This document shows positions 1 through 61,494 of a stretch of 61,494 nt of DNA, in pieces; within the stretch, counting starts at the first letter, position 1, and each line of letters begins with the position of its first letter. The position numbers and the translations under genes were made by a program. The stretch covers positions 1 through 61,494 of the forward strand of contig NZ_JARGOQ010000020.1 of the NCBI RefSeq assembly GCF_029233945.1, written 5' to 3'. The stretch comes from Sneathiella sp. (lineage in GTDB: Bacteria > Pseudomonadota > Alphaproteobacteria > Sneathiellales > Sneathiellaceae). The notes under the pieces are model-generated. The model was not told where the DNA came from, ran no database searches, and saw only the letters and a list, made by a program, of their open reading frames with translations.

Positions 1-1094
1 ATATCCATGCGCTGGTCCGCGATGAGCAGGGCGCGAAGATGTCCAAATCCAAGGGTAATGTGGTCGACCCGCTGGAGCTGATGGACAAATACGGCGCCGA
101 TGCGCTGCGTTTTTTCCTCTCCACCAGCGCCGCGCAAGGCCGCGATGTGCGCCTTTCCGAGCAGCGGGTCGAGGGCTACCGCAATTTTGCGACCAAGCTC
201 TGGAATGCCGCCCGCTTCTGCGAGATGAATGACTGCGCGGTGCCGGAAGGGTTTGATCCCTTCGCGGTGAAAGAGACCATTAATCAATGGATTGTCGGCG
301 AGACGGTCAAATGCGAAAGCGCGGTGCGCGCGGCGATCGAGGGCTATCGTTTTAACGATGCCTCCAACGCGATCTATGCCTTCACCTGGAATGTCTTCTG
401 CGACTGGTATCTCGAATTCGCGAAGCTGCCCTTCATGGGCAATGACAAGGCGGAAACGCAGGCAACAGCGGCCTGGGCGCTGGACCAGATCCTGAAAATC
501 CTGCATCCCTTTATGCCGTTTGTCACTGAGGAACTCTGGGGCAGCGTCGCGGCAAAGCGGAACAGCGATCTGATCGTTGCCGACTGGCCGGTCTATCCGG
601 CGGAGGGCGTCAATGCGGATGCAACGGCGGAAATGGATTGGGTACAGGAGCTGATCACCGGCATTCGCGGGGTGCGCAGCGAAATGAATGTGCCCGCCGG
701 TGCGAAAATTCCGCTGATCTTCAATGAGGGGAGCGCGGACGATAACGCCCGGCTTGAAAAACATTGGGATATCATCGCCCGCATGGCCCGGCTGGAGTCG
801 CGCGAGATTGATGCCGCTGTGCCGAAAGGGGCGCTGCAATTTGTGCATAAGGGCGCGACGGTCATACTCCCGCTCGCGGGGGCGATGGATCTGGACGCGG
901 AGAAAGCGCGGATCGCCAAGGAAATGGCTAAGCTCTCGGGCTATATGACCGGCCTCAACAAGAAGCTCGGCAACGAAAAATTCGTCGCCAATGCCCCGGC
1001 GGATGTGGTCGAGGGCGAGAAGGCGAAGCTGGCGGATGCCGAAACCCAACTCGCCAAGCTCAACGATGCAGCGGAACGCCTCGCGGAGCTTTGA
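1..1094 (+). CDS. valS: valyl-tRNA synthetase, C-terminal part (5' end outside window)
   Basis: Charges tRNA-Val with valine in the cytoplasm (class I aminoacyl-tRNA synthetase). The frame is open from base 3, so the true start lies upstream. The first visible residues lead into the KMSKSKGNVVDP signature of the catalytic loop (bases 36-71). After this come the helical anticodon-binding domain (including LHPFMPFVTEELW) and a C-terminal Lys/Glu-rich coiled coil of about 65 residues, typical of ValRS. The HIGH motif and editing domain are outside the window. A strong terminator follows within 25 bp of the stop. The assignment is secure; the gene is partial only because of the window edge. Confidence 0.97.
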   Translation, partial: IHALVRDEQGAKMSKSKGNVVDPLELMDKYGADALRFFLSTSAAQGRDVRLSEQRVEGYRNFATKLWNAARFCEMNDCAVPEGFDPFAVKETINQWIVGETVKCESAVRAAIEGYRFNDASNAIYAFTWNVFCDWYLEFAKLPFMGNDKAETQATAAWALDQILKILHPFMPFVTEELWGSVAAKRNSDLIVADWPVYPAEGVNADATAEMDWVQELITGIRGVRSEMNVPAGAKIPLIFNEGSADDNARLEKHWDIIARMARLESREIDAAVPKGALQFVHKGATVILPLAGAMDLDAEKARIAKEMAKLSGYMTGLNKKLGNEKFVANAPADVVEGEKAKLADAETQLAKLNDAAERLAEL

Positions 1095-1114
1095 ACGCCC
1101 GGCTCGGGATTAAG

Positions 1115-1142
1115 AAGCGGCGCTTTGGCGCCGCTTTTTTTT
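1115..1142 (+). terminator. intrinsic terminator of valS
   Basis: A 9-bp perfect stem (1115-1123 pairing with 1128-1136, AAGCGGCGC/GCGCCGCTT) with a 4-nt loop runs into a block of eight T residues. It lies 20 bp after the valS stop. Confidence 0.9.
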
Positions 1143-1264
1143 GTCTGTTTGATGGCAAAAATATGATCATTTTATGATCGATGCGGCCAAAGCTTGAACC
1201 GGAAATATACCACATTACTTGCGGGATAACGATGTATTAGACATTTTTAACCAAGAGGTCAGCA

Positions 1265-1597
1265 ATGCAAAGTGAATATCCGCAAACCCATGTATTGGGC
1301 AACCGAACAAAAACCATCCCCCAGATGAGGAAGCGGTTAATTGAAATCGCGAATGAGCATAAATTGCCCGAATTACGCGAGATAGCGGAAGGACTGTATC
1401 GCAAATCCGCCCTCAAAAAAGGTAACGAATTAAGATCCGGCGCGCGCGATCACGGCGTTCCAGAGGCGGGTCTGCTGCCGTTCAATCCAGGGCACCATCG
1501 GACAGATGACGAGCCACGGCAACAGGATCAGGCAGGCCGCTCCGCCGCCGACTATCGCATCCGTCAGCCAATGACCGCCGCCCGCAAGGCGTGGTAG
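1265..1597 (+). CDS. putative small basic/helical protein, unknown function
   Basis: No family is recognised. An ATG follows a good ribosome-binding site (AAGAGGTC, 6-9 bp spacing) in a region after the valS terminator. The first 58 or so residues look like a real protein: charged, strongly helical, with patterns such as MRKRLIEIANEHKLPELREI and AEGLYRKSALKKG. The remaining 50 residues lie antisense to the 3' end of the PAP2 gene and are rich in R, H, Q and P, like a shadow frame. Either the gene is genuinely convergent and overlapping by about 170 bp, or a shorter ancestral gene lost its stop codon. Confidence applies to the existence of a translated gene, not to its full length. Confidence 0.45.
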   Translation: MQSEYPQTHVLGNRTKTIPQMRKRLIEIANEHKLPELREIAEGLYRKSALKKGNELRSGARDHGVPEAGLLPFNPGHHRTDDEPRQQDQAGRSAADYRIRQPMTAARKAW

Positions 1598-2182
1598 GCA
1601 AACGAAAACCATCAGCAGAACGCTTAAAATCGCGATATAGGGACGATCCCGGAACAGCATAATAATACCGCCCGCGAACAGCGCGCTGGTCATCGCATGG
1701 TCTCCGGGGAAGGAATTGTCGGTCGAGGTCTTCACCGTATAGCCCGTGATATAGTCATTTATGTTGTTGAACGGGCTGAGAACGAGGCCGGGGCTTGGAT
1801 GAATGAAATCGCCAACCAGCTTTTTCGACACCAGCAAGGCGAGCAGGATGAGGAAGGTAATTGCGCTAAGTTTCGCCATGACCGCGATACGTGCTTTCCG
1901 CTCCGTCGAGGCCACCATATAGATACAGATGGCAAGCATGGCAACGAATGTTCCCTGATCGAAGGTTTTACTGTTCGTCCAGGCCCAGAACTGGGTGAGG
2001 AAGCCATCCGGCGTAATTGTGTCATTCAGGATCCGGAAAACACCAATATCCAGCTTCCGCCAGATGACGTCATAGAACCCGGTCAGATTTGACATCAGCA
2101 AAATCACGGCCGACAGGGTGCAGACGATCAGCAGGGTTATTCGCGTTCGCAGCAGGCGCGCGTCTGAGGTGGAAAGGGACAT
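1430..2182 (-). CDS. PAP2-family membrane phosphatase
   Basis: Integral inner-membrane protein of 250 residues with about six hydrophobic segments, of the phosphatidic acid phosphatase type 2 / lipid phosphatase superfamily. Motif 2 is SFPGDH (residues 157-162, including the catalytic His) and motif 3 is R198-x5-H204-x3-D208. Motif 1, normally K-x6-RP, reads K121-LVGDFI-H128-P, so the conserved Arg is His. This may alter phosphate binding or the family subtype. The likely substrate is a lipid phosphate or undecaprenyl pyrophosphate, but nothing here fixes it. It is a single gene between a convergent small ORF and a divergent amidase. Confidence 0.85.
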   Translation of the reverse strand: MSLSTSDARLLRTRITLLIVCTLSAVILLMSNLTGFYDVIWRKLDIGVFRILNDTITPDGFLTQFWAWTNSKTFDQGTFVAMLAICIYMVASTERKARIAVMAKLSAITFLILLALLVSKKLVGDFIHPSPGLVLSPFNNINDYITGYTVKTSTDNSFPGDHAMTSALFAGGIIMLFRDRPYIAILSVLLMVFVCLPRLAGGGHWLTDAIVGGGAACLILLPWLVICPMVPWIERQQTRLWNAVIARAGS

Positions 2183-2377
2183 TGCGCTCCGGTTTACTCT
2201 AATATTGTAACCAAATTGTCATATGATCTTCTATTTATGGTTAGGGAAATGGGCTTGTCAATCCCGGCTCGTAAGTTTGTGATTGAGGCGGGAGGGAAAA
2301 TAGCCTTACACTTCCGCTGATAATTTCACGCAACGAAAAGCCGGGAATACCCGGCATCAGCGAGAGGGAGCCCATCC

Positions 2378-3832
2378 ATGACAGACATTCATTTTGCGTC
2401 CGCCCATGAACAGGCGGCGAAAATCGTTCAAGGGGAAATCGGCGCGGAGGAGCTGCTCGATCATTATCTCGCGCGCATCGCCAAATATAACGGCGATCTC
2501 AATGCCGTGATCTGGATGGACGAGAAAACCGCGCGGGCACGGGCGCGGGAGGCGGATGCGGCGCGGAGCAGAGGCGATCGGCTGGGCCCGCTCCACGGTG
2601 TGCCGATGACGATCAAGGAAAGCTACAACCTTGTTGGCAGCCCCTCGACCTGGGGCAATCCGGCGTGGAAAGACCATTATCCGGAGAAAAATGCCCTGAG
2701 TGTGCAGCGGCTTCTCGATGTCGGCGCGAATATCTTCGGCAAGACCAACGTGCCCTTCATGCTCGCCGACTGGCAGAGCTTTAACGATATCTACGGCACG
2801 ACGAACAATCCCTGGGACCTCGGCCGGACACCGGGCGGCTCGTCGGGCGGCTCGGCTGCGGCACTGGCGGCGGGGCTGTCGGGGATCGAGACCGGCTCCG
2901 ACATTGGCGCGTCCATCCGTAACCCGGCGCATTACTGCGGCGTCTGCGGTCACAAGCCGACCTATGGCATCATTCCGGGGCATGGCCAGAAACCGCCGGG
3001 GATTGTCGCCGACAGCGATATCGCCGTGCTGGGCCCGCTCGCACGCTCCGCCTTCGATCTCGAAATTGCCCTCGATGTGATGGCGGGGGCGGGGCGACCG
3101 CAAAACGCCGCCTGGACGCTCAACCTGAAACCGGCGCGCCACCGGCACCTTGCGGATTTCCGCGTCGCCGTGATGACGAGCGCCGAGGGGTTCGATGTCG
3201 ATAATGACTATCAGGCGGCCCTCAGCGCCATTGCCGACAAGCTGGAGGCGGCGGGCGCCCGCGTCAGCCGCACCGCCCGGCCCGATATTCCCATCGCCGC
3301 GGCCTATGAGACCTATATCCTGCTCTTGCGGGCGGCGACGTCCGGCGCACTTACCGAGGAGCAGCTGGCGCGCTTTCGCAAGATCGTTGCCGAGGCGGAT
3401 CCCGACGACAAGAGCTATCTCACCCTGATGGCGCGGGCCGGGACGCTGCCGCATAAGGAATGGCTGCGGATCAATAACGAGCGTCACCTGATGGCGCTAA
3501 AATGGGCATCGTTCTTTGAGGACTACGATATTCTCATCTGTCCCGCCGCCGCCGGACCGGCGTTCCCGCAAAACCAGACGGGGGAGCGGCAGGACCGCAT
3601 GATCGATATCAATGGCAATCCGCAGCCGAGCACGGATCAGATGTTTTGGGCGGGCTACCCCAACATGGTCGATCTGCCCTCCACCGTGGTGCCGGCGGGG
3701 ATCACGCCCGGCGGTCTGCCGGTCGGGCTGCAGGCCGTCGCGGCTTACGGCGAGGACAAGACCTCCCTCCGGCTCTGCCAGCTGATCGAGGAGGCATTCG
3801 GCGGCTTCACCCCGCCGCCCGGGTATGATTGA
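2378..3832 (+). CDS. amidase signature family hydrolase
   Basis: Hydrolyses an amide or related C-N bond in the cytoplasm (484 residues, the usual family length). The Ser-cisSer-Lys triad is visible: Lys80 in MTIKESYN, the Gly/Ser-rich GGSSGGS at 153-159, and the nucleophile Ser179 in GSDIGASIR. The start is an ATG preceded by AGAGGGAG. There is no signal peptide. Substrate cannot be told from sequence. It resembles general amidases more than GatA, because no gatB or gatC lies nearby. It stands alone, with 195 bp upstream separating it from the divergent PAP2 gene. Confidence 0.9.
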   Translation: MTDIHFASAHEQAAKIVQGEIGAEELLDHYLARIAKYNGDLNAVIWMDEKTARARAREADAARSRGDRLGPLHGVPMTIKESYNLVGSPSTWGNPAWKDHYPEKNALSVQRLLDVGANIFGKTNVPFMLADWQSFNDIYGTTNNPWDLGRTPGGSSGGSAAALAAGLSGIETGSDIGASIRNPAHYCGVCGHKPTYGIIPGHGQKPPGIVADSDIAVLGPLARSAFDLEIALDVMAGAGRPQNAAWTLNLKPARHRHLADFRVAVMTSAEGFDVDNDYQAALSAIADKLEAAGARVSRTARPDIPIAAAYETYILLLRAATSGALTEEQLARFRKIVAEADPDDKSYLTLMARAGTLPHKEWLRINNERHLMALKWASFFEDYDILICPAAAGPAFPQNQTGERQDRMIDINGNPQPSTDQMFWAGYPNMVDLPSTVVPAGITPGGLPVGLQAVAAYGEDKTSLRLCQLIEEAFGGFTPPPGYD

Positions 3833-3968
3833 GCCGGGCGCAGCCTTAACCCCAAAGACTCCCCGAAAATGCCTTAATTTCGGCGGCCTTTGATAAGAGA
3901 CTGTATTTAAACGGAAAATAAATCTCCGGGCGACCGAAGCCTAAATTTTTCGTAAAAATGCAGACAGA

Positions 3969-3998
3969 TAGCAAGACTTTGTAAAGAAAATCTTGCTA
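3969..3998. repeat. 8-bp inverted repeat upstream of the small membrane protein gene
   Basis: TAGCAAGA (3969-3976) and TCTTGCTA (3991-3998) form a perfect dyad with a 14-nt AT-rich spacer, about 95 bp before the gene at 4092. It could be a repressor operator or an RNA hairpin; there is no T-run on either side, so a terminator is unlikely. Confidence 0.4.
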
Positions 3999-4091
3999 CC
4001 TCTTGTCGCAGGATGACTGCGCCGATGCGCCTCGGTCTGAGCGGCGAATATGGACCGGGATGACGGCGGAACTTCTGCTTTGGAGGCAAAA

Positions 4092-4517
4092 ATGGCCTAT
4101 GCCATTCCGATGATCGAGCCGCAAACCCGGAGACGGGCGATTGCCTATGCGGGCATCTCCTGGACCTGCCTGTTTTTCGGGCCCTTTCCGGCGTTGTACC
4201 GGAGCCATATCCTCGGCTTTGTCGGCATGTCGCTGGTCAATCTGGCGACGCTTGGTTTCTCCCTGCCGGTTTTCATTTTCGTCTATAACGCCTGGCACTA
4301 TCATTCGCTGCTGTCGCGGGGGTATCGCCCGGCGCGGGACAGCCACACAGCCATGACGGAAGAAGCCGTCCGTGTACCGCCGAGCTTTCAGGATAATATG
4401 GAAGATATTTACGACACCGGAGAGACGCCAAAGAGACAGCGGATCCGCCTGGCGTCGCCGAAATTATCCGACCGCCTGATCGATGACCATCATCAGGGAT
4501 CCTTCCTGAAGAAATAA
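4092..4517 (+). CDS. small membrane protein, DUF2628-like
   Basis: A 141-residue protein with two predicted membrane helices: one around the phrase ISWTCLFFGPFPALYRSH, the second around LATLGFSLPVFIFVYNAWHY. It then has a hydrophilic C-terminal tail of about 65 residues. The FSWxxLFFGPFxALYR-type first helix resembles DUF2628-like proteins, whose role is unknown. An upstream in-frame ATG at 4050 exists, but the start at 4092 is chosen because it has a clear GGAGG 6 nt upstream and begins MAYAIPM. It is convergent with the thioesterase gene, 8 bp apart. Confidence 0.7.
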   Translation: MAYAIPMIEPQTRRRAIAYAGISWTCLFFGPFPALYRSHILGFVGMSLVNLATLGFSLPVFIFVYNAWHYHSLLSRGYRPARDSHTAMTEEAVRVPPSFQDNMEDIYDTGETPKRQRIRLASPKLSDRLIDDHHQGSFLKK

Positions 4518-4525
4518 TTTGCCTG

Positions 4526-4939
4526 CTACAGCAGCATGACGCTGGTCGTCACATGGGAGACAGGTTTCGCCGCGTCGCCCATATGCAAATTTACCTCCCC
4601 ATAGACGAGCCGCTTGCCGGACTTGACAATGCGTGCCTCGGCGAACATCTCGTCCCCTTGCGCCGGACGGAGGAAGGTCGTCTGCATATTGACGGAGGTC
4701 ATGGAGACGAAAGAGCCCGCATTGGCGGCGACGGCAAAGACCATGGCGGTATCGGCAAGCGCCATGATCGCCTGACCGCAGATCATCCCGCCCAGGCGAT
4801 TGATCCGGTCCGTTGCGGGAATGCGTAACGTCGCGCTTCCCGTCGTAATGTCGGTGATCGTGATGTCCAGCTCCTTGATCCAGTCGGCGAAGCTGTTTTC
4901 GAAGAAGTCTTGCGCTTCCTTTAGAGTAATTTCAGACAT
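4526..4939 (-). CDS. PaaI-type hotdog-fold thioesterase
   Basis: A 137-residue single hotdog domain, probably hydrolysing an acyl-CoA thioester in the cytoplasm. The family signature lies in RLGGMICGQAIMALADTAM, where the usual HGG before the active-site helix is replaced by a GGMICG form, and the β-strand motif TTFLRPA follows. The start at 4939 (MSEITLKEAQ) is chosen over the longer frame to 5008 because the extra 23 residues are basic and non-conserved and an AAAGGG lies just upstream of 4939. It is divergent from the acyl-CoA ligase at 5100, which may supply its substrate class. Confidence 0.82.
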   Translation of the reverse strand: MSEITLKEAQDFFENSFADWIKELDITITDITTGSATLRIPATDRINRLGGMICGQAIMALADTAMVFAVAANAGSFVSMTSVNMQTTFLRPAQGDEMFAEARIVKSGKRLVYGEVNLHMGDAAKPVSHVTTSVMLL

Positions 4940-5099
4940 GCGGCCCTTTATTGTTAGATTTCTGCCAAAGTTACAATGGCGCAAGTTTCGGCGGCGGGCA
5001 ATATGCAATGCAATCGCCCATTTCCTGCGGTGTCATCCTTTCCCTTTACGTTCGCTGCGATTTCTCTAATATTTCAAGAAAACAGACAGGGAGCAGGGA

Positions 5100-6659
5100 A
5101 TGTTTATTTCACAGTTATTGACGCGCGCGGTCCAGACCAAGCGCGACTGCATCGCCACCATTTGCGCCGGGCGGGAGCGGACCTATGGGGAGTTTGCGGA
5201 ACGGGTACAGAAGTTTGCCGGCGCGCTCCGGTCTTTCGGCATCACGAAGGGGGAACGGGTGGCCATTCTCGCGCATAATTCCGATCGGTATCTGGAATTC
5301 TACTATGCGACGCCCTGGGCGGGCGGGGTGTTCGTGCCCGTGAATACGCGCCTTGCGGTGCCGGAGTTTGCCTATTGGCTGGATGATTCAGGCTCGGAAA
5401 TCCTGCTCGTCGATGACGCCTTTGCGCCCGCCGTGCCGGAGCTGAAAAAGCGGGTCGCGAGTTTGCGGGAAATTGTTTATATCGGCGATGGCGACACACC
5501 GGAGGGGATGCTGAATTATGAAACCCTCATCGAGAGCCATGATCCGGTCCCGGATGCCGGGCGCGGCTTTGACGATATCGCCGGGCTTTTTTATACCGGC
5601 GGGACGACGGGCGTCTCCAAGGGGGTAATGCTCAGCCATACGAACTTCATCACCAACACGCTGAACGCCATGCCCTGCTTCAGCTTCGAGGAAGATGCCC
5701 GCTGGCTGCATGTGGCGCCGATGTTCCATATTGCTGATGGCGCGGCGGTGTTCGGCACGACCATGGGCCTCGGTGTCCATGTTTTCATTCCGGGCTTCAC
5801 GCCCAAGGGCACGATGGAGGCGGTACAGCAATATAAGATCACCAATACCCTTCTCGTGCCGACCATGGTCAATATGGTGGTCAATGACCCGGATATTGCC
5901 AACTACGATATGTCGAGCCTGAAAGACATTATCTATGGCGCCTCCCCGATGCCGGAGGCGGTGATCGTGAAAGCGCTGGAGGTTCTGCCGGACGCGGGCT
6001 TCACTCATGCCTATGGCCAGACGGAATGCGCGCCGCTGGTGACTTTTACGGGGCCGGAATTTCATGTGATGGACGGGCCGAACGCGGGGCGGTTCAAGTC
6101 GGCGGGGCGGCCCGCCTATGCGGTGGAGGTGCGGATTTTCGATGCCAATGACGCAGAAGTGCCCTATGGCACCGTTGGACAGATTTGCGTGCGTGGCGCG
6201 AATGTCATGCTCGGTTACTGGAACAAGCCAGAGCAGACGGCAGAGGCGCTTCGCGGGGGCTGGATGCATTCGGGCGACGGCGGCTATATGGATGAGCAGG
6301 GCTTCGTCTATGTCGTCGATCGGGTGAAGGACATGATCATATCGGGCGGGGAGAATGTCTATTCCGCCGAGGTCGAGAATGCGGTCTATCAGCATCCGGC
6401 GGTTGCCGAATGCGCGGTGATCGGTATCCCCCATGAAACCTGGGGCGAGCAGGTCCACGCCGTTGTCCGGCTGCATGACGGCAAGGAGAGCAGCGAGCAG
6501 GATGTGATCGCGTTCAGCCACACGCTGATCGCCGGGTTCAAATGCCCGCGCAGCGTTACCTTCGTGACCGATCCGCTGCCGCTCTCCGGGGCGGGCAAGA
6601 TTTTGAAGACGGAACTGCGCAAACCCTATTGGGCGGACAAGGAAAAGCAGGTCAGTTAG
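5100..6659 (+). CDS. AMP-dependent acyl-CoA synthetase/ligase
   Basis: ANL-superfamily enzyme (519 residues) that activates a carboxylic acid with ATP and then CoA. The P-loop is YTGGTTGVSKG (about residues 164-174). The core Asp motif is HSGDGGYMDEQGF, the hinge region follows at VVDRVKDMIISGGENVY, and the C-terminal catalytic Lys sits in GAGKILKTELR. Length and motifs fit medium/long-chain fatty acyl-CoA ligases (FadD-like); the true acid is unknown. The ATG has AGCAGGGA upstream. It is divergent from the PaaI-type thioesterase, a plausible acyl-CoA activation/hydrolysis pair. Confidence 0.9.
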   Translation: MFISQLLTRAVQTKRDCIATICAGRERTYGEFAERVQKFAGALRSFGITKGERVAILAHNSDRYLEFYYATPWAGGVFVPVNTRLAVPEFAYWLDDSGSEILLVDDAFAPAVPELKKRVASLREIVYIGDGDTPEGMLNYETLIESHDPVPDAGRGFDDIAGLFYTGGTTGVSKGVMLSHTNFITNTLNAMPCFSFEEDARWLHVAPMFHIADGAAVFGTTMGLGVHVFIPGFTPKGTMEAVQQYKITNTLLVPTMVNMVVNDPDIANYDMSSLKDIIYGASPMPEAVIVKALEVLPDAGFTHAYGQTECAPLVTFTGPEFHVMDGPNAGRFKSAGRPAYAVEVRIFDANDAEVPYGTVGQICVRGANVMLGYWNKPEQTAEALRGGWMHSGDGGYMDEQGFVYVVDRVKDMIISGGENVYSAEVENAVYQHPAVAECAVIGIPHETWGEQVHAVVRLHDGKESSEQDVIAFSHTLIAGFKCPRSVTFVTDPLPLSGAGKILKTELRKPYWADKEKQVS

Positions 6660-6673
6660 CGCGCGCCATTCCG

Positions 6674-8335
6674 TCACCCGGCGCGGGTACAATCCCTGAC
6701 CTCGACCCGCCGTCGGGGCAGGCTGCTGCTGTTATCCTCGCCCCGGCCGATCATATAGAGCGCGGTCTTGTTGAGCCCGGCCTCTGTCAGCAGGCGGGTG
6801 ACCGCCGCCGCGCGTTGACGCGAGAGGCGGTAGTTATCAAAGCTCGACCCGCTCGGGTCCGAATGGCCGGAGACCACGATGAATTGGCTGCCGCCATCGA
6901 GATACCGGCCCGCCAGCTTGCGGATCAGGCTTTTTGTCTCTTCGCTGGGCACCGCCGTCGAGCCGACCTTGAACGTCACCACCAGATGCGGCGATTGATC
7001 CCAGCAGTAGTCGGGGATGGTGGCGACAATGCGCTTGGTATGATCGAGTTCCACTTCATTGAGGGCGTAAGAGATCCGGCCAAGCCCTTCCTCAAGATTA
7101 TCAAGCGCAGCCTCTGATTTCGCGGCGCTCCGTTCCAGCGCGTCCAGCTTCAGCTTGAGATTTGCTGTGTCCGCCTGTTCGCGTTGCCGGGTTGACTTGG
7201 CGAGGGTTGTGATATTGTCGCTATTCTCCCGCGCCAGCTTCTCGATGGTCCCGATCTTGTCCTCAAGACCGGCAAGGCGCGTCTCTTCCTTCGGCGTCTC
7301 TCCGCCATAAAGGGGTCCGAGATTTTCGACCGGCACGGCGAAGGGGAGGCGGGTGCTGCCGTTGAAGAACAGTTCGAACCGGGAGGTAGAGCCAAGATAG
7401 AGGACCGGCTCTGCAGTCGCTCCCTGATGCAACCTTACAACGGGGAAGCTGAAAAAACTGGTCAGGCTTCGCTGGAACTTATCCGACACGGCCACTTCCT
7501 CCGGCAGGTCGGCGAGGTCGCTATGGCAGAGGTTCGACATATTGAGCGCCGGGTACAGGGTCTTGGTCTCCGTCGCAGCGGGGACAATTTTCTTGTCCGC
7601 CACCATGATGATACATTCGCGCAAATCCCGTGCCTGATGAGCGGCATAGAGGATCGATCCGCTTGAGGCCAGCACGAGCAACAGGATCGTCACAAAGAAA
7701 CGATGATTGTTGAACGTGCAGACCGCAAGGAAACGACGGTAGATATCGCGCGCAATATCACCCGCGTCGGGCCCGGTGGCGGCGTGTAGCGCTTTCTTGT
7801 GGCGATGCAGGGAGAGGGCCAGATGTTCGCGCCCGATCAGGATTTGCGACGGGTTCTTGCGATTGCGCTTTGGCAGCAGAAAAATGAACATATGCAGGAT
7901 GTTGAGAATAAAAATCCCGAGGCTGAGGCCGATGATCTTGAGCCGCCGGACGGGTTTCAGATGCTTGTGCGAGGTGGACAGGGTGACCTTGACCAGCAGC
8001 CAGATGCCGAAAATCACGGCAAGGATAATCGTATAGAATACCCAGGCTTTCAGGATGATAACCGTCAGCACGCCGCCGTTCCTGAGCGCGCTGATGAAGA
8101 AATCGTCAAGTCCTGCAAATTTAAGGTACTGAAGATCGAAAACGCCGTAATGCAGCGTTTCGAAAAACAGGCCAAAAACAAAGAAATAGCATAGCACAAG
8201 GGTGGTCAGGAACGGCACCAGCAACGCGAGGTTATAGGTGCGGTTCACCCGCAAATGCACCTCGCAGAAGATGTCATCATCAAGAGCCTTGTTGCGGCAG
8301 CGCACCCCGGCGCGCGTTATTCCTTCACATTGCAT
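6674..8335 (-). CDS. zinc-knuckle-like, multi-TM protein with C-terminal OmpA peptidoglycan-binding domain
   Basis: 553 residues in three parts. Residues 3-27 form a Cys/His knuckle with the pattern C-x-G-x-T-x2-G-x2-C…C-x2-H, probably a small metal site. Hydrophobic segments lie near 34-58, 88-117, 135-157 and 214-236. After a periplasm-like region and an α-helical stretch (about 345-420) comes an OmpA C-terminal fold near 440-550 (VVSGHSDPSGSSFDNYRLS, LSRQRAAAVTRLL), which binds peptidoglycan in known families. Both loops flanking the third segment are rich in Lys, Arg and His, so that segment may be re-entrant. Three true spans would place the knuckle in the cytoplasm and OmpA in the periplasm. 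Function is unknown. Confidence 0.75.
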   Translation of the reverse strand: MQCEGITRAGVRCRNKALDDDIFCEVHLRVNRTYNLALLVPFLTTLVLCYFFVFGLFFETLHYGVFDLQYLKFAGLDDFFISALRNGGVLTVIILKAWVFYTIILAVIFGIWLLVKVTLSTSHKHLKPVRRLKIIGLSLGIFILNILHMFIFLLPKRNRKNPSQILIGREHLALSLHRHKKALHAATGPDAGDIARDIYRRFLAVCTFNNHRFFVTILLLVLASSGSILYAAHQARDLRECIIMVADKKIVPAATETKTLYPALNMSNLCHSDLADLPEEVAVSDKFQRSLTSFFSFPVVRLHQGATAEPVLYLGSTSRFELFFNGSTRLPFAVPVENLGPLYGGETPKEETRLAGLEDKIGTIEKLARENSDNITTLAKSTRQREQADTANLKLKLDALERSAAKSEAALDNLEEGLGRISYALNEVELDHTKRIVATIPDYCWDQSPHLVVTFKVGSTAVPSEETKSLIRKLAGRYLDGGSQFIVVSGHSDPSGSSFDNYRLSRQRAAAVTRLLTEAGLNKTALYMIGRGEDNSSSLPRRRVEVRDCTRAG

Positions 8336-8521
8336 TGTTTCGACGCCTCTTGGTTTTCGGAAGCAAATAATCTTAAAAATAGTAAATTAAATATTAAAAA
8401 CAAGTATAAGGTGTATTTCCGCGAAAAATATCCCCCCGGCCTTCGTAAATCCGGGCTGGCGCTTGTCCTCGCTCGCCGATCGTATTAACTAGGGACTATA
8501 GATTTCACGAAAGAGAAGAAT

Positions 8522-10375
8522 ATGCCCCAATATCGATCGAAGACCACCACGCAGGGACGGAACATGGCGGGCGCCCGGGCACTCTGGCGCGCCACCGGCA
8601 TGACGGATGGCGATTTCGAGAAACCGATTATCGCGATCGCCAACAGCTTTACGCAGTTTGTGCCCGGCCATGTGCATCTGAAGGATCTCGGCCAGATGGT
8701 CGCGCGGGAGATTGAGAAATGCGGCGGTGTGGCCAAGGAATTCAACACCATCGCCGTCGATGACGGGATTGCCATGGGCCATGACGGCATGCTCTACAGC
8801 CTGCCCTCGCGCGAAGTGATCGCCGATGCCGTGGAATATATGGTCAATGGCCATTGCGCCGATGCGCTGGTCTGCATTTCCAACTGCGACAAGATCACAC
8901 CCGGGATGCTGATGGCGGCCATGCGGCTCAATATCCCGGTGGTGTTTGTCTCCGGCGGCCCGATGGAGGCTGGTAAAGGCATGGCCGACGGCAAGGAGAT
9001 TGGCCTCGACCTCATCGACGCGATGATCCAGGCGGCGGACCCGAATGTTTCCGACGCAGAGGTGGCGGAAGTGGAACGCTCGGCCTGTCCGACTTGCGGC
9101 TCCTGCTCGGGCATGTTTACCGCCAATTCCATGAACTGCCTGACCGAAGCGCTCGGCCTTGCGCTGCCCGGGAACGGCAGCATGCTGGCGACCCATGCGG
9201 ATCGCAAGCAGCTCTTCCTCGATGCGGCGCGGACCATTGTCGATATCACCCGCCGTCATTATGAAATGGATGAGCCCGGACTGCTGCCGCGCGAAATCGC
9301 CAGTTTCGAGGCGTTTGAAAATGCGATGACTCTGGATATCGCCATGGGCGGCTCGACCAATACGGTCCTTCATCTTCTTGCCGCCGCGCAGGAAGGGGAG
9401 GTTGATTTCAAGATGGAGGATATTGACCGCCTGAGCCGAGGGGTGCCGCATCTGTGCAAGGTCGCGCCCAGCATCCAGACCTATCATATGGAGGATGTGC
9501 ATCGCGCCGGTGGCATCATGGGCCTCTTGGGGGAGCTGTCCCGGGCGGAGCTTTTGCATACCGACGTGCCGACAGTGCATTCGCCAACCATGGCCGAGGC
9601 GATTGAGCTGTGGGATGTCGTCAAAACCCGCAGTAACACGGTGCAGGAATTTTACCGCGCCGGTCCCGGCGGGGTCCGCACGACCGAGGCGTTCAGCCAG
9701 TCGAAGCGTTACCCCGATCTTGATGTTGACCGGGAAAACGGCTGTATCCGCGCGAAGGAGCATGCCTATTCACAGGATGGCGGGCTTGCCGTTCTTTACG
9801 GGAATATTGCGCTGGATGGTTGTATCGTGAAGACGGCGGGCGTCGATGAGGGCAGCCTCAAATTCTCCGGCCCGGCCCGCGTATTCGAGAGCCAGGACGC
9901 GGCGGTCGAGGCGATCCTCGGTGATGAGATCAAGGCGGGCGACGTCGTCGTTATTGTCTATGAAGGGCCGAAGGGTGGCCCCGGTATGCAGGAAATGCTG
10001 TACCCGACGTCCTACCTCAAATCGAAGGGCCTCGGCAAGCAATGCGCGCTCCTGACCGACGGGCGGTTTTCCGGCGGTACGTCGGGCCTCTCCATCGGCC
10101 ATGTCTCCCCTGAAGCGGCGGAAGGCGGCGCGATTGGCCTGGTGGAGGAGGGGGATATCATCGATATCGACATCCCGAACCGGACGATTAATCTGCGCGT
10201 TTCCGATGACGAGATGGCGAACCGGCGGATCAGGATGGATGCGAAGGGCGATGCCGGATGGGCACCGACCAAGCCGCGTGCCCGCAAAATCACCACCGCC
10301 CTCCGCGCCTACGCCGCGCTCACCACCAGCGCCGCAAGAGGCGCCGTCCGCGACGTCGATCAGCTGAAACGCTAG
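8522..10375 (+). CDS. ilvD: dihydroxy-acid dehydratase
   Basis: Dehydrates 2,3-dihydroxy-acids to 2-keto acids in valine, isoleucine and pantothenate synthesis; cytoplasmic iron-sulfur enzyme. The 617-residue length matches the long E. coli-type IlvD. Cluster cysteines are visible in [10 protein letters not shown] and [12 protein letters not shown], the Mg/substrate region in [11 protein letters not shown], and the C-terminal signature in [12 protein letters not shown] and [11 protein letters not shown]. The ATG follows AAAGAGAAG. It is monocistronic with a terminator just downstream. No leader peptide rich in branched-chain residues was seen upstream, so attenuation is not supported. Confidence 0.97.
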
Positions 10376-10401
10376 CCGATAGGCGCGCACCCAACAGAAA
10401 A

Positions 10402-10432
10402 GCCCGCTGGTACGCCCGGCGGGCGTTTTTTT
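10402..10432 (+). terminator. intrinsic terminator of ilvD
   Basis: A 6-bp stem ACGCCC/GGGCGT (10412-10417 with 10421-10426) with a 3-nt loop is followed directly by T residues. An alternative outer pairing GCCCGC (10402-10407) with GCGGGC (10419-10424) also exists. It lies 27 bp after the stop. Confidence 0.8.
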
Positions 10433-10440
10433 GTCACCCT

Positions 10441-11346
10441 TCACAAACTCTTCAGATACTGATGCGCCTCCGTCAGGGTGAGGCCGCGGTTCTCGCGGAG
10501 AAGGGCGGTGGCGCCGAGGGCGTCGCCGCGGCGGACCATCTCGCGGAGGCGGTCTTCCTGTTCCTCCGTTGAGAGGGAGAGGAGTGGGGCTTCCTCCGCC
10601 GCTTCCGCCGTCTCCGTCCGGTAGAGACCGTTCAGAATGCCCTCCGCCTCCTTCATCGACGGGGTGAGGCGGGTCTTGCGGGTTTTCCAGTCAATGCGGA
10701 TGATGCCGGTCTCTGTCATTAGCTTGATGTCCGACCCCTTGGCGTTTGCGGTCACCCCCTTGATCCAGGTCGGCCCCTTGCGGCGGCGTTCTTCTTCAAG
10801 CGCGGTGGCAACCCTGGCAAGATCGTCCCCATAAAGTGCAATCTCAAGGCTTTCCTCCTTGTGGACATGATTATCCTCCGGCACGTCCGCATCGGTCACC
10901 ATGCGGGTTTTCTGTCCCATGAAGCGGAGCGCGCGGATTTCCCGTTTTGGGATAAAGGCGACGATGGGGTCAGCGGCATTTAAGCGGTGATCGCTGTAAT
11001 TGCGGAGCTTGAGATAGAGCCCTTCCGGCGCGGCGCGCAGCGTCCAGTTGCTTTGCTTCATCGCGGCGACGGCGGAGGAGAGAAAGACCAGGCCAACAAG
11101 CGCGCAGGTCAGGACAATCACGCCGCAAAAGAGCCAGATAAAGATCGCGAACAGGATACTGAAGAGGGAGTCGCCCCTGCTGAACAGATCGTTCGCCCCC
11201 AGAAAAGCCGGAAATACGACGCTCCAACCCAGGAGGAACAGCGCAACAATCAAATGCCCTTTCCAGGACATTTTTGCGGTCAGGAGCGCGGGGTTTTGCC
11301 GCGCCTCGTCTTCCGTGATCAGGTCAATTTTTCCATACCGGCCCAT
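10441..11346 (-). CDS. membrane protein with L7/L12 C-terminal-like tail, unknown function
   Basis: 301 residues. Two membrane helices lie near residues 28-50 and 60-93. They are followed by a soluble middle domain of β-rich character (PH-like by appearance only: APEGLYLKLRNY, FIPKREIRALRFMG) and an acidic linker. The last 30 residues (GDALGATALLRENRGLTLTEAH) resemble the C-terminal helix-turn of ribosomal protein bL12, a module found at the ends of several uncharacterised membrane proteins. The stop lies 8 bp beyond the ilvD terminator on the opposite strand. No function is claimed. Confidence 0.7.
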   Translation of the reverse strand: MGRYGKIDLITEDEARQNPALLTAKMSWKGHLIVALFLLGWSVVFPAFLGANDLFSRGDSLFSILFAIFIWLFCGVIVLTCALVGLVFLSSAVAAMKQSNWTLRAAPEGLYLKLRNYSDHRLNAADPIVAFIPKREIRALRFMGQKTRMVTDADVPEDNHVHKEESLEIALYGDDLARVATALEEERRRKGPTWIKGVTANAKGSDIKLMTETGIIRIDWKTRKTRLTPSMKEAEGILNGLYRTETAEAAEEAPLLSLSTEEQEDRLREMVRRGDALGATALLRENRGLTLTEAHQYLKSL

Positions 11347-11411
11347 AACTTCGCGCCCCTTTGGTCATCGTCAGGGGCAGAATAGCCGGAAATCCTTAAT
11401 ATTTTTCTGAA

Positions 11412-12179
11412 CTAGTCCGCAAGATCGACCCAGATCGGCGTATGATCGGAGGGTTTTTCCTGACCGCGCGGGTCCTTGTCGATGCCGACCTCCGTCATCC
11501 GGTCGGCAGCCTGCGGGGAGAGGAGGAGATGATCGATGCGGATGCCGTTATCCTTCTGCCACGCCCCGCGCTGGTAATCCCAGTAGGTGTAATTCACCTC
11601 ACTCGTGAAAGCGCGGTAGGCGTCCGCATAGCCCAAATTAAGAATCTGGCGAAAACGATTGCGGCTCTCGGGGCGGGTGAGGGCGTCGCCTTCCCAGGCT
11701 TTCGGGTCATAGCAATCCTCATCCTGCGGGATCACATTGTAATCACCGCCCAGCACAATGGGTTCTTCCAGCGTGAGAAGATATTTCGCGCGGGTGATCA
11801 GACGGTCCATCCATCCAAGCTTGTAGGGGAATTTCTCCGTGTCGGTCGGGTTGCCGTTGGGTAAGTAGATGGAGGCGATACGAACATTGTTGATGGTCGC
11901 CTCGATATAGCGGGCCTGCTCATCCGCGTCATCGCCCGGCAGGCCGCGCATCACATCCTCGATCGGGGATTTCGAGAGGATCGCCACGCCGTTATAGGTT
12001 TTCTGGCCATGAGTCTCGACATTATAGCCAAGATCCTCCACCTCCAGGCGGGGGAAGTTGTCGTCAATGACTTTCAGTTCCTGCAGGCAGAGGACATCCG
12101 GCGCATAGTCTTTTAAGTAATCGGTAAGCCGCGGCAGGCGGGCTTTCACCGAATTGACGTTCCAGCTGGCTATCTTCAT
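11412..12179 (-). CDS. xthA: exodeoxyribonuclease III / AP endonuclease
   Basis: Acts on abasic sites and 3' ends during base-excision repair. The 255-residue EEP-fold protein shows the N-terminal MKIASWNVNSVKARL, catalytic Glu in CLQELKV, GGDYNVIP, and the terminal SDHTPIW with its catalytic His. The start at 12179 is chosen over an in-frame ATG at 12200 because homologues begin MKIASWNVN and a purine-rich AGGGGTGAT precedes it. It lies downstream of erpA on the same strand, separated by a bidirectional terminator, so it is probably transcribed separately or by read-through. Confidence 0.96.
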   Translation of the reverse strand: MKIASWNVNSVKARLPRLTDYLKDYAPDVLCLQELKVIDDNFPRLEVEDLGYNVETHGQKTYNGVAILSKSPIEDVMRGLPGDDADEQARYIEATINNVRIASIYLPNGNPTDTEKFPYKLGWMDRLITRAKYLLTLEEPIVLGGDYNVIPQDEDCYDPKAWEGDALTRPESRNRFRQILNLGYADAYRAFTSEVNYTYWDYQRGAWQKDNGIRIDHLLLSPQAADRMTEVGIDKDPRGQEKPSDHTPIWVDLAD

Positions 12180-12193
12180 ATCACCCCTCGCGC

Positions 12194-12227
12194 AAAACAA
12201 AAGCCCGGCGAAAACCGGGCCTTTTTT
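12194..12227. terminator. bidirectional hairpin terminator between erpA and xthA
   Basis: The 6-bp GC stem GCCCGG/CCGGGC (12203-12208 with 12215-12220) has a 6-nt loop, TTTTTT on the + side and, read on the minus strand, TTTTGTTTT. It lies just after the erpA stop in the direction of transcription. Confidence 0.65.
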
Positions 12228-12248
12228 CTAGCATCTTTGCCGCCTCAA

Positions 12249-12599
12249 TCAAATGGCAAATGACGATCCGCAGGAGCAGGAGGCCGTGGCGTTGGGGTTC
12301 TTGATCTGGAAGGACGCGCCGATCATGTCATCGACAAAATCAATCTCCGACCCGGCGAGATACATCAACGACATCTGGTCCACCAGCAGGGTCGCGCCCT
12401 TGTTGGTCACCGCCACATCGTCCGGGTTTTGCGTATCCTCCAGATCAAAGCTGTACTGAAAGCCCGAGCAGCCGCCGCCATTGACCGCGACGCGCAGCAT
12501 CTTCTTGTCGGAGTTCATTTCCTCGACAATGGCATTAATCCGGTCCGCTGCCGAAGTCGACAGCTTGACGGGAGGCTCCATTGTATCCATGACAGACAT
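12249..12599 (-). CDS. erpA: iron-sulfur cluster insertion protein, A-type carrier
   Basis: A-type Fe-S carrier delivering clusters to target enzymes (116 residues). The three conserved cysteines are present: one in NGGGCSGFQY and two in the C-terminal CSCGSSF. HesB/IscA family; ErpA is the usual occupant of this locus in alphaproteobacteria, beside xthA and upstream of dgt and argS. Here the dgt gene is absent and the argS position holds a truncated homologue. The start is the ATG of MSVMDTM; a second Met at residue 4 is also possible. Confidence 0.92.
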   Translation of the reverse strand: MSVMDTMEPPVKLSTSAADRINAIVEEMNSDKKMLRVAVNGGGCSGFQYSFDLEDTQNPDDVAVTNKGATLLVDQMSLMYLAGSEIDFVDDMIGASFQIKNPNATASCSCGSSFAI

Positions 12600-12718
12600 C
12601 GTACTTAAATTCCCATCTTACAAAGACAAACCGCCTTCGTTATAGAGACTATATAGCAAATGATGTATTAATCCTATGCCTGTTTGTCAATCGACGGTCC
12701 CGAAAAGGTGCCTGCATT

Positions 12719-13744
12719 ATGTCCATCAGCTATATAACCGAGGCCCGGGAGGCACTTCACTCCACATTCGATGCGGTTGAGTTTGCGGATCAGGCGGAAA
12801 AAGCGGCGATCCTGCGGGAGGTGACGTTGCGTCCGCCAAAGGAAAAATCTTATGGTGATCTCTCAACAAACACCTGTATTATTTTGAAATCAAAAAAGAA
12901 TATAGACTTTAAATCCATCTCGGAAAAGCTTGTTACCGCCTTTAGTGAGATGGCGGAGGTTAGCGATGTTCGCCTGGAGGATAACGGCTATATCAACATT
13001 AAATATTCTGTAAAACACTGGTTAAATAATATTTTACTGGTGTTGAGTGACGGGTTGGAATTCGGCCTGGAGAGGATAGCCGCGAAAAATTGCGTTTTCC
13101 CGGCACCGGCGGAAGTTGTTGACCTCGCGAGTTTCCGTGAGCAGGCAAATTTTGAGGCGCTGGACCGTATTGCGGTGCTGACTGGCGCGGAGGTGGTGCG
13201 CGAGCCTCTGCCAGTGCGGGAGGCAGCGGGGTTCCCCCATAAAACGGCAATTGCAAAATGCACCGAGGCGAAGACACGCTTTGCCGTTATCGCCAATCCG
13301 CCCGGCTTTATCGATGCGTTCAGCCCTATTTTAGCCATAGACCGGCACTATGATAATCCGGTTTTCGCGATACCTTACGCGCGCCTGATGCTACAACGGC
13401 TCGGCGCGACGGCGGAGGCGGCGGAAACCGGTATGAGTGACGGGGTGGATATGTCGGTTCTGAAATTGCCGGAGGAGGTGGCGCTGGCGCGGCTTTTGAG
13501 CGACTGGCCGCTGGCGCTTGAACGGTCGATGCGCAAACGGGACGCATTTTATCTCGCCTCTTTCCTCCAGGCGCTTTCCTTGCTATTTTTCAAACTCAAT
13601 AAACGGGTGCATCCTGTATCGTCAAACTATCTGACGGCGGAGGCGGAGCGACCGGCGCGCCTTTGCTTGCTGGGTGCGCTTGATGTAATTTTAATCGGCG
13701 GCGTGAGGCTTCTCGGCGTTGATGCAGTAAAGGAGTATGGTTAA
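12719..13744 (+). CDS. arginyl-tRNA synthetase-like protein lacking the catalytic core
   Basis: 341 residues versus about 580 in intact alphaproteobacterial ArgRS. Residues 1-110 match the ArgRS N-terminal (Add1) domain: RPPKEKSYGDLSTN, then VRLEDNGYINIKY. Residues 112-170 align to the start of the Rossmann core (ALDRIAVLTGAEVVREP…REAAG for the usual [25 protein letters not shown] pattern), but the GPxHxGH motif is gone. About 225 core residues, including KMSK, are missing. The protein resumes near TRFAVIANPPGFIDAF and continues through a complete DALR anticodon-binding domain (DNPVFAIPYARLM to LLGVDAVKEYG). It is one uninterrupted frame, placed exactly where argS sits before the SPOR gene. 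It cannot charge tRNA; it is a pseudo-enzyme or a frame-preserving relic. Confidence 0.88.
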   Translation: MSISYITEAREALHSTFDAVEFADQAEKAAILREVTLRPPKEKSYGDLSTNTCIILKSKKNIDFKSISEKLVTAFSEMAEVSDVRLEDNGYINIKYSVKHWLNNILLVLSDGLEFGLERIAAKNCVFPAPAEVVDLASFREQANFEALDRIAVLTGAEVVREPLPVREAAGFPHKTAIAKCTEAKTRFAVIANPPGFIDAFSPILAIDRHYDNPVFAIPYARLMLQRLGATAEAAETGMSDGVDMSVLKLPEEVALARLLSDWPLALERSMRKRDAFYLASFLQALSLLFFKLNKRVHPVSSNYLTAEAERPARLCLLGALDVILIGGVRLLGVDAVKEYG

Positions 13745-14581
13745 GTGACTGACGATGATGATTATCTGGACGATGACTTCTACGATGGCGAAGATGAGCC
13801 GCGTTTCAGCCGCAAGAAATGGATTGGCGGCATTCTCGCCCTGTTGATCATCGGCGGTTTCGGGATCGGCATCTGGTATGCCTATGATCAGGGCGTTAAA
13901 AAGGGCGTCCAGCTCGCCCCGCCAATCATCAGCGCCGACACATCGCCCGTCAAGGTCAAGCCCGACGATCCGGGCGGGATGGATATCCCCAATCAGGACA
14001 AACAGGTCTTTAACGTGCTGAAATCCGGCGACGCGCCTGAGAAGGTGGAAAAACTGATGCCGCCACCGGAAGACGCGATCAAGGATGAGGCGACTGAGAC
14101 GGCAGCCGTGAGCGAGGCCGAAAAGGCTGCGGACGAGAACAAGCTTGAAACCCTGATCGAGAAGGCAACGAAGGACGCGCCCACGGCGGATGCCGCAGCA
14201 TCCGAGGCAGCGGAACCGGCCGAAAAACCTGAGGTGATGGTCGAGAAGATTGAACCCAAGGTAGAGGAGAAAAAGGTCGAGGTGGCGGCGGCACCGGTGC
14301 CCAAAAAGGTTGAGGAACCCAAGACGAGCGGGCCGCTTTACCGGGTGCAGGTTGGCTCTTTCCGCTCTCCCGACGCGGCGGAGAAACAATGGTCAACGCT
14401 TTCCGCCAAGCATAAGTCGCTTCTCTCCGGCCTTAACTACCGGGTACAGGATGTTGATGTGAAGGACAAGGGCAAGTACTACCGCCTGCAACTTGGGGCC
14501 TATGGCAGCCGGGACGGCGCGAACAAGCTTTGCAGTGATCTAAAGGCGCAAAAGCAGGATTGTCTCGTTGTCAGGGGCTGA
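13745..14581 (+). CDS. SPOR-domain membrane protein
   Basis: 278 residues: an acidic cytoplasmic N-terminus (MTDDDDYLDDDFYDGEDEP), a single membrane helix near 30-48, a long Ala/Glu/Lys-rich periplasmic linker, and a SPOR domain at about 200-278 (YRVQVGSFRSPDAAEKQW, YYRLQLGAYGSRDGANKLC). SPOR domains bind denuded glycan at the division septum, so a role in division or peptidoglycan remodelling is likely. It starts with GTG one base after the stop of the ArgRS-like gene, showing cotranscription, and its end overlaps nagZ by 14 bp. Confidence 0.88.
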   Translation: MTDDDDYLDDDFYDGEDEPRFSRKKWIGGILALLIIGGFGIGIWYAYDQGVKKGVQLAPPIISADTSPVKVKPDDPGGMDIPNQDKQVFNVLKSGDAPEKVEKLMPPPEDAIKDEATETAAVSEAEKAADENKLETLIEKATKDAPTADAAASEAAEPAEKPEVMVEKIEPKVEEKKVEVAAAPVPKKVEEPKTSGPLYRVQVGSFRSPDAAEKQWSTLSAKHKSLLSGLNYRVQDVDVKDKGKYYRLQLGAYGSRDGANKLCSDLKAQKQDCLVVRG

Positions 14582-15608
14582 TCTTTCCAGCTGCCGCTCC
14601 GTCATTTTTGGCTGTGAAGGAACGAAGCTGACCGCGGCGGAGAAGAAATTCTTCAAGGCGGAGCAGCCCTTCGGCTTTATCCTGTTCGCTCGTAATGTGG
14701 AGACACCAAAACAGCTCAAGAAACTCGTGAAATCCCTGCGGTCGGCGGTCGGGCGGCCCGATGCGCCGGTCCTGATCGATCAGGAGGGGGGCCGGGTGCA
14801 GCGCTTGCGCGCGCCCCACTGGTTCGAGGCGAAACCCTTCGGCTATTTCGGAAAACTCTATCAATCCGATCCGGACAAGGCGATTGAGGCCTTGCGCCTG
14901 ACGACCCGGCTGATCGCGGCGGACCTTAACGACGCCGGAATCACTGTGGATTGCACGCCCTGTCTTGATCTTTCCCTGCCGGAGACTGTCGAAGCCATTG
15001 GCGACCGGGCCTTTGACGGCGATCCGCAGGCCATTGCCCGCCTCGGCGCGGTGGTGGCGGAGGAAATGCTGACCGCCGGGATCATTCCCGTGATCAAGCA
15101 TATGCCGGGCCATGGCCGCGCAACCGTCGATAGCCATCACGCCTTGCCCCATGTCGGTGCAGAGCTGGAAATGCTGGAGGAGACGGATTTCGCGCCCTTC
15201 AAGGCCCTTTCCATGCTACCCTGGGGGATGACCAGCCATATCGTCTTTGACGCCATCGATGCGGATCATCCGGCGACCCAGTCCGCCGCCGTCATCAAGG
15301 ATATTATCCGGGGTGAGATCGGCTTTAACGGGCTTCTGCTGACCGATGACCTCAATATGGAGGCGCTGTCGGGCAGTCTGCCCGAACGGGCGACCGCCGC
15401 GCTGGAGGCCGGGGTGGATATCGTGCTGCATTGTTCCGGTGTCCTTATCGAGATGGAGGAAGTGGCTGCTGTCTGCCCGCCCCTGACGGAGGAGGCCAAG
15501 GCGCGGATCAATCTTGGCAATCAGGTGTTCAACCATACCCCGGACAAGATGGACGCAAAGGTGGATCTCGCCCGGCTTAACGATCTTCTGGAAATGGGCG
15601 TCGCCTGA
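14568..15608 (+). CDS. nagZ: β-N-acetylhexosaminidase (GH3)
   Basis: Removes N-acetylglucosamine from muropeptides during peptidoglycan recycling (cytoplasm). The GH3 signature KHMPGHGRATVDSHHALP (about residues 176-193) contains the catalytic His/Asp dyad, and the nucleophile Asp lies in LLLTDDLNMEAL. The substrate loop DQEGGRVQRL is present. The length of 346 is normal. The predicted start is TTG at 14568, 14 bp inside the SPOR gene; no ATG is available before the conserved region. It belongs to the envelope operon with the SPOR, M50 and scpAB genes. Confidence 0.92.
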   Translation: MSGADLSSCRSVIFGCEGTKLTAAEKKFFKAEQPFGFILFARNVETPKQLKKLVKSLRSAVGRPDAPVLIDQEGGRVQRLRAPHWFEAKPFGYFGKLYQSDPDKAIEALRLTTRLIAADLNDAGITVDCTPCLDLSLPETVEAIGDRAFDGDPQAIARLGAVVAEEMLTAGIIPVIKHMPGHGRATVDSHHALPHVGAELEMLEETDFAPFKALSMLPWGMTSHIVFDAIDADHPATQSAAVIKDIIRGEIGFNGLLLTDDLNMEALSGSLPERATAALEAGVDIVLHCSGVLIEMEEVAAVCPPLTEEAKARINLGNQVFNHTPDKMDAKVDLARLNDLLEMGVA

Positions 15609-16294
15609 TGGATTTTGGCAATATTTTCTACCAGATTTCCATCTGGATTATCCCGGCGCTCGCGGCCATTACCCTGCATGAAGCGGCGCATGGCTTCGTT
15701 GCCTGGAAACTCGGCGATGACACGGCCAAGCGGCAGGGGCGGGTAACCTTCAATCCGTTCAAGCATATCGACCCGATGGGCACGATCATCATTCCGGGCA
15801 TTTTGCTGCTGATCAAGGCGCCGTTCCTGTTCGGCTATGCGAAGCCGGTGCCGGTGAACTTCGGTCGCCTGAACAATCCGCGCCGCGATATGATCTGGGT
15901 GGCGCTGGCCGGGCCGGGCATGAATTTCCTGCTGGCCTTCCTTTTTGCGCTCGGCTTTCATCTTCTGCCGCTCTTTCCGGGAGAGGTGGCTGAATGGCTC
16001 GCACATAATTGCAAAAATGGTATTATTCTCAATGTGGTGCTGGGTGTTTTTAACCTGCTGCCGCTGCCGCCGCTGGATGGCGGGCGGGTCGCCGTCGGCA
16101 TTCTGCCCGACAGTCTCGCCCTGCCGCTCGCCCGGCTGGAACGCTATGGATTTTTCATCCTGATCGGGGTGATTTTCCTTCTTCCCATGATCACGCGCCA
16201 ACTCGGCATGGAGGTTGATCTGCTGAACTGGCTGTTCACCGGACCGATCAGCTATGTGGTCAATCTGATTGCCAATCTGGCCGGTCTGGGATAG
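15608..16294 (+). CDS. site-2-protease-like M50 metalloprotease
   Basis: Membrane-embedded zinc protease of 228 residues. The zinc motif HEAAH (HExxH) lies at about residues 24-28 in the first helix, and the third ligand is in the later NLLPLPPLDGGRV motif. NPFKHIDPMGT is the conserved short loop of the minimal S2P/YwhC-like group, which lacks a PDZ domain. Likely role: cleavage within transmembrane segments of unknown substrates. The ATG overlaps the nagZ stop (TGATG), so translation is coupled. Confidence 0.9.
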   Translation: MDFGNIFYQISIWIIPALAAITLHEAAHGFVAWKLGDDTAKRQGRVTFNPFKHIDPMGTIIIPGILLLIKAPFLFGYAKPVPVNFGRLNNPRRDMIWVALAGPGMNFLLAFLFALGFHLLPLFPGEVAEWLAHNCKNGIILNVVLGVFNLLPLPPLDGGRVAVGILPDSLALPLARLERYGFFILIGVIFLLPMITRQLGMEVDLLNWLFTGPISYVVNLIANLAGLG

Positions 16295-16343
16295 GCTTTT
16301 GCGATGCTGACAGGCACAGAAATCAGAGTAAAGGCGGCGCACC

Positions 16344-17138
16344 GTGGATAAGGGCTCCTTCGACGAGGCGGGAGAGAAAAACCCCGATGTTATCCCGCTT
16401 CCCACGCATGCGCTGCTGGTCGATCTTGATGGCTATGAAGGGCCGCTGGATGTGCTCTTGGTGCTGGCGCGGGACCAGAAGGTAGATCTTCTTAAAATTT
16501 CCATTTTGCAGCTGGCGGAGCAGTATCTCGCCTTTATCGAGCAGGCCCGCGCGCTCCGCCTTGAGGTGGCGGCGGATTATCTGGTGATGGCGGCCTGGCT
16601 TGCCTATCTGAAGTCGCGCCTGTTGCTCCCGGCGGAGGAAGACGATGGCCCGACCGGAGAGGAACTGGCGGACCGGCTGGCCTTTTTGCTGAAAAAGCTG
16701 GAGGCGATGCGCGACGCGGCGGAAAAGCTGACGAACGGCACGGTCGTCGGGCGCGACCGGATGCAGCGCGGCAGGCCCGAGGCGATCCGGATTACCCGCC
16801 ATTCGAAATATGATTGTACGTTACGGGAGTTGCTTCAGGCCTATGCCGCGCAGAAGGAACGCAAGGGCATCATCAATCCGCTCCGCCTGATGCGCGACGC
16901 TGTCTTCTCGGTGGAGGCGGCGCTCGACCGGCTTGAAAAGATGCTCGGCACCCTGCCGGAATGGACGGATTTGATGGCGTATCTGCCGGAGAATATCTCC
17001 GATCCGTTCAGCCGCCGCTCGGCCCAGGCCTCGACCTTGCTGGCGAGCCTGCAGATGGCGAAAGAGGGGCAGCTTGAGCTGCGTCAGGGCGCGACATTCG
17101 GCCCCATTCAGGTGAAAAAGAGGAATAGCGAGAAATGA
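16344..17138 (+). CDS. scpA: segregation and condensation protein A
   Basis: Kleisin subunit linking SMC heads in chromosome condensation (264 residues). The N-terminal signature YEGPLDVLLVLARDQKVDL and the following helical SMC-binding domain are clear; the C-terminal winged-helix segment ends near TFGPIQVKK. It starts with GTG at 16344. The neighbour scpB overlaps its stop by 4 bp. No smc gene is in the window. The usual alphaproteobacterial neighbours nagZ and tat genes are near. Confidence 0.93.
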   Translation: MDKGSFDEAGEKNPDVIPLPTHALLVDLDGYEGPLDVLLVLARDQKVDLLKISILQLAEQYLAFIEQARALRLEVAADYLVMAAWLAYLKSRLLLPAEEDDGPTGEELADRLAFLLKKLEAMRDAAEKLTNGTVVGRDRMQRGRPEAIRITRHSKYDCTLRELLQAYAAQKERKGIINPLRLMRDAVFSVEAALDRLEKMLGTLPEWTDLMAYLPENISDPFSRRSAQASTLLASLQMAKEGQLELRQGATFGPIQVKKRNSEK

Positions 17139-17743
17139 GTCTCGATCCCGAGCATGTCAGAATGGCGGAGGCACTGCTGTTTGCCTCGAAAGAGCCGCTG
17201 GATGAGGCCGCGCTGGCGGAACGCTTACCCGACGGCGCCGATATTTCGGCCATCCTCGCGACCATTGAGGAGCAATACCGCCATAAGGGCGTTAATCTCA
17301 CCCGCCTTGCCGGAAAATGGACCTTTCTGACGGCGCCGGATCTTTCCTGGCTGCTCGAAGAGGAGCGGGAAACCACCCGTCGCCTCAGCCGCGCCGCGCT
17401 TGAGACCCTCGCGATTATTGCCTATCACCAACCGGCGACCCGCGCCGAGATTGAGGAAATTCGCGGGGTTGGCCTCAGCCGCGGCACCATGGATGTGTTG
17501 TTCGATGCGGGCTGGATACGCCCGCGTGGTCGCCGTCGGACGCCGGGACGGCCGGTCACCTATGGTGTGACGGAAGACTTTCTCATTCATTTCGGCCTTG
17601 ATGATATCAATGACCTCCCGGGCTTTGACGAGATGAAGGCGGCGGGTTTGCTCAGTACAGAGCCCACCGGCATTTTCAATGATCTTGCCCGCCCCGACGA
17701 AGAACTGGACGAAGTTGAGGACCCGGAGGAAGAGGAACTCTAG
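17135..17743 (+). CDS. scpB: segregation and condensation protein B
   Basis: Second non-SMC subunit of the condensin-like complex (202 residues), composed of two winged-helix units. It shows the ScpB signature ALETLAIIAYHQPATRAEIE and RGVGLSRGTMDVL. The acidic C-terminal tail (DEELDEVEDPEEEEL) is typical. The start ATG overlaps the scpA stop as ATGA, giving translational coupling. In most relatives tatA follows directly; here a 4-kb set of unrelated genes intervenes. Confidence 0.95.
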   Translation: MSLDPEHVRMAEALLFASKEPLDEAALAERLPDGADISAILATIEEQYRHKGVNLTRLAGKWTFLTAPDLSWLLEEERETTRRLSRAALETLAIIAYHQPATRAEIEEIRGVGLSRGTMDVLFDAGWIRPRGRRRTPGRPVTYGVTEDFLIHFGLDDINDLPGFDEMKAAGLLSTEPTGIFNDLARPDEELDEVEDPEEEEL

Positions 17744-17810
17744 GCGGGGCCTCGTCGGCATCACGAATAACAAGAACAAGTCGGCACAAGGCGGCAGAAA
17801 AGGAGAGGGG

Positions 17811-18659
17811 ATGTCAAAAAGCAGGGGGTACGTCTTTATTCACGGGGCCTGGCATAGCAGCGGAACATGGGCCGAGATCAAACCCCGGCTTGAACGGCAA
17901 GGGCATCTTGTGCGCGCCGTTGATCTGCCGGGGGCGGGCCCGAATGCGTCTGAGCCGGCCTCGCTGACCCGGCGCCCTTTCGATAAGGACGCTTTTGCTA
18001 CGGAACCTTCCCCAAATGCAGATGTTACGCAACGGGAACGAACCGATGCCGTTATTGCGGCAGTCCGCGAGATTAACAGCCAAACCGGCGGCAAGGCCAT
18101 TCTCGTCGGGCATTCGCTTGGTGGCCTGACGGTGTCCCATGTGGCGGAAGAAATTCCGGAAGAGATTGGCGCGGTTGTCTATTTAACGGCGATGATGCTT
18201 CCGAGCGGCATGTCGGCATTGGAGGTATCCAAGCGCGATGCTCTGCCGGATGAGATGCTCCCGTCCCTGATATGCGCCAATCCGAATACCGTCGGCGCGA
18301 TGCGGCTTAATACCAGAAGCGAGGATCCGGCATATCGCGCGCGGATGAAGGAATGCTTTTACGGGGATGTGGATCAGGAGACATTTGACAGGGTGGCCAA
18401 AGGGTTGCATTGCGACGAACCGGCAGTGGTGCGGATGGAGCCGTCACCGATGACGGCCGGGAACTTCGGGACCGTCCCAAGACATTATATCGAATGTACC
18501 GAGGATAATGCGATTCCCATTTATCGACAGCGGTTTATGATCGCAGCCGTTGATGCCGCCTTGGGTTCGAAAACAACCGTCCATACTCTGCGCTGCAGCC
18601 ATTCGCCCTTTGCCTCAATCCCGGATGACCTTGGCGGGATTCTGCTGAACATTCGGTGA
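17811..18659 (+). CDS. α/β-hydrolase (salicylate-esterase/EstC-like)
   Basis: 282-residue cytoplasmic serine hydrolase without signal peptide. Oxyanion motif FIHGAWHSSGTW at residues 8-19, nucleophile elbow GHSLGG (Ser near 105), probable acid in ECTEDNAIP, and catalytic His in CSHSPFASIP near the C-terminus. The HGAWH opening is typical of the methyl-salicylate esterase/hydroxynitrile-lyase/EstC group. The start at 17811 follows AGGAGAGGGG, which decides it over an upstream frame extension. It interrupts the scpB–tatA order and probably arrived with the ABC transporter genes. Confidence 0.85.
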   Translation: MSKSRGYVFIHGAWHSSGTWAEIKPRLERQGHLVRAVDLPGAGPNASEPASLTRRPFDKDAFATEPSPNADVTQRERTDAVIAAVREINSQTGGKAILVGHSLGGLTVSHVAEEIPEEIGAVVYLTAMMLPSGMSALEVSKRDALPDEMLPSLICANPNTVGAMRLNTRSEDPAYRARMKECFYGDVDQETFDRVAKGLHCDEPAVVRMEPSPMTAGNFGTVPRHYIECTEDNAIPIYRQRFMIAAVDAALGSKTTVHTLRCSHSPFASIPDDLGGILLNIR

Positions 18660-18731
18660 TCAGGCCCGTTTTGGGCTTGTTACGGAAAAACGCGGCGATT
18701 TGCCGCTCACATCCGCCTTTTCTTATCCCTT

Positions 18732-18750
18732 GCAAATGATTATTATTTAC
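18732..18750. promoter_or_regulatory. putative Fur box upstream of the iron ABC transporter
   Basis: A 19-bp 9-1-9 imperfect inverted repeat, GCAAATGAT-T-ATTATTTAC, has 7 of 9 positions paired and resembles the classical Fur consensus (GATAATGAT-A-ATCATTATC). It lies 60-77 bp upstream of the ABC permease start, the expected place for iron-dependent repression. Confidence 0.6.
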
Positions 18751-18808
18751 CGATTGCGCCGGGTGGCTTAGACAAGCCCCTGCGCGTGAACTGGAATGAG
18801 GGAAATCA

Positions 18809-20527
18809 TTGGCAGTCCTGGAGTTTGAAAATCAGCAACCGCTTGTGCGGCAGGGGCGGCGGCGCAAGGGCACGTCCCTTGCGACGGGCTTCGTGCTGGT
18901 GATGGCGTTGATCCTTTCGATCCCGGTGCTTGTTGTCCTCGGCTATGTGTTTGTGCCGGCGCAGGACATCTGGGCCCATCTCGCCAGCACGGTTCTGCCG
19001 ACCTATCTCTATAACACGCTGGCGCTGGCTCTCGGCGTGGCGGCTGTGGTCCTTATCATCGGGGTGGGGACGGCCTGGCTGGTCACCATGTGTGAGTTTC
19101 CGGGGCGCAGGATATTCTCCTGGGCGCTGTTCCTGCCGCTCGCCATGCCCGCCTATATCATTGCCTATACCTATACCGGCATGTTTGATTTTGCGGGGCC
19201 CCTCCAGACGGCTCTGCGGGAGATGTTCGGCTGGAGCCGGGCAGACTACTGGTTCCCGTCAATCCGGAGCCTGGGCGGGGCCATCGCCATGCTTGGCCTG
19301 GTGCTCTATCCATATGTCTATCTGGTGAGCCGCACGGCCTTTCTTGAGCAATCGATCTGCGCGCTGGAAGTGGGGCGGACGCTGGGACGCGGGCCGTGGC
19401 GCGGCTTCTTCTCGATCGCGCTCCCGCTTGCCCGCCCGGCCATTGTCACCGGCCTTGCGCTGGCCCTGATGGAGACCTTGAGCGATTTCGGCACTGTTCA
19501 GTTCTTCGCGGTCGATACTTTCACCACCGGCATCTACCGGACATGGTTCGGCCTCGGGGAGCCTGCAGCGGCGGCGCAGCTCGCGGCGATCCTGATGCTC
19601 TTCGTCTTTACCCTGATCCTGATCGAGCGGTTCAACCGGGGAAAACGCAAATTCCACCACACCACGGGGCGGTATCAGAAGATCACCCGCTATCGCCTTG
19701 GCAAGGGGCATCAGGGCCTCGCCCTGCTGGCCTGCGCGCTTCCGATTATATTTGGCTTCCTGCTGCCGACGGGCTGGCTCTTGAAAGACAGCATTTCGCA
19801 TTCGAGTAGCGCCTTTAATGCTCACTTTCCGCAGCTGGTGCTGAACAGCGTGACCGTCGCCCTGATCGCGGCGGGGCTGTCGCTGCTGCTGGCTCTGTTC
19901 TTGATCTATGGCTTGCGGCGGGATAGCGCTGCCCCCTCCCGCTTTGAGCAGGGAGCCTTGCGCGTCGCCTCAATGGGCTATGCGGTGCCGGGTCCGGTGC
20001 TTGCCGTCGGGATCATGCTCCCCTTCGGATTTGTTGATAATGCGGTCGATAGCTGGATGCGAACGGCTTTCGGTATTTCGACCGGCCTGATTTTAAGCGG
20101 CACCATGGTCGCGCTCTTGTTCGCCTATATCGTCCGGTTCCTGGCGATTTCCCTCAACACGGTCGAGGCCGGGGTGGATACGGTGACGCCGAATATGGAC
20201 CGGGCGGCGCGAACCCTCGGCGTCACCGGGCTCAAAAAGCTCTTCCGGGTGCATATCCCGATTATCTCGGGCAGCCTGATGACGGCGGTCCTCTTGGTCT
20301 TTGTCGATGTGATGAAGGAACTGCCCGCGACCCTTGTGCTCCGGCCGTTTGGCTTTGACACCCTGGCAATCCGCGCCTATGAAATGGCGAGCGATGAGCG
20401 GCTCGCCGACGCGGCCGGCCCGTCGCTGGCCATCGTCATCGTCGGTATCCTGCCGGTTATTATCCTCAGCCGGGCGATCGCCAAATCCCGCCCGGGACAG
20501 CATTCAGCTTCGAGAAGCGATCTTTGA
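18809..20527 (+). CDS. ferric-iron-type ABC transporter permease (fused, FbpB-like)
   Basis: 572-residue inner-membrane permease made of two homologous halves, each with about six helices and an EAA-type coupling loop (ALEVGRTLGRGPWRGFFSIALP and MDRAARTLGVTGLKKLFRVHIP, each split here by context). This duplication is characteristic of FbpB/HitB-type Fe3+ permeases. The predicted start is TTG at 18809 behind GAGGGAA. The stop overlaps the ATPase start. No periplasmic binding protein gene lies in the window, so it must use one encoded elsewhere. The Fur-like box upstream supports iron as substrate; thiamine or other oxyanions are less likely. Confidence 0.85.
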   Translation: MAVLEFENQQPLVRQGRRRKGTSLATGFVLVMALILSIPVLVVLGYVFVPAQDIWAHLASTVLPTYLYNTLALALGVAAVVLIIGVGTAWLVTMCEFPGRRIFSWALFLPLAMPAYIIAYTYTGMFDFAGPLQTALREMFGWSRADYWFPSIRSLGGAIAMLGLVLYPYVYLVSRTAFLEQSICALEVGRTLGRGPWRGFFSIALPLARPAIVTGLALALMETLSDFGTVQFFAVDTFTTGIYRTWFGLGEPAAAAQLAAILMLFVFTLILIERFNRGKRKFHHTTGRYQKITRYRLGKGHQGLALLACALPIIFGFLLPTGWLLKDSISHSSSAFNAHFPQLVLNSVTVALIAAGLSLLLALFLIYGLRRDSAAPSRFEQGALRVASMGYAVPGPVLAVGIMLPFGFVDNAVDSWMRTAFGISTGLILSGTMVALLFAYIVRFLAISLNTVEAGVDTVTPNMDRAARTLGVTGLKKLFRVHIPIISGSLMTAVLLVFVDVMKELPATLVLRPFGFDTLAIRAYEMASDERLADAAGPSLAIVIVGILPVIILSRAIAKSRPGQHSASRSDL

Positions 20528-21612
20528 TGAGTAATCTTGTTTTCAGCAATGTCCGTCATCAGTATGACGGAATAAACTCCGTCGATATCGAGTATCTGGA
20601 GGTGGGCACGGGCAAGCTGGTCTGCCTGCTCGGTCCGTCGGGCTGCGGTAAATCGACGACATTGCGCCTCGCGGCGGGTCTTGAAAGCCCGCTGGAAGGA
20701 GAAATCAGCATCGGCGGCGAGGTAATGGCGAATGAGAAGATTTTCGTCGGGCCGGAGGATCGCCGTGTCGGGCTGATGTTTCAGGATTACGCCCTGTTTC
20801 CGCATTTGACGGTGGCGGATAATGTGGCTTTTGGCCTCTCGCATCTCGGCGGGGAGGAACGGCGCGCACGGGCCGAGGCGATGCTGGAAACCGTTGGCAT
20901 GGCGTCTTCCGCACAGAAGTACCCGCATATGCTTTCGGGCGGGGAGCAGCAGCGCGTCGCGCTCGCCCGGGCACTTGCCCCGAGCCCGCGCATCATGCTG
21001 ATGGATGAGCCCTTCTCGGGCCTTGATGCGGTTTTGCGCAACCGGCTCCGGGACGAGACACTGGCCTTGCTCAAGGAAATGGGAACGACCGTCCTGATGG
21101 TCACCCATGATCCGGAGGAGGCCCTGCGCATGGCCGATGAGATTGTGTTGATGCGAGCAGGCAAAATCGTGCAGCAAGGACCCGGCGGGGAGCTTTATAA
21201 CCGCCCGGTTGATGCGTTCGTGGCGTCCTTCCTCGGTGATGTGAACCGGGTGCCGGCGCGGCAAAATGGTGAATTTTTCGAAACCGACCTTGGCCCTGTC
21301 CCGGCCACCGCCGCGTTAAACGGCGAGAGTGTCACCAACATTCTGATCCGGCCGGAGGCGATCCGCTTCCTGCCCGTGGTCAATCCCGACGCGCCGACGG
21401 GTGAGGTGGTTTTGTCAAGGAATCTCGGGGCTTACAGCCTGGTTGATGTCCAGTTTGAGAGCGGAATGAGGGTGACAGTGCGGGTTGCGTCCATGTATCA
21501 GCCAAATTTGGGTGAAAGCTGCTCTCTCACGCTTAATTTGGGCGGGGTTTTCATTTTTCCGGAGCCCGGAAATGGCATATACGTCGATAAACCCATATCA
21601 AACGCAAATTAA
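20527..21612 (+). CDS. ABC transporter ATP-binding protein (FbpC-like)
   Basis: ATPase subunit of 361 residues energising the permease encoded just upstream. Walker A GPSGCGKST, Q-loop FQDYALFPHL, signature LSGGEQQRVALARAL, Walker B IMLMDEPFSGLD and switch His in VTHDPEEAL are all present. The C-terminal 130 residues form a TOBE-like regulatory domain (ILIRPEAIRFLP). The ATG at 20527 overlaps the permease stop; a TTG at 20524 is a weaker alternative. The C-terminal iron/oxyanion regulatory domain fits the FbpC/PotA group. Confidence 0.92.
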   Translation: MSNLVFSNVRHQYDGINSVDIEYLEVGTGKLVCLLGPSGCGKSTTLRLAAGLESPLEGEISIGGEVMANEKIFVGPEDRRVGLMFQDYALFPHLTVADNVAFGLSHLGGEERRARAEAMLETVGMASSAQKYPHMLSGGEQQRVALARALAPSPRIMLMDEPFSGLDAVLRNRLRDETLALLKEMGTTVLMVTHDPEEALRMADEIVLMRAGKIVQQGPGGELYNRPVDAFVASFLGDVNRVPARQNGEFFETDLGPVPATAALNGESVTNILIRPEAIRFLPVVNPDAPTGEVVLSRNLGAYSLVDVQFESGMRVTVRVASMYQPNLGESCSLTLNLGGVFIFPEPGNGIYVDKPISNAN

Positions 21613-21760
21613 ATGTCGTATAAACGCCTATAGACCTTTATATAAAACGAAGGAAGAGCCGCAGAGTTCCTTGAAAAAGTCCGGCGTTGGAAACTTTTCG
21701 ATATTTGCGGTCGTCATATAGATTTAAGATATTCTCAAGATGAGAACAGGAGCATAAAAC

Positions 21761-21994
21761 ATGAGTATTGGTCCGTGGCAAATTATTCTAATTCTTGTCA
21801 TCGTGCTCATCATTTTTGGGGCCGGCAAGCTGCCGCGCGTTGCCGGTGATCTGGCAAAGGGCATTAAAAACTTCAAAAGTGGGATGAGCGAGGACGACAA
21901 GCCGGAAACGGCTGAGGAGAAAAAGCCTGAAGTGCTTGAATCCGCCAGCAATAATGACAAGGCCGAGAGCAAGGACAAGGCGGCGCAGGGCTAA
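21761..21994 (+). CDS. tatA: Sec-independent translocase subunit TatA
   Basis: 77 residues: one N-terminal helix (GPWQIILILVIVLIIFGAGK) with the typical Phe-Gly hinge, an amphipathic helix (PRVAGDLAKGIKNFKSGM) and a charged tail. It polymerises to form the twin-arginine translocation pore for folded proteins in the inner membrane. It leads the tatABC operon; the start ATG follows AACAGGAGC. The 148 bp upstream, after the ABC ATPase, should hold its promoter. Confidence 0.96.
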   Translation: MSIGPWQIILILVIVLIIFGAGKLPRVAGDLAKGIKNFKSGMSEDDKPETAEEKKPEVLESASNNDKAESKDKAAQG

Positions 21995-22047
21995 GCCTGA
22001 CGCGGCCTCTTTCGTGAAACCCTTCAACCTGGACGAAGTGAATAGCC

Positions 22048-22536
22048 ATGTTTGATATTGGCTGGACGGAAATGGTGTTTGTACTGGTGATCGCCGTGTT
22101 GGTCATCGGGCCGAAAGACCTGCCGAAAGCAATCTCGACTATCGGGAAATATGTCCGCAAGGCCCGGTCCATGGCGCGGGACTTTCAGTCCGGTATCGAT
22201 GATCTCGCCCGGGAGACGGAACTGGACGATATCAAGAAGGATATTCAGAAGGGGACAGACTTCAATATCAAGAAACAGATTGAAGATGCGGTCGATCCCA
22301 CCGGTTCCAAAGAGAACATGTTCAACGATATCAAGCCGCAGATCCGCGATCCGCGCGACAGCGCCAATAACTATTCCGCCCCGCCCGAAAAAGCTGATCC
22401 AGCGGCGGAGGTCCCCGCAAAAACCGACGCTCCGGCAGCAAAGCCCGCATCAACCACCTCTGCCGAGCCTGCACCCGCACCTGTAAAGACAGCGGACGCT
22501 CCCCCAGAACCTAAAGCGGAAACCAAAGCGTCGTGA
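22048..22536 (+). CDS. tatB: Sec-independent translocase subunit TatB
   Basis: 162 residues with the TatB opening MFDIGWTEMVFVLVIAVLVI, the GPKDLP turn, a long amphipathic helix (residues 30-80) and a Pro/Ala/Lys-rich C-terminal extension. Together with TatC it forms the receptor for twin-arginine signal peptides. It lies 53 bp after tatA and its stop overlaps the tatC GTG start, so the three genes form one transcript. Confidence 0.95.
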   Translation: MFDIGWTEMVFVLVIAVLVIGPKDLPKAISTIGKYVRKARSMARDFQSGIDDLARETELDDIKKDIQKGTDFNIKKQIEDAVDPTGSKENMFNDIKPQIRDPRDSANNYSAPPEKADPAAEVPAKTDAPAAKPASTTSAEPAPAPVKTADAPPEPKAETKAS

Positions 22537-23405
22537 ACGAATCCGAGATTGACGATAGCAAGGCTCCCTTGATGGAGCATCTGATCGAGTTCCGCAACCG
22601 GCTGGTTTATTCGGTAATTGCGCTGCTGGTGGCCTTTATCCTTTGCTATCTGGTGGCGGAGGATTTGTTCGCCTTTCTTGTCCGGCCGCTGGTCGAGGCG
22701 ATGGGCGATGATATCGAAGGCCGCCGGATGATCTTCACCGGCCTGCATGAAGCCTTTTTTACCTATATCAAGATCGCCTTCTTCACGGCGATGTTTGTCT
22801 CTTTTCCGGTCGTCGCGACGCAGATCTGGATTTTCGTGGCCCCGGGCCTCTACAAGAATGAAAAGGGCGCGTTTCTGCCTTTTCTTGTGGTGACCCCGGT
22901 CCTGTTTTTTCTGGGCGGCGCGCTCGCCTATGAAATCGTCATGCCGCTTGCGTGGAAATTCCTGCTCAGCTTTGAAAGCAGTGGGGAGGCCAGCCTTTAT
23001 TCGCGGGCCTTTACCGCGTTAATTGCTGAATTTCCGAACCTGGTGAATTATCTGCCGACACCGGCGGAACCCATGGCCCTGCCGATCCAGTCGGAAACGC
23101 GGGTCAGTGAATATCTCAGCCTTTCCATGAAGCTGATCTTCGCCTTTGGTCTTTGCTTCCAGCTGCCGGTCCTGCTGACGCTTCTGGGGCGGGTGGGGAT
23201 CGTTTCTTCCGCCGGGCTGAAGGCAAAATTCAAATACTCCATCGTCTTTGCCTTTATCGCGGCGGCGATCCTGACACCGCCCGATCCTTTAAGCCAGATC
23301 ACTCTCGCCATCCCGATTATCGTGCTCTATGGCATTTCCATTGTCAGTGTGCGCATGGTCGAGAAAAAACGCGAGGCGCGAGAGGCACTGGAAGACGAAG
23401 ACTGA
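22533..23405 (+). CDS. tatC: Sec-independent translocase subunit TatC, with enlarged periplasmic loop
   Basis: Six-helix core of the Tat receptor (290 residues; about 250-260 is common). The N-terminal signature MEHLIEFRNRLVYS, TGLHEAFFTYIKIA and the later SEYLSLSMKLIFAFGLCFQLPV are clear. Between helices 3 and 4 a stretch of roughly 25 extra residues (around AFTALIAEFPNLVNYLP) enlarges the second periplasmic loop. Translation begins at a GTG overlapping the tatB stop by 4 bp. The acidic end EDED closes the protein. Confidence 0.95.
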   Translation: MNESEIDDSKAPLMEHLIEFRNRLVYSVIALLVAFILCYLVAEDLFAFLVRPLVEAMGDDIEGRRMIFTGLHEAFFTYIKIAFFTAMFVSFPVVATQIWIFVAPGLYKNEKGAFLPFLVVTPVLFFLGGALAYEIVMPLAWKFLLSFESSGEASLYSRAFTALIAEFPNLVNYLPTPAEPMALPIQSETRVSEYLSLSMKLIFAFGLCFQLPVLLTLLGRVGIVSSAGLKAKFKYSIVFAFIAAAILTPPDPLSQITLAIPIIVLYGISIVSVRMVEKKREAREALEDED

Positions 23406-23542
23406 TCTTTCACCGCCGCCTGTGGGCTGGTCACCACATTTTTTGAGATAAATTTGACGGACGGCGCAAACCCCTCTGGACGTCGGACGACCGCGCCCTT
23501 ATACACAGGATATCCATCCTTCAATACCGAAATGACGTATCT

Positions 23543-24814
23543 ATGCTCGACTTAAAATGGATCAGGGAAAACCCGGAAGCTTTTGACGCGGCCATGAAGC
23601 GGCGCGGCCTGCCGCCGCAGTCTGAAGGGCTGCTCTCCCTCGACGCGGACAAGCGGAAAATCCAGACGGACATGCAGGATGTGCAGGCCCGGCGGAACGC
23701 GGCCGCGAAGGAAATCGGCAAGGCGAAGGCGTCCGGCGGCGATGCCGATGCGCTGATCCGTGAGGTGGCTGACCTCAAAGGCGCTGCGCAGGAGCTGGAG
23801 ACGCGCGAACGCGATCTTCAGGCTGATCTCGATGCGGCGCTCTCTGTCCTGCCCAATATCATGAAAGACGACGTGCCGGATGGTGCGAGCGAGGACGACA
23901 ATGTCGAACTTCGCCGTATTGGTGACATCCCGGAGTTCGAGTTCGAGCCGAAGGAGCATTACGAGCTTGGCGACGCCCTCGGCATGATGGATTTCGAGAC
24001 GGCGGCGAAACTCTCCGGCGCGCGCTTTGTTGTGACCAGCGGCCAGATCGCCCGGCTGGAACGGGCGCTTGCCGCCTTTATGGTCGATGTGCATACGCTG
24101 GAAAAAGGCTATCTCGAAATCTCTCCGCCGGTGATGGTGCGCGGCGACAGCCTGTTCGGCACGGGACAGCTCCCGAAGTTCGAGGAAGACCTCTACAAGA
24201 CGGAAGAGGATCACTATATGATCCCCACCGCAGAGGTGCCGCTGACCAATCTTGTGCGCGAGAGCATTCTTGCCGAAAGTGAGCTTCCCAAGCGCTTTAC
24301 CGCCCATACGCTTTGCTTCCGGTCCGAGGCGGGCTCGGCGGGCAAGGATACGGCGGGCATGCTGCGCCAGCATCAATTTGCGAAGGTTGAGATGGTCTCC
24401 ATCACCACGCCGGAGCAATCCGACGAAGAGCACGAGAGGATGACGGCCTGCGCGGAGGATATCCTCAAACGCCTTGGCCTGCCATACCGCGTTGTCGTGC
24501 TGTGTAGCGGCGATACCGGCTTCGGCGCGCGTAAAACCTACGATATCGAGGTCTGGCTGCCGGGACAGGATAGCTATCGCGAGATTTCAAGCTGCTCGAC
24601 CTGCGGCGATTTCCAGGCCCGCCGGATGAAGGCGCGCTACCGTCCTGAAGGCGAGAAGGGAACGCAGTTCGTGCATACCCTGAACGGTTCCGGCCTTGCG
24701 GTCGGGCGGACCCTCATCGCGGTGATGGAGAATTATCAGCAGGCGGATGGATCAATCAGGATACCGGACGCACTTGTGCCCTATATGGGCGGAGTGACGG
24801 AGATCCGGGCCTAA
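23543..24814 (+). CDS. serS: seryl-tRNA synthetase
   Basis: Class II synthetase charging tRNA-Ser (423 residues). The N-terminal long antiparallel coiled coil (residues 30-105) binds the tRNA; motif 2 appears as [19 protein letters not shown] and motif 3 as [16 protein letters not shown]. The order tatC–serS–surE–pcm is standard in alphaproteobacteria. The upstream 137 bp hold no recognisable T-box. The start ATG begins [12 protein letters not shown] as in homologues. Confidence 0.97.
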
Positions 24815-24840
24815 AACAAGAAGAATAAGGAATAGAGATT

Positions 24841-25599
24841 TTGCGAATTCTACTCAGTAATGATGACGGGTTTAACGCGCCCGGGATGGAAACGCTGCGG
24901 CGCATTGCGGCGGAACTTTCCGACGACATCTATGTGGTCGCCCCGGAAAAGGAACAGAGTGGCGCCTCTCGCTCGCTTACCCTGCATGACCCGATCCGTA
25001 TCAATAAATATGGCGATAAGGAATATTCGGTTGAGGGAACACCGACCGATTGCGTCATGATGGCGATGAATTACCTGTTCAAGGACAGGCGCCCCGACCT
25101 GATCCTGTCGGGCGTCAACCGCGGCGGCAACCTGGGGGAGGATGTTCTCTATTCCGGAACGGTCGCGGCAGCGAGTGAGGGGTGCCTGCTCGGCGTGCCG
25201 TCCATCGCGCTCAGTCAGTGCGTTGCCCCGGACGGCGCGACATTCTATTGGGATACGGCGGAGGCACTGGCGCCCGATATTATTCGCAAGCTGACCGAGT
25301 TTGAGTGGGGGCCGGATGTCCTGATCAACCTGAACTTTCCGGCGGTCCCGAAAGTGCAGGTCAAGGGCATCGATGTGACGAAGCAGGGCAAGCGTGATCT
25401 CTCCAACCTGTCCATTGATGACCGGGTCGATGCGCGCGGGCGGGAATATTTCTGGCTGGGTTATCGCCCGTCATTCGGTGATCCGCCCAAGGGCACGGAT
25501 CTATGGTCGGTTGCGAACGGTCGGGTCTCGATTACCCCGCTCAAGCTCAACCTGACGAAAGTGGCGCTGGCCGACAAAATCAAGAAAGCCTTTGCGTGA
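24841..25599 (+). CDS. surE: 5'/3'-nucleotidase SurE
   Basis: Metal-dependent nucleotidase/polyphosphatase linked to stationary-phase survival (252 residues). The metal-binding N-terminus RILLSNDDGFNAPG, the Asn-containing ILSGVNRGGNLGEDVLYSGTV and the Ser-rich nucleotide loop are all present. It starts with TTG at 24841, preceded by AAGGAATAGAG; no ATG is available, because the family begins exactly here. The stop overlaps the pcm start (GTGA), indicating translational coupling. Confidence 0.95.
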   Translation: MRILLSNDDGFNAPGMETLRRIAAELSDDIYVVAPEKEQSGASRSLTLHDPIRINKYGDKEYSVEGTPTDCVMMAMNYLFKDRRPDLILSGVNRGGNLGEDVLYSGTVAAASEGCLLGVPSIALSQCVAPDGATFYWDTAEALAPDIIRKLTEFEWGPDVLINLNFPAVPKVQVKGIDVTKQGKRDLSNLSIDDRVDARGREYFWLGYRPSFGDPPKGTDLWSVANGRVSITPLKLNLTKVALADKIKKAFA

Positions 25600-26243
25600 T
25601 TGATAATCCTGCCCAGAAAATCCGCCTGATTATGGAGCTTCGCCGGCAGGGGATCAACAATACGGAGGTTCTCTCGGCGATTGAGCGGGTGGCGCGCGAT
25701 GCCTTCGTGCCGAAGACCTTCCGCGACCGGGCCTATGAGAATATCGCCCTGCCCATCGCCAGCGGCCAGACCATCAGCCAGCCCTATGTGGTCGCCTATA
25801 TGACCCAGATGCTCAATCTGGACAAGCGGCGCAAGGTGCTGGAAATCGGCACCGGGTCAGGATACCAGACGGCCATCCTCGCCCGTCTGTGTCGCCGGGT
25901 CTATTCGATTGAGCGCTATCGTAACCTGCTGGAGCAGGCGGAGGCGGCGTTCGAGGAACTGAAAATCACCAATATCACCACGCGGCTTGGCGATGGCTAT
26001 AAGGGCTGGCCGGAGCAGGCGCCCTTTGACCGGATTATTGTCACCGCCGCGGCGGAGGAAGTGCCCGAGGCGCTGCTTGACCAGCTTGGGCCGGACGGGA
26101 TTATGGTGCTGCCCGTGGGCAAGGATTCCGCCAACCAGCATATCCTGCGCTTAACCAAGGATAACGACGGCAATGTCTCGGAAGAGGTTATGCTGCCCGT
26201 TCGATTCGTGCCCATGGTTCAAGGGGTTGCGGACGAATCTTAA
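25596..26243 (+). CDS. pcm: protein-L-isoaspartate O-methyltransferase
   Basis: Repairs isoaspartyl damage in proteins using S-adenosylmethionine (215 residues). It carries the SAM-binding VLEIGTGSGYQTAILA (motif I), the family-specific ISQPYVVAYMTQ and the post-motif region DRIIVTAAAEEVPEAL. The start is a GTG overlapping the surE stop codon; upstream extension of this frame only re-reads the surE end. The surE–pcm–LysM/M23 order mirrors E. coli surE–pcm–nlpD. Confidence 0.95.
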   Translation: MIDNPAQKIRLIMELRRQGINNTEVLSAIERVARDAFVPKTFRDRAYENIALPIASGQTISQPYVVAYMTQMLNLDKRRKVLEIGTGSGYQTAILARLCRRVYSIERYRNLLEQAEAAFEELKITNITTRLGDGYKGWPEQAPFDRIIVTAAAEEVPEALLDQLGPDGIMVLPVGKDSANQHILRLTKDNDGNVSEEVMLPVRFVPMVQGVADES

Positions 26244-26315
26244 TTTAGCACTATATCTTGTATGTGGTTAATTTTGTTGTGATTCGCGGCCATTTATGCT
26301 TAATATCAGGGCATT

Positions 26316-27470
26316 ATGGCGAGGTATGTATCTTTTTTCAGTCGCGTTGCCTGCGTAAGCCTGCTGCTCCCGATGTTGGCGGGCTGCCTTTATGACGACT
26401 ATCTGCCGCGCTACAAAAGCGCCAAGGTCGTGCATACCCCGAAGCCGGAGCTGGTGACTGCGAAAGTCGTGATGCCCGCCGATTTCTCGCCCTATTATCA
26501 GGATTTGTCCTATCAATATGTGACCGTGCGCGGCGGGGATACGCTCTCACGCCTTGCGGCGCGCAGCAATGTGCCGGTCAAGGCGGTGGTCGCGATGAAT
26601 AATATGCGCGACCCCTACCGGATTTATCCCGGTCAGCAGCTGAAGGTGCCTGCCTTCCATGTCCATTCCGTCCGGGCGGGGGAGACGCTCTATGCCATTT
26701 CCCGCGTGTATGATGTGGAAATGTCGGAAGTGGCGCATTTTAATTTTCTTGAGACACCCTATACCCTGATGCCGGGAACGAAGCTGAAAATCCCGATGAA
26801 GACAAGGGGAGAGGTGCGTGTCGCCTCCACCGATATGTCTGCCTGGCCTGCGCCGAAGCCCGCAGGGGCCAGCACTTCAGCGCAGCCGGTTAAAACGGTC
26901 CTCATCAATTCCAAACCACAGGTCGTGGCGCTTCCGCCGCCGCCACAGGCAACGCCTGCGGTCATCACCACCAAGGCGGCCCCGAAAGCGGCTCCGGCCC
27001 CGGCGAAGGTGGAGCCCAGCTATCAGACGGCGAAACTCGATATTCCGCCCGTGCCAACGCGGAAATTCACCACGAAGGCCCCGCCCAAGCGGAGCGGCAA
27101 GTCTTTCGGCTGGCCGGTTGAAGGGCAGATTATCTCCGGCTTCGGCAAGAAGAAGACCGGTTTTCATAATGACGGGCTCAATATCGCGGTGAAGGAGGGA
27201 ACCCCCATTCGCGCCGCGGAAAATGGCGTGGTCTCCTATGTTGGCAATGAAATGCGCTCCTTCGGGAACCTGATCCTGGTCTCCCATGCGGATGGCTATG
27301 TCACCGCCTATGGCCATACGGAGCGGGCGGCGGTCGCCAAGGGCGACGCGGTCAAAAAGGGTGAGGTGATCGCCTATGCCGGATCGTCGGGCAGCGTGAC
27401 GCGCAGCCAGCTCCATTTCGAAATCCGCAAAAAAGGACGCGCCATCAACCCCGTCGCGATGCTCGATTAA
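26316..27470 (+). CDS. LysM/M23 lipoprotein, NlpD-like, probably catalytically inactive
   Basis: 384 residues. A signal peptide with lipobox LLPMLAGC (Cys23) predicts an outer-membrane lipoprotein. Two LysM glycan-binding domains follow (about 68-113 and 117-162), then a Pro/Ala/Lys-rich linker and a C-terminal M23 domain from about 265. Zinc ligands are degenerate: the usual HxGxD reads NDGLN, and HxH reads QLH, while YGH remains. NlpD and EnvC-type proteins with such losses act as activators of cell-wall amidases rather than as peptidases. The position after surE–pcm supports an NlpD-type role in cell separation. Confidence 0.88.
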   Translation: MARYVSFFSRVACVSLLLPMLAGCLYDDYLPRYKSAKVVHTPKPELVTAKVVMPADFSPYYQDLSYQYVTVRGGDTLSRLAARSNVPVKAVVAMNNMRDPYRIYPGQQLKVPAFHVHSVRAGETLYAISRVYDVEMSEVAHFNFLETPYTLMPGTKLKIPMKTRGEVRVASTDMSAWPAPKPAGASTSAQPVKTVLINSKPQVVALPPPPQATPAVITTKAAPKAAPAPAKVEPSYQTAKLDIPPVPTRKFTTKAPPKRSGKSFGWPVEGQIISGFGKKKTGFHNDGLNIAVKEGTPIRAAENGVVSYVGNEMRSFGNLILVSHADGYVTAYGHTERAAVAKGDAVKKGEVIAYAGSSGSVTRSQLHFEIRKKGRAINPVAMLD

Positions 27471-27476
27471 CGCGGG

Positions 27477-27890
27477 CTAGCTTCTTGGCCGCAGCACGGT
27501 CTGTGTCTGGGTGACCTTGCCGACAAGCTTTCCGGCCTCATTCCTGACTTCCGTTTCAATGACAATGGTCGAGCCTCCGACATGGAGCGGCTTCGCCGTC
27601 GCGGTGACTTTTCCTTCCCGCACGGCACCAAGGAAGTTGGTCTTTGATTCAATGGTGGAGGTCCCGCTTGCGCCCTCGGACAGATTTGCGAAGGCCGCCG
27701 CGCCGCCCGCCGAATCCGCGAGTGCCATAATCGCCCCGCCATGCAGGATACCGGCACTGGTGCAGAGGGACGGAGCCCAGTCAAGGGTGAGGATCACTTC
27801 TTCGGGCGTCATCTTCTCGGCCTTCATGCCGAGGGTCGCGCAAAGGGGCATCTGTTTCTGGAGATAGGCGGTGAGGTCAGTCTCAGTCAT
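27477..27890 (-). CDS. PaaI-type hotdog-fold thioesterase
   Basis: A 137-residue hotdog protein probably acting on acyl-CoA thioesters. The signature GILHGGAIMALADSAGG (about residues 48-64) is complete, unlike the shorter-signature homologue at 4526. Convergent with the LysM/M23 gene (7 bp between stops), it lies downstream of tpm on the same strand, 93 bp away, and may be transcribed with it. The substrate is unknown. Confidence 0.88.
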   Translation of the reverse strand: MTETDLTAYLQKQMPLCATLGMKAEKMTPEEVILTLDWAPSLCTSAGILHGGAIMALADSAGGAAAFANLSEGASGTSTIESKTNFLGAVREGKVTATAKPLHVGGSTIVIETEVRNEAGKLVGKVTQTQTVLRPRS

Positions 27891-27983
27891 CGGGTCACTT
27901 CTTCTTATGTGTTGATAGATGTCCCATCCTGACCCACTCCCGTAGGATAATCAATTACCTCACAGGTAAAGACGGTGCGCCGG

Positions 27984-28622
27984 TCAGGCTTTTCCGAGAT
28001 GCCAGGCAACCTCCTCGGCATTGACCCGACCTTTCAGTCCGCCGCGTACCTCCGCTCGTTCAAGAACTGAGAGCCGGTAGATGTCGCTATAGAGGTCTTC
28101 CACGGTTTCTCCATCGATGGAGAAGGGCGGACCTGTCATCTCGCTCTGCTCATACTCGAACGTCAGGAGGAGTTGCGGCGCTGTGCCGGTAATCTTTGTC
28201 ACCTGCCGCGCGTAATCTCCTCGCATCTCTTCAGGGAGCGCGACCAGCGCGGCCCGGTCATAGATCGCATCGACATCGCCCAGCAGATCAGCAGTAAGAT
28301 CGAAGATATCTCCGACAAAGATATCGATATCCGGGGCGCTAAAGCGGGTGAGCTTTCCCACGGGAGTGACGTCAGGGGTGACCCCCAGTTCCTCAAACAG
28401 CTGCTTGATGGCGGACTCGCTGAGTTCCGCTCCGGCAACGCGATACCCTTTCGCGAGAAACCAGCCTATATCGAGGGTCTTGCCACAAAGCGGTATGAAA
28501 ATGCGGCTCCCTTGGGTGGGAACAAGTGCCTCGAAATGCCTTTCAAGCAGGGTATTGGGTTTGCTTTGGTGGAACCCGATCTCGTTTGCATTCCACTTCT
28601 CATGCCAGAAACTTGCTTCCAT
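27984..28622 (-). CDS. tpm: thiopurine S-methyltransferase family protein
   Basis: SAM-dependent methyltransferase (212 residues). The TPMT opening MEASFWHEKWNANEIGFHQ, the SAM motif IFIPLCGKTLDIGWFLAKG, and YDRAALVALPEEMR are diagnostic. Bacterial homologues methylate thiols, selenium and tellurium compounds, giving tellurite or selenite tolerance in some species; the real substrate here is unproved. The start at 28622 is preferred to an ATG at 28628 because AAGGA sits 6 nt before it. A MerR-type promoter with 19-bp spacer lies just upstream and the divergent merR gene is the probable regulator. Confidence 0.88.
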   Translation of the reverse strand: MEASFWHEKWNANEIGFHQSKPNTLLERHFEALVPTQGSRIFIPLCGKTLDIGWFLAKGYRVAGAELSESAIKQLFEELGVTPDVTPVGKLTRFSAPDIDIFVGDIFDLTADLLGDVDAIYDRAALVALPEEMRGDYARQVTKITGTAPQLLLTFEYEQSEMTGPPFSIDGETVEDLYSDIYRLSVLERAEVRGGLKGRVNAEEVAWHLGKA

Positions 28623-28662
28623 AGTCATTCCTTTGATACTGGATTTTTGCGTTGTTTTTCGT

Positions 28663-28693
28663 AAGGTACAAGTTCAAGTCAACTTGAGGTCAA
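28663..28693 (-). promoter_or_regulatory. MerR-type promoter/operator for tpm (19-bp spacer with dyad)
   Basis: On the minus strand a -35 TTGACC (28688-28693) and a -10 TACCTT (28663-28668) are separated by exactly 19 bp, the overlong spacer of MerR-activated promoters. The spacer holds the dyad CAAGTT…AACTTG (28669-28674 and 28681-28686), similar to CTCAAGTT-type MerR operators. The -10 lies about 40 bp before the tpm start. Confidence 0.72.
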
Positions 28694-28700
28694 GAAAAAA

Positions 28701-29114
28701 ATGATGCGAACTGGTGTTCTGGATATCGGCACTGTGGCGAAGGCGTCCGGTCTGCCGGCCTCGACATTGCGCTACTATGAGGAAAAGGGCCTGATCCGCT
28801 CTGTCGGTCGTCGCGGACTAAAAAGACTATTTGATTCGGCAGTGCTGGAGCGGCTCGCGCTCATTGCCCTCGGTCAGCATGCCGGGTTTTCGCTTGCGGA
28901 AATCGCCGCAATGTTTTCGCTAGACGGACGGCCGCAGATCGACAGATCGCAGCTCATGGCGAAGGCGGAGGATATCGATAAGACTATCCGCCAGCTTAGC
29001 GTGTTGCGCGATGGGCTGCGTCATACGGCGGTTTGCAAAGCCCCGAGCCATATGGAATGCCCGACATTTCAACGCCTGCTTCGTTTCGCGGTGAAAGCCC
29101 GAGGCCGGAACTGA
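28701..29114 (+). CDS. MerR-family transcriptional regulator
   Basis: 137 residues. N-terminal winged helix-turn-helix (IGTVAKASGLPASTLRYYEEKGLI) is followed by the second HTH-like wing, the coiled-coil dimer helix (residues 78-110) and a short C-terminal effector region with Cys residues (AVCKAPSHMECPTF). It is divergent from tpm with 78 bp between starts, over the MerR-type promoter, so it most likely controls tpm and itself. Two Cys spaced 8 apart could bind a metal or sense thiols; the ligand is unknown. Confidence 0.9.
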   Translation: MMRTGVLDIGTVAKASGLPASTLRYYEEKGLIRSVGRRGLKRLFDSAVLERLALIALGQHAGFSLAEIAAMFSLDGRPQIDRSQLMAKAEDIDKTIRQLSVLRDGLRHTAVCKAPSHMECPTFQRLLRFAVKARGRN

Positions 29115-29127
29115 TCTCTGAACAAGA

Positions 29128-29985
29128 TTACTCGATGATGGTGCCGGTCCGTCCGGCCACATCCTGAACATATTGCCAGGCAACGCGGCCTGAGCGGCTG
29201 CCGCGCGTGCGGGTCCATTCGATCGCCTCCCGCGTGAATTCTTCCTCGCCGATCGGGATGTTGTAATGCTTGAGATAGCGGCGAATCATCTCAAGATATT
29301 CATCCTGCGAGCAGCCATGAAAGCCGAGCCAGAGGCCGAACCGGTCGGAGAGGGAGACTTTTTCTTCCACCGCTTCGGAGGGCATGATGGCGGTGGAACG
29401 CTCATTCTCGATCATGTCGCGACGCATCATATGGCGGCGATTGGAGGTCGCATAGAAGATCACATTCGCGGGCCGGCCCTCCAGTCCGCCATCGAGCACG
29501 GTCTTGAGCGATTTATAAGTGGAATCGTCGCTGTCGAAGGACAGATCATCGCAGAAGATGACAGAGCGGCGCCTGGTTTTTTGAAGCTGCTGCATCAGGA
29601 CGGGTAAGGAGGGGATATCCTCCCGATGGATCTCGATCAGGGCGAGAGGGTGGTCCATTTCCTCATTCACTTGCGCGTGGGAGGCCTTCACCAGCGAGCT
29701 TTTCCCCATGCCGCGTGCGCCCCAGAGCAGGGCGTTATTGGCGGGCAGGCCCTTGGCGAAGCGCAAGGTATTGTCATAGAGAATGTCGCGGACCCGGTCG
29801 ATGCCATGCAGGATCGACATATCCACATGATTGACCTTGGGGATGACGCGCAGGTGATTGCTCTCGGCTTCCCAGATAAAAGCGTCGCCGCTGTTCAGGT
29901 CAACGGGGGTGGCGGCGGGCGGTGCCAGACGGTCAAGACTGTCGGCGATGCGCGTCAGCTGCGCGAGGATTTTGTCGTTACTCAT
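29128..29985 (-). CDS. DUF815 P-loop ATPase
   Basis: 285-residue AAA-like ATPase. Walker A GARGMGKSS (near 88), Walker B VIFCDDLSF, and the sensor region NVIFYATSNRRHM are visible. DUF815 proteins are found next to yajC–secDF in many alphaproteobacteria, as here, though their biological role is not established. ATG at 29985 is chosen; TTG 29994 and GTG 29991 lie in frame without a better ribosome-binding site. It is convergent with merR and divergent from yajC. Confidence 0.88.
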   Translation of the reverse strand: MSNDKILAQLTRIADSLDRLAPPAATPVDLNSGDAFIWEAESNHLRVIPKVNHVDMSILHGIDRVRDILYDNTLRFAKGLPANNALLWGARGMGKSSLVKASHAQVNEEMDHPLALIEIHREDIPSLPVLMQQLQKTRRRSVIFCDDLSFDSDDSTYKSLKTVLDGGLEGRPANVIFYATSNRRHMMRRDMIENERSTAIMPSEAVEEKVSLSDRFGLWLGFHGCSQDEYLEMIRRYLKHYNIPIGEEEFTREAIEWTRTRGSRSGRVAWQYVQDVAGRTGTIIE

Positions 29986-30127
29986 ATTCACCAATTGAAA
30001 TCAGAAGGGGCAGACCCCAATTTACGGGACAGGCAACATAAATGCCACCATACGGCGGAATGTTCAAGCGCCCGTTCGTCCGGCGGCCTCAACGGTCCTT
30101 CAAATGACGGAGATTACCGATTGCGGC

Positions 30128-30155
30128 TTGCATTGCGCGGCAGGAACAATATAAA
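30128..30155 (+). promoter_or_regulatory. putative σ70 promoter of yajC-secD-secF
   Basis: TTGCAT (30128-30133) and TATAAA (30150-30155) are separated by 16 bp, about 78 bp before the yajC start in the divergent intergenic region. A sequence match only. Confidence 0.4.
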
Positions 30156-30232
30156 AGTCGTTCAGTATTTTCACGGGGCGGGCACAGCGCTGTCCTCCCT
30201 TCGTCACGAATTGTACCAAAGGACCTATTACG

Positions 30233-30598
30233 ATGGACCAAGGACTAACCCAACTTCTGCCGCTCGTACTGATCGGTGTCGTGTTTTACTTTCTTCTTAT
30301 TCGTCCGCAGCAGAAACGGGCGAAGGAACATCGCGCCATGATTGAGGCGGTTCGCCGCGGTGACAATGTTGTTACTGCCGGGGGCATCATGGGTAAGGTG
30401 ACAAAGGTGCGCGACGACAATGTCGTCCAGATCGAGGTGGCGCCGGAAGTCCGCATCGATGTCGTGAAATCGACCCTGACGGAAGTCAAGACCAAGGGCG
30501 AGCCTGCGCCTGCCGCGCCGAAAGAGGGCGGTGACGACAAGGCCGAAGGGGATAAGCCATCAGGCGGAAATCCGGTCAGCAAGCTTTTCAAGAAATAA
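30233..30598 (+). CDS. yajC: preprotein translocase subunit YajC
   Basis: 121-residue single-pass protein associated with SecDF. One N-terminal helix (LLPLVLIGVVFYFLLIRPQQKRAKEH, split here by context) is followed by the conserved GDNVVTAGGIMGKV fold and a Lys/Gly-rich tail. It begins the yajC–secD–secF operon; the ATG at 30233 is preceded by a weak ribosome-binding site (ACGATGG region overlaps). Confidence 0.95.
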   Translation: MDQGLTQLLPLVLIGVVFYFLLIRPQQKRAKEHRAMIEAVRRGDNVVTAGGIMGKVTKVRDDNVVQIEVAPEVRIDVVKSTLTEVKTKGEPAPAAPKEGGDDKAEGDKPSGGNPVSKLFKK

Positions 30599-30610
30599 CG
30601 GCCAGCCCTC

Positions 30611-32191
30611 ATGAACCGCTTCCCCATGTGGAAGATTATCGTCGTGGCGATCGTTTGCGCCTTCGGGATACTCTACACACTTCCTAATTTCGTCAGCAAA
30701 TCGGCGCTCAACGGACTGCCGGACTGGTTGCCGACGAAGCAGGTTAATCTCGGGCTGGATCTGCAGGGCGGTTCCCACCTCCTGTTGCAGGTGGATGCCG
30801 ACACGGTCAAGACCAAGATGATGGACAGCCTTGTTGATGGGGTGCGGGACAGCCTGCGCCAGCAGGGCGATAATGTCGGCTATCGGGACCTTGCCCATGA
30901 CGGCGAAGTGGTGTCCTTCACCCTTCGGGATCCGGCGGATGAGGACAAGGCGCGGGAGCGTATCGCGGATTTATCGAATATCATGCCAAACGGGCAGCGT
31001 GATGTGGTGATTACCTCCGATGACGGGCAGATTACCCTGACCCCGAGCGAGGCGGCGATCACCGCGCGGCTGAGCGCCGCTGTCGATCAGTCAATCGAGA
31101 TTGTCCGCCGCCGCGTCGATGAGACGGGTGTGAACGAGCCGGCCATCCAACGGCAGGGGAATGACCGCATTCTGGTGCAATTGCCGGGTGTTGACGATCC
31201 TGACCGGATCAAGCGGCTTCTGGGCGAGACGGCGCAGCTGACTTTCCATCTGGTCGATTTGACCTCCGATGTCGGCGCGGCGGGCCGGGTGCCTCCGGGC
31301 TCCAAGCGGCTTCCGTCGATTGAGGAAGATGGCCGCACCTATATCATCAAGAACCGGGTTATGGTTTCGGGCGAAAACCTGGAGGATGCGCAAGCGACCT
31401 TCCAGCAGGGCCAGCCGGTTGTCTCCATCCGCTTTGACGGGTTGGGGGCGAAGCAGTTCGGTCAGGCAACGACCGAGAATGTTGGCAAGCCGTTCGCGAT
31501 TGTTCTCGATAACAAGGTGGTGAGTGCGCCGCGCATTAACGAGCCGATCCTGGGTGGCTCCGCCGTAATCAGCGGCGGCTTCAATGTGGCGGGCGCGCAG
31601 GATCTTGCGCTGCTCCTCCGGGCGGGCGCACTCCCGGCGCCGCTTGATATATTGGAGGAACGCTCCGTTGGGCCGGACCTCGGCGCCGACAGCATCGCGG
31701 CGGGCGAGATTGCCGGGATTATCGGCATTATCGCCGTTGCGGTCTTCATGGTCGCCAGCTATGGCCTGTTCGGCATTATCGCCAATGTGGCACTGGCCAT
31801 GAATATTTTCCTGATTATGGCGGTGCTTTCCGTTCTGGGGGCAACGCTGACGCTGCCCGGTATTGCGGGCATCGTGCTCACCATCGGTATGGCGGTGGAC
31901 GCCAATGTGCTGATATTCGAGCGTATCCGAGAGGAAATCCGCGTCGGCAAGACGCCGCTGAATGCGATCAATTCCGGTTTCGCGCGCGCCTTTACCACGA
32001 TTATTGACGCCAATGTGACCACCGGTATCGCCGCCGTTATCTTGTTCGTGATGGGCTCCGGTCCGGTCAAGGGCTTCGCGGTGACGTTGCTGATCGGGAT
32101 TATCAGTTCCATGTTCACGGCGATTATGCTCTCGCGCATGCTCATCTCTTTCTGGATGCAGCGCAGGCGTCCGAAGACACTTGAGATTTAG
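30611..32191 (+). CDS. secD: protein translocase subunit SecD
   Basis: Uses the proton motive force to help pull proteins through SecYEG in the periplasm (526 residues). It has an N-terminal helix, the D1 signature GLDLQGGSHLLLQVD, the large periplasmic domain, then the C-terminal RND-like block with helices 2-6 including GMAVDANVLIFERIREE. SecD starts 12 bp after yajC and is followed by secF 12 bp after its stop. Typical proteobacterial length and order. Confidence 0.97.
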   Translation: MNRFPMWKIIVVAIVCAFGILYTLPNFVSKSALNGLPDWLPTKQVNLGLDLQGGSHLLLQVDADTVKTKMMDSLVDGVRDSLRQQGDNVGYRDLAHDGEVVSFTLRDPADEDKARERIADLSNIMPNGQRDVVITSDDGQITLTPSEAAITARLSAAVDQSIEIVRRRVDETGVNEPAIQRQGNDRILVQLPGVDDPDRIKRLLGETAQLTFHLVDLTSDVGAAGRVPPGSKRLPSIEEDGRTYIIKNRVMVSGENLEDAQATFQQGQPVVSIRFDGLGAKQFGQATTENVGKPFAIVLDNKVVSAPRINEPILGGSAVISGGFNVAGAQDLALLLRAGALPAPLDILEERSVGPDLGADSIAAGEIAGIIGIIAVAVFMVASYGLFGIIANVALAMNIFLIMAVLSVLGATLTLPGIAGIVLTIGMAVDANVLIFERIREEIRVGKTPLNAINSGFARAFTTIIDANVTTGIAAVILFVMGSGPVKGFAVTLLIGIISSMFTAIMLSRMLISFWMQRRRPKTLEI

Positions 32192-32203
32192 GGGACCGGA
32201 AAC

Positions 32204-33172
32204 ATGTATAAAATCAAGCTTGTGCCGGATAACACCGCCGTTCCCTTCCTGAAATACCGGATGATCGCCTTTATTCTTTCGGCGGTGCTGATCCTGGGGT
32301 CGATCGGAGCCTTCCTGACCTTCGGGTTTAACAAGGGCATCGATTTTGAGGGCGGTATCCTGATCGAGGTCGGGACGGAAACCGCGCCGGATATCGCCGA
32401 TATGCGCGGCTCTCTCGGCGGGCTGGGCTTGGGCCAGGTGGCGCTCCAGACCTTCGGCAGCGATACCGACATCCTGATCCGCGTTCAGCGGCAGGAAGGC
32501 GACGCCTCCGCCCAGCAGGACGCGGTGGAAGTGATCAAGCAGCAGCTCGCCACAGATTTCGGTGATGAAATTTCCTATCGCCGCGTCGAATTCGTTGGCC
32601 CGACCGTCTCGGAAGAGCTGGTGATTGCCGCGACGGAGGCCGTGATCGTCGCCGTACTGGCCATGCTGGTCTATATCTGGCTGAGATTTGAGTGGCATTA
32701 CTCCGTCGGTGCCGTTGTCGCGCTGGTCCATGATGTTATTCTGACCATCGGCATGTTTGCCATCACGCGGATTGAGTTCAACCTCGCGTCCGTTGCGGCC
32801 ATCCTGACGATTGTCGGCTATTCGATCAACGATACCGTGGTCGTCTATGACCGCATTCGCGAGAATTTCCGCCGCTACAAGAAGCTGTCGGTCGCGGAGC
32901 TGATCAATCTTTCCATCAACGAGACCCTGACCCGGACGGTCATGACCTCGGTCACGACTTTACTCGCGCTTGTCGCCCTCTATATCTTCGGGGGTGAGGT
33001 GATCCGCGGCTTTGCGACAGCGATGATCTTTGGCGTGGTCGTCGGTACTTATTCGTCGATCTTTGTGGCCGCGCCGGTTCTTCTTCATATCGGCCTGACG
33101 CATCAGAAAGAGGAAGAGGACGGCTTCGCCGGTGCGGAACGTGCCGATGGGGACGCAGAAGAAAAAGGCTAG
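32204..33172 (+). CDS. secF: protein translocase subunit SecF
   Basis: Partner of SecD in the inner membrane (322 residues). The signature GIDFEGGILIEV follows the first helix. The RND-type helices contain GYSINDTVVVYDRIREN, and MTSVTTLLALVALYIFGG is near the end. The charged tail EEEDGFAGAERADGDAEEKG is cytoplasmic. The Mth938-like gene starts 30 bp downstream, likely in the same transcript. Confidence 0.97.
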   Translation: MYKIKLVPDNTAVPFLKYRMIAFILSAVLILGSIGAFLTFGFNKGIDFEGGILIEVGTETAPDIADMRGSLGGLGLGQVALQTFGSDTDILIRVQRQEGDASAQQDAVEVIKQQLATDFGDEISYRRVEFVGPTVSEELVIAATEAVIVAVLAMLVYIWLRFEWHYSVGAVVALVHDVILTIGMFAITRIEFNLASVAAILTIVGYSINDTVVVYDRIRENFRRYKKLSVAELINLSINETLTRTVMTSVTTLLALVALYIFGGEVIRGFATAMIFGVVVGTYSSIFVAAPVLLHIGLTHQKEEEDGFAGAERADGDAEEKG

Positions 33173-33202
33173 CGCCGCGCGATCCAAACAACAGGAGACG
33201 TC

Positions 33203-33580
33203 ATGCAGGACATATCCGGCCTTCCAAAAGAAGGGCAGCAGCTCATCAACGGCTACGGCGATGGGGGCTTCCGGGTGAGCGGTGTGCGCTATGAGGGATC
33301 TGTCCTGATCCTGCCTGAAAAGACGGAAAGCTGGTCGCTTGCGGATATTGACGGGATCAGCCTCGACAGCCTTTCCAGCCTGACCGAGAGCAGTGATAAC
33401 ATCGAAATCCTGCTGATCGGCTGCGGCGACGGGATGGCCTATATCGAGGATGATATCCGTAACGCTCTCAGGGAAAAAGGCATTGTCATCGACGCCATGA
33501 GCACGGGCGCGGCGGTCCGGACCTATAATGTCCTGCTGCTGGAACGGCGCCGGGTGGCCGCCGCCCTGATCGCCGTCTGA
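33203..33580 (+). CDS. Mth938/NDUFAF3-like domain protein
   Basis: 125-residue soluble protein with the Mth938 fold: VRYEGSVLILPE, LLIGCGDG, and STGAAVRTYNVLL. The family includes mitochondrial NDUFAF3, an assembly factor for respiratory complex I, and bacterial homologues are conserved beside yajC/secDF in alphaproteobacteria. By inference it may help mature NADH dehydrogenase subunits or membrane insertion; that role is not shown by the sequence alone. ATG follows AACAGGAGAC, a strong ribosome-binding site. Confidence 0.88.
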   Translation: MQDISGLPKEGQQLINGYGDGGFRVSGVRYEGSVLILPEKTESWSLADIDGISLDSLSSLTESSDNIEILLIGCGDGMAYIEDDIRNALREKGIVIDAMSTGAAVRTYNVLLLERRRVAAALIAV

Positions 33581-33706
33581 GTTTCTATATATATTACAGA
33601 CTTTACATGTACGGCCTTCCGGCCTTATGATTCCCGCGCATATCCTTCCGGCGAAAAAAAATTGTAATGGTGCCGGGCGGAATTATCCTCAAGGGGAGGG
33701 AAAGTC

Positions 33707-34321
33707 ATGTCCAGTATCTTATCAAACCTCAGAAATACGGTTATTGCCGGGATCGTTCTGACCATCATCATGGTGGCGATTGTCACCGGGGTTACCGGTG
33801 GCGGCTTCGACATGGGCGGTCACGCCTATGGTGCCTTTATCATGCGCTGGCTTCATGTGTTGAGCGGTGTGATGTGGGTTGGACTGCTGTATTATTTCAA
33901 CTTCGTGCAAATCCCGAACATGCCCAATATCCCGGATGAACAGAAACCCGCGATTGGCAAGGTGATCGCGCCTGCCGCGCTGTGGTGGTTCCGCTGGGCC
34001 GCAATGGCGACCATCGTCACCGGTCTGCTGCTCGCCTGGATGAATGGCTATATCGTGGATGCGCTGACCCTCGGGGCGATGGACGGATTTGCCGTGGACA
34101 AGAGCCTTGCCATCGGCATCGGCATGTGGCTTGGCATCATCATGTGGTTCAATGTCTGGTTCGTGATCTGGCCCAACCAGAAGAAGGCGCTCGGCATTGT
34201 CGATGCGGATGCGGAAACCAAGGCCGCCGCCGCACGGACGGCGATGCTCTTCTCGCGGACGAACACCATGCTGTCGATCCCGATGCTCTATGCAATGGTC
34301 TCGGCGCAGAACCTGTTCTAG
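33707..34321 (+). CDS. PuuD-family (urate hydroxylase-like) membrane protein
   Basis: 204 residues with five or so helices. The conserved motifs FIMRWLHVLSGVMWVGLLYYFN and IIMWFNVWFVIWPNQKKALG match the membrane domain of PuuD-type urate hydroxylases (DUF989). It lacks the C-terminal cytochrome c domain found in longer members, and no other purine-degradation gene lies nearby, so a urate role is doubtful. A strong AAGGGGAGGG precedes the ATG. It interrupts the Mth938–squalene-synthase-like pair. Confidence 0.8.
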   Translation: MSSILSNLRNTVIAGIVLTIIMVAIVTGVTGGGFDMGGHAYGAFIMRWLHVLSGVMWVGLLYYFNFVQIPNMPNIPDEQKPAIGKVIAPAALWWFRWAAMATIVTGLLLAWMNGYIVDALTLGAMDGFAVDKSLAIGIGMWLGIIMWFNVWFVIWPNQKKALGIVDADAETKAAAARTAMLFSRTNTMLSIPMLYAMVSAQNLF

Positions 34322-34327
34322 GCACAA

Positions 34328-34357
34328 AAAAGGCGCTTCCCGCAGGAAGCGCCTTTT
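34328..34357. terminator. bidirectional terminator between the PuuD-like gene and sodB
   Basis: A perfect 13-bp stem, AAAAGGCGCTTCC/GGAAGCGCCTTTT, with a 4-nt loop CGCA provides T-runs on both strands. It lies 6 bp after the PuuD-like stop and 19 bp after the sodB stop. Confidence 0.9.
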
Positions 34358-34376
34358 CCATTTTACGCGGTAGCCG

Positions 34377-34964
34377 TTAGCCGAGATTTTCGTTGGCGAA
34401 ATCCCAGTTCACAAGGCTTTCCAGAAATGTCTCCATATATTTCGGACGGGCATTCTGATAGTCGAGATAGTAGGCATGCTCCCACACATCCATGGTCAGG
34501 ATCGGCTTCGCACCGTCGGTGAGCGGGCAGGCCGCGTTCGGGGTCTTGGTGACCTTCAGCTTGCCGCCATCAAGAACCAGCCAGGCCCAGCCGCTGCCGA
34601 ATTGGGTTGCGCCGGCGGTCTTGAATTCCTCGGCGAATTTCTCGTATGAGCCAAAATCCTCATTGATCTTGTCGGCGATTGCGCCCGTCGGCTTGCCGCC
34701 GCCATTCGGCTTCATGGAATGCCAGTAGAAGGTATGGTTCCAGACCTGCGCGGCATTATTAAAAAGACCGGCTTTGCCCGCGTCGCCAGCGGTATCTTTC
34801 ATGATCTCTTCCAGGGAGCGGGAGTCGGCATCGTCCAGGAGACCGTTCAAATTCGTCACATAGGCGTTGTGATGTTTTCCGTAATGAAAATCGAGGGTAT
34901 TTTCCGAAATATGGGGAGCCAAAGCATCTTTTGCGTAAGGAAGGGGGGGAAGTTCAAAAGCCAT
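34377..34964 (-). CDS. sodB: superoxide dismutase (Fe type)
   Basis: Converts superoxide to hydrogen peroxide and oxygen (195 residues, cytoplasmic). Metal ligands: His in LDFHYGKHHNAYV, His in NHTFYWHSM, and Asp/His in MDVWEHAYYLDYQN. The GATQFGSGWAWLV segment, with Gln in the middle of the active site, and length favour iron rather than manganese. No Fur/Irr-type dyad was recognised upstream. It is divergent from the squalene-synthase-like gene. Confidence 0.95.
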   Translation of the reverse strand: MAFELPPLPYAKDALAPHISENTLDFHYGKHHNAYVTNLNGLLDDADSRSLEEIMKDTAGDAGKAGLFNNAAQVWNHTFYWHSMKPNGGGKPTGAIADKINEDFGSYEKFAEEFKTAGATQFGSGWAWLVLDGGKLKVTKTPNAACPLTDGAKPILTMDVWEHAYYLDYQNARPKYMETFLESLVNWDFANENLG

Positions 34965-35133
34965 AATTATCCTCTTGCCATTTTAGTGGTCAATTTTTCA
35001 GTTCATAATTCCGTGAAAATTCAAGCCCCTGACTGGGGAAAGAACTCGCATATCGCTACGCATACAGATATATACCAAATTATGTGCGCTTCCAGTTTTT
35101 TATAATGATTCTACATAAAAGTTGAGGCAGTTC

Positions 35134-35967
35134 GTGAGTGAGGCAGGCCAGAATAGCTATCTATCCGATGAAGTAAGGCGGTATGATTATGACCGATGGC
35201 TGACGGCGATTTTTGCGCCGACAGCGGCGCGGGAGGGGGTATTTGCCCTGCTGGCCTTTCATGCCGAGATAGCGCGTATTCGCGAAACGGTGAGCGAGCC
35301 GATGCTCGGCGACATTCGCCTGCAATGGTGGCGCGATGCGCTGAACTCGATTGCCGGAGGGACCTCTCCTGCCCATCCGGTGGCGGAGGCGCTGGCTCGG
35401 ATTATTCCGGCCCATAATCTTGATATCGGTGATTTTCAGACCATCATTGATGCCCGGGCGTATGATCTTGATCCGCTGCCGTTCCAGACAGTAGCGGAGC
35501 TGCTCCGCTATTCGGAACAGACCGGCGGCGTATTGAACAGCCTGTTCCTGCGGATAACAGGGGTGACCGATGGGGAGGGGCTGACCGCTGCGCGGCAGGT
35601 TGGCAAGGCCTATGCGTTTCTTGGGATCATCCGGTCTGTGCCCTATCACGTTGCGCAAGATGTTTTACGCATCCCCGCGGAGATGATTGCCGCCAAGGGG
35701 CTGACCCCGGACACGCTCTTTACCTCCAAAAACCGGGAGGTCTTTTTCGAAATCATGCGGGAACTGACAGAACTTGCCGAGGGGGAACAGGCGGCGGCAC
35801 GTGAGTTGATGCGAACGAGACCTAAATCGGAGAAATCCGCGTACCGGCTGGCCGCGCTCACGACGCTTTATCTTAACCGGCTTCGCTCGACCGGTTCCGA
35901 TCCGGCGCATGAGAAAATGGATATCGGGGCTTTGCGGAAAATTCTTGCGCTCACCTTCGGACGCTGA
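35134..35967 (+). CDS. squalene/phytoene synthase-like protein (NDUFAF6-like)
   Basis: 277-residue all-helical isoprenoid-synthase fold. The helix motif LGDIRLQWWRDALN is strong. The second aspartate-rich site is degraded: the usual RDxxxD region reads GIIRSVPYHVAQD, with Ser for Asp, so prenyl-transferring activity is unlikely. NDUFAF6, a mitochondrial complex I assembly factor, belongs to this degenerate group, and in alphaproteobacteria such genes follow secDF–Mth938. The start is the GTG at 35134 after GAGGCAG; a TTG at 35122 is less likely. A perfect TATAAT lies at 35101. Confidence 0.82.
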   Translation: MSEAGQNSYLSDEVRRYDYDRWLTAIFAPTAAREGVFALLAFHAEIARIRETVSEPMLGDIRLQWWRDALNSIAGGTSPAHPVAEALARIIPAHNLDIGDFQTIIDARAYDLDPLPFQTVAELLRYSEQTGGVLNSLFLRITGVTDGEGLTAARQVGKAYAFLGIIRSVPYHVAQDVLRIPAEMIAAKGLTPDTLFTSKNREVFFEIMRELTELAEGEQAAARELMRTRPKSEKSAYRLAALTTLYLNRLRSTGSDPAHEKMDIGALRKILALTFGR

Positions 35968-35978
35968 GGTGGTAGGGG

Positions 35979-36917
35979 CTAAACGCCGCCCAGGCGCCAG
36001 TTTTGTGCCTGCATATAGTTACGGGCAAGAAACTGGTATGTATCCCTTAGGAGCCGTTCAATCTCGGAGCTTTCCTCGATAATCATCCCGTCCCATTTTT
36101 CCAGCATCTCACGCCATATCATAAAGTGCTGATGCAGCTCGTCGCGTGTTTTGCGGACCGTATCCACGGTCGGCTGGAAATTCTTCAGGATGACCATGAC
36201 CTCACAGGTCTGGGCATCAATATCGATAAACTCCCTGTCGAATCTTCGGAGAACCGGATCGATCAGGATCTGCATCCGGTTGATTTCTTCGGATGTTGCC
36301 CGATCCCGCCGGTAGATGCTCGCGATCCGGCCGAGATTAGTGTTGATCTTCTTGATCTTTGAATAATGGTCGCGCAAGGCCTCGATATAGGCAAGTTCGC
36401 GAATGATCTCATCGATCTTGGCAACCACATCCTCTCGCTGAACGCCGAGCTTCTCGGCAATCTCGCGAAAGGCCTCCTGAACCTTCTCCTTGGTATTCGG
36501 GTCACTGGAAATTTTCTGGAGCTCACTCAGATTGAGGACTATTTCCTCGTCCCCCCTGAGCCAGGACAGAATTTGTGCCGTGATACGGCCGCGGGCGATT
36601 TCCTTATGCGCGTCGTCTATAGACCAGGAGGCGGAGCCGTCGAGCAGTTCTTTCGGGATGGAATCATTGGGCCGGATTTCCTGGACATATTTAAGGGCGC
36701 GCCCAATGGTGGCCAGCAATTCGGAGTCCGAGCTTTCGTCGTCGATACCAAATTCCCGACACAAGGATTTCGTCGGAATGGCGCCCTTTATTTCGCCAAG
36801 GTTGACAAAATAACAGGGTTCCTTCGTGTCGTGTGTCAGGCTGAAATACGCCCCCTCGACAGTGAAGATTTTATGGTCAAACGCGAAAAAAACGCTTGGA
36901 TCCTGCTTTTCACCCAT
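35979..36917 (-). CDS. hypothetical soluble helical protein
   Basis: No family recognised. 312 residues without signal peptide or membrane segment. The N-terminal third looks compact and mixed (FFAFDHKIFTVEGAYFSLTH, KGAIPTKSLCREFGID). A central helical region (about 110-190) holds repeated charged heptads, and the last 110 residues are strongly helical (DELHQHFMIWREMLEKWDG, TYQFLARNYMQAQNWRLGGV). Codon use resembles neighbours, so it is probably native. It is convergent with the squalene-synthase-like gene and 150 bp from trmFO, so it stands alone. Confidence 0.75.
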   Translation of the reverse strand: MGEKQDPSVFFAFDHKIFTVEGAYFSLTHDTKEPCYFVNLGEIKGAIPTKSLCREFGIDDESSDSELLATIGRALKYVQEIRPNDSIPKELLDGSASWSIDDAHKEIARGRITAQILSWLRGDEEIVLNLSELQKISSDPNTKEKVQEAFREIAEKLGVQREDVVAKIDEIIRELAYIEALRDHYSKIKKINTNLGRIASIYRRDRATSEEINRMQILIDPVLRRFDREFIDIDAQTCEVMVILKNFQPTVDTVRKTRDELHQHFMIWREMLEKWDGMIIEESSEIERLLRDTYQFLARNYMQAQNWRLGGV

Positions 36918-37067
36918 AGAATTGCCCGCTACACCTTATGTATCCAGTTAATCTGGCCTAATTGCACATATCCTGTCTGCATCGGAGCAGTCAGATTAGA
37001 TGCTTAAGTCTGATCATAGAGAAACATCGTATACAAATGGTTACCAGATAACGCAGTTTCCGGGCGT

Positions 37068-38405
37068 TCAGAGCGCGGCCTTTTCGAGCCAGCCGGAGAA
37101 ATCCCGTGCTGCCCGCGACGTATAGGCCAGTTTGCGCTCCTTTTTCTTAATCCGGCCTTCGGGCGGCGGGAACAGGCCGAAATTAACATTCATCGGCTGG
37201 AAGGATTTGGCGTCCGCTCCGCCGGTGATATGGCTCAAAATTGCACCCATGGCCGTGGTGACGGGCGGAAGCTGGAATTCACTCCCCGCAACATCGGCGG
37301 CGGCAAGCCGACCCGCGATCAGGCCGATGGCCGTGCTTTCCACATAGCCTTCAACCCCCGTGATCTGGCCCGCAAAGCGGATATGCGGATGATTTTTGAG
37401 ACGAAGCTGTCCGTCCAGTACTTCGGGGCTGTTGATAAAGGTATTCCGGTGCAGGCCGCCAAGGCGCGCAAACTCCGCTTTTTCAAGCCCCGGTATGGCC
37501 GAAAAGATGCGCTTTTGCTCCCCATAGGTGAGCTTGGTCTGAAAGCCGACCATGTTATAGAGTGTGCCGAGTTTGTTATCCTGACGAAGCTGCACAACGG
37601 CGTAAGGCTTCTCGTCGGATCGCGGGTTGGTGAGGCCGACCGGCTTCATCGGCCCGAACCGGAGCGTTTCCGGTCCGCGTTCCGCCATCACCTCGATCGG
37701 CAGGCAGCCGTCGAAATAGGGGGTGTTCTTCTCCCAGTCCTTGAACTCGGTCTTGCCACCCTCGTTAAGCGCCTGGATAAAATCCTTGTACTGTGCCTCG
37801 GTCATCGGGCAGTTGATATAGTCCGATCCGTCGCCCTTGTCATAGCGGGACTGGAACCAGGCGATATCGAAATCGATGCTGTCTTTATAGACAATCGGCG
37901 CAATGGCATCGAAGAAAGCGAGCGCGTCGGCGCCTGTTGCCGCATGAACTTCTTTCGCCAGCGCGCCGGAGGTGAGGGGGCCGGTCGCGATAATCACCTG
38001 TCCCCAGTCGGCGGGCGGCAACTCGGTGACCTCCTCGCGTGCCAGCGTCACCAGAGGATGCGCCTCGATTTTTTCCTGAATATAGCCAGAGAACCCATCC
38101 CGGTCGACAGCAAGCGCACCGCCCGCCGGCACCCGGTTAAAATCCGCACTTTCCATGATCAGGGAGCCCATATCCCGCATCTCCCGATGCAGGAGGCCAA
38201 CGGCGTTGTTCTCCGCATCATCGGAGCGGAAGGAATTCGAGCAGACAAGCTCCGCCAGCCCATCGGTGAGATGCGCGTCGGTGCCGCGCACGGGACGCAT
38301 TTCATGGAGAATGACCGGAATGCCAGCCTGCACGAGCTGCCATGTTGCCTCACTCCCGGCGAGACCGCCGCCGATCACATGGACGGGTTTTTGATCTGTG
38401 CTCAT
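37068..38405 (-). CDS. trmFO: methylenetetrahydrofolate–tRNA-(uracil-5-)-methyltransferase
   Basis: Makes 5-methyluridine at position 54 of tRNA using folate and FAD (445 residues). The FAD-binding Rossmann opening [16 protein letters not shown] is followed by [12 protein letters not shown] and [11 protein letters not shown], diagnostic of TrmFO. The start is the ATG at 38405 rather than the in-frame ATG further upstream, which lies inside uvrA. It begins 5 bp after the uvrA stop, so the two are cotranscribed. Confidence 0.96.
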
Positions 38406-38410
38406 AATGT

Positions 38411-41305
38411 TCAGGCGGCCTTTGTCTTCTTTGGCTTTTTCGCCTTGCCTTCCGCCTGTTTGACCGGCGGGCGCTTGGCGAGGATGTCCTTCAGATACTG
38501 GCCCGTGTAGCTTTCGGCGACCTTGGCGACGTCTTCGGGCGTGCCCTCGGCGACCAGATAGCCGCCCGCATCGCCGCCATCGGGGCCCATATCGACGACC
38601 CAATCGGCGGTCTTGATGACCTCAAGGTTATGCTCGATCACGAGGACGCTGTTGCCCGCATCGACAAGGGCCTGCAGCACTTCCATCAATTTGCGCACAT
38701 CCTCGAAATGCAGACCGGTGGTCGGCTCGTCGAGGATATAGAGCGTGCGTCCCGTCGCCCGGCGGGAGAGTTCCTTCGCCAGCTTGACGCGCTGCGCCTC
38801 ACCGCCCGACAGCGTCGTCGCCTGCTGCCCCACATGGATATAGCCGAGGCCGACCTGCTGCAGGGTCTCGAACTTCTCGCGAACGTTTGGCACCGCCTTG
38901 AAGAAGACCGCCGCATCATCGACGGTCATGTTCAGCACGTCGGAGATGGATTTGTCCTTGAACTTGATCTCCAGCGTCTCGCGGTTATAACGCTCCCCCT
39001 TGCAGACATCGCATTGCACATAGACGTCGGGCAGGAAATGCATCTCGATCTTGATGACGCCGTCGCCCTTGCAGGCCTCGCAGCGGCCACCCTTGACGTT
39101 GAAGGAGAACCGCCCGGATTTATAGCCGCGCGCCTTGGCCTCGGGCAGCCCCGCAAACCATTCGCGGATTGGCGTGAAAGCGCCGGTATAGGTCGCGGGG
39201 TTGGAGCGGGGCGTGCGCCCGATGGGGGATTGGTCGATATCGACAATCTTGTCGAGCCATTCGATCCCCTCGATCCGGTCATGCGGTCCCGGGTGATTGC
39301 GGTTGTTGTTGAGCTTCTTGGCGATAGCCTTGTACAGCGTCTCGATAATCAGGGAGGACTTTCCGCCACCGGAAACCCCGGTCACGCAGGTAAAGGTGCC
39401 GAGCGGAATATTGACGTTCACACGCTTCAGATTGTTATGCCGTGCGCCGATAATATGGATCTGGCGCGATTCCTGAATGCGGCGGCGCTGTTTCGGTAGC
39501 GGCACTTCCATCTCACCCGAAAGATACTTGCCGGTGATGCTCTCCGGTTCCTTCATGATGTCGTCGGGGGTGCCTTGCGCGATCAGGCGACCGCCATGGC
39601 GACCCGCGCGCGGGCCCATATCGACCACATGATCGGCGGTCATGATCGCTTCCTCGTCATGCTCGACGACGATCACGGAGTTGCCCTGATCACGCAGATT
39701 GACGAGGGTTTTAAGAAGCCGCGCGTTATCGCGCTGATGCAGCCCGATGGAGGGCTCGTCCAGTACATAGAGCACGCCGGTCAGGCCGGAGCCGATCTGG
39801 GAGGCAAGGCGGATACGCTGGCTCTCTCCACCGGAGAGCGTGCCGGAACCCCGCGAAAGCGTCAGATACTCAAGGCCGACATCGACAAGGAAGCCGAGCC
39901 GCTCGTTGATTTCCTTCAAGACCCGCTCGGCGATGGAATTATCTTTATCCGACAGGGCGCCGGACAATTCCGCGAACCATTTACGCGCATCGAGAATGGA
40001 TTTCGCGCAAACCTCGCCGATATGATGGTCGCCAATGCGGATGGCGAGGCTTTCTTCCTTCAACCGGTGCCCGCCGCATTTGGAACAGTTGGTCTTGTCC
40101 TGATATTTCTCCAGATCCTCGCGGACCCAGCTGCTGTCGGTCTCGCGCCAACGCCGCTCGATATTTGGAATAACCCCTTCGAACGGCTTGTTGGTCTTAT
40201 AGGTCCTGAGGCCATCGTCAAAGGTAATCTGGACTTTTGTCTCCCCGGTGCCAAAGAGAATAGCCTTCTGCGCTTCCTCGTCAATTTCCTCCCAGGGTTC
40301 GGTGGTGGTAAAGCCGTAATGCTTGGCGAGGGCTTCCAACGTCTGCATGTAGTATGGTGCCGGCGTCTGGGAGCGGGACCAGGGGGCGATCGCCCCTTCG
40401 CGCAAAGTGAGTGTGACATCGGGCACGATCTGGTCGGGATCGAAATACATTTCCGTCCCCAATCCGCCGCAGGACGTACAGGCGCCATAGGGGTTGTTGA
40501 AGGAGAAGATGCGCGGCTCGATTTCCTCAATCGTGAAGCCCGATACAGGGCAGGCAAATTTGGAGGAAAACATCGTCCGCTCCTGCGTGTCCGCATCTTC
40601 CACGGCGAAGAGCCCATCGGCGAGGTCGAGCGCGGTCTCGATGGAATCGGCGAGACGGCCCTGAATATCCTCATTCAGAACCACGCGATCAACAACCACA
40701 TCGATATGATGCTTGATCTGCTTGTCGAGTTCGGGCGTGTCCTCAATGTCGTAGATTTCACCATCGACCTTGACCCGCTGGAAGCCGCGCTTGCGAAGAT
40801 CAAGGAATTCCTTGCGATATTCGCCCTTGCGGCCGCGCACGATGGGGGCCAGCAGATAGAGCCGCTTGCCCTCGCCCTTGGCCATGACCTGATCGACCAT
40901 CTGGCTGACTGTCTGGCTGGCGATGGGAAGGCCGGTCGCCGGGGAATAGGGAACACCGATACGGGCATACAATAGGCGCAGATAGTCATAGATTTCCGTG
41001 ACCGTGCCGACGGTGGAGCGCGGGTTTTTCGAGGTTGTCTTCTGCTCGATCGAGATGGCCGGGCTCAGGCCGTCGATATGGTCCACATCCGGTTTCTGCA
41101 TCATTTCCAGGAACTGCCGGGCATAGGCCGACAGGCTTTCGACATAGCGGCGCTGCCCCTCCGCATAGATGGTGTCGAAGGCGAGCGATGACTTGCCCGA
41201 TCCCGAAAGGCCGGTGATCACCACCAATTGGTCGCGGGGGATATCGATATTGACATTCTGCAAGTTATGTTCGCGGGCGCCGCGGATGCTGAGAATTTTC
41301 TGCAT
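38411..41305 (-). CDS. uvrA: excinuclease ABC subunit A
   Basis: Damage-recognition ATPase of nucleotide excision repair (964 residues). Two ABC modules: Walker [13 protein letters not shown] and [10 protein letters not shown], signatures [11 protein letters not shown] and [14 protein letters not shown]. Zinc modules appear as YGACTSCGG and [10 protein letters not shown] with later CDVC. The Lys/Pro-rich tail KKPKKTKAA is an ordinary extension. It is divergent from ssb (205 bp). I searched that gap for an alphaproteobacterial LexA site (GTTC-N7-GTTC) and found only one half, so SOS control is not supported. Confidence 0.98.
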
Positions 41306-41432
41306 TCGGATAGTATACCTGACATGTGCTTAAAACTGTGCCGGAATTTATCGGGTATCAGGGGAAAAGGCCAGACTTAAAGCCAAAAAATGTTTTCATT
41401 TTGTTCACGGTCGACATTATGGTCGAAAAGCA

Positions 41433-41470
41433 CTGGCCAGAGGCGCTTTTGCACGTTATTGTCTGGCCAG
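41433..41470. repeat. two CTGGCCAG palindromes 30 bp apart in the uvrA–ssb gap
   Basis: CTGGCCAG occurs at 41433-41440 and 41463-41470 (9 bp identical with the following A). The exact 30-bp spacing is close to three helical turns, and the sites sit 40-80 bp before ssb. Possibly a regulator's paired sites; chance is not excluded. Confidence 0.35.
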
Positions 41471-41510
41471 AATTTTTTAAGAGAATTGAGAATCGAAAGC
41501 GGAAATCATC

Positions 41511-42014
41511 ATGGCGGGCAGCGTTAATAAAGTCATTCTTGTTGGAAATCTGGGCGCGGATCCCGAAGTTCGCCATATGAACAATGGCAAGCCGGTCTGC
41601 AACCTCAGCGTAGCAACGAGCGAATCCTGGAAGGATCGCGATAGCGGGGAGCGCAAGGAACGCACGGAATGGCACCGGGTTGTGATCTTTAACGAGGGGC
41701 TTTGTAGGATTGCTGAACAATATCTCAAGAAAGGCTCCAAGGTCTATTTGGAAGGACAGATCCAGACTCGTAAATATGAGCAGGACGGTATTACCAAATA
41801 TACAACCGAAGTTGTGCTGCAGGGCTTCAATTCGACACTGACCATGCTTGATAGCCCGGGCGGCGGTCAGGGTCAGGGCGCTGGCTATGGCGGTGGCGCG
41901 CAGCAGGGCGGAAATGATTATGGCGGTGGCGGCGCCCCGAGTGGGGATCGCAGCTTTGGCGGTCCGGCCGGCAGCGGCATGGGCGGTGATTTCGATGATG
42001 ACATTCCCTTCTAA
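41511..42014 (+). CDS. ssb: single-stranded DNA-binding protein
   Basis: Coats single-stranded DNA in replication and repair (167 residues). The N-terminal OB fold begins [28 protein letters not shown] and [13 protein letters not shown] are conserved. A Gly/Gln-rich linker leads to the acidic tip FDDDIPF, which recruits partner proteins. Divergent from uvrA, a common arrangement. A terminator follows. Confidence 0.97.
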
Positions 42015-42045
42015 GGGCGTGGACATCACGGTGAAATGAGGAAGA

Positions 42046-42072
42046 GGCTGCCCGTCGCGGGCGGCCTTTTTT
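42046..42072 (+). terminator. intrinsic terminator of ssb
   Basis: The stem GGC-T-GCCCG/CGGGC-G-GCC (42046-42054 with 42058-42066; one T·G wobble, 3-nt loop) is followed by TTTTTT. It lies about 30 bp after the ssb stop. Confidence 0.75.
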
Positions 42073-42107
42073 ATTGGGACGGGATTGAAGGCAGAGGAGG
42101 GGAAAAC

Positions 42108-42491
42108 ATGGCGCTAGATCATATTTCCGTTGCAGTCAGTGATATTGGAAAAAGCGGTGCCTTTTACGATGCGGTTCTTGGCCATCTTGGAATGGCTCGG
42201 ATAGCAGATCGGGAGATGACGATCGGTTACGGTAAGAAATTCCCCGAATTCTGGATTAATGCGCGCCCGGATATGGCACCGGTGTCGGCCGATACCGGCG
42301 TTCATATCGCGCTCCGTGCCCGAAGTGAGGAACTGGTTCTTGAATGTTATCAGGCGGCGCTTGAGAATGGCGGAACTGATGCGGGTTCGCCGGGGGCGCG
42401 ACAGGCAGCACTGACCACATACTTTGGCGCCTTTTTCAAGGATCCGGATGGCAACAAGGTCGAAATCGTGACCTTCCCCAAACCAGAATAA
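42108..42491 (+). CDS. VOC-family (glyoxalase/bleomycin-resistance fold) protein
   Basis: 127 residues forming one βαβββ pair set. The opening LDHISVAVSDIGKSGAFYD and the metal-ligand end FFKDPDGNKVEIVTF, with its Glu, are typical; a His ligand occurs in TGVHIALRA. The start at 42108 has GAGGAGGGG upstream, which decides it over a longer frame. The enzymatic role is unknown. The next gene starts 20 bp downstream, so they may form a transcript. Confidence 0.85.
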   Translation: MALDHISVAVSDIGKSGAFYDAVLGHLGMARIADREMTIGYGKKFPEFWINARPDMAPVSADTGVHIALRARSEELVLECYQAALENGGTDAGSPGARQAALTTYFGAFFKDPDGNKVEIVTFPKPE

Positions 42492-42511
42492 CCGGCGGGC
42501 GTGGGAATTTA

Positions 42512-44509
42512 ATGACATTACTGTTGGGGATTGATACGGGCGGCACCTATACGGACGCCGTGCTGTTCGATGAAGACAAGGGCGTGATCGCGAGCGCCAA
42601 GTCCCTCACGACACGGAATGATTATGCCATAGGGATCGGCAAGTCCGTCGTCTCGGTGATTGGCTCGACGCAGATTTCGACCAAAGATATCGGTCTTGTC
42701 TCCCTCTCCACCACGCTTGCCACCAACGCGCTGGTGGAGGGTCAGGGCGGGCGCGTCTGCCTGATCCTGATTGGCTTTGACGAGACCGCGCTGGAACGGA
42801 ATGGCCTGCGGGAGGCTTTGAAGGGCGATCCGGTCATTTTTCTGGGTGGCGGTCATAATGGGCAGGGGGAGGCGGAAGCCCCGCTCGATGAAGCGGCGCT
42901 CAATTCCGGGTTGGACGTTGCGGGGCCTATCACTGCCTTTGCCGTCGCGGGGCTGTTCGCCATTCGCAACCCGGAGCATGAACTTCGCGTGCGGGAGATC
43001 CTCCTCGCACGTTCTGAAAAGAATAGCGTTACCTGCAGCCATGAACTGTCCAGCAAGCTCGACGGGCCGCGCCGGGCTTTGACCTCGGTTCTTAATGCGC
43101 GGCTGATCAATTTGATCCATCACCTGATCACCTCAAGTGAAGCCCTGTTCGCGGAGATGAAGATCGACGCGCCGTTGATGGTGGTGCAGGGGGATGGCGC
43201 GTTGATCTCGGCGGAGATTGCCAAGCTGAAACCCATCGAGACCATTCTCTCCGGCCCGGCGGCGAGCCTTGTCGGGGCGGCCTATTTAAGCGGGGAGAAA
43301 GATGCAATTGTCTCCGATATTGGCGGCACGACAACGGATATCGCGGTGCTGGAGGGCGGCAGCCCGCGTCTTGATCCGGCGGGGGCGACCGTCGGCGGCT
43401 GGCGTACGATGGTGGAGGCGGTGGCGATCCATACCGTCGGCCTTGGCGGGGATAGCGAGGTAACGGCGGCGAAGTCCGGTTTCGGCCTTGCCATCGCGCT
43501 TGGGCCGCGGCGTTTGGTGCCGGTCAGCCTGCTTGCGACAGAATATCCCAAACTTGTGCATGATGCGCTGGATGCACAGTTACTGCGCGACCGCTGGCAG
43601 GACAGCTTTGGTCGTTTCGTCTTTGCCGTTGGGCGGGAGAGTGCGCATCTCGCGACCCTGTCCGAGCTGGAGGCGGCCCTCCTCGCTGAGTTGAAGGCAG
43701 GACCGAAGCCGCTTGAAAAACTGATCACCCGGCGGCGGCAAATGTCGGCGCTGGAAAGATTGGTCTCGGCGGGTCTTGTGATGATCGCCGGGCTGACCCC
43801 GTCCGATGCGGCGCATATTCTGGGACTGCAGGATAGCTGGGATAAGGCGGTGGCGGAAAAGGCGGCGCGCCTCTTTGCGCGGCAGAAGGATACGCGCGGG
43901 CAACCGCTCACCCGGACGGCCGAAGACGTGAGCCGGATGATTTTTGATGCGTTGGTCGCTAAGTCAAGCGAAACCCTGCTCACGGCGGCACTCGGGGGAG
44001 ACCCGCTTCTCACCCCGGACGAGGCGGTGAGGGTTCTTCGCGCCGCAAACCGGGAGGCATCCCATCCGCTGGTGAAGCTGGATATCGGTCTGCAACTGCC
44101 GGTGATCGGGCTTGGTGCCTCCGCCCATATCTATTACCCGAAGGTGGCGGCCCGGCTTAAAACCGAGGCCGTGATCCCTGACCATGCCGCCGTCGCCAAT
44201 GCGGTGGGCGCGGTGGTGGGTCAGGTCCGCATGAGTGCTCATGCCAGCATTTCTCCAACGGACAAGGACGGCTATCGCCTCTATCACAGCGGGGAGCCGT
44301 TGGATTTTGAGAGTGTGGACGTGGCCGCGGCTGAGGCAAAGAGATTGCTCACCTCTGAGGCGCGTGCCCTCGCCTTAGAGGCGGGTGCGGTGGAAGTTCA
44401 GACAACATTCGATCGGCGGGATAATATTGCCCATATCGATGGCCGGGAAATGTTCATCGAAAGCCATCTTGACGTTACCGCTTTCGGAAGGCCGCGCATC
44501 GCCCGCTAA
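42512..44509 (+). CDS. hydantoinase/oxoprolinase family protein (HyuA-like)
   Basis: 665-residue ATP-dependent amidohydrolase subunit. The phosphate-binding opening LLLGIDTGGTYTDAVLFD, the internal repeat DIGGTTTDIAVLEGG and the acceptor region ILSGPAASLVGAAYL are typical of the HyuA/OplAH actin-like ATPase fold. A HyuB-type partner is not encoded nearby. The substrate could be a hydantoin or 5-oxoproline analogue. The stop codon overlaps the Lrp stop by 4 bases (CTAA), so the two genes are convergent. Confidence 0.85.
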   Translation: MTLLLGIDTGGTYTDAVLFDEDKGVIASAKSLTTRNDYAIGIGKSVVSVIGSTQISTKDIGLVSLSTTLATNALVEGQGGRVCLILIGFDETALERNGLREALKGDPVIFLGGGHNGQGEAEAPLDEAALNSGLDVAGPITAFAVAGLFAIRNPEHELRVREILLARSEKNSVTCSHELSSKLDGPRRALTSVLNARLINLIHHLITSSEALFAEMKIDAPLMVVQGDGALISAEIAKLKPIETILSGPAASLVGAAYLSGEKDAIVSDIGGTTTDIAVLEGGSPRLDPAGATVGGWRTMVEAVAIHTVGLGGDSEVTAAKSGFGLAIALGPRRLVPVSLLATEYPKLVHDALDAQLLRDRWQDSFGRFVFAVGRESAHLATLSELEAALLAELKAGPKPLEKLITRRRQMSALERLVSAGLVMIAGLTPSDAAHILGLQDSWDKAVAEKAARLFARQKDTRGQPLTRTAEDVSRMIFDALVAKSSETLLTAALGGDPLLTPDEAVRVLRAANREASHPLVKLDIGLQLPVIGLGASAHIYYPKVAARLKTEAVIPDHAAVANAVGAVVGQVRMSAHASISPTDKDGYRLYHSGEPLDFESVDVAAAEAKRLLTSEARALALEAGAVEVQTTFDRRDNIAHIDGREMFIESHLDVTAFGRPRIAR

Positions 44510-44964
44510 GGCATCTGCAGGGGGAGCGCGGTGGTGAATTTTATCTCCTCCATCGCGAAATTTGAACTGACATCGGAAAGATCAATCTCCCGGATCAGGC
44601 GATGATAGAATTTGTCATAGGCGGCCACATCCGGCACCACCACTTTCAGCAGATAGTCGATATCGCCACTCATCCGGTAAAACTCCATGATTTCGGGGAA
44701 TTTATCGACTGTCTCGGCGAATTTTTGAAGCCAGTCCGTATCATGGCGGCTGGTCTTGATGGCGACGAAGACCGTAACCGGCAGGTTGAGCTTGCCCCGG
44801 TCGAGAAGGGTTACCTGCGCCCGGATAACGCCGGTTTCCTGCAGCGACTTGATGCGACGCCAGCAGACGGTGCGGGAGCAGCCGACTTTCTCGGCCAGAT
44901 CCGCCACGGCGATGGAGCTGTCCTTCTGCAGATGTCCGAGGATTTTGCGGTCTATGCTATCCAT
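44506..44964 (-). CDS. Lrp/AsnC-family regulator
   Basis: 152 residues. The N-terminal helix-turn-helix (DRKILGHLQKDSSIAVADLAEKV, split here) is followed by the AsnC ligand-binding (RAM) domain with VMSGDIDYLL-like region MSGDIDYLLKVVV. These proteins sense amino acids and often regulate the adjacent gene and themselves. A perfect 14-bp palindrome lies 32 bp upstream of its start and may be the operator. It is divergent from the DUF6356 gene, 151 bp. Confidence 0.92.
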   Translation of the reverse strand: MDSIDRKILGHLQKDSSIAVADLAEKVGCSRTVCWRRIKSLQETGVIRAQVTLLDRGKLNLPVTVFVAIKTSRHDTDWLQKFAETVDKFPEIMEFYRMSGDIDYLLKVVVPDVAAYDKFYHRLIREIDLSDVSSNFAMEEIKFTTALPLQMP

Positions 44965-44995
44965 GAAGTATTGTCCCTTAAAATTCCGATATATC

Positions 44996-45009
44996 GAAAC
45001 ATATGTTTC
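44996..45009. promoter_or_regulatory. 14-bp palindrome in the lrp–DUF6356 divergent region
   Basis: GAAACATATGTTTC reads the same on both strands and lies 32 bp before the Lrp start, in an AT-rich region. Lrp/AsnC proteins bind AT-rich dyads of about this length, so autoregulation is a reasonable inference. Confidence 0.45.
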
Positions 45010-45115
45010 ATATTATAGGAATTATGAGTTAATTAAAGGCAAAAATTCCGGAAATTACCGTTATGATTATCCCATATTAAAACTGTGAGAGAAGCCTAAG
45101 TAACGGATAAAGACC

Positions 45116-45379
45116 ATGACTATTCAGAAACTGTTTACCGATCATCCCGCGTCCGTGAATGAAAGCTATGTCGAGCATATGGAAATGTCCGGCTCTTTTG
45201 CCTTCTGGCTGTTCATCGCCGGTTTTTGCGCGGCGGTTCATGCCATTTTCCCCTTCCTGTTCGAGAAGACGGGAAGCCGGATCATTACCAGGCTGCATGG
45301 CCGGATGGTAACGGGCCGCGTGACGAAACCGATGCCCATGTCGCCAGCCCATCAGGCTCTCGACAGCGCGGCGCTATAA
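45116..45379 (+). CDS. DUF6356-family small membrane protein
   Basis: 87 residues with one clear membrane segment (GSFAFWLFIAGFCAAVHAIF) after a polar N-terminus containing HPASVNESYVEHM. The LFTDHPASVxExYxEHM and LHGRMVTGR segments resemble DUF6356 proteins, whose function is unknown. It lies divergent from the Lrp regulator, which may control it, and upstream of gyrA by about 180 bp. Two AAGGCGCGGTT repeats follow its stop. Confidence 0.75.
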   Translation: MTIQKLFTDHPASVNESYVEHMEMSGSFAFWLFIAGFCAAVHAIFPFLFEKTGSRIITRLHGRMVTGRVTKPMPMSPAHQALDSAAL

Positions 45380-45555
45380 AGGCGCGGTTGGGCTAGTAAG
45401 GCGCGGTTTTTGGCCCGCTAAAGGTTGCGTATGGGGCGGATATCTTGTAGAACAGGCCAACCCTGACAATAGCTGATATTGACGGGGGAGTTTAACGGTT
45501 TTTTCTATGCTTGGCCGATGCCTGGCATGCTCAAGTTTATTCAGGAACCCCTGCC

Positions 45556-48282
45556 TTGAATGATGTAACGATACCTCCTTCCGATAACCATATCGTACCG
45601 GTCACTATCGAAGAGGAAATGCGGCGGTCGTATCTCGACTACGCCATGAGCGTGATTGTCTCACGTGCGCTTCCCGATGCCCGGGACGGGCTCAAACCGG
45701 TGCATCGGCGCATCATCTACGCCATGTATGAAAACGGCTACACCTCGGACAAGGCATTCCGCAAATCCGCCCGCGTGGTCGGTGATGTGATGGGCCGGTA
45801 TCACCCCCATGGGGACAGCGCGATTTATGACGCCATGGTGCGTCTCGCGCAGGATTTCTCCATGAGCCTCAAACTGATTGAGGGTCAGGGCAACTTCGGC
45901 TCCATGGATGGCGACAAGGCTGCCGCCATGCGTTATACCGAGGCGCGTCTGCAAAAGGCCGCCGAGAGCCTGATCGATGATATCGACAAGGACACTGTCG
46001 ATTTCGTCAATAACTATGATGATAGCGAGCGCGAACCCTCGGTTCTGCCGGCGCGCTATCCCAACCTTCTGGTCAATGGCGCGGGCGGTATTGCCGTCGG
46101 CATGGCGACCAATATCCCGCCGCATAATCTGGGTGAAGTGGTTGACGGAGCGCTTGCGCTTCTTGAAAAACCGGAAATGGCGGTCGAAGAGCTGGTCGAT
46201 TATATTCCGGGACCGGATTTCCCGACCGGCGGGACGATCCTCGGGCGGAGCGGGTCAATCAGTGGCCTTACCACCGGGCGCGGATCGGTGATTATGCGGG
46301 CGAAGGTTGATATTGAGGAAATTCGCAAAGATCGGCAGGCGCTGATCGTGACCGAAGTTCCGTATCAGGTGAACAAGGCCCGCCTTGTCGAGCAGATTGC
46401 CGATCTGGTGCGTGCCAAGAAAATTGAAGGCATTGGCGATCTTCGCGATGAATCGGACCGTCACGGCGTCCGTGTCGTCATCGAGATCAAGCGCGATGCG
46501 ATGGCGGAGGTGGTGCTGAACCAGCTTTTCCGATTTACCTCGCTGCAAACCTCCTTCGGGGTGAATATGCTGGCGCTCAACCGCGGCAAACCGGAGCTTC
46601 TCAACGTCAGGGAGCTGCTGGAAGCCTTCCTTGATTTCCGGGAGGAAGTCATCTCCCGGCGGACCAAGTTCCTGCTCGGCAAGGCGCGTGAACGGGCCCA
46701 TGTGTTAATCGGCCTTGCGATTGCGGTCGCTAATATCGATGAAGTGATCAAGCTGATCCGCGCCGCGCCCGATCCGGCGACGGCGCGCACCCAGTTGATG
46801 GAGCGTGACTGGAATGCTTCCTCGGTGGAGCCGTTGATCCGGCTGGTGGACGATCCGGAATATGCAATCACGGACAAGGGCACCTATCGCCTGTCGGAGG
46901 CGCAGGCCCGGGCAATCCTTGATCTTCGCCTGCAACGCCTGACCGCGCTCGGCCAGAATGAAATCGGCGATGAGCTTAAGGAACTTGGTGAGAAAATTCT
47001 CGATTATCTCGATATCCTCTCCAGCCGTCCGCGCCTGATCAGCATCATCCGCGACGAGCTTCTGGAAATGAAGGAAAAATACGCGGTGCCGCGCCGCACG
47101 CAGATCGAGGAAAGCGAGTTCGAGCATGATATCGAGGACCTGATCCAGCGCGAAGATATGGTGCTGACGGTCAGCCATAAGGGATATATCAAGCGCGTGC
47201 CGCTCTCGACCTACAAGCCGCAGCGACGCGGTGGCAAGGGGCGTGCCGGCATGCAGACCCGCGATGAGGATTTCGTCACGCAGCTGTTCGTCGTGAACAC
47301 GCATACACCGGTGCTGTTCTTCTCGACCTTCGGGCGGGTTTATAAGATGAAGGTCTATCGTCTGCCGCTTGGCTCGCCGCAGAGCCTTGGCAAGGCGATC
47401 ATCAATCTCCTGCCGCTGGAGGAAGGGGAGGTTATCTACACCCTGATGCCGCTGCCGGAGGAAGAGGAAAGCTGGTCGGAGCTGGAAGTGATGTTCGCGA
47501 CCGCCAAGGGCAATGTCCGGCGCAACCAGCTCAGCGACTTCTCCAATGTGAAGGCCAACGGCAAGATCGCCATGAAGCTTGATGAGGATGACCAGCTCGT
47601 CGATGTCCGGATTTGTACGCCGGATTCTGACGTATTCCTCGCGGCCAGGGGCGGAAAATGCATTCGCTTCCGTGCGACCGATGTCCGGTTGTTCAAGGGC
47701 CGGGATTCCAGCGGCGTGCGCGGCATGAAGCTTGCCAAGGGTGACAGCGTTATTGGTATGTCGGTCCTCAAATCCGTTGAGGCGGACACGGAAACCCGGG
47801 ATGCGTATCTCAGGGCCCGCAAATCCACCGATGAGGCTGGAAATGTCACGGAATACGGCAGTCTCACGCCGGAACAGTATGATGCTCTCCTGCAGGATGA
47901 GGAGGTTTTGCTCGCCATTACCGAAAACGGCTATGGCAAGCGGACGAATGCCTTTGAATACCGTGTCACCAATCGCGGGGGACAGGGCATTATCAATATC
48001 GAAACCTCCAGCCGGAATGGCGATGTCGTTGCCACTTTCCCGATCACGGAAGATGAGCAGATCATGCTGGTCACCAATGGCGGCAAGGTGATCCGGACGC
48101 CGGTCACGGATATCCGGATTGCCGGGCGGAATACGCAGGGCGTGACCCTGTTCAAAACCTCAAAAGGGGAGCAGGTCGTCTCTGTGACTGCGCTTGCCGA
48201 TGCCAAGTCGGAGGATGAGAACGGGGAAGGTGACGACAATGCCGATGATGCAGGGCCCGCCGATGAGGATGCGAACAGCTAA
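45556..48282 (+). CDS. gyrA: DNA gyrase subunit A
   Basis: Introduces negative supercoils with GyrB (908 residues from this start). The catalytic Tyr lies in [11 protein letters not shown]. The quinolone-determining region reads [12 protein letters not shown], with Ser at the position of E. coli Ser83 and Asp at Asp87, the susceptible-type residues. The C-terminal β-pinwheel contains the GyrA box QRRGGKGR, and an acidic tail ends the protein. The TTG at 45556 is preferred: CAGGAA lies 8 bp upstream and homologues begin near it; TTG at 45511 has no ribosome-binding site. Confidence 0.97.
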
Positions 48283-48344
48283 AACGGCGCACCTAAAATA
48301 TCAAGCTAACAGATAGAAGTAGCGAAGAAAGGGAAGGAAATTTC

Positions 48345-48857
48345 ATGTCGAAAAATCGCGTAGGATTATATCCGGGGACCTTTGATCCGATTACGGTGGG
48401 TCACTATGACATTATCCGCCGTGCGTCGAAACTGGTCGATACGCTGGTGATTGGCGTTGCGATGAACCCCGGGAAAAACCCTCTCTTCACCGTGGACGAA
48501 CGGGTCGAGATGGTTGAAAAAATGACTGAGGAATTTCCGGGCACCAATTTCGTGGTGAAACCCTTCAACAATCTTTTGATGCATTTCGCCGAGCAAGTGG
48601 GGGCCGCCATCATTATCCGTGGCCTTCGCGCGGTTTCCGACTTTGAGTATGAGTTCCAGATGGTCGGCATGAACCGTCGGTTGAACTCGGAGATTGAGAC
48701 GGTCTTCCTGATGGCCTCTGACCAGCATCAATTTATCGCCTCCAGCCTGGTCAAGGAAATCGCCTTGCTGAATGGCGATATCACGAAATTTGTTTCGGCG
48801 ACGACGGCGCAGAAAATTGTCGATCGGGTCGAACTTATTCACAAGAATTCGAAATAG
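48345..48857 (+). CDS. coaD: phosphopantetheine adenylyltransferase
   Basis: Fourth step of CoA synthesis, making dephospho-CoA from 4'-phosphopantetheine (170 residues). Nucleotidyltransferase motif GTFDPITVGHYDIIRR includes the HxGH-like TVGH. The FIASSLVKEIA motif near the C-terminus is typical of CoaD. ATG is preceded by GAAGGAAATT. It lies 62 bp after gyrA and 50 bp before the cyclophilin gene, a common alphaproteobacterial order (gyrA–coaD–ppi–queA–tgt). Confidence 0.96.
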   Translation: MSKNRVGLYPGTFDPITVGHYDIIRRASKLVDTLVIGVAMNPGKNPLFTVDERVEMVEKMTEEFPGTNFVVKPFNNLLMHFAEQVGAAIIIRGLRAVSDFEYEFQMVGMNRRLNSEIETVFLMASDQHQFIASSLVKEIALLNGDITKFVSATTAQKIVDRVELIHKNSK

Positions 48858-48907
48858 TAGAACTTAAAACCGCAGGCGATATCGCGCGCGGAAAACAGGA
48901 GAAAGTT

Positions 48908-49390
48908 ATGGCACGAGACCTTGAAAACACCCTCTATCTTGAACTGAAGGATGGTCGTGTCATCATTGAGATGCGCCCCGATCTTGCGCCGAACCATGTC
49001 GCCCGGATCAAGGAGCTGGCACGCGAAGGCTTTTATGATGACATCGTCTTTCACCGGGTGATCGATGGATTTATGGCACAGACCGGCTGCCCGAACGGCA
49101 CCGGCACCGGCGGCTCGGGCCAGAAACTCACCGCTGAGTTCTCCGATGAAGACCATATCGAAGGTACCTGCTCTATGGCCCGCGCAGGGCATCCTGATAG
49201 TGCGGACAGCCAGTTCTTTATCATGTTCGACCGCGCACCGCATCTGGATAGCCAGTATTCCATCTGGGGCCAGGTGGTTGAGGGGATGGAGGCTGTGCAT
49301 AAGATCAAGAAGGGCAGTAGCATGGACAATGGTTCTGTTACAGACCCGGAGAAGATCATCAGCCTTAAAGTCGCCGCTGACGTCGAATAA
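48908..49390 (+). CDS. cytoplasmic cyclophilin-type peptidyl-prolyl isomerase
   Basis: Catalyses proline isomerisation in folding (160 residues). No signal peptide, so cytoplasmic. Signature YDDIVFHRVIDGFMAQTGCP includes the catalytic Arg and Phe; later SMARAGHPDSADSQFFIM. The family symbol in this operon is often ppiB, but the exact paralogue is not certain. The ATG follows CAGGAGAAAGTT. A strong hairpin terminator separates it from queA. Confidence 0.92.
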   Translation: MARDLENTLYLELKDGRVIIEMRPDLAPNHVARIKELAREGFYDDIVFHRVIDGFMAQTGCPNGTGTGGSGQKLTAEFSDEDHIEGTCSMARAGHPDSADSQFFIMFDRAPHLDSQYSIWGQVVEGMEAVHKIKKGSSMDNGSVTDPEKIISLKVAADVE

Positions 49391-49409
49391 TATTTTCAAA
49401 TTTCCGGGC

Positions 49410-49448
49410 ACGAACGGCTTGGGCATCCAAGTCGTTCGTTTGCGTTTT
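49410..49448 (+). terminator. intrinsic terminator after the cyclophilin gene
   Basis: A 13-bp stem (49410-49422 with 49427-49439, one G·T pair) has a 4-nt loop GCAT and a following TTGCGTTTT. It ends 5 bp before the queA ATG, so queA needs read-through or its own promoter. Confidence 0.65.
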
Positions 49449-49453
49449 AGATC

Positions 49454-51612
<2,159 letters not shown>

Positions 51613-51912
51613 ACCTGAAATGTTGGGAAAAATGGTAATCGAAGCCATCTTTGCCTTTGAGGGGAGGGGGTGGAATCGGCAAAAACAGCTTCGATCAACC
51701 TTGGACAACTTTATCATCCGCCCAGAACTCTTAACATTGCGTTAACAAATACCGAGGTCGCGGACCCGCCGGCAAAGATGCCGCTTTTTGACTGCATATT
51801 ACGCAATTTAACCGCATTTTCTGACAATTTTATGGCAAAACTCTCGCTGGAGTAGTAAGAGGACGGAGAGATTCCTGTGCTCGGATAGGCGATTCTTGTC
51901 ACCGGATCGTCC
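51613..51912. other. convergent intergenic region, no gene recognised
   Basis: Three hundred bases between the ends of tgt and the membrane protein gene. It contains a full CtrA-type site (51731-51746), a TTAACC half-site near 51812, and a weak CGGC/GCCG hairpin with CTTTTT. Short open frames on both strands do not look like real proteins. A small RNA is possible but unsupported beyond these signals. Confidence 0.6.
51731..51746 (+). promoter_or_regulatory. orphan CtrA box
   Basis: TTAA-CATTGCG-TTAAC matches the alphaproteobacterial CtrA consensus TTAA-N7-TTAAC exactly. Both flanking genes end here, so no annotated gene lies downstream in either direction within expected distance. Confidence 0.6.
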
Positions 51913-53223
51913 TTAGCTGTCGGCGGAATTGGCGGGTTTCGCGGGTTTCGCAGGAGAGGTCATTTTCACCGGCTGTGGCGTTGGTTTGACGGCGGTCGCG
52001 GTCGAGCGTGTCGTTACCGTGGAAATGATTTTATCAATCACATAGAAAATAAGCTCGACGCTGTAGCCCGCAAGGAAGGCGATGGCGAGCGGGCTGAAAT
52101 TCGCGAGGCTGGACGAGCCGAGCTTGATCGTCGCAATTGCCGAGGAATGCGAGGTGAGGGAGTAGAATTTACTCGGCGCTTCGGTAAAAAAGAAGCTGGC
52201 CATGATCCCGGCAAGCGGGCCTTGCGTGATCCGAAGGCTGTAATCGATATGGGAGTTCATCGAAAAAGTCAGATTTTCGATATCCTTTGGGAGCTGTCGA
52301 AGCACATAGAAGGATGCCCCCAGCAACCCATAAAGGATCGGCAGGAAATAAACCGAGATGGCATGTAGCACATATTGGGCGGAAACGTAATGGACATGGA
52401 TTTTTGATTCCGGTGAGAGGTCGTTGTAATCGGGCTTTTCCCAGGTCTGTTCACTGAAAAAGATGATCCGTCCCCAGAAACGGTTCCAGTTTTTAAGCTC
52501 GATAATCTCTGCGCTGCGCCAGGCGATATATTCGCCGATCTGATGATTGAGGGCCTGGATATCGACCTTCCGTCCCGGGGCGGTGCGTGCCTCTGGCGCG
52601 GCTGTCGTCTCGCCTTCTGTTTCCCCTTCCTCATTCGTGGCTGTGCCGTTGCTCTTCGGAAAACTGTTGAGGCTACCATTGGGTGAAGAGGTGTTGTTTT
52701 CGCTAAAAAGCTGCTCTTCCAGCATTATGATCTGATCAGACTGGTCCTTGATATCGATGACAAGAGTGTTGCCGATCGACCAGAACACCTGCAACGCGAT
52801 CAGGCTCAGCAAGGTAGTCAGCGATAGCATTTTGTATCGAAAGGCAGATTTTCGGGAAAAGGGTACATATATGCGCCCTTGCAGATATCCCCAGATCCCG
52901 GAACGCAGGCGCCGCATGTCATGGGTTGCGCGGACGCTGTCGATGGTGATCGGGCTTAACGTACGCGAGAGAGAATCATAGGCATGCCAGAAACTGTTGA
53001 TATTCTCCGGGGTGAGCCGGGATTTATCAAGGGCATCGCTGGTCTCAAGAATGGTCTGGGTTACTTCCGCATCAAGCTCGATGCCGCGTTCCGCCGCCGT
53101 CATCATCAGAAGCTGGGCATCGACGAGGGATGTCTGGAGGATGGTCGTTGCAAGGGTCCGCTCTGACGGTTTTTCGCTCTGCTGCGATCCGTCCGTCGTT
53201 GATTGCTTTGAAAAAAGACCCAT
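51913..53223 (-). CDS. hypothetical multi-TM membrane protein
   Basis: No family named with confidence. 436 residues: a polar, helical N-terminal region (to about 130), a membrane helix near 133-153, a Ser/Asn/Glu-rich periplasmic or linker section with low complexity (180-225), then paired helices around 295-320 and a conserved-looking LANFSPLAIAFLAGYSVELIFYVIDKI segment near the end, split here by context. The tail is Pro/Ala/Lys-rich. A strong AGGAGG lies before the ATG. The LSPLAxAFLAGYSVELxF-type ending recurs in uncharacterised bacterial membrane proteins. Confidence 0.75.
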   Translation of the reverse strand: MGLFSKQSTTDGSQQSEKPSERTLATTILQTSLVDAQLLMMTAAERGIELDAEVTQTILETSDALDKSRLTPENINSFWHAYDSLSRTLSPITIDSVRATHDMRRLRSGIWGYLQGRIYVPFSRKSAFRYKMLSLTTLLSLIALQVFWSIGNTLVIDIKDQSDQIIMLEEQLFSENNTSSPNGSLNSFPKSNGTATNEEGETEGETTAAPEARTAPGRKVDIQALNHQIGEYIAWRSAEIIELKNWNRFWGRIIFFSEQTWEKPDYNDLSPESKIHVHYVSAQYVLHAISVYFLPILYGLLGASFYVLRQLPKDIENLTFSMNSHIDYSLRITQGPLAGIMASFFFTEAPSKFYSLTSHSSAIATIKLGSSSLANFSPLAIAFLAGYSVELIFYVIDKIISTVTTRSTATAVKPTPQPVKMTSPAKPAKPANSADS

Positions 53224-53397
53224 GTTTCGCTCCTCCTGTCCTGTGACGACGGATGAGGGCGGTTTGTGACCGAAGCTCTCTGGTTTGGGCGGGTTTTGGG
53301 ATGAAGAGCAAAGTTTTTATCGGGAAGGGTTGTCCCGCTTTGCGCCTCCGCGTTACAAGGGAGCAACCGGATTACACAAAGATGAGGGATCTACGCG

Positions 53398-53748
53398 GTG
53401 ATAATGTATGGGATTAAAAACTGCGATACCTGCAGGAAGGCGCTCAAATGGCTACAGGCGGAGGGGATCGACTGCCGGTTTCATGATTTACGCGCCGATG
53501 GCTTGCCCGGGGCGGAGCTTGAAAAATGGCTCTCTGCCTTTGATCGCGATACCCTGGTTAACAAGCGCGGGACAAGCTATCGCCAACTGGACGATGCGGC
53601 GAAGGCGGCGCTGGCGGGGGACGATCCGACGGCTGAGATCATCGCCCAGCCGACATTGTTGAAACGGCCTATTTTCTCGCATAACGGCCGCTATCTGGTT
53701 GGCTTCAAGGAACCGGAGAAAGAAACGCTGAAAAGCTGGGTGGATTAA
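53398..53748 (+). CDS. ArsC/Spx-family protein (YffB-like)
   Basis: 116-residue thioredoxin-fold protein. The opening MYGIKNCDTCRKALKWL has the ArsC-like Cys-x2-Cys motif, and the end KRPIFSHNGRYLVGFKEP is typical of the YffB subgroup, which is not a proven arsenate reductase. The start is GTG at 53398 because GAGGG lies 10 bp upstream; ATG at 53404 would also fit. Its stop codon overlaps the PAS-protein stop in a TTAA, so the two are convergent. Confidence 0.85.
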   Translation: MIMYGIKNCDTCRKALKWLQAEGIDCRFHDLRADGLPGAELEKWLSAFDRDTLVNKRGTSYRQLDDAAKAALAGDDPTAEIIAQPTLLKRPIFSHNGRYLVGFKEPEKETLKSWVD

Positions 53749-54578
53749 TCCAGCTTCTGCACATAGCAAAGGACGTGATCGATATCGATCTGGTTCTCGC
53801 TGAGTGGCAGGGCGATCACTCGAAGCGGAATTTCATCGAAGGTAGAGGGGAATTGCTCGGTCCCGTGGGTCGGCTTGCCTGAATTCGCGACATCCCGCGC
53901 AAGGCCGAGGACCCAGTCGACCACCATCGGCGTAAATTCGATATCCGAGGCATATTTCTGGTGCGGGTTTTCTGCCTGCGTGGCCTGGCGGACTTCGCTG
54001 GCGAACCCGTTTTCCAGCTGTAGACGACCGGCGACCCGATCACAATGGACCAGCGTACAATTGGGCCAGTATTTTCCGATCTTGGCCGTATCCAGATTCT
54101 GCCAGCTGGGGTAGCGGTTGCCGTCACGTATTTCCATCCAGTAGGAAAGAATATCCGGTGTCGCCGGCTTTTTCTGCCATCCGGAGGTAGCGGCAGGCCG
54201 GGCCCAATGCGCCCGGCGTGGCGGCACGGCGGAAACCGGCTCGGGAGTGGAAAGAATCTCTTCTTTTGCAGGAGCTGGAGTTGCCGACTTCGGCTTTGCC
54301 TGCTTTTTTGCGGGTTTCGCAGGGGCTTTCGCCTTCTTAGGGGCCGGGGAGAGCGTCTCTTCTGCTTCCTGCGCGAAGGCAGGTTTGGGCGCGCCTGCTT
54401 CCGGCTTGCTGGCCTCCAGCTCCTCCGAGAGTGCCTGCAAGCGGTCGGTAATGTCGCCGGATTTCACCTTGCGGGGGGACGCGACCGTATCCTTTGGCCG
54501 TCGTACCTTGATCTGTGACAGCGACGCCGCATTCAGGCCCGCGTCCAGCTCGTTATTTTCATCAATATTTTCACGCAT
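53745..54578 (-). CDS. PAS_5-like domain protein with Lys/Pro-rich linker
   Basis: 277 residues. The first 135 are disordered and Ala/Pro/Lys-rich (a block resembling a flexible basic linker near 80-110). The C-terminal part (about 143-275) resembles the PAS_5 family common in Rhodospirillales: LSYWMEIRDGNRYPSWQNLD, GKYWPNCTLV, then VRVIALPLSE-type sequence RVIALPLSENQIDIDHV. It is the last gene of the parA operon, 16 bp after the ribbon-helix-helix gene. A ligand- or partner-sensing role is inferred only. Confidence 0.72.
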   Translation of the reverse strand: MRENIDENNELDAGLNAASLSQIKVRRPKDTVASPRKVKSGDITDRLQALSEELEASKPEAGAPKPAFAQEAEETLSPAPKKAKAPAKPAKKQAKPKSATPAPAKEEILSTPEPVSAVPPRRAHWARPAATSGWQKKPATPDILSYWMEIRDGNRYPSWQNLDTAKIGKYWPNCTLVHCDRVAGRLQLENGFASEVRQATQAENPHQKYASDIEFTPMVVDWVLGLARDVANSGKPTHGTEQFPSTFDEIPLRVIALPLSENQIDIDHVLCYVQKLD

Positions 54579-54594
54579 AACTGGCTACTTCCGC

Positions 54595-55236
54595 TCAGAG
54601 GGACGACTTGTCCAGAACACAATTGCACGATTGCGGCAGAATATCCGATCCGTGGTTGGCGACATACTCTTCCAGAGCGGTTTCAAAGATTGACTGAGCG
54701 GACATCTGCGTATGCGCCGCGATGAGTTTGAGCTGCAGATGATCCTTGGGGGACATGCGGACGGAAATCCGGATGCGGCCCAGGCCATCTTTCTTCAGCT
54801 TTGAGACTTCCGCGGCAATTTCCTGCGCTTTTTCTTCGCCAAGCGGGGAGTTTTCCGCATCGTTGAGCGTTCCATTTACGGCAGGTTTGGGCGTGGAGGC
54901 ACGGGAAAAATCCGTCGATTGAAAGGGAGAGGAGCCATTATGGGCAGTCGCGGCCTTTTCCGGTGTTGCGGAATCGGATTCGCGGGCCATGAAGGCCGGA
55001 GCATTGTCTTTGCCGTTAGAGACAGAAACTCCCTCGGAGCTATTCGATGCATTCTGCTCAGGCGCCGCATCATGCGTCTCGGCATACTCGCGTACCCTGT
55101 CATAGATGCGCGATACATGGTTATTGCCATTCTTCTTGTCGTCGTCGAGAAGATTTCTCGGCGTCAGACGCGGCGAAGCCGGGGCGGCCTTGCCCTTGGA
55201 GGCAATCAATGAACTGGAGAGAAAAGCTGCTTTCAT
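54595..55236 (-). CDS. ribbon-helix-helix-like protein, ParA partner candidate
   Basis: 213 residues. The first 140 are disordered and polar, with a short basic N-terminus (residues 1-30). The last 65 contain LGRIRISVRMSPKDHLQLKL and QSIFETALEEYVANH, an arrangement like ribbon-helix-helix DNA-binding or CopG-type proteins. Ends with a Cys-containing tail. The gene follows parA by 34 bp. Partners of orphan ParA proteins often carry a disordered basic N-terminus that stimulates the ATPase; this fits, by inference. Confidence 0.7.
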   Translation of the reverse strand: MKAAFLSSSLIASKGKAAPASPRLTPRNLLDDDKKNGNNHVSRIYDRVREYAETHDAAPEQNASNSSEGVSVSNGKDNAPAFMARESDSATPEKAATAHNGSSPFQSTDFSRASTPKPAVNGTLNDAENSPLGEEKAQEIAAEVSKLKKDGLGRIRISVRMSPKDHLQLKLIAAHTQMSAQSIFETALEEYVANHGSDILPQSCNCVLDKSSL

Positions 55237-55270
55237 GACAAATCTTCTTCTTGTAAATGGCCGTCAGAAC

Positions 55271-55966
55271 TTAGTTGTACGCCGCGCCATTGCTAGCCGG
55301 AGAGGCGGAAAGATGATGCGACGTCGGCATTGCATGGTTGGTTTCCATGCGCGACAGACGCTCATCGATATAGGACCAAAGCTTGGCGATCTCATCGCTG
55401 GAGCGTGAGCCGGGGTTCAACTCCATGGTCGTCCGGCCATCTATCATGCTGGAAGCGAAATCGACCCGCTGATGGATGATTGCCGGGGCCAGCGTGCCAT
55501 GTTGAGAGAGCGCGATAGCGGCCTCGCTGGTGATCCGGGCGCGCGGCGTTGCGCCGTTAACAACGAAAATCAGCGGCGTATTCAGCCCTTCAGCCAGTTC
55601 CACCGTTGCGCCCACAGCCCGAAGGTCATGCGGGCTCGGCCGGGTCGGGATAATCAGCAGGTCCGATAGCCCGATGACATTGGCAATCGTTGAGGTAATG
55701 GCAGGCGGCGTATCGACGAACAATAGGTTGATGCCCATCTTTTTCATCCGGCCGATGTCCGCCTCGAGGCGTTCAACGGTTGTCCGGGCGAACAGCGGGG
55801 TTTCCGCCTCGCGTTCGTTCCACCATTCCGACAGGCTGCCCTGGGGGTCTGTGTCTACAAGCGCCACCGGGCCGCCGCCAGCCATTTCGGCCTGAACAGC
55901 AAGATGTCCGGCAAGCGTTGTCTTACCTGAACCACCCTTTTGTGATGCAACTGCAATAACCTTCAT
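55271..55966 (-). CDS. orphan ParA-family ATPase
   Basis: 231 residues. The deviant Walker A KGGSGKTT (Lys10 and Lys15) and LFVDTPPAITST (Walker B) identify the ParA/MinD family. It lacks the N-terminal helix-turn-helix of plasmid type Ia ParA. No parB or parS was recognised, so it is not the main chromosomal ParA. It heads a three-gene operon with the ribbon-helix-helix and PAS_5-like genes, suggesting a positioning system for a protein cargo. ATG is preceded by AGGAGAG. Confidence 0.9.
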   Translation of the reverse strand: MKVIAVASQKGGSGKTTLAGHLAVQAEMAGGGPVALVDTDPQGSLSEWWNEREAETPLFARTTVERLEADIGRMKKMGINLLFVDTPPAITSTIANVIGLSDLLIIPTRPSPHDLRAVGATVELAEGLNTPLIFVVNGATPRARITSEAAIALSQHGTLAPAIIHQRVDFASSMIDGRTTMELNPGSRSSDEIAKLWSYIDERLSRMETNHAMPTSHHLSASPASNGAAYN

Positions 55967-55992
55967 CAGAACTCTCCTGCTCGGTTCTTTAA

Positions 55993-56041
55993 AACTGGAG
56001 ATAATGAAACCGGTTTTTACAGTCGGTTTATCGCTCCAGTT
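55993..56041 (-). repeat. nested inverted repeat in the parA leader
   Basis: Outer arms AACTGGAG (55993-56000) and CTCCAGTT (56034-56041) enclose inner arms AAACCG (56007-56012) and CGGTTT (56024-56029). The structure is a two-tier hairpin 27 bp before the parA start. It could be an operator or an RNA element; no T-run follows. Confidence 0.5.
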
Positions 56042-56157
56042 GTTGTCTCATGGAGCAAAATTACCGATTAAAAATTAAGGAAGATTTACGAATTCTGCCA
56101 AATCTTAGCTAAAAATTAGTAAAATTTTATAAAGTATCAGGAAGCGGCCTTGAACCC

Positions 56158-56916
56158 CTATAGAATGAACTGCTCATCAAGGATCCGTTTCTCCAGATTA
56201 TGCTCCGGATCGAACAGAAGACGGATGGTGATATCGCGCTTTTCCTCAATGCTAACCGTGGAGACATCCCGCACTTCCACGGCGTCCGCAACGGCGCTGA
56301 CCGGCCGTTTCGCGGCCTCAAGGACTTCCAGCTCGATCCGGGCTTCCTTTGGCAGTATGGCGCCACGCCAGCGCCTTGGACGGAATGCGCTGATCGGGGT
56401 CAGGGCGAGAACGCCGGCATTTACCGGCAGGATCGGGCCATGGGCGGAGTAGTTATAGGCGGTGCTGCCCGCCGGTGTCGCCACCAGCACGCCATCGCAA
56501 GTCAGTTCCGCGACCTTGACATGGCCATCGATGGAAATGCGTATCTTGGCCGTCTGGCGGCTTTCCCGCAGGAGAGAAACCTCATTGATGGCAAGAGCTT
56601 GCGTCTCTTGCCCATGCATATCCACCGCGACCATATTGAGCGGGTGAAGCTCGGTTATCTCGCCGTCGCTTAAGCGTTCGATCAGGCTTTCTTCGCGGTA
56701 GGTATTGAGCAGGAATCCGACGGTTCCCTTGTTCATGCCATAGATGGCAAGATTGGAGTCCATAAACGCATGCATGGTTTCCAGCATGAAACCATCCCCG
56801 CCGAGGGCGACAATAATTTCAGCATCCTTGGCAGGAACATCGCCATAGCGGGCTATCAGGCTTTCGCAGGCACTTTGCGCATCTTCCGATTCGCTCGCGG
56901 TAAAATGTATTTTCAT
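56158..56916 (-). CDS. nadK: NAD kinase
   Basis: Phosphorylates NAD to NADP (252 residues, at the short end of the family). The GGDG motif ([11 protein letters not shown]), the NEV segment [10 protein letters not shown] and the ATP/Gly-rich [17 protein letters not shown] are clear. The N-terminus begins directly with [10 protein letters not shown], as in the alphaproteobacterial form. It starts 6 bp after the moaA stop, so moaA–nadK is an operon. Confidence 0.95.
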
Positions 56917-56922
56917 CTGCCG

Positions 56923-57921
56923 TTAGCCGCCCGTTACGCTCATATGGCGGGGAACTGCCGGGCGATCATCATTCTGCCGGTCGATAACGAAGTCATGGCC
57001 CTTCGGCTTGCGCCCGATAGCCTCATCGATGGCGGCGTCCAGTGCTTCCAGGCCATTTTCGCCGCGCAAAACGGCTTTCAGGTCGGCGCTGTCCTCCTGC
57101 CCGAGGCACATATAGAGCATCCCGGTGCAGGTTAGTCGGACCCGGTTGCAGCTTTCGCAGAAGTTATGGGTGAGCGGTGTGATAAAGCCGATCCGCCCGC
57201 CGGTTTCCGCCACATCGACATAGTCAGACGGGCCGCCGGTGCGATAGGCGGAGGGCGTCAGGGTCCAGCGCTCGGCGAGCTGTTTTTTCACCTCCGAGAG
57301 GGGGAGATATTGATCAGAGCGTTGCCCGTCAATCATGCCCATGGGCATGGTCTCGATAAAGGTGATATCCATGCCTTCATCGCCAACCCATTGGATCATG
57401 TCATTGAATTCATGGTCATTAAAGCCCTTGAGCGCGACCGTATTGATCTTGATTTTAAGCCCGGCAGCCTTCGCAGCACGAATACTTTTCATTACCTTTT
57501 CAAAGTTGCCCCAGCGGGTAATATCCTGAAACTGATAGGGGTTTAGGGTGTCGAGCGAGACATTGAGGCGCCGCACGCCCGCGTCATATAGCTCGTCCGC
57601 GTATTTACCAAGCTGGCTGCCGTTGGTGGTGAGGGTCAGCTCATCCAGCTCGCCGCTCTTGATATAGAGCCCCAAATTCCGGAACAGCTCCATAATCCCT
57701 TTGCGGACCAAAGGTTCGCCGCCGGTAATGCGGATCTTACGCACGCCCTTGCGAATAAAGGCGGCGGAGACCATTTCCAGTTCTTCCAGGCTGAGGATGT
57801 CCTTCTTCGGCAGGAAGGTCATATTTTCCGACATGCAGTATTTGCAGCGGAAATCGCACCGGTCCGTTACCGATACGCGGAGATAGTCGATTTTTCTGCC
57901 AAAGGGATCAATCACATTCAT
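56923..57921 (-). CDS. moaA: GTP 3',8-cyclase
   Basis: Radical-SAM enzyme of the first step of molybdenum cofactor synthesis (332 residues). The SAM cluster motif is CDFRCKYC, the second cluster motif is [11 protein letters not shown], and the essential Gly-Gly terminus (TGG) is intact. An 8-bp stem (57932-57939 with 57949-57956) lies in the leader, with no known Moco riboswitch fold visible. Moco-using enzymes are not in the window. Confidence 0.96.
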
Positions 57922-57931
57922 ATTCCAGTAA

Positions 57932-57956
57932 AGAAGAGACGCGAAGCTTCTCTTCT
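57932..57956. repeat. 8-bp inverted repeat between DUF2336 gene and moaA
   Basis: AGAAGAGA and TCTCTTCT with a 9-nt loop, 10 bp before moaA. On the minus strand the arm is followed by TTACTGG, too T-poor for a confident terminator. Confidence 0.4.
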
Positions 57957-58012
57957 AAAAATATCTTTTTAAATATGTTTTGCAAGCAATGACGGAAAAG
58001 AAGCGATGCCGA

Positions 58013-59125
58013 CTAGGATATATCGGCGTATCTGATTTTTCCTGACATGAAGTCATCATTTTGAAGCGCCGTTTTGGCGGAGTCCTGGCTCAACAGGTCA
58101 TAAAAATCCATTGAGATTGATTTAGCGGGGGAAAGAATGGAGGCGTCCTGTTCACGAATGGAGGCGGTAAGATCGTAAATTGACTTGAAAATGACCCGGT
58201 CGATATCCAGGCTACGGCTGGCGACGGCAAGGATTTCCGGGTTTTCCGCATAGATAATGTCACGAATCTCGTCGCTTTCCACACCGAGCAGCTTGGCGAA
58301 GGCAAATTCAAACAGGTCGATTTCCCCCTGATGCAGGGACTTGATCATGAAGCGGGTGGAAAGCTCGCCGGAGCGGTGTAGTTTCTCGACAAGGCGAAAT
58401 GAGGGATCGCTTTCCTTGGAAATAGACTGGATCGTCTCTTTGCGATCCTTGATATCCATCTCAAGGGCGCGGATATCCACGTCAAAATTTGTGGCAATAT
58501 ATTCCCGTAAAGACATGGAGACCCAGCGGTACATCTTTTCCGCGATCGGGTTGGGCAGGAAGGGGCGCTCAAGAAGCGGGCGCTGATACTCCGGAATATA
58601 TTCTGATTGCTCCCCCAGATAATTCAGCGTCAGGAGCGGTATCCGGGCGCTGTGATTGTTGAGCAGGGTGACCGTGATATGGGGATCATTTATCTCGCAG
58701 AGCGTAGAACAGACCTCTTCCCCGATATTGTCCCGCGCGGCAATGGCAAGCCGATGCTGGTTGGAGCGATGTTTGACAATTTCCAGAAGGTCATATTCGG
58801 CCAGCAGGCCGCATCCCTGGAGGATCGGGAGCGCAACCTCAATCTGGTCATTGGCCAGAAACACGAGAAGGCTTTTTGGGACATCTTCCCGGAGGGCCAG
58901 GTTTTTTGCAAATTTTGCGCGGATCGATTTTTCCACATCAGTGGTTATTCGGCAGATGATGTCCGCCATGATGTCTTTTTCGGAATCGGAGAACTTCAGG
59001 CGATCCTCAATGAGGAATTCACTGATCCGGTTATACAGGAATTCGCGCTTCTGCCGAGATCTTGTCTCCGCAAGGTCGACAAGTGTCTTTAATGTTTCGA
59101 TATTCTCCTGCGCAGCAGCGGCCAT
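58013..59125 (-). CDS. DUF2336 protein
   Basis: 370-residue soluble, mostly helical protein without signal peptide. Conserved DUF2336-type stretches include SIRAKFAKNLALREDVP, LAIAARDNIGEEVCSTLCE and RWVSMSLREYIATNFDVD. It is a paralogue of the partial gene at the right edge (EKMYRWVSMSL versus HKMFWWVSAAL). Families of DUF2336 sit beside sensory and stress genes, but no biochemical role is settled. A full CtrA box lies about 55 bp upstream of its start. The neighbour upstream is a histidine kinase. Confidence 0.82.
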   Translation of the reverse strand: MAAAAQENIETLKTLVDLAETRSRQKREFLYNRISEFLIEDRLKFSDSEKDIMADIICRITTDVEKSIRAKFAKNLALREDVPKSLLVFLANDQIEVALPILQGCGLLAEYDLLEIVKHRSNQHRLAIAARDNIGEEVCSTLCEINDPHITVTLLNNHSARIPLLTLNYLGEQSEYIPEYQRPLLERPFLPNPIAEKMYRWVSMSLREYIATNFDVDIRALEMDIKDRKETIQSISKESDPSFRLVEKLHRSGELSTRFMIKSLHQGEIDLFEFAFAKLLGVESDEIRDIIYAENPEILAVASRSLDIDRVIFKSIYDLTASIREQDASILSPAKSISMDFYDLLSQDSAKTALQNDDFMSGKIRYADIS

Positions 59126-59177
59126 AATTATTTGTCCAAAGGTTAGGATATCTCAACCTTAGGATAGGTAATTTTTG

Positions 59178-59193
59178 TTAAAACTCTGTTAAT
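59178..59193 (-). promoter_or_regulatory. CtrA box upstream of the DUF2336 gene
   Basis: On the minus strand, TTAA-CAGAGTT-TTAAC matches the CtrA consensus TTAA-N7-TTAAC exactly. It lies 52-67 bp before the DUF2336 start and after the histidine-kinase stop, a usual position for an activated promoter. Confidence 0.65.
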
Positions 59194-59233
59194 TAATAAC
59201 CATATAATGCGGCTGGAGCAGACGAGGGAGGTC

Positions 59234-60850
59234 TTAATGGGCGAGGGGCAGGCGAACCTTGAAGCGACTGCCGTCCGACAGACTGCTCTTCACTGAAATG
59301 TTGCCGCCCATGAGCCGCGCAAGCTTCAGCGAAAGCGTCAGGCCGAGGCCGACACCGTCCGTGCCGCGGCTGTATACGCCTTCATGCGCCTGCTTGAAGG
59401 CCTCGAAGATTTTCTCCTGGTCTTCCTCGGCAATGCCGGGGCCCGTATCCCAGACAGTGATGTCCACGAAGGCGTCATCGATAATCTCATACTCGATGCC
59501 GATTGTGCCGCCATGCGGGGTGAATTTCACCGCATTGCCGATGATATTGACCAGAATCTGCAGGCAGCGAGTTGGATCGACGGCAAGTTTGATATCCTCT
59601 GTGATCCGCGTGCCGATCATCTCGAGATTTTTCTTTTGCGCATGGTTCTGTATCAGAACATAGGCGTCCGCTACCATACCGGCGAGGGGGGTCGGCACGA
59701 TCTCGATCGGGATCTTGTCGCTTTCGATGCGCGCGATATCCAGAATATCCTCGATCAGGCTCAACAGATGCTTGCCCGAATTCAGGATGTCGCCGACATA
59801 TTCGCGGTATTTGTCACTGATCGGGCCAAAGGTTTCAAGCCCAATGACTTCGGCAAAACCGATGATGGCGTTAAGCGGCGTACGGAGTTCATGGCTCATG
59901 TTGGCGAGGAAAGTATCTTTCGCTTTCGCAGATTCCAGTGCTTTCTTAGCCGTCACTTCCAACTGCATGTTTTTCTTGGTGATTTCGTTGATCGCCTGCT
60001 CCAGGTCGGCCTTTGAGGACATGGCCTCGTCCTCCGCCAGAAGCCGCGCGGTGATATCATCGCTGGTCCCGCGATAGCCGACATAACGGCCCTTATCATC
60101 GAAAACAGGGACACCGGACATATTGAAAATCTTGTACGCGCCGCTGGTATCCTGGATTTCTAGGGGGATTGAGCGGAATGGCACATGCTGTCCCATGGCC
60201 GTCTCGGCCCGGTTGCTGCCATCCGCTTCCGGTTTGAAGACACCCAGATCGGCAAGGCGCTTGCCTTTCAGCAGCATCGGCGGCAGGCCGACGGCCTGTA
60301 CGGCACGGTCGGAGACAAAGGTGAGCCGTCCGTCCGCATTCGTTTCCCAGATCCAGTCCGAGGCCGCGCGGGTAATGTCAAGAAACCGGCGCTTTTCCTC
60401 TCTCAGCTTGGTTTCCGCATTAACCTGTCGGGTGGAGTTGATAAAGCTGCCGCAGATGGCGATCAGCTGGTCGTCGTCATCAAAAATAGGGAAATGACGG
60501 GAAAGAAAATAATCGGGCTCCTTACCTGTCGAGAGCGCGAGCTGCCGGGTTTCTGTTTCCTGTGTCTCGGCGATACGGGTGACGATATCAAGATGATCCT
60601 GCGGCAGGGTGGGGAGGATTTTGTCTTCCACCCGTTGCGCGCCGCCGGGGCGGAAATGCTCCCGATACCCGCTGTTGGCGTAAATAACAGTCCCGTCGGG
60701 GCGGGCCATATACATCGGGGGAGCCTGTTCAAAAACGGCGTCAAAAAACTCCCGACTGATAACACCCTGCATCGACGGATTTTCTGAGCCGTTGGTACTT
60801 TTGACATCGGTATGAAGCGACACGACGCTTCCTTGCCCCCGTTCCGTCAT
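59234..60850 (-). CDS. PAS-domain sensor histidine kinase
   Basis: 538 residues, cytoplasmic by appearance. Two PAS-like regions (about 32-150 and 160-275), then a coiled-coil linker, HisKA with ANMSHELRTPLNAIIGFAEV (His near 318) and a HATPase domain: N-box NIIGNAVKFT, G1 DTGPGIAEED, G2 GVGLGLTLSLKLARLMGG. No cognate response regulator lies next to it. It sits between two DUF2336 genes on the same strand, which suggests a signalling cluster. The start may be 60850 or Met27 (60772). Confidence 0.92.
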   Translation of the reverse strand: MTERGQGSVVSLHTDVKSTNGSENPSMQGVISREFFDAVFEQAPPMYMARPDGTVIYANSGYREHFRPGGAQRVEDKILPTLPQDHLDIVTRIAETQETETRQLALSTGKEPDYFLSRHFPIFDDDDQLIAICGSFINSTRQVNAETKLREEKRRFLDITRAASDWIWETNADGRLTFVSDRAVQAVGLPPMLLKGKRLADLGVFKPEADGSNRAETAMGQHVPFRSIPLEIQDTSGAYKIFNMSGVPVFDDKGRYVGYRGTSDDITARLLAEDEAMSSKADLEQAINEITKKNMQLEVTAKKALESAKAKDTFLANMSHELRTPLNAIIGFAEVIGLETFGPISDKYREYVGDILNSGKHLLSLIEDILDIARIESDKIPIEIVPTPLAGMVADAYVLIQNHAQKKNLEMIGTRITEDIKLAVDPTRCLQILVNIIGNAVKFTPHGGTIGIEYEIIDDAFVDITVWDTGPGIAEEDQEKIFEAFKQAHEGVYSRGTDGVGLGLTLSLKLARLMGGNISVKSSLSDGSRFKVRLPLAH

Positions 60851-60909
60851 CTACTCATTACATGCAAACTGACATGTTCCCTTGTACAAATTTACGCCAC
60901 GCACGAAAA

Positions 60910-61494
60910 TCATAGATAAACCCGATCATCATCAAGATCGGCGTCAAGTTGTTCAACAATCTCCGTATAGTCACGCTCCAACTGCCAGAAGCGTAACGTC
61001 ATTTTAGCCTTCTTTGTAGAAAGTTTATCATAAAATTTCATAATAATCTCTACTTCTTCTGGCTGTGTCGTCTTTTTTACTTTTTGGTTATGGGAAATGT
61101 TGCGGGTCAGAAGGTAAGTAGTAGAAAAAGAGTTTCGGCTGAACTCCAGTGCCTTAAGGACGACAATCAATGCCTCGGCGTTGGGATCGTAGATAAAACG
61201 GCTGATTTTCTGATAATCCAGCCCTGAAAGTTCGGCAAGGCCGATCACGAACAACCGGATTTGGCGGCTGCGCAGGGCCTGCACCAGAAATTTTTCGTTC
61301 AACTCCTTGCGTTTTGCAAGCTCAGCAATCAGCTTGTCCGCGTTGGACGTTTTCTCGTCAATGTCATAGCGGTATTCGGTTTTCGCGGCCGCGACGATCT
61401 TCTCATTGAGTTCCAGCTCGTCAATCTCGAAATTCTCAAGAATATGGCGGCGCAACGCCGCGGATACCCACCAGAACATCTTATGGGCAAGATC
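60910..61494 (-). CDS. DUF2336 protein, C-terminal part (5' end outside window)
   Basis: The frame is open to the window edge: codons before base 61479 read DLAHK, aligning with PIAEK of the other DUF2336 protein. The visible 194 residues hold HKMFWWVSAALRRHILENF, LIAELAKRKELNEKFLVQAL and a C-terminal segment RFWQLERDYTEI. It is a diverged paralogue of the gene at 58013 and is truncated only by the window edge. It flanks the histidine kinase upstream. Confidence 0.8.
   Translation of the reverse strand, partial: DLAHKMFWWVSAALRRHILENFEIDELELNEKIVAAAKTEYRYDIDEKTSNADKLIAELAKRKELNEKFLVQALRSRQIRLFVIGLAELSGLDYQKISRFIYDPNAEALIVVLKALEFSRNSFSTTYLLTRNISHNQKVKKTTQPEEVEIIMKFYDKLSTKKAKMTLRFWQLERDYTEIVEQLDADLDDDRVYL

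Follow-up and report, generated by a model that had tools for sequence, protein, structure and literature searches.

The analyzed window, a 61,494-nucleotide stretch of DNA from a Sneathiella sp. contig (NZ_JARGOQ010000020.1), contains a genuine three-gene operon encoding a ParA-like ATPase, a protein with a ribbon-helix-helix (RHH)-like end, and a PAS_5-like protein (Table 1). The genes lie at 55966-53745 (-) with intergenic gaps of 34 bp and then 16 bp, exactly as the initial annotation had placed them. An NAD kinase gene and a MoaA-type gene precede the operon in the same direction, and tgt is located further down (Pfam). An arsC-like gene is convergent with the PAS_5-like gene and overlaps it by four bases. 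The annotated neighbors comprise nadK, moaA, tgt, the arsC-like gene, a DUF2336 gene, and one protein without a family; no chemoreceptor or chemotaxis genes are among the annotated neighbors of the window's parA.

Table 1. Features of the ParA-RHH-PAS_5-like operon and its upstream region.
Feature	Coordinates	Strand	Details
parA-like ATPase gene	55271..55966	(-)	231 aa; type-Ib size; Walker A KGGSGKTT
RHH adaptor gene	54595..55236	(-)	213 aa; N-terminal motif, low-confidence linker, C-terminal RHH (predicted)
N-terminal motif coding part of RHH adaptor	55162..55236	(-)	reads MKAAFLSSSLIASKGKAAPASPRLT
RHH domain coding part	54640..54789	(-)	about residues 150-199 of second protein
Cys-x-Cys coding part, C-terminal of RHH domain	54619..54627	(-)	21/21 Sneathiella RHH partners counted
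PAS_5-like third gene	53745..54578	(-)	277 aa
PAS protein N-terminal motifs AASLxxIxVRR ... KxGDITDRLxxL	54429..54530	(-)	window + 16 relatives
PAS fold coding part	53751..54155	(-)	residues 142-276 of third protein (predicted)
CtrA-type box GTAA-N7-TTAA	56075..56089	(-)	begins 123 bases before parA start codon

The ATPase is a small ParA without an N-terminal HTH, aligning to ParF from residue 1 and carrying intact Walker motifs (KGGSGKTT, DTDPQ, and DTPP). Only two PDB entries match it at an E value of ≤1e-10, "ParA" (5u1g) and ParF (4dzz). Five Pfam families score above their cut-offs: CbiA, AAA_31, VirC1 (34.6 bits versus 24; residues 1-171), NUBPL-type ParA, and MipZ (27.9 bits versus 20.7). 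The last two matches are confined to the P-loop end, that to MipZ spanning residues 3-56 and positions 2-55 of the 262 in the model. Among NCBIfam models, ParA_partition (NF041546) gives 158.5 bits, under its curated cut-off of 180, and VirC1 gives 34.3 against an equivalog cut-off of 313. Judged from codon positions, ParA is under purifying selection: between the window and one relative, 69 of 232 third positions differ, compared with 11 of 464 other positions.

The RHH-like end that the initial annotation assigned to the second protein is supported by a profile search and by structure prediction. The Pfam hint of RHH is weak (E = 0.15), and three RHH-type relatives likewise remain under the Pfam RHH cut-offs. 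When searched against the PDB, a profile of the partner family found three sequences, all of them RHH proteins: SvtR-type 2kel (E = 0.004) and omega 1irq and 2bnw (E = 0.4 to 0.5). AlphaFold2, run with 30 relatives, predicts confident helices at residues 163-176 and 180-199, the rest being mostly of low confidence (mean pLDDT, 63.9). Foldseek with the RHH model returned mostly RHH proteins by name, including ORF56, ParG (rank 2), AmrZ, CopG, and Arc, with a best E value of 0.6. In addition, the strand arginine R160 is invariant in 31 sequences; a conserved strand arginine is expected in DNA-binding RHH proteins.

Conservation was assessed across 135 loci, representing Sneathiella or its order (22 loci), further named genomes (62 loci), and a class draw (51 loci); L053-L070 except L067, as well as L133-L143, were left out as repeats of fetched contigs. 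No two of these loci have identical ParA DNA. The counts given below are not independent, since some genomes are represented two or three times and the members of a clade are related to each other. Loci were assigned to the sphingomonad and other groups by hand, on the basis of record titles and the tree. Co-occurrence of the three genes beyond one species, which the initial annotation proposed as a check, is borne out: the order ParA-RHH-PAS is kept in all 21 fetched genus loci, one of them cut by a contig end, and a PAS_5-like third gene is present in 7 of 113 loci outside Sneathiella, a low number that is counted against the reading favored below. Within the genus, 20 of 21 loci have nadK upstream, no more than 1 kb away in nine cases. 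The RHH protein was found in 22 of 24 genus genomes searched, the two genomes without a match having a completeness of 66% and 56%. Outside the genus, 1 of 36 genomes searched contained it. The ATPase itself reaches further, with matches at an E value of ≤1e-50 in 45 of 289 alphaproteobacterial genomes. The best 80 of 138 named-genome stretches with ParA relatives come from Sneathiella, sphingomonads, Emcibacter-like bacteria, and others, at 60 to 99% identity. Chemoreceptor-like ORFs occur in 3 of the 135 loci.

In locus L132, an MCP-like ORF with protoglobin and CZB domains directly precedes ParA, so that a chemoreceptor link may exist in some lineages.

The gene after ParA encodes a near-invariant N terminus with the consensus ASLtsgLLARKGxAxPA. 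Across the 135 loci, 117 of 27,935 stop-to-stop ORFs score at least 10 bits with a model of this motif, and 116 of the 117 lie directly after ParA on the same strand, a positional count that is partly circular given that the model was built from 62 seeds picked at that position. At this threshold, the motif is found in 16 of 22 Sneathiella/order loci, 59 of 62 named-genome loci, and 41 of 51 class-draw loci; at 7 bits or more, these numbers become 21, 61, and 42, respectively. The nine class-draw loci without the motif at 7 bits are also counted against the favored reading. The Sneathiella version of the tag is LIASKGKAAPA, and therefore Lys rather than Arg would be the key residue. A search for more tag carriers in the Sneathiella genome gave chance-level matches alone (E values of 0.36 and worse), leaving the adaptor as the single strong copy. 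Partners of ParA/MinD ATPases are described as working via a short, positively charged N-terminal peptide (PMC13170346, PMC10241942), and the motif of chromosomal ParB is described as combining aliphatic and basic residues (PMC12462528). The tag fits the ATPase-activating N-terminal peptides described for ParA/MinD partners. By this analogy, and given its adjacency, disordered front, and conserved hydrophobic-plus-basic N-terminal motif, the second protein is very probably the partner of ParA, in agreement with the role proposed for it earlier.

The motif is carried by more than one type of protein. With the motif model, 126 partners reach 4 bits or more; their C-terminal end is RHH in 108, SPOR in 9, and neither in 9. 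The end models used for this classification derive from the same partner set (40 RHH and 8 SPOR members). Both SPOR-type partners tested exceed the Pfam SPOR cut-off, and by eye an apparent membrane helix precedes SPOR in the SPOR-type partners. A motif model built without SPOR-type seeds recognizes all nine SPOR-type partners at 15 to 32 bits, compared with 7.3 bits for the best of 1,350 shuffles, and this recognition is the independent part of the motif evidence. A separate SPOR-scoring ORF follows the partner on the same strand in 42 of 55 sphingomonad loci, in 8 of 49 other loci whose partner is not of the SPOR type, and in none of the 22 Sneathiella loci. Both of these following ORFs that were tested contain TPR plus SPOR (Pfam). 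The TPR-SPOR gene raised the suspicion of a tad-pilus locus, of which there was no sign by eye in one sphingomonad locus (L128).

The third protein scores 13.8 bits with PAS_5 (PF07310), under the gathering cut-off of 22. The AlphaFold2 model nonetheless contains a predicted PAS fold at residues 142-276, with block pLDDT values of 82 to 95 (66 at residues 201-210), and Foldseek retrieved PAS/LOV structures at E values of 6e-4 and worse, in line with the earlier description of the protein as PAS_5-like. The front of about 140 residues is modeled with low confidence and contains two conserved motifs. The resemblance of one of them, AASLxxIxVRR, to the partner motif was discarded as evidence, because it obtains no more than a chance-level score with the partner model (at most 3.2 bits; shuffles reach 2.7 at the 99th percentile and 7.3 at the top). 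This score, too, is counted against the reading favored below. The single NCBIfam match is MopJ (NF051868), at 17.1 bits far under the cut-off of 200. In Caulobacter, MopJ is described as a polar PAS_5 protein tied to CtrA control (PMC4432633).

Relatives of the ParA are also present on plasmids (tblastn), with 627 of 72,556 records matching at an E value of ≤1e-20 (best identity, 62%) and 114 at ≤1e-30. In all nine plasmid loci examined, out of 25 matches listed, the ORF following ParA shows by eye a version of the motif; at an E value of 0.01, this ORF passes with the motif model in six and with the RHH model in five. A replication gene is near the cassette in four of the eight annotated ones. 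On sequence grounds, the ParA-RHH pair of the window is homologous to plasmid type-Ib partition cassettes, and the designation of this ParA as an orphan was not upheld. A type-Ib feature of the window is the RHH partner directly downstream with a flexible basic N terminus, the fold being predicted and the Pfam cut-offs not reached. In type-Ib (ParF/ParG-like) systems, the RHH protein is the ParB equivalent. Because the pair is related to such cassettes, the RHH protein, rather than a missing gene, would be the ParB equivalent here. The initial statement that no parB is visible was misleading in this respect. No parS-like or centromere repeat array was found near the operon, although degenerate boxes could be missed. 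A canonical chromosomal ParABS system is ruled out, as the partner has no ParB_N domain (Pfam) and a separate ParB is encoded elsewhere, the best ParB_N match of the Sneathiella genome being on another contig than the operon. In a quick ParA tree with long branches (96 rows; 21 starred among 93 inner branches), the plasmid rows form separate groups among chromosomal rows; the tree is weak and gives no direction of transfer, which is also counted against the favored reading. The fewest changes on it are three for RHH/SPOR and six for PAS presence.

Upstream of parA, the window contains GTAAATCTTCCTTAA at 56089-56075, with one mismatch to TTAA-N7-TTAA, described as a CtrA motif conserved across Alphaproteobacteria (PMC9437464). 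A GTAA-N7-TTAA copy is present in 19 of 21 genus loci. Boxes with at most one mismatch were counted within 250 bases before ParA, and expectations were derived within the same loci from windows matched for GC content, leaving out loci without enough matched background. The box occurs in 44 of 48 sphingomonad loci (expected, 0.7), 17 of 17 Sneathiella loci (7.3), and 22 of 52 other loci (5.9). The Sneathiella count is modest evidence, because these loci are closely related and AT-rich. A spacer of seven is the highest in each group, yet other spacers are also in excess. For spacers 5, 6, 8, and 9, observed/expected numbers are 9/1.8, 20/0.3, 4/1.4, and 7/3.3 in sphingomonads; 3/3.1, 11/5.2, 8/3.0, and 5/2.9 in Sneathiella; and 8/5.4, 12/6.0, 5/5.2, and 6/4.6 in the other loci. 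The largest rival excess, that of spacer 6 in sphingomonads (20 of 49 loci; expected, 0.3), is likewise counted against the favored reading. The hexamer TTAACC is found in 42 of 48 sphingomonad upstream regions (expected, 2.2); in the "other" group, hexamer counts placed no CtrA-like hexamer on top, and the signal there appears only in the spaced-pair test. The box is absent in eight of nine plasmid loci. Taken at sequence level, it suggests that expression of the operon is tied to the CtrA program.

No described system of this kind was found in open-access PMC. Agrobacterium VirC1 is another relative by Pfam score, in that the window's ParA passes the Pfam VirC1 cut-off; however, it is far under that of NCBIfam, and no vir genes were noticed. 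VirC1 has an RHH-type partner, VirC2. An RHH partner is also shared with pSM19035 omega/delta, omega being among the three PDB matches of the partner-family profile, although this similarity is weak (E = 0.4 to 0.5) and the system is plasmid borne. As described, TP228 ParF-ParG-parH combines a small ParA with an RHH partner that has a flexible basic N-terminal tail (PMC7308502). Unlike this plasmid system, that of Sneathiella is chromosomal and has a longer linker, an LLARKG-type motif, a third gene, and a CtrA-type box, with no centromere array found. The archaeal SegA-SegB system, compared by description, also pairs a chromosomal ParA with an RHH partner but is described as without similarity to bacterial proteins (PMC9178275). 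McdA-McdB, PpfA-TlpT, and PomZ-PomX/PomY resemble the system proposed here in joining a ParA/MinD ATPase to a diverse partner through a charged N-terminal peptide, PomX and PomY being described as two activators for one ATPase, PomZ (PMC10241942, PMC13170346). Their partners differ from that of the window, and chemoreceptor-like ORFs occur, as noted, in only 3 of the 135 loci. MopJ shares the PAS_5-type domain predicted in the third protein but is a single domain, in contrast to the long front of the window's protein.

The interpretation that we favor, and hold to be slightly on the probable side, is that the operon is a plasmid-type par module turned chromosomal and perhaps CtrA-linked, acting as a positioning system in which a ParA-binding tag is carried by exchangeable adaptors. 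By analogy with its relatives, ParA would bind ATP and coat the nucleoid as a dimer. Conservation, position, and analogy suggest that the N-terminal LIASKG/LLARKG motif docks on this dimer and stimulates ATP hydrolysis. The long flexible linker would carry a dimer of the RHH domain with probable DNA-binding activity, serving autoregulation at the least. The adaptor end is read as exchangeable because ParA and the motif are retained in relatives whose adaptor ends in SPOR, behind an apparent membrane helix, instead of RHH. The PAS_5-like protein may have an accessory role, either associating with the adaptor or being positioned by it, which is the weakest step, and the CtrA-type box would tie expression to the CtrA program. 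A wider proposal is more tentative, and we consider it possible rather than probable: that Alphaproteobacteria have a family of ParA positioning systems, based on the nucleoid and controlled by CtrA, in which adaptors with unrelated ends, RHH (DNA/dimer) or membrane-SPOR (septal peptidoglycan), share the LLARKGxAxPA tag. In such systems, ParA would connect the nucleoid with the site of division or with a cell-cycle sensor of the PAS_5 type, and adaptor swapping would have produced the family from plasmid partition.

Homology of the pair to plasmid ParA-RHH cassettes means that a true DNA segregation function, exerted by a second par system of the chromosome, must stay a serious rival, even if we think it somewhat unlikely. 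Here, the RHH protein would bind a chromosomal centromere and ParA would move DNA, as in TP228 ParF-ParG-parH or archaeal SegAB. ParF as the best PDB match of ParA, ParG at rank 2 for the RHH model, the invariant R160, and plasmid cassettes that share both proteins, half of the annotated ones near a replication gene, speak for this rival. It fits less well with the lack of a repeat array near the operon (degenerate boxes aside), the separate ParB in the Sneathiella genome, and the 9 of 126 partners with SPOR in place of RHH.

The arginine weighs in the opposite direction for a second alternative, which we regard as unlikely: that the RHH end serves solely for dimerization or docking, with the PAS_5 protein as the protein cargo or its sensor. 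Protein-cargo positioning is the view taken in the initial annotation. Conservation of this residue, as expected of DNA-binding RHH proteins, argues against it, as does the fact that most loci have the same ParA and adaptor without the PAS gene. Nevertheless, the three-gene order is conserved in Sneathiella, the PAS_5 third gene recurs in seven further loci, and MopJ, the sole (if low-scoring) NCBIfam match of the third protein, is described as polar and CtrA-tied (PMC4432633). Finally, the homology to plasmid cassettes would also be consistent with an integrated plasmid of which a decayed or selfish remnant persists without any role for the cell. This is very improbable in view of the upstream nadK conserved across the genus, the purifying selection on ParA, and the conserved promoter box.

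Many chromosomal ParA ATPases are described as orphans whose partners are too diverse to recognize (PMC10241942). With a near-invariant tag such as the one reported here, sequence searches could recognize partners in different species and on unrelated adaptor domains. On otherwise known ParA-RHH ground, interest attaches to the exchangeability of the adaptor and to the CtrA-type box, and the box makes the cell cycle link testable. A series from plasmid RHH to chromosomal RHH with a long linker to a SPOR end would offer direct material on how a DNA partition engine becomes a cell organizer. If the favored interpretation is true, a marine bacterium carries on its chromosome a plasmid-sorting motor with a conserved short handle by which different partner proteins are carried.

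The RHH partner encoded after the ParA-like ATPase carries a Cys-x-Cys within its last 45 residues in all Sneathiella representatives (21/21). The same motif was found in this position in 15 of the 28 class-draw partners and in 4 of 59 partners from the other named-genome loci, which come from the best 80 of 138 matching stretches. Elsewhere in the counted partners, cysteine accounts for 0.17% of residues. The Cys-x-Cys is possibly a metal or redox site.

Features in and around the parA operon and related loci (L-numbers, fetched parA loci)
Feature	Position	Details
Cys-x-Cys of RHH partner	window 54619-54627	also in L052, L153, L162, L165, L167, L172 and others
Inverted repeat	window 55993-56041	before parA; AACTGGAG/CTCCAGTT, 8-base arms, 33-base spacing
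Plasmid inverted repeats	L196:2377-2440, L199:2436-2509	immediately before parA; ACGCAAATAC/GTATTTGCGT; TATATACGTA-like
436-aa protein	window 51913-53223	downstream of operon
DUF2336 protein	window 58013-59125	
Chemotaxis-like ORF	L132:1-1689	Protoglobin, MCPsignal and CZB domains

Among the genes flanking the operon, the 436-aa protein is found downstream in 18 of the 21 genus loci. Searches against Pfam and NCBIfam returned no match for this protein, which by eye appears membrane bound. The DUF2336 protein matches SpbR below the cut-off (138 of 400 bits), and many relatives have a second DUF2336-like stretch past the histidine kinase gene. Methyl-accepting-chemotaxis-like ORFs occur near parA in 3/135 loci (L132, L047, and L144), with that of L132 adjoining parA directly upstream. 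In L080, L100, and L132, minus-strand repeat proteins of Sel1-like appearance (by eye) adjoin the operon; the one in L132 also matches the SPOR model, built from set members (E value of 0.00026).

Inverted repeats precede parA both in the window and in the two plasmid loci. The window repeat is a candidate operator or leader stem; in an alignment inspected by eye, its arms apparently co-vary in some relatives. The plasmid repeats are candidate operators or centromeres of the ParA-RHH family.
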